Assembly: GCA_900313265.1 (NCBI GenBank)
Contig: OMRN01000062.1
Coordinates: 1-16,237, forward strand
Length of the DNA stretch: 16,237 nt
From: an uncultured Lachnospiraceae bacterium
Lineage (GTDB): Bacteria; Bacillota; Clostridia; Lachnospirales; Lachnospiraceae
Direction: 5' to 3'
In this document: one piece after another, positions 1-16,237 of the stretch
How the letters are laid out: every line of letters starts with the position of its first letter
Position numbering within the stretch: the stretch's first letter is position 1
The notes under the pieces: generated by a model
What the model saw: only the letters and a program-made list of their open reading frames with translations
Databases searched by the model: none
What the model was told of the DNA's origin: nothing
Made by a program: the position numbers and the translations under genes

Positions 1-932
1 AATCGTTTTCTCTGACCGCCCGAAAGTTTCGAAACCAGGCTCGTTCCTACACTTGCAAGACCGAACTGTTCCAGAACATCTTCTATTCTTGCATCCTTTT
101 CGGCTTTAGGTACTTCGGTCGGAATACGAAGCGACGCGGCATCGGATAATGTCAGCTGCACCGTATCATTACCGCGCATTAAATCCTGTTGCGGAACAAA
201 TCCGATATCAAACATCATATTGGAATAATCGGTATAAATATTGCTTCCGTTGAGTAAAATCGTCGCATCCGCTTTTTCATAACCCGTTACGGCATTGACA
301 AAGGTGGTTTTTCCGGCACCGGATCCGCCAAGCAGCAAAACCATATGCCCTGACGGAATATTCATATGAATATCCTTAAGCAGCGTTTTTTTCTTGAAAA
401 AATCTATAGCCGTTCTTTCCTTGATATTTACGGAAAGACCCTGCTCTTCCGCTTTGACATCGACACCGGATACCTTTGCTCCCTGATCCGAATATCTCTC
501 CACTTTCTTTGTCGGCATGAATTTCTTTGAAAAGCCCCATAAAAGTGCCGTAGGAGCCTCTAAGAAGACAAACATCCAGCTCCATTTCTTGCTCCTTCCG
601 AATACCTCCGCAAGTCCCACATAGATTCTTGCCTTGTATATGACTTTGGCAATCCAAAACACCGTATACGGAATTGTTAAAAACAGTACGAGATAGGGAT
701 AATCCCGCAGAATATAAAACAGTCCTTCCATCAGGAATTCGATTCCGGCTACGAAAGCGAAAACGCGTCCGTCATTCTCCTTGTCCGAACAAAGGCTGAT
801 CTGATATTCTCTCGCAAACGGAATAAAGGCCCAGAATAGCTTTATTCCGCACTTTTTGAAGATCATCATATACGCAACGGATATGAGAACGTCACAAATT
901 AATTGTAAAATCCAAGAGTATAGTTCCAACAT
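1..932 (-). CDS. ABC transporter with N-terminal membrane region and ABCG-like ATPase (partial, C-terminus outside window)
   Basis: I translated this frame by hand; it is open to the window edge, giving about 310 residues. The start is ATG at 932, preceded by AAGGAGG six bases upstream. Residues 1 to about 145 contain several hydrophobic stretches (an opening helix, VFAFVAGIEFLMEGLFYIL, then LVLFLTIPYTVFWIAKVIY) and resemble the small membrane domain of DUF5684 type; that match is from memory. A linker leads into a nucleotide-binding domain with Walker A GGSGAGKTT, a Q-loop at GFVPQQDL and signature LSGGQRKR at the window edge. SGGQRKR is typical of ABCG/ABC-2 ATPases, so an ABC-2 permease domain may follow beyond the window (inference). 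It lies 12 bp behind the exporter gene at 945-2687, so it is probably cotranscribed. The substrate is unknown. Confidence 0.85.
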   Translation of the reverse strand, partial: MLELYSWILQLICDVLISVAYMMIFKKCGIKLFWAFIPFAREYQISLCSDKENDGRVFAFVAGIEFLMEGLFYILRDYPYLVLFLTIPYTVFWIAKVIYKARIYVGLAEVFGRSKKWSWMFVFLEAPTALLWGFSKKFMPTKKVERYSDQGAKVSGVDVKAEEQGLSVNIKERTAIDFFKKKTLLKDIHMNIPSGHMVLLLGGSGAGKTTFVNAVTGYEKADATILLNGSNIYTDYSNMMFDIGFVPQQDLMRGNDTVQLTLSDAASLRIPTEVPKAEKDARIEDVLEQFGLASVGTSLVSKLSGGQRKR

Positions 933-944
933 GTTTTTTCCTCC

Positions 945-2687
945 TTATATTTCCACACCCGCAAACTGCGAGTAATAAAGTTCGCTGTAAAATCCGCCCT
1001 CTTTTAACAGTTCGTCATGATTTCCCTGTTCGATGATGTTTCCGTCCTTCATGACCAGAATTAAATCGGCCGACCGTATGGTTGACAGACGGTGCGCAAC
1101 GATAAACGTGGTCCTGCCGTACATCATTTTCTCAAACGCACGCTGAATTTTCAACTCCGTTCTAGTATCAATCGAAGATGTCGCCTCATCTAAAATTAAC
1201 ATCGGCGGCAAGGTTAACATAACTCTTGTAATGCAAAGCAGCTGTTTTTCTCCCTGACTGAGCGAAGAATCGTCTATCACCGTATCCAATCCCTGCGGAA
1301 GACGTTTAATAAAACCGTAACTGTGCGCTTCTTTTGCGGCTTTTATAATCTCTTCTTCCGTGGCATCCGGCCTGCCGAATGCGATGTTTTCCCGAACCGA
1401 GGCATTTTTAAGCCAGGTCTCCTGCAAAACCATGCCGTAGTTTTGCCTGAGGGATTTTCTCGAAACATCATAAATCGAAGTACCGTCAATGCTGATGCTT
1501 CCCTCGTCCACATCGTAAAAGCGCATCAGCAGATTAATTAACGTCGTTTTTCCGCAGCCCGTCGGACCGACAATCGCCACGTGCGTGCCCTCCTTAATAT
1601 GAAGGTTAAAATCTTCAATCAGCGGTTTTTCTTTTACATAGGAAAAATGAACACCCTGCGCATCGGTTCTTCCCGCAACATTACTGAGAGTACCCATGGC
1701 ATCGGCACTCTGGTTCGGTTCATCCAAAAGATCAAAAACCCTGGCCGCGCAGGAAAGCGCATTCTGCAGTTCGGTAATGACACCCGAAATATCCGTAAAC
1801 GGCTTCATATACTGATTGGCATAAGCCAAAAGAAGCGATAATCCTCCGACCGTGAGATTTCCCTTTAAAATCATATACGCGCCCATCAGCGCCACACAGG
1901 CATAGATTACCGAATTAACCGCTCTGGTTGAAGGATTGGTTAAGGAGGAATAAAAGACCGCTTTTTCGGATGCTTTTTGCAAACGTTCGTTATTTTCCCC
2001 GAAGCGTTCTTTCGCACGTTTTTCATAGCCGAAAGCATGAACGATTCTTGCCCCGCCGACCATTTCTTCCACCAGTGCCGTCTGCTCACCGCGAATTTCA
2101 TTCTGCAGTTTAAACATTTTATAGGTACCGGTTGCGATAAACTTCGACACAAAGAAAGAAAGCGGTGTTAACAGGATTACCACGAGTGTAATCCACGGAT
2201 CCATTTTTAACATGATAATTAACGTGACGACAATGGTAACAATACCGGAGAACAGCTGCGTAAAACCCAAAAGCAGTCCGTCGGTAAGCTGGTCCGTATC
2301 GGTAATGACACGGCTTACGATATCGCCGACACCTTTTTTATCCAGATAGGATAACGGAAGAAACTGAATCTTACGGATGGCCTTTGCGCGGATGCTTCGC
2401 ACAATTCCGTAGGTTAAGCGGTTATTCACAATGCCCAGCACCCATGTGCCGATACCGGCAACGGCAAGAAGAATTAAAATCTTATGAATTTCGAAATGCA
2501 TGGCATCAAAATTCACGTCTCCTTTTTTTACCGCATAATCAATGCACTTTCCGTACAGAACCGGAATGTATAACTGCAATACCACCGTTACGGCGGAGAG
2601 AAGAAGGCTTACCAGTAAAAGCAGTTTGTACCGGCCTAAGAATTTTAAGAGTTTGGAAATCGTGGAAGGAGATTTTGTACCGTTCAT
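945..2687 (-). CDS. Heterodimeric ABC exporter half-transporter, subunit with the catalytic ATPase residues
   Basis: This 580-residue protein has the full half-exporter layout: a six-helix type IV membrane domain (about residues 20-315) and an ATPase domain (345-580). The motifs are Walker A GPTGCGKT (374-381), Q-loop MVLQET, Walker B LILDEATS with catalytic Glu501, and switch His532 in VAHRLS. The signature is LSQGE (476-480), not LSGGQ. Its own Walker A, Glu and His are intact, while its degenerate signature faces the partner's weak site. That is the expected complement of the 2684-4492 product, as in TM287/288, BmrCD or LmrCD type exporters (family knowledge). The ATG at 2687 overlaps the partner's stop in ATGA, so translation is probably coupled. 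It acts in the cytoplasmic membrane. Drug, lipid or peptide export cannot be told apart from sequence. Confidence 0.95.
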   Translation of the reverse strand: MNGTKSPSTISKLLKFLGRYKLLLLVSLLLSAVTVVLQLYIPVLYGKCIDYAVKKGDVNFDAMHFEIHKILILLAVAGIGTWVLGIVNNRLTYGIVRSIRAKAIRKIQFLPLSYLDKKGVGDIVSRVITDTDQLTDGLLLGFTQLFSGIVTIVVTLIIMLKMDPWITLVVILLTPLSFFVSKFIATGTYKMFKLQNEIRGEQTALVEEMVGGARIVHAFGYEKRAKERFGENNERLQKASEKAVFYSSLTNPSTRAVNSVIYACVALMGAYMILKGNLTVGGLSLLLAYANQYMKPFTDISGVITELQNALSCAARVFDLLDEPNQSADAMGTLSNVAGRTDAQGVHFSYVKEKPLIEDFNLHIKEGTHVAIVGPTGCGKTTLINLLMRFYDVDEGSISIDGTSIYDVSRKSLRQNYGMVLQETWLKNASVRENIAFGRPDATEEEIIKAAKEAHSYGFIKRLPQGLDTVIDDSSLSQGEKQLLCITRVMLTLPPMLILDEATSSIDTRTELKIQRAFEKMMYGRTTFIVAHRLSTIRSADLILVMKDGNIIEQGNHDELLKEGGFYSELYYSQFAGVEI

Positions 2688-4492
2688 GCGCTCTCCTCCT
2701 TTTCATCCTTATTCTGGGATGCAAAGATTTCCTTATAGACATCACAGGAGATAAGCAGTTCTTCATGCGTTCCGGTGCCGACGATTTCTCCGTCGTCGAG
2801 TACCAGAATACGATCCGCATTCTGAATGCTTGCGGTTCTCTGGGATACAATAAACGTTGTCATTTTTCCGTCGAGCGTTTTCAGGGCACGGCGTAGTTTT
2901 AAGTCGGTTGCGTAATCGAGTGCCGAGGAAGAATCGTCGAGGATTAAGATTTTCGGGTTCTTGACAAGTGCCCTGGCGATGGTCAGTCTCTGCTTCTGAC
3001 CTCCGGAAAAATTCCTTCCGCCCTGTTCGACCGTCTCGTCGAGTTTTCCGGCCTTTTTCTCAACGATTTCCGCAGACTGCGAAATCTCAAGCGCACGGTT
3101 TAGCTCTTCTTCGGTGGCATTTTCGTTTCCCCATTTTAAATTATCGCGGATGCTTCCCGCAAATAAGACGGCCTTTTGCGGAACCACACCGATTTCCTTT
3201 ATTAATTCGCCCTGCTCATAATCCTTCACATTCCGGCCGAAGACTTCAACCGTTCCGTTTGTTGCATCATAGAAGCGCGGAATCAGATTTACCAGCGTGG
3301 ACTTTCCGGATCCGGTACCTCCGATAATTCCGACCGTCTCCCCTTCGTAAATCGAAAAATCAAGACCGGTAAGCGCATCCTCCTTCGAACCGGCATAAGC
3401 GAAACTGACATGGTTAAACCGTACGGCAATTTTCCCTTTTGTTTCCGTGTTTCCTTCATCCGGCACTCCGGTATTCTCACTTTTTTTGCAGTCATAATCT
3501 TCATTGGTACGATTCTCACCAATTTCGGTTCCGTCCGGATATTCCATCCCCGGTTCTTCCTTCAGTACCGCCGATACGCGGCCCGCGCAGGCCAGTGCCT
3601 TATTCATCGTGATAATCAAAGATGCCAGTTTGACAAGTTCTACAATCATCTGTGCCATGTAATTATAAAGCGCAAGCAAATCTCCCTGCTCCATGCTTCC
3701 GGTATAAATGCTGTCACCGGCCTGATAAAACAGCACGCAGGTTGCAATATTAATCAGCACATAGGTTGCCGGATTTAACAGTACGGAAATCCGGCCGACA
3801 AAAAGATTCATCTTCGTAAATGCATCATTTTTGTCATCAAATTCTTTTACTTCCTCTTCTTCCTTGCAAAAAGCACGAATGACACGGACACCGGTTAAGT
3901 TCTCCCTGGTCGTTAACAAAACACCGTCTAAATGTCCCTGTACCTTCTTATAAAGCGGAATCGTAATCCACATGATGGCCGATACCACGCCGGCCAAAAC
4001 AGGAATACTGACCGCGAAAATAAGAGCCGCTTTTACATTGATGGTAAATGCCATAATCATCGCGCCGAAGACGATAAAGGGGCTTCGAAGAAGAAGCCTT
4101 AACACCATGTTGACACCGTTTTGAAGCTGCGCCACATCACCGGTAATTCTGGTGATTAACGTCTCCGTTCCGATTTTATCCAGTTTTTCAAAGGAAAAAT
4201 TCTGAATATGCGAAAACAGTTCCTTTCGAAGAGAAGCTGCGAATCCGACACTTGCCCGTGCCGCGAAAAACTGTGCGGTAATCGAAAATCCCAGGCCCAG
4301 GACGGCAAGCAGAATCAAAAAAATAAACCTCACAATGATATAGTGCCAGTCATGCGTCTTTACACCGGTATTTACAATATCCGCAATGACAAGAGGCACA
4401 ACCAAATCAAGAAGCGCCTCCACCAGTTTGAATGCAGGCGCTAAAATACTCTCTTTTGTATAGGGTTTCAGGTATTTTAGCAGATTTTTCAT
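2684..4492 (-). CDS. Heterodimeric ABC exporter half-transporter, subunit with the degenerate ATPase site
   Basis: This is a 602-residue half-exporter counted from the ATG at 4492; a TTG at 4495 could add one residue. The membrane domain spans about residues 15-310. A hydrophilic linker of about 40 residues (roughly 315-355, rich in Glu, Asn and Asp) precedes the ATPase domain, which is unusual padding. Walker A is GGTGSGKS (391-398) and the signature FSGGQKQR (from 495) is canonical. The residue after the Walker B Asp is Asp520 in LILDDSSS instead of Glu, and the switch His is replaced by Gln551 in VSQRTAS. Those substitutions mark the non-catalytic half in heterodimeric exporters. It is the first gene of the operon, and the ATGA overlap with the next gene fits 1:1 expression. 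There is no Shine-Dalgarno sequence before the start. The chosen ATG matches the usual family N-terminus of the type MKNLLKYLKPY. Confidence 0.95.
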   Translation of the reverse strand: MKNLLKYLKPYTKESILAPAFKLVEALLDLVVPLVIADIVNTGVKTHDWHYIIVRFIFLILLAVLGLGFSITAQFFAARASVGFAASLRKELFSHIQNFSFEKLDKIGTETLITRITGDVAQLQNGVNMVLRLLLRSPFIVFGAMIMAFTINVKAALIFAVSIPVLAGVVSAIMWITIPLYKKVQGHLDGVLLTTRENLTGVRVIRAFCKEEEEVKEFDDKNDAFTKMNLFVGRISVLLNPATYVLINIATCVLFYQAGDSIYTGSMEQGDLLALYNYMAQMIVELVKLASLIITMNKALACAGRVSAVLKEEPGMEYPDGTEIGENRTNEDYDCKKSENTGVPDEGNTETKGKIAVRFNHVSFAYAGSKEDALTGLDFSIYEGETVGIIGGTGSGKSTLVNLIPRFYDATNGTVEVFGRNVKDYEQGELIKEIGVVPQKAVLFAGSIRDNLKWGNENATEEELNRALEISQSAEIVEKKAGKLDETVEQGGRNFSGGQKQRLTIARALVKNPKILILDDSSSALDYATDLKLRRALKTLDGKMTTFIVSQRTASIQNADRILVLDDGEIVGTGTHEELLISCDVYKEIFASQNKDEKEESA

Positions 4493-4501
4493 CAATATAA
4501 G

Positions 4502-4530
4502 ATTCTATACCAAATCCGCCGTTTTTACAA
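4502..4530 (-). promoter_or_regulatory. Candidate sigma-A promoter of the ABC exporter operon
   Basis: On the minus strand, TTGTAA (4525-4530) is followed by a 17-base spacer and TAGAAT (4502-4507). Transcription would begin near 4495, at or just before the ATG at 4492, where no ribosome binding site is visible. If correct, the mRNA is leaderless. The -35 matches only four of six consensus bases, so this is a moderate call. Confidence 0.45.
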
Positions 4531-4551
4531 CTTTAATCCGCTCTTTCACCA

Positions 4552-4580
4552 TTCACTTTTCTTCTGTTTTTTGATAAAAT
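4552..4580 (+). promoter_or_regulatory. Candidate sigma-A promoter for the 137-residue protein gene
   Basis: TTCACT (4552-4557), a 17-base spacer and TAAAAT (4575-4580) would start RNA at about 4587-4588, exactly at the foot of the hairpin beginning at 4588. It is divergent from the exporter promoter; the two -35 boxes lie about 21 bp apart, so a shared regulator is possible (inference). Confidence 0.45.
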
Positions 4581-4587
4581 GATGATA

Positions 4588-4638
4588 GGGTCAAAAGCCG
4601 TTCATGCTTGCATGAAAACGACTTTGATCTTGGGACCC
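4588..4638 (+). promoter_or_regulatory. Large hairpin in the 5' leader of the 137-residue protein gene
   Basis: The core is a perfect six-pair stem, TTCATG (4601-4606) with CATGAA (4611-4616), closed by a CTTG tetraloop. It extends outward through GTCAAAAG (4590-4597) against CTTTGATC (4622-4629), with small bulges. At the base, GGGTC (4588-4592) can alternatively pair with GACCC (4634-4638), so two competing outer pairings exist. No T-run follows, so it is not an intrinsic terminator. I see no T-box stem I or other riboswitch core. It may protect the 5' end, bind a protein or RNA, or be an operator at the DNA level. The ribosome site of the gene (4662-4669) is outside the stem. Confidence 0.6.
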
Positions 4639-4675
4639 GCCAAACACGAGGATATTCTTTTAAGAGGGACCGCCC

Positions 4676-5089
4676 ATGAAATTCAAATACTGCAGAATTC
4701 AAGGAAAAGAACTTGCCGCCAATACCAGAACCGGAAAAGGAATTTTCAGCATGATGAACCAGATGGTCACAGACGGTGTCATGGAAGAAGAAGATGTCGA
4801 TTTATTTCATGAAATCGATTCCTGGTTTGCGGAAGAACTGCCGTGGCCGCCGCAGTGTAAGAGGCAGGAGAAGGTCATCTGCTATTTCAAGACCGAAAAC
4901 TCCGAAATGATGATGAAAATGATTAAGCCTCTTATGTGGCTTTTAGAACGCTACGAGCATCCCTATTACGTGGTCTATACGAATTTCCCGGGAGAAATCG
5001 TCTACGAGGATGAATACCAGATTGCCGTCAAGGTTGACGAAAACGTGGTCATCGAGGATGTTCAGGCGAACTGGTCACCGACGGACTGA
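4676..5089 (+). CDS. Conserved-looking protein of unknown function, 137 residues
   Basis: I recognise no named domain. The start ATG has AAGAGGGA six bases upstream. The protein is soluble, with no signal peptide or membrane helix. It is acidic in the middle (MEEEDVDLFHEIDSWF), followed by a Trp/Pro-containing turn (ELPWPPQCKRQEKV), then alternating helix and strand to VKVDENVVIEDVQANW. The composition suggests a small alpha/beta fold. Similar short proteins occur as hypothetical proteins in Firmicutes, from memory and without a family name. It is transcribed toward the SCIFF locus; the 95 bp gap holds the SCIFF promoter and no convincing terminator, so read-through is possible. A role in SCIFF biology is only suggested by position. 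Confidence 0.8.
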   Translation: MKFKYCRIQGKELAANTRTGKGIFSMMNQMVTDGVMEEEDVDLFHEIDSWFAEELPWPPQCKRQEKVICYFKTENSEMMMKMIKPLMWLLERYEHPYYVVYTNFPGEIVYEDEYQIAVKVDENVVIEDVQANWSPTD

Positions 5090-5121
5090 CCCTTTTCACA
5101 GGGCAAAAATCAAAAACCCGC

Positions 5122-5150
5122 TTGATAAAAGCGCAAAATAATGTTATCAT
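5122..5150 (+). promoter_or_regulatory. Sigma-A promoter of the SCIFF precursor gene
   Basis: TTGATA (5122-5127), a 17-base spacer and TATCAT (5145-5150) each match five of six consensus bases. RNA would start near 5157, giving a leader of about 28 bases with the ribosome site AAAGGTGG (5169-5176) eight bases before the ATG at 5185. Confidence 0.75.
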
Positions 5151-5184
5151 TTTTCAATAAGTTAATACAAAGGTGGGATCAGTT

Positions 5185-5331
5185 ATGAAGAGAATTAAAA
5201 CACTTGAAACCCGTAATCTTTGTAACAGTGCGAAGAAAGGCGGATGCGGCGAATGCCAGACTTCATGCCAGTCGGCGTGCAAGACAAGTTGCGGAGTTGC
5301 TAATCAGAAGTGCGAAAACAAAGAAAAGTAA
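5185..5331 (+). CDS. scfA: SCIFF ranthipeptide precursor (six cysteines in forty-five residues family)
   Basis: This 48-residue ribosomally made precursor is recognised by the leader MKRIKTLETRNL and the core CGECQTSCQSACKTSC, which is diagnostic of the SCIFF family (TIGR03973 type). The conserved cysteines are at 21, 24, 28, 32, 36 and 43. The adjacent radical SAM enzyme is expected to join a core Cys thiol to a side-chain carbon of a nearby residue, as shown for CteA/CteB and Tte1186 (family knowledge). Two departures stand out. A seventh Cys lies at position 13 in the leader. Residue 37 is Gly; my recollection is that the family usually has Thr there and that it is the crosslink acceptor for Cys32. 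The peptide has its own promoter, a good ribosome site and a terminator directly behind it, which should make precursor far more abundant than enzyme. The natural role of SCIFF peptides is unsettled. Confidence 0.96.
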   Translation: MKRIKTLETRNLCNSAKKGGCGECQTSCQSACKTSCGVANQKCENKEK

Positions 5332-5341
5332 GCACATCAAC

Positions 5342-5369
5342 AAATACCGTCTGAGAAGACGGTATTTTT
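5342..5369 (+). terminator. Intrinsic terminator between precursor and maturase
   Basis: A perfect ten-pair stem, AATACCGTCT (5343-5352) with AGACGGTATT (5357-5366), closed by a GAGA tetraloop and running into a T5 stretch (5365-5369). It begins 11 bases after the precursor stop and lies 32 bases before the maturase ATG. No separate promoter is evident in that gap, so the maturase and the genes behind it probably depend on read-through. Confidence 0.85.
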
Positions 5370-5401
5370 CATTAACACATTAGAAAGCACAGAGAGATAT
5401 C

Positions 5402-6781
5402 ATGGTTCATCAGTACAAACTTAACGGATTCAACATTGTTCTGGATTCCTGTTCCGGTGCGGTTCATGACGTGGACGAAGTCGCATACGATATGATTGCG
5501 ATGTTTGAAAATTCCCCGAAGGAAGAAATCATCGAAACGCTTCTTACAAGGTATTCACACCGCAAGGATGTCACGAAAGACGAGTTGGAAGAATGCTATG
5601 CGGACATTCTTTCGCTTAAGGAAAGCGGACAGCTTTTTACCGAAGATACCTTTGAAGACATGGCGGGCACGTTTAAAGAGCGCAGCGGCAATGTCATCAA
5701 AGCGCTCTGTCTGCATGTCGCGCATACCTGCAATTTAAACTGTTCCTACTGCTTTGCCAGTCAGGGAAAATATCACGGAGACCGCGCACTTATGAGTTTC
5801 GAAGTCGGCAAAAGAGCGCTGGATTTTCTGGTTGAAAATTCCGGAAGCCGTACCAATCTCGAAGTGGACTTCTTCGGAGGCGAACCGCTCATGAACTGGG
5901 ATGTGGTAAAAAAACTGGTGGAATATGCCAGAAGCATCGAAAAGGAAAAAAACAAAAATTTCCGTTTCACGCTTACGACAAACGGTGTTTTAATCGATGA
6001 TGACGTGATTGAATTTGCCAATAAGGAAATGAGCAACGTCGTGCTTTCCTTAGACGGAAGAAAAGAAATCCATGACCGCTTCCGTATCGATTATTCCGGA
6101 AAAGGAAGCTACGATACGATTATTCCGAAATTTCAAAAACTCGTGGATGCAAGAGGCGGAAAGGGCTACTATATCAGAGGAACCTTCACGCATTACAATC
6201 CCGATTTTACAAAGGATGTTTTCCATATGGCGGACTTGGGATTCACCGAACTGTCCATGGAACCCGTGGTCGGAAAACCCGAAGACGAAACCACCCTGAC
6301 CCCGGAAGATATCGAAATCGTAAAAGAACAGTATGAAATTCTGGCAAAAGATATGTTAAGGCGGACGAAGGAAGGAAAACCGATAACCTTTTACCATTAC
6401 ATGCTGGATTTAAAGGAAGGACCCTGCATTTACAAGCGTATCTCCGGCTGCGGATCGGGAACCGAATATATGGCGGTTACTCCGTGGGGCGATTTATATC
6501 CCTGCCATCAGTTTGTGGGTGAGGAGTCCTATAAACTCGGTGATATATGGAACGGTGTTACGAACGATGCACTCCGGGAAGAATTCCGAAGCTGCAATGC
6601 GTACGCAAGAGAAGAATGCCGCGACTGCTGGGCAAAACTATACTGCTCGGGAGGATGCGCCGCAAATGCCTTCCATGCTTCCGGAAGCATAAGGGGAATC
6701 TATAAACCGGGATGTGAACTATTTAAGAAAAGAATCGAGTGCGCCATCATGATGCGCGTCAGTGAAAACAGTGAAGAATAA
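5402..6781 (+). CDS. scfB: SCIFF maturase, radical SAM/SPASM thioether-forming enzyme
   Basis: This 459-residue enzyme would install thioether links in the precursor encoded just upstream, using S-adenosylmethionine and 4Fe-4S clusters. Residues 1 to about 90 look like the small peptide-recognition (RRE, PqqD-like) domain. The radical SAM core holds CNLNCSYC with Cys110, Cys114 and Cys117, followed by GGEP at 159-162. The C-terminal SPASM/twitch region carries Cys342, 350, 368, 398, 406, 409, 415, 419, 438 and 447, enough for two auxiliary clusters as in CteB. Length and layout match TIGR03974-type maturases. The start is ATG at 5402 with only a weak AGAGAG upstream, consistent with low expression behind the terminator. 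The next gene starts inside the last 20 bases. Confidence 0.96.
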   Translation: MVHQYKLNGFNIVLDSCSGAVHDVDEVAYDMIAMFENSPKEEIIETLLTRYSHRKDVTKDELEECYADILSLKESGQLFTEDTFEDMAGTFKERSGNVIKALCLHVAHTCNLNCSYCFASQGKYHGDRALMSFEVGKRALDFLVENSGSRTNLEVDFFGGEPLMNWDVVKKLVEYARSIEKEKNKNFRFTLTTNGVLIDDDVIEFANKEMSNVVLSLDGRKEIHDRFRIDYSGKGSYDTIIPKFQKLVDARGGKGYYIRGTFTHYNPDFTKDVFHMADLGFTELSMEPVVGKPEDETTLTPEDIEIVKEQYEILAKDMLRRTKEGKPITFYHYMLDLKEGPCIYKRISGCGSGTEYMAVTPWGDLYPCHQFVGEESYKLGDIWNGVTNDALREEFRSCNAYAREECRDCWAKLYCSGGCAANAFHASGSIRGIYKPGCELFKKRIECAIMMRVSENSEE

Positions 6782-8021
6782 AGTCAGTACACCGATTGTT
6801 GATTATATAACCGAATACGCCGCATCGGACACTTCCAGGCTTCACATGCCGGGGCACAAAGGCAAAGCACCGGATTTTCTGCCGGAAGGATTCAAAGAAA
6901 CCTACCGATACGATATTACCGAAATAACCGGTGCGGATGATTTGTATGCTCCCTCCGGAATCATTAAGGAAAGCGAAGAAAACGCCTCAGAGATTTTCGG
7001 AGCCAAAACATTTTACTCGCCCGAGGGTTCGAGCCTTTCGGTCAAAGCCATGATTTATCTGGCACTGAAGCACTATGAACGAAATTCCGACAGCAACACG
7101 GAAGCTGCTGCTTCCAAAAGCAACGGCATTCTTTTGAAAAACAAACCGGCACCCTACATCATTACCGTCGGGACCTGTCATAAATCGTTTTTCCATGCAA
7201 CCGGGCTTTTAAATATCGAAACCGAACGTATCGAAAACAGGAACCATTCCGGCACGCAGAATGCAGGAGATCTGCTCCCGGAAATACAAAAAATCCTATC
7301 CGGGAAAAAAGCTGCTCCGATCGGCTTATATGTAACCTGTCCCGATTATTTCGGAAACATTATAAATCTTAAGGAATTAAAGAGTATTCTTTCCGGAATG
7401 AATATCCCTCTTTTGGTGGATGCGGCACACGGAGCATATTTTAAGTTCCTTGACAAGGAAAAATACGCGGAATATACACATCCCGTCGACGGCGGAGCGG
7501 ATCTAAGCTGTACCTCCGCGCATAAGACACTTCCCACTCTTACGGGTGCGGCGTATCTTCACATAAACGAATCCTTTCTTGATGTTTATCCCCTGGCAAA
7601 ACATGCTATGGAAATCTTCGGTTCATCGAGTCCGTCCTATTTAATATTAGCAAGTCTCGATGCCTTTAATGCCGAAGCCGCAAAGTATAAAGAAGATTTA
7701 TCGAAAACCTGCGTCCGAATCGAAAAACTCAAAAATGAGCTTTCCGGTATGGGATTTCACATAAAAAAAAGCGATCCACTTCGAATCGTCGTTTTAAAGG
7801 ATGAACTCCGTTCCGGGAAAGATTTCGCTTCCTCCCTTCGAAAACACCGTTGCGAATACGAATGTTTCGATGACGGATATGTCATCCTGATGCTGACGCC
7901 GTATAATTCCGAAGCGGATTTAAGTCGTATCCGCGAAGCGTTTGAAACCGTAAAGAACCGTCCCGGGGACTTTGAAATCCTTCCGGAGAACGGTTATAAC
8001 TGCCTTAAGAATTTTTCATAA
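6762..8021 (+). CDS. PLP-dependent Orn/Lys/Arg decarboxylase-family enzyme, compact form
   Basis: The 419-residue protein belongs to the fold-type I Orn/Lys/Arg decarboxylase group (PF01276 type). Evidence: RLHMPGHKGK near the N-terminus, His140 in TCHKSFFHA, Asp220 in LLVDAAHGAY (pairs with the PLP ring), and the Schiff-base lysine Lys255 in SAHKTLPTLTGA. It has no N-terminal wing domain. It is shorter than the roughly 480-490 residue SpeA/YaaO forms, the C-terminal domain being reduced. Such enzymes decarboxylate Arg, Lys or Orn to a polyamine or diamine; the substrate cannot be fixed from sequence. The start is GTG at 6762 or GTG at 6771. Neither has a Shine-Dalgarno sequence, and both overlap the maturase end, so translation probably relies on coupling to the maturase. 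The link to the SCIFF locus is unusual as far as I know. Confidence 0.88.
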   Translation: MKTVKNKVSTPIVDYITEYAASDTSRLHMPGHKGKAPDFLPEGFKETYRYDITEITGADDLYAPSGIIKESEENASEIFGAKTFYSPEGSSLSVKAMIYLALKHYERNSDSNTEAAASKSNGILLKNKPAPYIITVGTCHKSFFHATGLLNIETERIENRNHSGTQNAGDLLPEIQKILSGKKAAPIGLYVTCPDYFGNIINLKELKSILSGMNIPLLVDAAHGAYFKFLDKEKYAEYTHPVDGGADLSCTSAHKTLPTLTGAAYLHINESFLDVYPLAKHAMEIFGSSSPSYLILASLDAFNAEAAKYKEDLSKTCVRIEKLKNELSGMGFHIKKSDPLRIVVLKDELRSGKDFASSLRKHRCEYECFDDGYVILMLTPYNSEADLSRIREAFETVKNRPGDFEILPENGYNCLKNFS

Positions 8022-8023
8022 AA

Positions 8024-8983
8024 ATGAGCACACCTACTTACGAATCCTTACAGGAAATAGTTGAACATGAGAATAAAGACTATCCCGTCGGCGTATATTA
8101 TGTACAGCCCGATGAGATGTTTATGGAACATGTGCGCTGGCACTGGCATACGGAGATTGAGATTGACTTTATTAAAGAAGGCCGTGCCGAATACCGGGTC
8201 GGAGAACAGAACTTTACGCTCTCGGCCGGACAGGCGGTTTTAATCAACCAGAACATTATGCACTGCATCAAAGCCGCCGATGAATCTCCCTGCGTTATTA
8301 TGTCGTTAATTTTTTCTCCGAACTTTCTGTTTCCCCAGAAAGATTCCGTGACGGCGAAAAACTATCTTCTGCCGATTCAAAGCGACGAAGGCTTCCGGAC
8401 AAGGATTTTTGATCCGAAAGACCGGTTCGGACGAAACGTCATCTCCTATCTCGAAGACATCATCTACTGTAATCTACAGAAAGAGTTCGGTTATGAACTT
8501 CAGACACAGAGTCTTTTATGCCATCTGTGGCTTTTGTTTTTATCCAAAGCGGATACCGAGCGGATTCATACCACTGCAGACGTTACACCGAAAAAGTCCA
8601 TGAATCCCGACGAAATGCGCATCAAGGATGCCATTGTGTTTATCGCGGGAAACTACAGCGATTCCATTACGCTTGAAGATATCGCCGATTCCATTCACAT
8701 CAGCAAAAGCGAATGCTGCCGCTGCTTCAAGCGTGCCGTTAACATGACTCCGTTTGAATACTTAATGCACTACCGTATTTTAAAAGCGGCGGAAGCCATC
8801 CAGCGGGGAGAACCTCTTTCCGTTTCCGAACTGGCTTTCAGCGTCGGCTTTAACAATGTCAGTTATTTCAACAAGCGCTTCCGGGAATACTTCGGCTGCA
8901 CGCCCACCGAATACCGTAAAATGGCAAAAACCGAACATCGCGATAAATTAAGCACGTTCGGTTTGTCCCTGTCACATATATAA
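8024..8983 (+). CDS. AraC-family transcriptional regulator with N-terminal cupin
   Basis: This 319-residue regulator has an N-terminal cupin ligand-binding region (about 30-100, with WHWHTEIEIDFI and a following beta-rich stretch including SAGQAVLINQNIMH). The C-terminal part is a double helix-turn-helix (about 205-300): ITLEDIADSIHISKS, then the second unit LSVSELAFSVGFNNVSYFNKRFREYFGCTPTEYR. The cupin-plus-HTH layout is that of sugar- or small-molecule-responsive AraC proteins. It starts two bases after the decarboxylase stop and has only a poor ribosome site, so it is probably translated by coupling and belongs to the same operon. Its target is not evident; the neighbouring enzyme genes or the divergent exporter are the simplest candidates. 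It ends 13 bp from the stop of convergent prfA. Confidence 0.93.
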   Translation: MSTPTYESLQEIVEHENKDYPVGVYYVQPDEMFMEHVRWHWHTEIEIDFIKEGRAEYRVGEQNFTLSAGQAVLINQNIMHCIKAADESPCVIMSLIFSPNFLFPQKDSVTAKNYLLPIQSDEGFRTRIFDPKDRFGRNVISYLEDIIYCNLQKEFGYELQTQSLLCHLWLLFLSKADTERIHTTADVTPKKSMNPDEMRIKDAIVFIAGNYSDSITLEDIADSIHISKSECCRCFKRAVNMTPFEYLMHYRILKAAEAIQRGEPLSVSELAFSVGFNNVSYFNKRFREYFGCTPTEYRKMAKTEHRDKLSTFGLSLSHI

Positions 8984-8996
8984 TTACCGGTTCTTA

Positions 8997-10076
8997 TCAG
9001 TATCCCTGCTCGTTCATCTTGGTAAGCTTTGCCGCCTGGTCGGCCGCAATGCAGGCATCGAGAATTTCCTGAATATCCCCGTTCATAACTTTGTCTAACT
9101 TATATAATGTCAGACCGATTCTGTGATCGGTTACGCGGCCCTGCGGGAAATTATAGGTACGGATTTTCTCACTGCGGTCGCCGGTTCCTACCTGGGAACG
9201 GCGAAGTTCCGCCTCCGCATCATGTTTCTTCTGCTGCTCCAAGTCATAAAGTTTCGCACGAAGAAGCGCAAACGCCTTGGCCTTATTCTGAATCTGCGAT
9301 TTCTCCGTCTGGGAATAAATTACGATTCCGGTCGGATAATGGGTCAGACGCACCGCCGAGTCGGTCGTATTTACACACTGACCACCGCAGCCCGACGCAC
9401 GCATTACGTCAATACGGATATCGTTATCGTCAATTACAACGTCCACTTCTTCTGCCTCGGGCATTACCGCAACACTGGCCGTGGATGTATGAATACGTCC
9501 GCCCGACTCGGTTTCCGGTACACGCTGTACACGGTGAACGCCGCTTTCGTATTTCATTACGGAATAGGCTCCCTGGCCGTTTAACATGAATTCCACTTCC
9601 TTCATGCCGCCGATTCCGGTTTCTTCCACGTTAATCGTTTCTATTTTCCAACGGCGTTCTTCCGCAAAATGCACGTACATGCGGTATAATTCCGCCGCAA
9701 AAAGCGCCGCCTCGTCCCCGCCGGCTCCCGCACGGATTTCCACGATAACATTTTTGTCATCGTTCGGGTCTTTCGGAAGCAGAAGAATTTTCAGTGTCTG
9801 CTCCAGTTCTTCCACTTTCTTCTTTGCGGATGCGAGCTCTTCTTTGAGCATTTCACGCATTTCCTCATCGGACTCGGATTCCAGCATCATTAAACTGTCA
9901 TCAATATCCTGCTTTGCCTTCTTATACTCGGTATAGGCTTCCACAATCGGTGTTAAGTCGCTTTGTTCCTTCATCAGTTTGCGGAAACGCACGGCATCGT
10001 CCGTCACGCCGGGCGACTGAAGTTCGTTCATAATATCTTCATACCGATGTACTAAATCTTCCAGTTTGTCAAACAT
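8997..10076 (-). CDS. prfA: Peptide chain release factor 1
   Basis: This 359-residue class I release factor decodes UAA and UAG and triggers peptide release on the ribosome. The codon-recognition tripeptide is Pro-Glu-Thr (187-189) in [14 protein letters not shown], which is the RF1 PxT form; RF2 has SPF. The catalytic GGQ is at 231-233 in [20 protein letters not shown]. Cys replaces the more widespread His after GGQ, which I believe is common in Clostridia. The start ATG at 10076 has AGGAGAG six to eight bases upstream. Gln233 is the expected target of the methyltransferase encoded just upstream. No separate terminator is visible downstream. Confidence 0.98.
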
Positions 10077-10133
10077 TTTTTACTCTCCTGTATACTCTTA
10101 CTGTTACCTGTTTTCGTTATTCTTACCGGACCG

Positions 10134-11051
10134 CTATCCTTTTTCTTTGATGCAGCACGCCTTCACCACACGGTCCAGACCTGCCAGATCCTTTGTTACT
10201 TCCACAAAGGAATATCCTTCTTTTTCGAAAATCGCCGTCACAGCCTCTTTCTGGTCATATCCGATTTCCGCCAAAAACCATCCGCCCCGTTTTAAAAAAT
10301 TCTTACTTTCACGCGCTAAAATACGATAGAAATCCAGTCCGTCCTCTCCTCCGGCCAGTGCCCTGAAAGGCTCATAGACGGCAACTTCCGGTTCCAGTGT
10401 CGGAATCACTTCGTTTGGAATATACGGCGGATTTGAAACAATCAAATCGTACTTGCCGGTAACATTATCAAACATATCCGAGACCTTAAACTCAGCCTCA
10501 ATTCCAAGACGAGCGGCATTTTCACGAGCCAGGGAAACCGATTCTTCGGATAAATCGACTCCCATTCCCACGCAGTCGTTGCTGTAATGAAGAAGCGATA
10601 AAAGAATGCATCCTGTCCCGCAGCAGACATCCAGAATTTCCATGCCGTCATGCAGTTCCTTCATGGCTTCCTCAACCAGGCATTCCGTATCCTGTCTCGG
10701 AATCAGTGTATCCTTTCCCGTTTTAAAGGAAAGCCCCATGAATTCCTGCTCGCCGGTAATATACTGAAGCGGTTCCCTTTGGCATCTCCGTTTCACGAGC
10801 GGCCATAACTTTTCCTCTTCTGCGGAACTTACCTCCCTTTCGGGATGGGCATAAAGAGTACTGCGGTCCGTCCCGCAGACAAACTCTAAAAGAAGCCTCG
10901 CATCAAGCCCGGCTTCCTTCACATTACTTTTATTTAAGAGATTTACAATCTCGTTGTAGCATTCTTTGTAATTCATTGTTTTCGTCCGGTATTCATTTAT
11001 GGAAATTGTCATCCGTGCTTCTTCCGAATCGGAACAAGCATAAACCGGCAC
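10134..11051 (-). CDS. prmC: Release factor glutamine N5-methyltransferase
   Basis: PrmC (HemK) methylates the GGQ glutamine of RF1 and RF2 with S-adenosylmethionine. The helical N-terminal domain (about 27-110) is followed by a Rossmann methyltransferase domain with SAM-binding LDVCCGTG (140-147), Asp166 in GVDLS and the signature NPPY (207-210). The start is uncertain. GTG at 11051 (305 residues) lies two bases after the upstream stop and has AGAGG seven bases before it. ATG at 11012 and ATG at 10976 are in frame; 10976 (MNYKECYNEI) matches the usual family N-terminus best. The AGAGG also falls inside Glu codons of the upstream gene and may be fortuitous. It sits 57 bp upstream of its substrate's gene prfA, the usual arrangement. 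Confidence 0.95.
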   Translation of the reverse strand: MPVYACSDSEEARMTISINEYRTKTMNYKECYNEIVNLLNKSNVKEAGLDARLLLEFVCGTDRSTLYAHPEREVSSAEEEKLWPLVKRRCQREPLQYITGEQEFMGLSFKTGKDTLIPRQDTECLVEEAMKELHDGMEILDVCCGTGCILLSLLHYSNDCVGMGVDLSEESVSLARENAARLGIEAEFKVSDMFDNVTGKYDLIVSNPPYIPNEVIPTLEPEVAVYEPFRALAGGEDGLDFYRILARESKNFLKRGGWFLAEIGYDQKEAVTAIFEKEGYSFVEVTKDLAGLDRVVKACCIKEKG

Positions 11052-11053
11052 CG

Positions 11054-12376
11054 CTAATCCTCTGCCTCTTCGTCAATATCCTCTTCACCGGATTCGTCAC
11101 CGGCATCTTCTTCGATATCTTCCGAATCTTCTTCGATATCTTCTTCAATATCCTCTTCGGAATCTTCTTCGGAATCTTCTTCAAACTCTTCTTCGATATT
11201 CGCTCCCGCTGCCTCTTCCTCTTCGGAATGATCCGCAAAATCCACGCCTTCCGATACAACCGCTTCACTTCCGGCTTCCGGCATAACATCGAATTCTTCT
11301 TTCAGTTTCATTTCGGCAAAAACATCCCTGCTGCCGCTTTCCACTTCGGACATCATGGCTTCCATGGTCTCGGTATCCATTACATCCTCGTCATCATCAA
11401 GCCATCCTTCCTCGTCTCCGGAAGGTACATAATCAAAATTATCCATCAGGTACTGTTTCCAGTCAAAAACGGCTTCCACCGCTTTAATCGCCACTTCCAC
11501 CATCTGGGCATCCGGCTCTTTCGTGGTAAGAGACTGAAACCAAAGTCCCGGTGCGGAAATAAGTTTGGTAAACCAGTTGTCGTAACGCCCCATAAGGCGC
11601 AGAACTTCATAGGAAATTCCGGCAATCACGGGAATCATTAAAAGACGGATTCCGAGACGTAAAAACGGACTCGGTACGCGGATAAAGAAAAACAGCACGA
11701 TGGAAATCATCATGATAAACAGAATGAAACTCGTTCCGCATCTTCTGTGACGACGCGAGGAACGCATGACATTCTTCACATTTAAAACTTTTCCGTTTTC
11801 CACGCAGTTGATGCACTTATGCTCCGCTCCGTGATACATAAAGGTTCTTCGGATATCTTTGGACAATGAAATCACCAGAATATATCCGATAAAAATCGCA
11901 ATACGGATCAGTCCCTCCAGAATAATAACCAGGGACGCATTCACAATATATCTTTCCAAAACGAAATGGGTAATGCACGCAGGGAGAACAAAGAACAGTC
12001 CGATGGCAAACACAAGAGCAAAAAGAATCGTGAATGCATTAATAACACTCTCCGCCTTGTTTCCGAAAAGTTTCCGCATAAAACGGTCGAATCCGGTCTC
12101 CTCCTCTTCATCTTCCACATAATATTCCGAGGAAAGAGAAAGTGTCTTAAGACCCAGTCTTAATGAATCCACGAACGCAAAAATACCGCGGAGAAAAGGA
12201 ATCTTATAAACGCCTTTGGCATTCTTCTCATCACCGCAGTCTCCGAGGATGACTTCAATCTGTTTATTCGGTTTGCGGATGGCAACAGCATAACGGTCAT
12301 TGTTGCGCATCATAATTCCTTCCATGACGGCCTGGCCGCCGATGCCGGAATATTTAGCTTTCTTTTTTTTCGCCAT
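11054..12376 (-). CDS. DUF1385 membrane protein with acidic repeat tail
   Basis: This 440-residue protein begins KYSGIGGQAVMEGIMMR, the hallmark of the DUF1385 (YqhQ-like) family. It has about four hydrophobic helices (roughly 113-135, 147-170, 216-233 and 243-258). A conserved cytoplasmic-type motif, YHGAEHKCINC (181-191), has His and Cys residues that look able to bind metal; that is an inference. The family's biochemical function is not established to my knowledge. The family core ends near residue 310. The remaining 130 residues are acidic and probably disordered, ending in tandem Ser/Ile-Glu-Glu-Asp units, so the protein is longer than typical members. It lies between rpmE and prmC, a neighbourhood common in Clostridia. 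A strong terminator stands between rpmE and this gene, so it needs read-through or a weak promoter near 12380-12400. Confidence 0.93.
   Translation of the reverse strand: MAKKKKAKYSGIGGQAVMEGIMMRNNDRYAVAIRKPNKQIEVILGDCGDEKNAKGVYKIPFLRGIFAFVDSLRLGLKTLSLSSEYYVEDEEEETGFDRFMRKLFGNKAESVINAFTILFALVFAIGLFFVLPACITHFVLERYIVNASLVIILEGLIRIAIFIGYILVISLSKDIRRTFMYHGAEHKCINCVENGKVLNVKNVMRSSRRHRRCGTSFILFIMMISIVLFFFIRVPSPFLRLGIRLLMIPVIAGISYEVLRLMGRYDNWFTKLISAPGLWFQSLTTKEPDAQMVEVAIKAVEAVFDWKQYLMDNFDYVPSGDEEGWLDDDEDVMDTETMEAMMSEVESGSRDVFAEMKLKEEFDVMPEAGSEAVVSEGVDFADHSEEEEAAGANIEEEFEEDSEEDSEEDIEEDIEEDSEDIEEDAGDESGEEDIDEEAED
11092..11205 (-). repeat. Degenerate 12-bp coding repeat encoding (S/I)-E-E-D units
   Basis: The minus strand repeats units of the form GAAGAAGAT(TC/AT)., giving EED-SEED-SEED-IEED-IEED-SED-IEED near the C-terminus of the DUF1385 protein. 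The period is 12 bases, a multiple of three, so slippage would change tail length without breaking the frame. Confidence 0.7.
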
Positions 12377-12403
12377 TACAGTCGGTTTCCAATATTATCC
12401 AGA

Positions 12404-12437
12404 ATAAAAAGGGCCGGGGTGTTTTCCCCAACCCTCA
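12404..12437 (-). terminator. Intrinsic terminator after rpmE
   Basis: On the minus strand GGGTTGGGG pairs with CCCCGGCCC (nine pairs, two of them G-T wobbles) around a six-base AAAACA loop, followed by TTTTTATT. It begins about 12 bases past the rpmE stop. On the plus strand the arms are 12411-12419 and 12426-12434. Confidence 0.85.
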
Positions 12438-12445
12438 TTTGTTTC

Positions 12446-12652
12446 TTATTTGCTTTCTACGCCGTATTTCTTATTGAACTTATCAATACGTCCTCTTGCG
12501 GCTGCGGTCTTCTGCTGACCGGTGTAGAATGAATGGCATTTGGAGCAAACTTCTACGTGAATTTCTTTCTTGGTCGAACCGGTTACAAAAGTGTTTCCAC
12601 AGTTGCAGGTAACGGTTGCCTGATAATATTCAGGATGGATTCCTTCTCTCAT
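12446..12652 (-). CDS. rpmE: 50S ribosomal protein L31, zinc-binding type
   Basis: L31 is a 68-residue protein bridging the large and small ribosomal subunits. [10 protein letters not shown] at the N-terminus is the family signature. Zinc ligands are present as CNCGNTF and [10 protein letters not shown], that is, a CxC and a CxxC pair, making this the C+ form. The start at 12652 is chosen because AGAGGTGAG lies about five bases upstream and family members begin here; an upstream in-frame ATG at 12682 would add ten untypical residues covering that ribosome site. The gene has a strong promoter and its own terminator, so it is mostly a monocistronic unit. Confidence 0.97.
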
Positions 12653-12706
12653 TTTTCTCACCTCTCTATGTGTTAAACCCATATTTGCTTTTTCGACAGC
12701 TTGTTT

Positions 12707-12735
12707 ATTATATCATAGGCAAAATCGATGTGCAA
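12707..12735 (-). promoter_or_regulatory. Strong sigma-A promoter of rpmE
   Basis: The minus strand reads TTGCAC (12730-12735), a 17-base spacer and a perfect TATAAT (12707-12712), with TG one base upstream of the -10 box (extended -10). RNA would start near 12700, about 48 bases before the L31 start. Confidence 0.9.
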
Positions 12736-12795
12736 GTATTATTTTCGGCCCCGATTCCGCCGTTTATTCCGGCCGGACGTTCCTTCCACCGGTTA

Positions 12796-14280
12796 CTATA
12801 CCCACTTCAGTTTTCTCATGGTCTCCACGAATTCCTGATTATTCCTGGTTCTGGAGAACAGATCGATTACCTGATCCACAGCCTCATCCGGTTTTAAACT
12901 GTTGAATGCTTTTCTCATCACATTGATGGCTTCAAGTTCATCCGGCGTAAGAAGCAGATCTTCGCGTCTGGTTCCGGACTTCGGAATATCGATGGCCGGG
13001 AACACTCTCTTCTCGGATAATTTACGGTCAAGCACCATTTCCATGTTACCGGTACCTTTGAATTCCTCATAAACCACATCGTCCATTTTCGAACCCGTAT
13101 CCACAAGTGCGGTTGCCAGAATTGTAAGGCTTCCTCCCTCACGCATGTTTCTTGCGGCACCGAAGAATCTCTTCGGCATATGAAGTGCAGCAGGATCGAG
13201 ACCACCGGAAAGCGTACGGCCGCTGGGCGGAATTACCTGATTGTATGCTCTGGTTAAACGGGTAATACTGTCAAGGAGGATGATGACATCCCTCTTATGC
13301 TCCACCAGTCTCTTTGCACGCTCGATAACCATTTCGGAAACACGCTTGTGATGTTCCGGCGTCTCGTCAAAAGTGGAATAAATTACTTCCACATTGGGTC
13401 CCATAATCGCTTCCTTAATATCCGTAACTTCCTCGGGACGCTCGTCAATCAGCAGAATAATCATGTGCATATCCGGATTGGAATGCTTCACGCATTTGGC
13501 AACCGACTTAAGAAGCGTGGTTTTTCCGGCTTTCGGAGGAGAAACAATCATGCCTCTTTGTCCCTTTCCGACCGGTGACATCAAATCCATGATACGCATT
13601 GAAACCGGCGCTCCCGGAATATCGAGATTGATTTTCTCATTCGGAAAAATCGGCGTCATATCCTCGAAATTCGCTCTTTTGGCAGCTTCTTCGGGATTGT
13701 ATCCGTTAATTTTCTTTACATATAAAAGTGCGGAAAATTTCTCGTTTGCGGTCTTAATCTTGGTGCTTCCTTCGATAATGTCTCCGGTTTTTAACCCGAA
13801 ACGGCGAATCTGGCTCGGAGCCACATATACGTCATGCTCGCCGGGCAGATAATTCTCGCAGCGGATGAATCCGAAACCGTCCTGCATTACTTCCAGAATG
13901 CCTTTGGCGGGAACCTTGCTGTCAAGCGCCTCTAAATCCTCTTTGCTTAAATCCGCATCCTTCTTCGCCTCAAAGTCCTTCTTTCCTTCCGCATCCTTCT
14001 TTGAAACCGTTTCCTTCTTTGCTTCCGGCTCAGGCTCTTTCTTTGCTTCCGGTACGGACGCTTTTTCCTTCGGTGCACGAGCCGGTTCTTTCTCCGCCGG
14101 CTTTTCGGTACTTTCTTCTTTCTTTGCCGACGCATCTTCCGTTTCGCGTTTTTTAATGATGGCCGCTTTCAGTTCTTCTTTGTCCATGGTGGTATAACCC
14201 TTTATTCCCATGGATTTCCCGAGCGTTTTTAACCCCGAGATGGTCAGTGATTCAAGTTGTTCTCTTTCTTTGTCCGTCAT
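12796..14280 (-). CDS. rho: Transcription termination factor Rho
   Basis: Rho is a hexameric RNA helicase that ends transcription of untranslated RNA. This 494-residue copy has a Rho N-terminal helix domain (about 1-45), a low-complexity Lys/Glu/Ala-rich insertion (about 46-120, with EAKKE/EAKKD units), a cold-shock-like RNA-binding domain (about 125-190, DGFGFIR), and the ATPase core. The core shows Walker [10 protein letters not shown] (247-255), LIDERPEEV, Walker B DVIILLDS (331-338) and the R-loop/Q-loop region [19 protein letters not shown]. subtilis Rho is about 427 residues, so the insertion explains the extra length; charged N-terminal insertions in Rho are known in several phyla. The start ATG at 14280 has AAAGGAGA about 11 bases upstream. 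Rho genes are often autoregulated through their leader; see 14281-14521. Confidence 0.98.
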
Positions 14281-14521
14281 ATTTTTTAATTTCTCCTTTT
14301 ACTCTTCGATTTACCGTTCCCCCTCTGCTTTGTCGGCAGAATTCCCATATCTAAATACATTTATCTTATTTACAGCGATATCATTTCATTAACTCAGACC
14401 AAAGCTCCTTGCAGGTCCGGACTATTATTAATCAAAATTAGGGAAAAATAGCGGGATGAAAGATTTACCTCATCCGCCGTCAACGAAACAATGTCTTCAG
14501 ACGTTTCATATTGTACAACAT
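14281..14521 (-). promoter_or_regulatory. Long leader region of rho
   Basis: The stretch upstream of rho to the malic enzyme start is 345 bp and holds no substantial gene. A TACAAT box on the minus strand (14510-14515) is the best -10 candidate but lacks a good -35, so the rho promoter is not certain. Transcription from there would give a leader over 200 bases long. It contains the hairpin at 14451-14477 and a possible 13-codon ORF (14480-14521, product MLYNMKRLKTLFR) without a convincing ribosome site. The rest is AT-rich with no structure I can name. Confidence 0.4.
14445..14477 (-). terminator. Terminator-like hairpin in the rho leader (possible attenuator)
   Basis: On the minus strand GCGGATGA pairs with TCATCCCGC (one-base bulge) around a ten-base loop and is followed by TATTTTTCCC. 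The plus-strand arms are 14451-14459 and 14470-14477. It points toward rho and lies about 165 bases before its start, a position that fits an attenuator. No obvious antiterminator was found by eye. Confidence 0.5.
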
Positions 14522-14560
14522 CTTTTTCAAAAAATAAAGTATTTTTGTAATAATCCCTCG

Positions 14561-14588
14561 TTGAAAAAGTGTTTTTTTTCGTTATAAT
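14561..14588 (+). promoter_or_regulatory. Sigma-A promoter of the malic enzyme gene
   Basis: TTGAAA (14561-14566), a 16-base spacer and a perfect TATAAT (14583-14588). RNA would begin near 14595, leaving a leader of about 30 bases. This rules out the in-frame ATG codons at 14569 and 14593 as starts. Confidence 0.85.
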
Positions 14589-14625
14589 TACAATGACAGA
14601 AAACTACAGATTGGAAGCAGACGAT

Positions 14626-15777
14626 ATGACAAATGCGGAATTAGCCTTAAAACTTCACGAAGAATGGAACGGAAAAATCGAAACCACGGCCAAATCCAAA
14701 GTGAACTCGAGAGAGGATTTAGCCTTAGCTTATACCCCGGGTGTAGCGGAACCCTGCAAAATCATTGCCGAGGATCCGAAAGCCGCTTATAAATATACGA
14801 TAAAAGCCAATACCATTGCGGTTGTATCGGACGGAAGCGCCGTACTGGGACTCGGGAACATCGGTCCGTACGCCGCCATGCCGGTTATGGAAGGAAAGGC
14901 CGTTCTTTTCAAGGAGTTCGGCGGTGTCAACGCCGTTCCCATCTGCCTTGATACACAGGATACGGAAGAGATTATCAAAGCCGTAACGTATCTCGCACCC
15001 GGCTTCGGCGGAATCAATTTAGAGGACATTTCCGCACCGCGGTGTTTTGAAATCGAAGAACGCTTAAAAGAGAAACTGAACATTCCCGTCTTTCACGATG
15101 ACCAGCACGGTACCGCCATTGTTGTGCTGGCAGGTCTAATCAATTCCTTAAAAGTAACCGGGAAGAACAAGGAAGAATGTAACGTCGTTGTAAACGGAGC
15201 CGGAAGCGCCGGCATTGCAATTACCAGACTCCTCCTCCGGTACGGCTTTAAAAATATCATCATGTGCGACAAATCCGGAATTTTAGATCAGTCCAGTGAA
15301 GGCTTAAACTGGATGCAGGCAAAAATGATGAAGGTTACGAATCTCGGCCATAAGACCGGAAAACTCTCCGATGCTTTGTGCGGCGCCGATATTTTTGTCG
15401 GTGTATCCGCCCCGAATATCGTCACTCCCGAAATGGTTGCTTCCATGAATAAGGACGCCATCCTTTTTGCCATGGCCAACCCCGTTCCGGAAATCATGCC
15501 GGACGTGGCCAAAGCCGCCGGTGCTAAAATTGTCGGAACCGGCCGCAGCGATTTCCCGAACCAGGTGAACAATGTCATTGCCTTCCCCGGCATTTTCAAG
15601 GGTGCTCTCGAAGGTCACGCAAAACAGATTACGGAAGAAATGAAACTCGCTGCCGCAAATGCCATTGCAAATCTGATTCCGGATGATGAACTAAATGAAA
15701 ACAACATCCTTCCGGAAGCCTTTCATCCGACGGTTGCCGAAGTGGTGGCCGAGGCGGTGAAGTCTCATATTGAGTAA
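14626..15777 (+). CDS. NAD(P)-dependent malic enzyme (oxaloacetate-decarboxylating malate dehydrogenase)
   Basis: The 383-residue cytosolic enzyme converts malate to pyruvate and CO2 while reducing NAD or NADP. It has the short bacterial form. Markers are LAYTPGVAEPCK with catalytic Tyr36, the catalytic lysine region MEGKAVLF (Lys91), the metal-binding FHDDQHGTA (157-163), and the dinucleotide-binding GAGSAG (191-196). The residue after that loop does not settle NAD against NADP. The start at 14626 is chosen because GGAAG lies eight bases upstream and the promoter at 14561-14588 precedes it. It is divergent from rho. The DUF4364-like gene follows after 29 bp without a terminator, so the two are probably cotranscribed. 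Confidence 0.95.
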   Translation: MTNAELALKLHEEWNGKIETTAKSKVNSREDLALAYTPGVAEPCKIIAEDPKAAYKYTIKANTIAVVSDGSAVLGLGNIGPYAAMPVMEGKAVLFKEFGGVNAVPICLDTQDTEEIIKAVTYLAPGFGGINLEDISAPRCFEIEERLKEKLNIPVFHDDQHGTAIVVLAGLINSLKVTGKNKEECNVVVNGAGSAGIAITRLLLRYGFKNIIMCDKSGILDQSSEGLNWMQAKMMKVTNLGHKTGKLSDALCGADIFVGVSAPNIVTPEMVASMNKDAILFAMANPVPEIMPDVAKAAGAKIVGTGRSDFPNQVNNVIAFPGIFKGALEGHAKQITEEMKLAAANAIANLIPDDELNENNILPEAFHPTVAEVVAEAVKSHIE

Positions 15778-15806
15778 AAAAGACTATAGAGCAAAAAGGA
15801 CACGAA

Positions 15807-16237
15807 ATGCAGGAACCGCTGACTTTATACAAATTAATGATTCTCTATCTGATAGACACATCGGATACGCCTTTATCCAAAACCATGATCAGTGACTGCA
15901 TCATCGACCTCGGATATACGGATTACATGACGGTTCAGACCGCCATCGGAGAATTAAAAGAAGGAGGCTTCCTCGAAATCGTTTCCGAAGGAAAAACCTC
16001 CTATGTCCGCATTACGTCCGACGGGCAGCAGACCCTTTCTCTTTTCATGGGAAATTTAAACGAAGGAATCCGCGAAGACATTACCGGTTATTTATCCGGG
16101 CATAATAAGGAACTTCGCGATGCCACTTCCGTAGCGGCCAATTATAAGCGCACACAAAACGGCGAATATGAAGCAAAACTTGTTGCCAAAAACCGCGGTG
16201 TGAATTTAATCGAATTAAATCTTACGGTTCCGGATGA
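15807..16237 (+). CDS. DUF4364 family protein (partial, C-terminus outside window)
   Basis: The frame stays open to the window edge, giving 143 residues. The start ATG has AAAGGA six bases upstream. The N-terminus MQEPLTLYKLMILYLID and the following winged-helix-like region (to about residue 75, ending in a YVRITSDG wing) match the DUF4364 family (PF14277 type) as I remember it, found in Firmicutes. The first part looks like a DNA-binding winged helix, so a regulatory role is plausible but unproven. A second domain starts near LNEGIREDITGYL. It lies 29 bp behind the malic enzyme gene in the same direction. Confidence 0.85.
   Translation, partial: MQEPLTLYKLMILYLIDTSDTPLSKTMISDCIIDLGYTDYMTVQTAIGELKEGGFLEIVSEGKTSYVRITSDGQQTLSLFMGNLNEGIREDITGYLSGHNKELRDATSVAANYKRTQNGEYEAKLVAKNRGVNLIELNLTVPD

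Follow-up and report, generated by a model that had tools for sequence, protein, structure and literature searches.

The locus analyzed here raises the question of where the thioether cross-link of a SCIFF peptide is placed when the precursor has no threonine at position 37. The window, by which we mean the whole stretch of 16,237 nucleotides (contig OMRN01000062.1 of an uncultured Lachnospiraceae bacterium, assembly GCA_900313265.1), contains a precursor gene whose 48-residue product, by translation, is MKRIKTLETRNLCNSAKKGGCGECQTSCQSACKTSCGVANQKCENKEK. Its cysteines at residues 13, 21, 24, 28, 32, 36, and 43 and its Gly37 are exactly as an earlier note on this DNA had read them. That note regarded the precursor as exceptional, since its core reads KTSCGV where KTSCTV was expected and since a seventh cysteine lies in the leader. 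The features on which the argument depends are collected in the table.

Features of the SCIFF locus in the window (coordinates in window positions)
Feature	Position	Strand	Basis or remark
SCIFF precursor gene	5185..5331	+	48 aa; translation and TIGR03973/PF13165 profile matches
Leader, residues 1-20, with Gly-Gly end; core starts at Cys21	within 5185..5331	+	Predicted leader/core border
Cys13 codon, in leader	5221..5223	+	Translation, relatives, tree; common to the Cys13/Gly37 subclade
Cys32 codon	5278..5280	+	Translation; thioether donor in characterized SCIFFs (literature)
Thr34 codon	5284..5286	+	Translation, class sample; likeliest acceptor, Thr in 79/79 sampled families
Gly37 codon GGA	5293..5295	+	Translation, class sample; 64 Thr versus 15 Gly among 79 sampled families
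Terminator- or attenuator-like hairpin, then short U-run, between precursor and maturase genes	5342..5367	+	-14.8 kcal/mol, z -4.9
SCIFF maturase, CteB homologue; RRE, radical SAM and SPASM domains	5402..6781	+	Profiles, structure search, model
Cys17 codon of maturase; beta2-beta3 turn of the leader-binding RRE (model)	5450..5452	+	Co-occurs with precursor Cys13
Thr109 and radical-SAM motif C110-x3-C114-x2-C117	5726..5752	+	Alignment
PLP-dependent Orn/Lys/Arg-decarboxylase-like enzyme (PF01276)	6762..8021	+	Frame overlaps maturase 3' end

Judged by its sequence, the window system is a SCIFF by every testable feature except Thr37, and the family sample described below indicates that Thr37 is not required. 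The precursor scores 80.5 bits against TIGR03973 (cut-off, 50) and 82.5 bits against PF13165 (cut-off, 27), and all six core cysteines (21, 24, 28, 32, 36, and 43) are present, as is Thr34. A PDB sequence search with the precursor returned four weak unrelated matches and no SCIFF. The maturase gene starts 70 nucleotides downstream, and its product scores 765.5 bits against TIGR03974 (cut-off, 425). The best-scoring solved relative is CteB (5wgg), aligned over residues 1-455 of 459 with an E value of 1.5e-161, and the model of the window maturase superimposes on that structure with a TM score of 0.94 normalized by target and 0.77 by query. A 137-amino-acid open frame lying just upstream of the precursor (4676-5089) has no Pfam or NCBIfam match and, among 250 fetched loci, was seen at the window's own locus only.

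Among 80 related named loci, which were picked by maturase similarity and are therefore biased towards the window's type, the peptide was recovered in 78, and all 78 carry both Cys13 and Gly37; the record names include Lachnospiraceae, Oscillospiraceae, Oscillibacter, Dysosmobacter, Faecousia, and Roseburia, among others. Sequencing or assembly error, or decay of the gene, might be suspected in so fragmented an assembly (477 contigs, 73% complete), but such explanations are ruled out, with a probability that we put at practically nil, by these 78 relatives, by the intact maturase, and by the single intact SCIFF copy that the assembly contains.

A less biased sample was drawn from the 322 of 391 genomes of the class sample in which SCIFF is present, by taking, in each of 79 families, a single genome with a SCIFF. 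Of these families, 64 have Thr at position 37 and 15 have Gly, with no third residue seen, so that Gly37 cannot be peculiar to a single genome. Position 34 is Thr in 79/79. The search expression used for this count required SACKTSC, and a separate expression without that requirement gave the same peptides. KTSCTV is the core of the majority, as the earlier note had stated, and its claim that the precursor is exceptional falls on the very alignment on which it had made that claim depend: Gly37 is found in 15/79 families, and 5/79 combine it with Cys13. Cys13 was found in 6/79 families, the sixth being a Thr37 peptide with a divergent leader (L248). A Fisher test of Cys13 against Gly37 by family (5, 1, 10, 63) gives a p value of 0.0007, a figure that ignores shared descent and constitutes no proof. 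In a larger set of 295 distinct peptides, made up of the fetched loci plus 120 listed of 5508 SCIFF database proteins and hence weighted to the Gly type, the expression required Cys21, Cys28, Cys32, and Cys43 and left positions 34 and 37 free; Thr34 is present in all 295, with Gly37 in 191 and Thr37 in 104. Neither Ala nor Ser occurs at position 37 in the 79 families or the 295 peptides. It is thus almost certain that Gly37 and Cys13 are hallmarks of a widespread subfamily, not a local defect; Cys13 is common to the whole subclade and so is no local oddity either.

Several unusual precursors were encountered in these surveys. One Cys13/Gly37 precursor (L041) has an eighth cysteine, at leader position 16. 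In another locus (L241, G064:C84:13790-16060), two complete SCIFF modules lie in one open frame, each with a TLNTRNL leader and a Gly37 core, and a similar double unit is found in P0035; a tandem precursor such as L241 might yield two products per chain. P0118 has lost a core cysteine and has Gly at position 36 (KTSGGVANQ), and P0002 is a frame with two leader-like parts, the second unit of which has lost a core cysteine and has Gly at position 24.

A quick maturase tree from a short search comprises 95 rows of 110 candidates, those without a complete maturase or peptide having been set aside and column 17 excluded. Of the sampled families, it covers 14 of 15 with Gly37 and 51 of 64 with Thr37; the remaining Gly37 family (L214) is unplaced because its contig ends before the maturase. 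All 37 Gly37 rows, the window included, form one clade (SH-aLRT, 100) on a stem of 0.56 changes per column, and the 27 Cys13 rows form one clade nested within it (SH-aLRT, 98). The tree needs one change at position 37, two for Cys13, and four for maturase Cys17, with Cys13 arising once within the Gly37 clade. Since 18 of 92 inner branches reach 95, 40 are open, and the search was short, the deeper order is unreliable. An independent-contrast test of Gly37 against Cys13 rests on one pair and gives no support beyond shared descent.

Within the window's own genus (G000-G030), SCIFF was found in 14 of 31 genomes, the Thr37 type accounting for eight, the Gly37/Cys13 type for five, and an unreliable hybrid for the last. 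The SCIFF-less genomes have no maturase match over the cut-off, one of them (G009) having a cut maturase end at a contig edge, and among those lacking both the precursor and an above-cut-off maturase are near-complete genomes such as G004, G005, and G015. With two types among 14 of 31 genomes and near-complete genomes that lack both genes, the system seems to be gained and lost as a unit, and the presence of both types within one genus suggests transfer of that unit between lineages. The hybrid (G011; L104/L250) joins a Cys13 leader to a Thr37 core, and a Thr37-type maturase follows; the 5' part resembles the Gly37 type, and the 3' part and the beginning of the maturase resemble the Thr37 type. 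Because a separate contig of the same assembly (L251) carries a Gly37-type maturase piece and a PLP gene, recombination within the nearly invariant core and an assembly chimera are equally likely, and the peptide is given no weight here.

The published assignments of the SCIFF acceptor, as reported in the review portions that we consulted (PMC8326336, PMC8172795), disagree. In vitro, a Cys32-Thr37 link was assigned for both Tte1186a and CteA, the only assignment that the earlier note gave, and one that it gave correctly. When CteA was coexpressed with CteB in Escherichia coli, the link was placed between Cys32 and Thr34 via C-gamma, a discrepancy that the reviews call unresolved; consequently, Thr37 as the expected acceptor is less settled than the note held, the in vitro assignment standing beside one to a residue that the window precursor possesses. 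Only one link is reported there for CteA and for Tte1186a. The first alpha assignment for a SCIFF was withdrawn, and the same portions name no SCIFF maturase as a proven alpha-linker.

We give about even odds to the window holding a Gly37-type SCIFF ranthipeptide system of the ordinary kind, consisting of the precursor, a CteB-like maturase, and a PLP-enzyme gene, in which Cys32 is linked to the C-gamma of Thr34. The leader strand would bind the RRE of the maturase, the radical SAM domain would join Cys32 to the gamma carbon of the invariant threonine two residues on, and the leader, including Cys13, would then be removed, perhaps after the Gly-Gly. With Thr34 as the acceptor, the loss of Thr37 leaves the acceptor in place, and because the Gly37 peptides retain Thr34, Cys32-Thr34 is the likeliest product; a clade without Thr37 yet with Thr34 and an intact maturase would fit this acceptor without special pleading. 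Family and maturase scores far over their cut-offs, the nearly full-length CteB alignment, Thr34 in 79/79 families and 295/295 peptides, the published coexpression, and the single change at position 37 on the tree together speak for a Cys32-Thr34 link. Counting against it, two in vitro studies assigned Thr37, and position 37, being only Thr or Gly in 79 families, is under constraint and not free. Ser35 (79/79), Asn40 (78/79), and the greater part of the core match Thr34 in conservation, so that conservation by itself cannot single out Thr34. The maturases of the two types also differ: in a comparison of 96 distinct Gly37 and 102 Thr37 maturases over 450 positions, 25 positions, 2 of them insert columns, have a residue present in at least 90% of the Gly37 maturases and at most 10% of the Thr37 ones, and such near-fixed differences are not needed by a neutral change at position 37.

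Of the options that the earlier note had listed, the two strongest are still a move of the link to Thr34 and a C-alpha attachment at Gly37. In the latter, Gly37 itself would be the acceptor throughout the Gly37 clade, the maturase taking the C-alpha hydrogen to form a true sactionine with Cys32, and the clade would be an alpha-thioether branch of the ranthipeptide family; we consider this unlikely. Glycine can serve in this role, as it is the reported sactionine acceptor in streptosactin (Cys31-Gly34, according to a review), and the spacing from Cys32 to residue 37 is that of the in vitro Thr37 link. The strict choice between Thr and Gly, with no Ala or Ser intermediate although ACN to GGN takes two base changes, and the 25-position divergence of the maturases are also the trace that a change of acceptor chemistry would leave. 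The switch coincides with the one long maturase stem, and the near-fixed changes from the Thr37 to the Gly37 type include Phe331/Phe333 to Tyr and, immediately ahead of the radical-SAM cysteines, Asp109 to Thr (most Thr37 maturases have Asp there, and most Gly37 maturases Thr). However, clade-wide differences are expected on any long branch, the CteA coexpression placed the site at Thr34 with gamma chemistry (PMC8326336, PMC8172795), and the withdrawn alpha assignment (PMC8326336) together with the lack of any proven alpha-linking SCIFF maturase in the review portions tells against it. A link to another conserved residue (Ser35, Val38, or Asn40), several links, or a main product other than a thioether in the Gly37 clade is equally doubtful. 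It could draw on the invariance of Ser35 and the near-invariance of Asn40 and on the fact that all six core cysteines are present in 79/79 families; the one link reported gives the remaining cysteines no role. As far as the review portions go, neither characterized SCIFF uses such an acceptor (PMC8326336, PMC8172795).

The leader cysteine has a possible counterpart in the maturase. Maturase Cys17 is present in 81 of 83 distinct Cys13/Gly37 maturases. By comparison, 2 of the 13 Gly37 maturases whose precursor lacks Cys13 have it (genome G052 supplies both rows), as do 2 of 102 Thr37 maturases; the commonest residue at this position of Thr37-type maturases is Asn (75/116). Cys13 might therefore be functional, meeting Cys17 at the RRE edge while leader bound, through a disulfide, a shared metal ion, or close packing, and helping to hold or gate the precursor. 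The contact is plausible because the modeled RRE places Cys17 in its beta2-beta3 turn and because the CteA leader is reported to extend the RRE sheet next to beta3 (PMC6231123), and we treat it as a lead that is suggestive only. As an explanation of Cys13 we rate it improbable, since Cys17 ranks just 12th of 450 columns in separating Cys13 from non-Cys13 Gly37 maturases and shared descent alone could explain the pattern. L192 and L235 carry Cys13 without Cys17, as does L248, and the contrast test of Cys13 against Cys17 has two independent pairs only (on average 0.4 in the same direction, 0.1 in the opposite direction, and 1.5 with no difference), giving no support to a link. A model of the fused precursor and maturase has a mean pLDDT of 72 and places a leader strand at residues 4-7 and a helix at residues 12-17, but leader residues 11-20 are modeled at a low pLDDT of about 51. 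Two Thr37-type loci (L134 and L187) have maturase cysteines at both positions 12 and 17 of the RRE, though their leaders are free of cysteine.

The hairpin between the two genes is naturally read as a device that would give more precursor than maturase. A hairpin is predicted within 60 nucleotides of the precursor stop in 14 of the 14 relatives folded, out of 80 fetched, by folding without a shuffle control and with U-runs unexamined; the window hairpin is absent from the listing of the consensus scan. A promoter-like site at 5122-5150 carries no weight, one having been found against 0.7 expected by chance.

The gene that follows the maturase also distinguishes the types. Counting as testable those distinct loci with at least 330 nucleotides of downstream sequence, the PLP gene lies directly after the maturase in 69 of 81 Cys13/Gly37 loci (2 more are too short), the other 12 having another neighbor; L059 and L060, among these 12, have a PLP homologue upstream on the opposite strand. 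Among Gly37 loci that lack Cys13, it follows the maturase in 1 of 8 testable ones (4 have too little sequence), with a second case in G052. None of the 44 testable Thr37 loci has it (another 51 are too short), and 11 of them have SecD next; as most Thr37 tails with neither PLP nor SecD are only 360-570 nucleotides long, divergent neighbors could be missed. Four further loci had no counted peptide; two of these have the PLP gene and one has SecD. L248 has neither. The genes beyond the PLP gene, scanned in four loci, vary (metallo-beta-lactamase fold, aldolase, DUF6560, or serine dehydratase). A search of 41 genomes for the PLP family found a low-scoring form (71-128 bits) beside Gly37-type maturases or fragments in G000, G010, G017, G011, G009, and G052, and higher-scoring members, weak partial matches, or none in Thr37 or SCIFF-less genomes of the window's genus; Gly37-type G016 gave no PLP match, its contig stopping inside the maturase. 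The window enzyme contains SAHKTLP, which we take to be the lysine motif. Its gene position suggests that it acts in the same pathway as the SCIFF system.

A reading that joins these strands would make the Gly37 clade a natural switch from a gamma/beta- to an alpha-thioether maturase, with a Cys32-Gly37 C-alpha link made in a remodeled active site, a Cys13 leader lock via maturase Cys17, and the PLP enzyme in the same pathway; the combination is highly unlikely. The window peptide is ordinary for its lineage, and its value lies in a natural test of a disputed assignment. The Gly37 clade, in which Thr37 is absent and Thr34 and an intact maturase are kept, constitutes a natural mutant series for the CteA acceptor: normal cross-linking in its members would mean that the acceptor need not be Thr37, and a link to Gly37 would mean that the family can switch between alpha and gamma chemistry. 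The PLP neighbor and the Cys13-Cys17 pattern offer starting points for work on later processing and on substrate recognition. None of the titles and abstract openings surveyed described a Gly37 SCIFF type, and a text search for the motifs KTSCGV, KTSCTV, SACKTSC, and CGECQTSC found no paper, figure sequences and most subscription papers being outside its scope.

Among known systems, thermocellin CteA/CteB of Clostridium thermocellum (5WGG, 5WHY) shares with the window a SCIFF precursor and an RRE/radical SAM/SPASM maturase of the same fold, aligned over CteB residues 1-455 of 459, and Cys32 and Thr34 are retained. It differs in that the reviewed CteA link lies at Thr37 in vitro or Thr34 in coexpression, whereas the window has Gly37 and a leader Cys13. 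The window system should work like CteA/CteB. Tte1186a/Tte1186 of Caldanaerobacter subterraneus is likewise a SCIFF with a Cys32 donor (PMC8326336, PMC8172795), but its assigned acceptor, Thr37, is absent from the window precursor. Streptosactin GggA/GggB, which has a radical SAM/SPASM maturase and a glycine thioether acceptor, is the model for a sactionine at Gly37, but its precursor belongs to another family, not SCIFF, and its Cys31-Gly34 spacing is three. Freyrasin PapA/PapB also has a ranthipeptide maturase, and the window maturase scores 282.6 bits against the PapB model, under the cut-off of 340; in PMC8172795, PapA is described as having Cys-x3-Asp motifs and beta links. Also close are the Thr37-type SCIFFs found in the window's genus and class (L087 and L091, for example), which have the same maturase family and a core alike except at positions 37 and 39 and at variable positions. 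They differ in Thr37, in residue 39 (Gly in the window's genus and Gly or Ala in the class), in the lack of Cys13 in the eight of the window's genus, in a maturase residue 17 that is mostly Asn, and in the gene after the maturase, which in the 44 testable loci is SecD 11 times and never the PLP gene.
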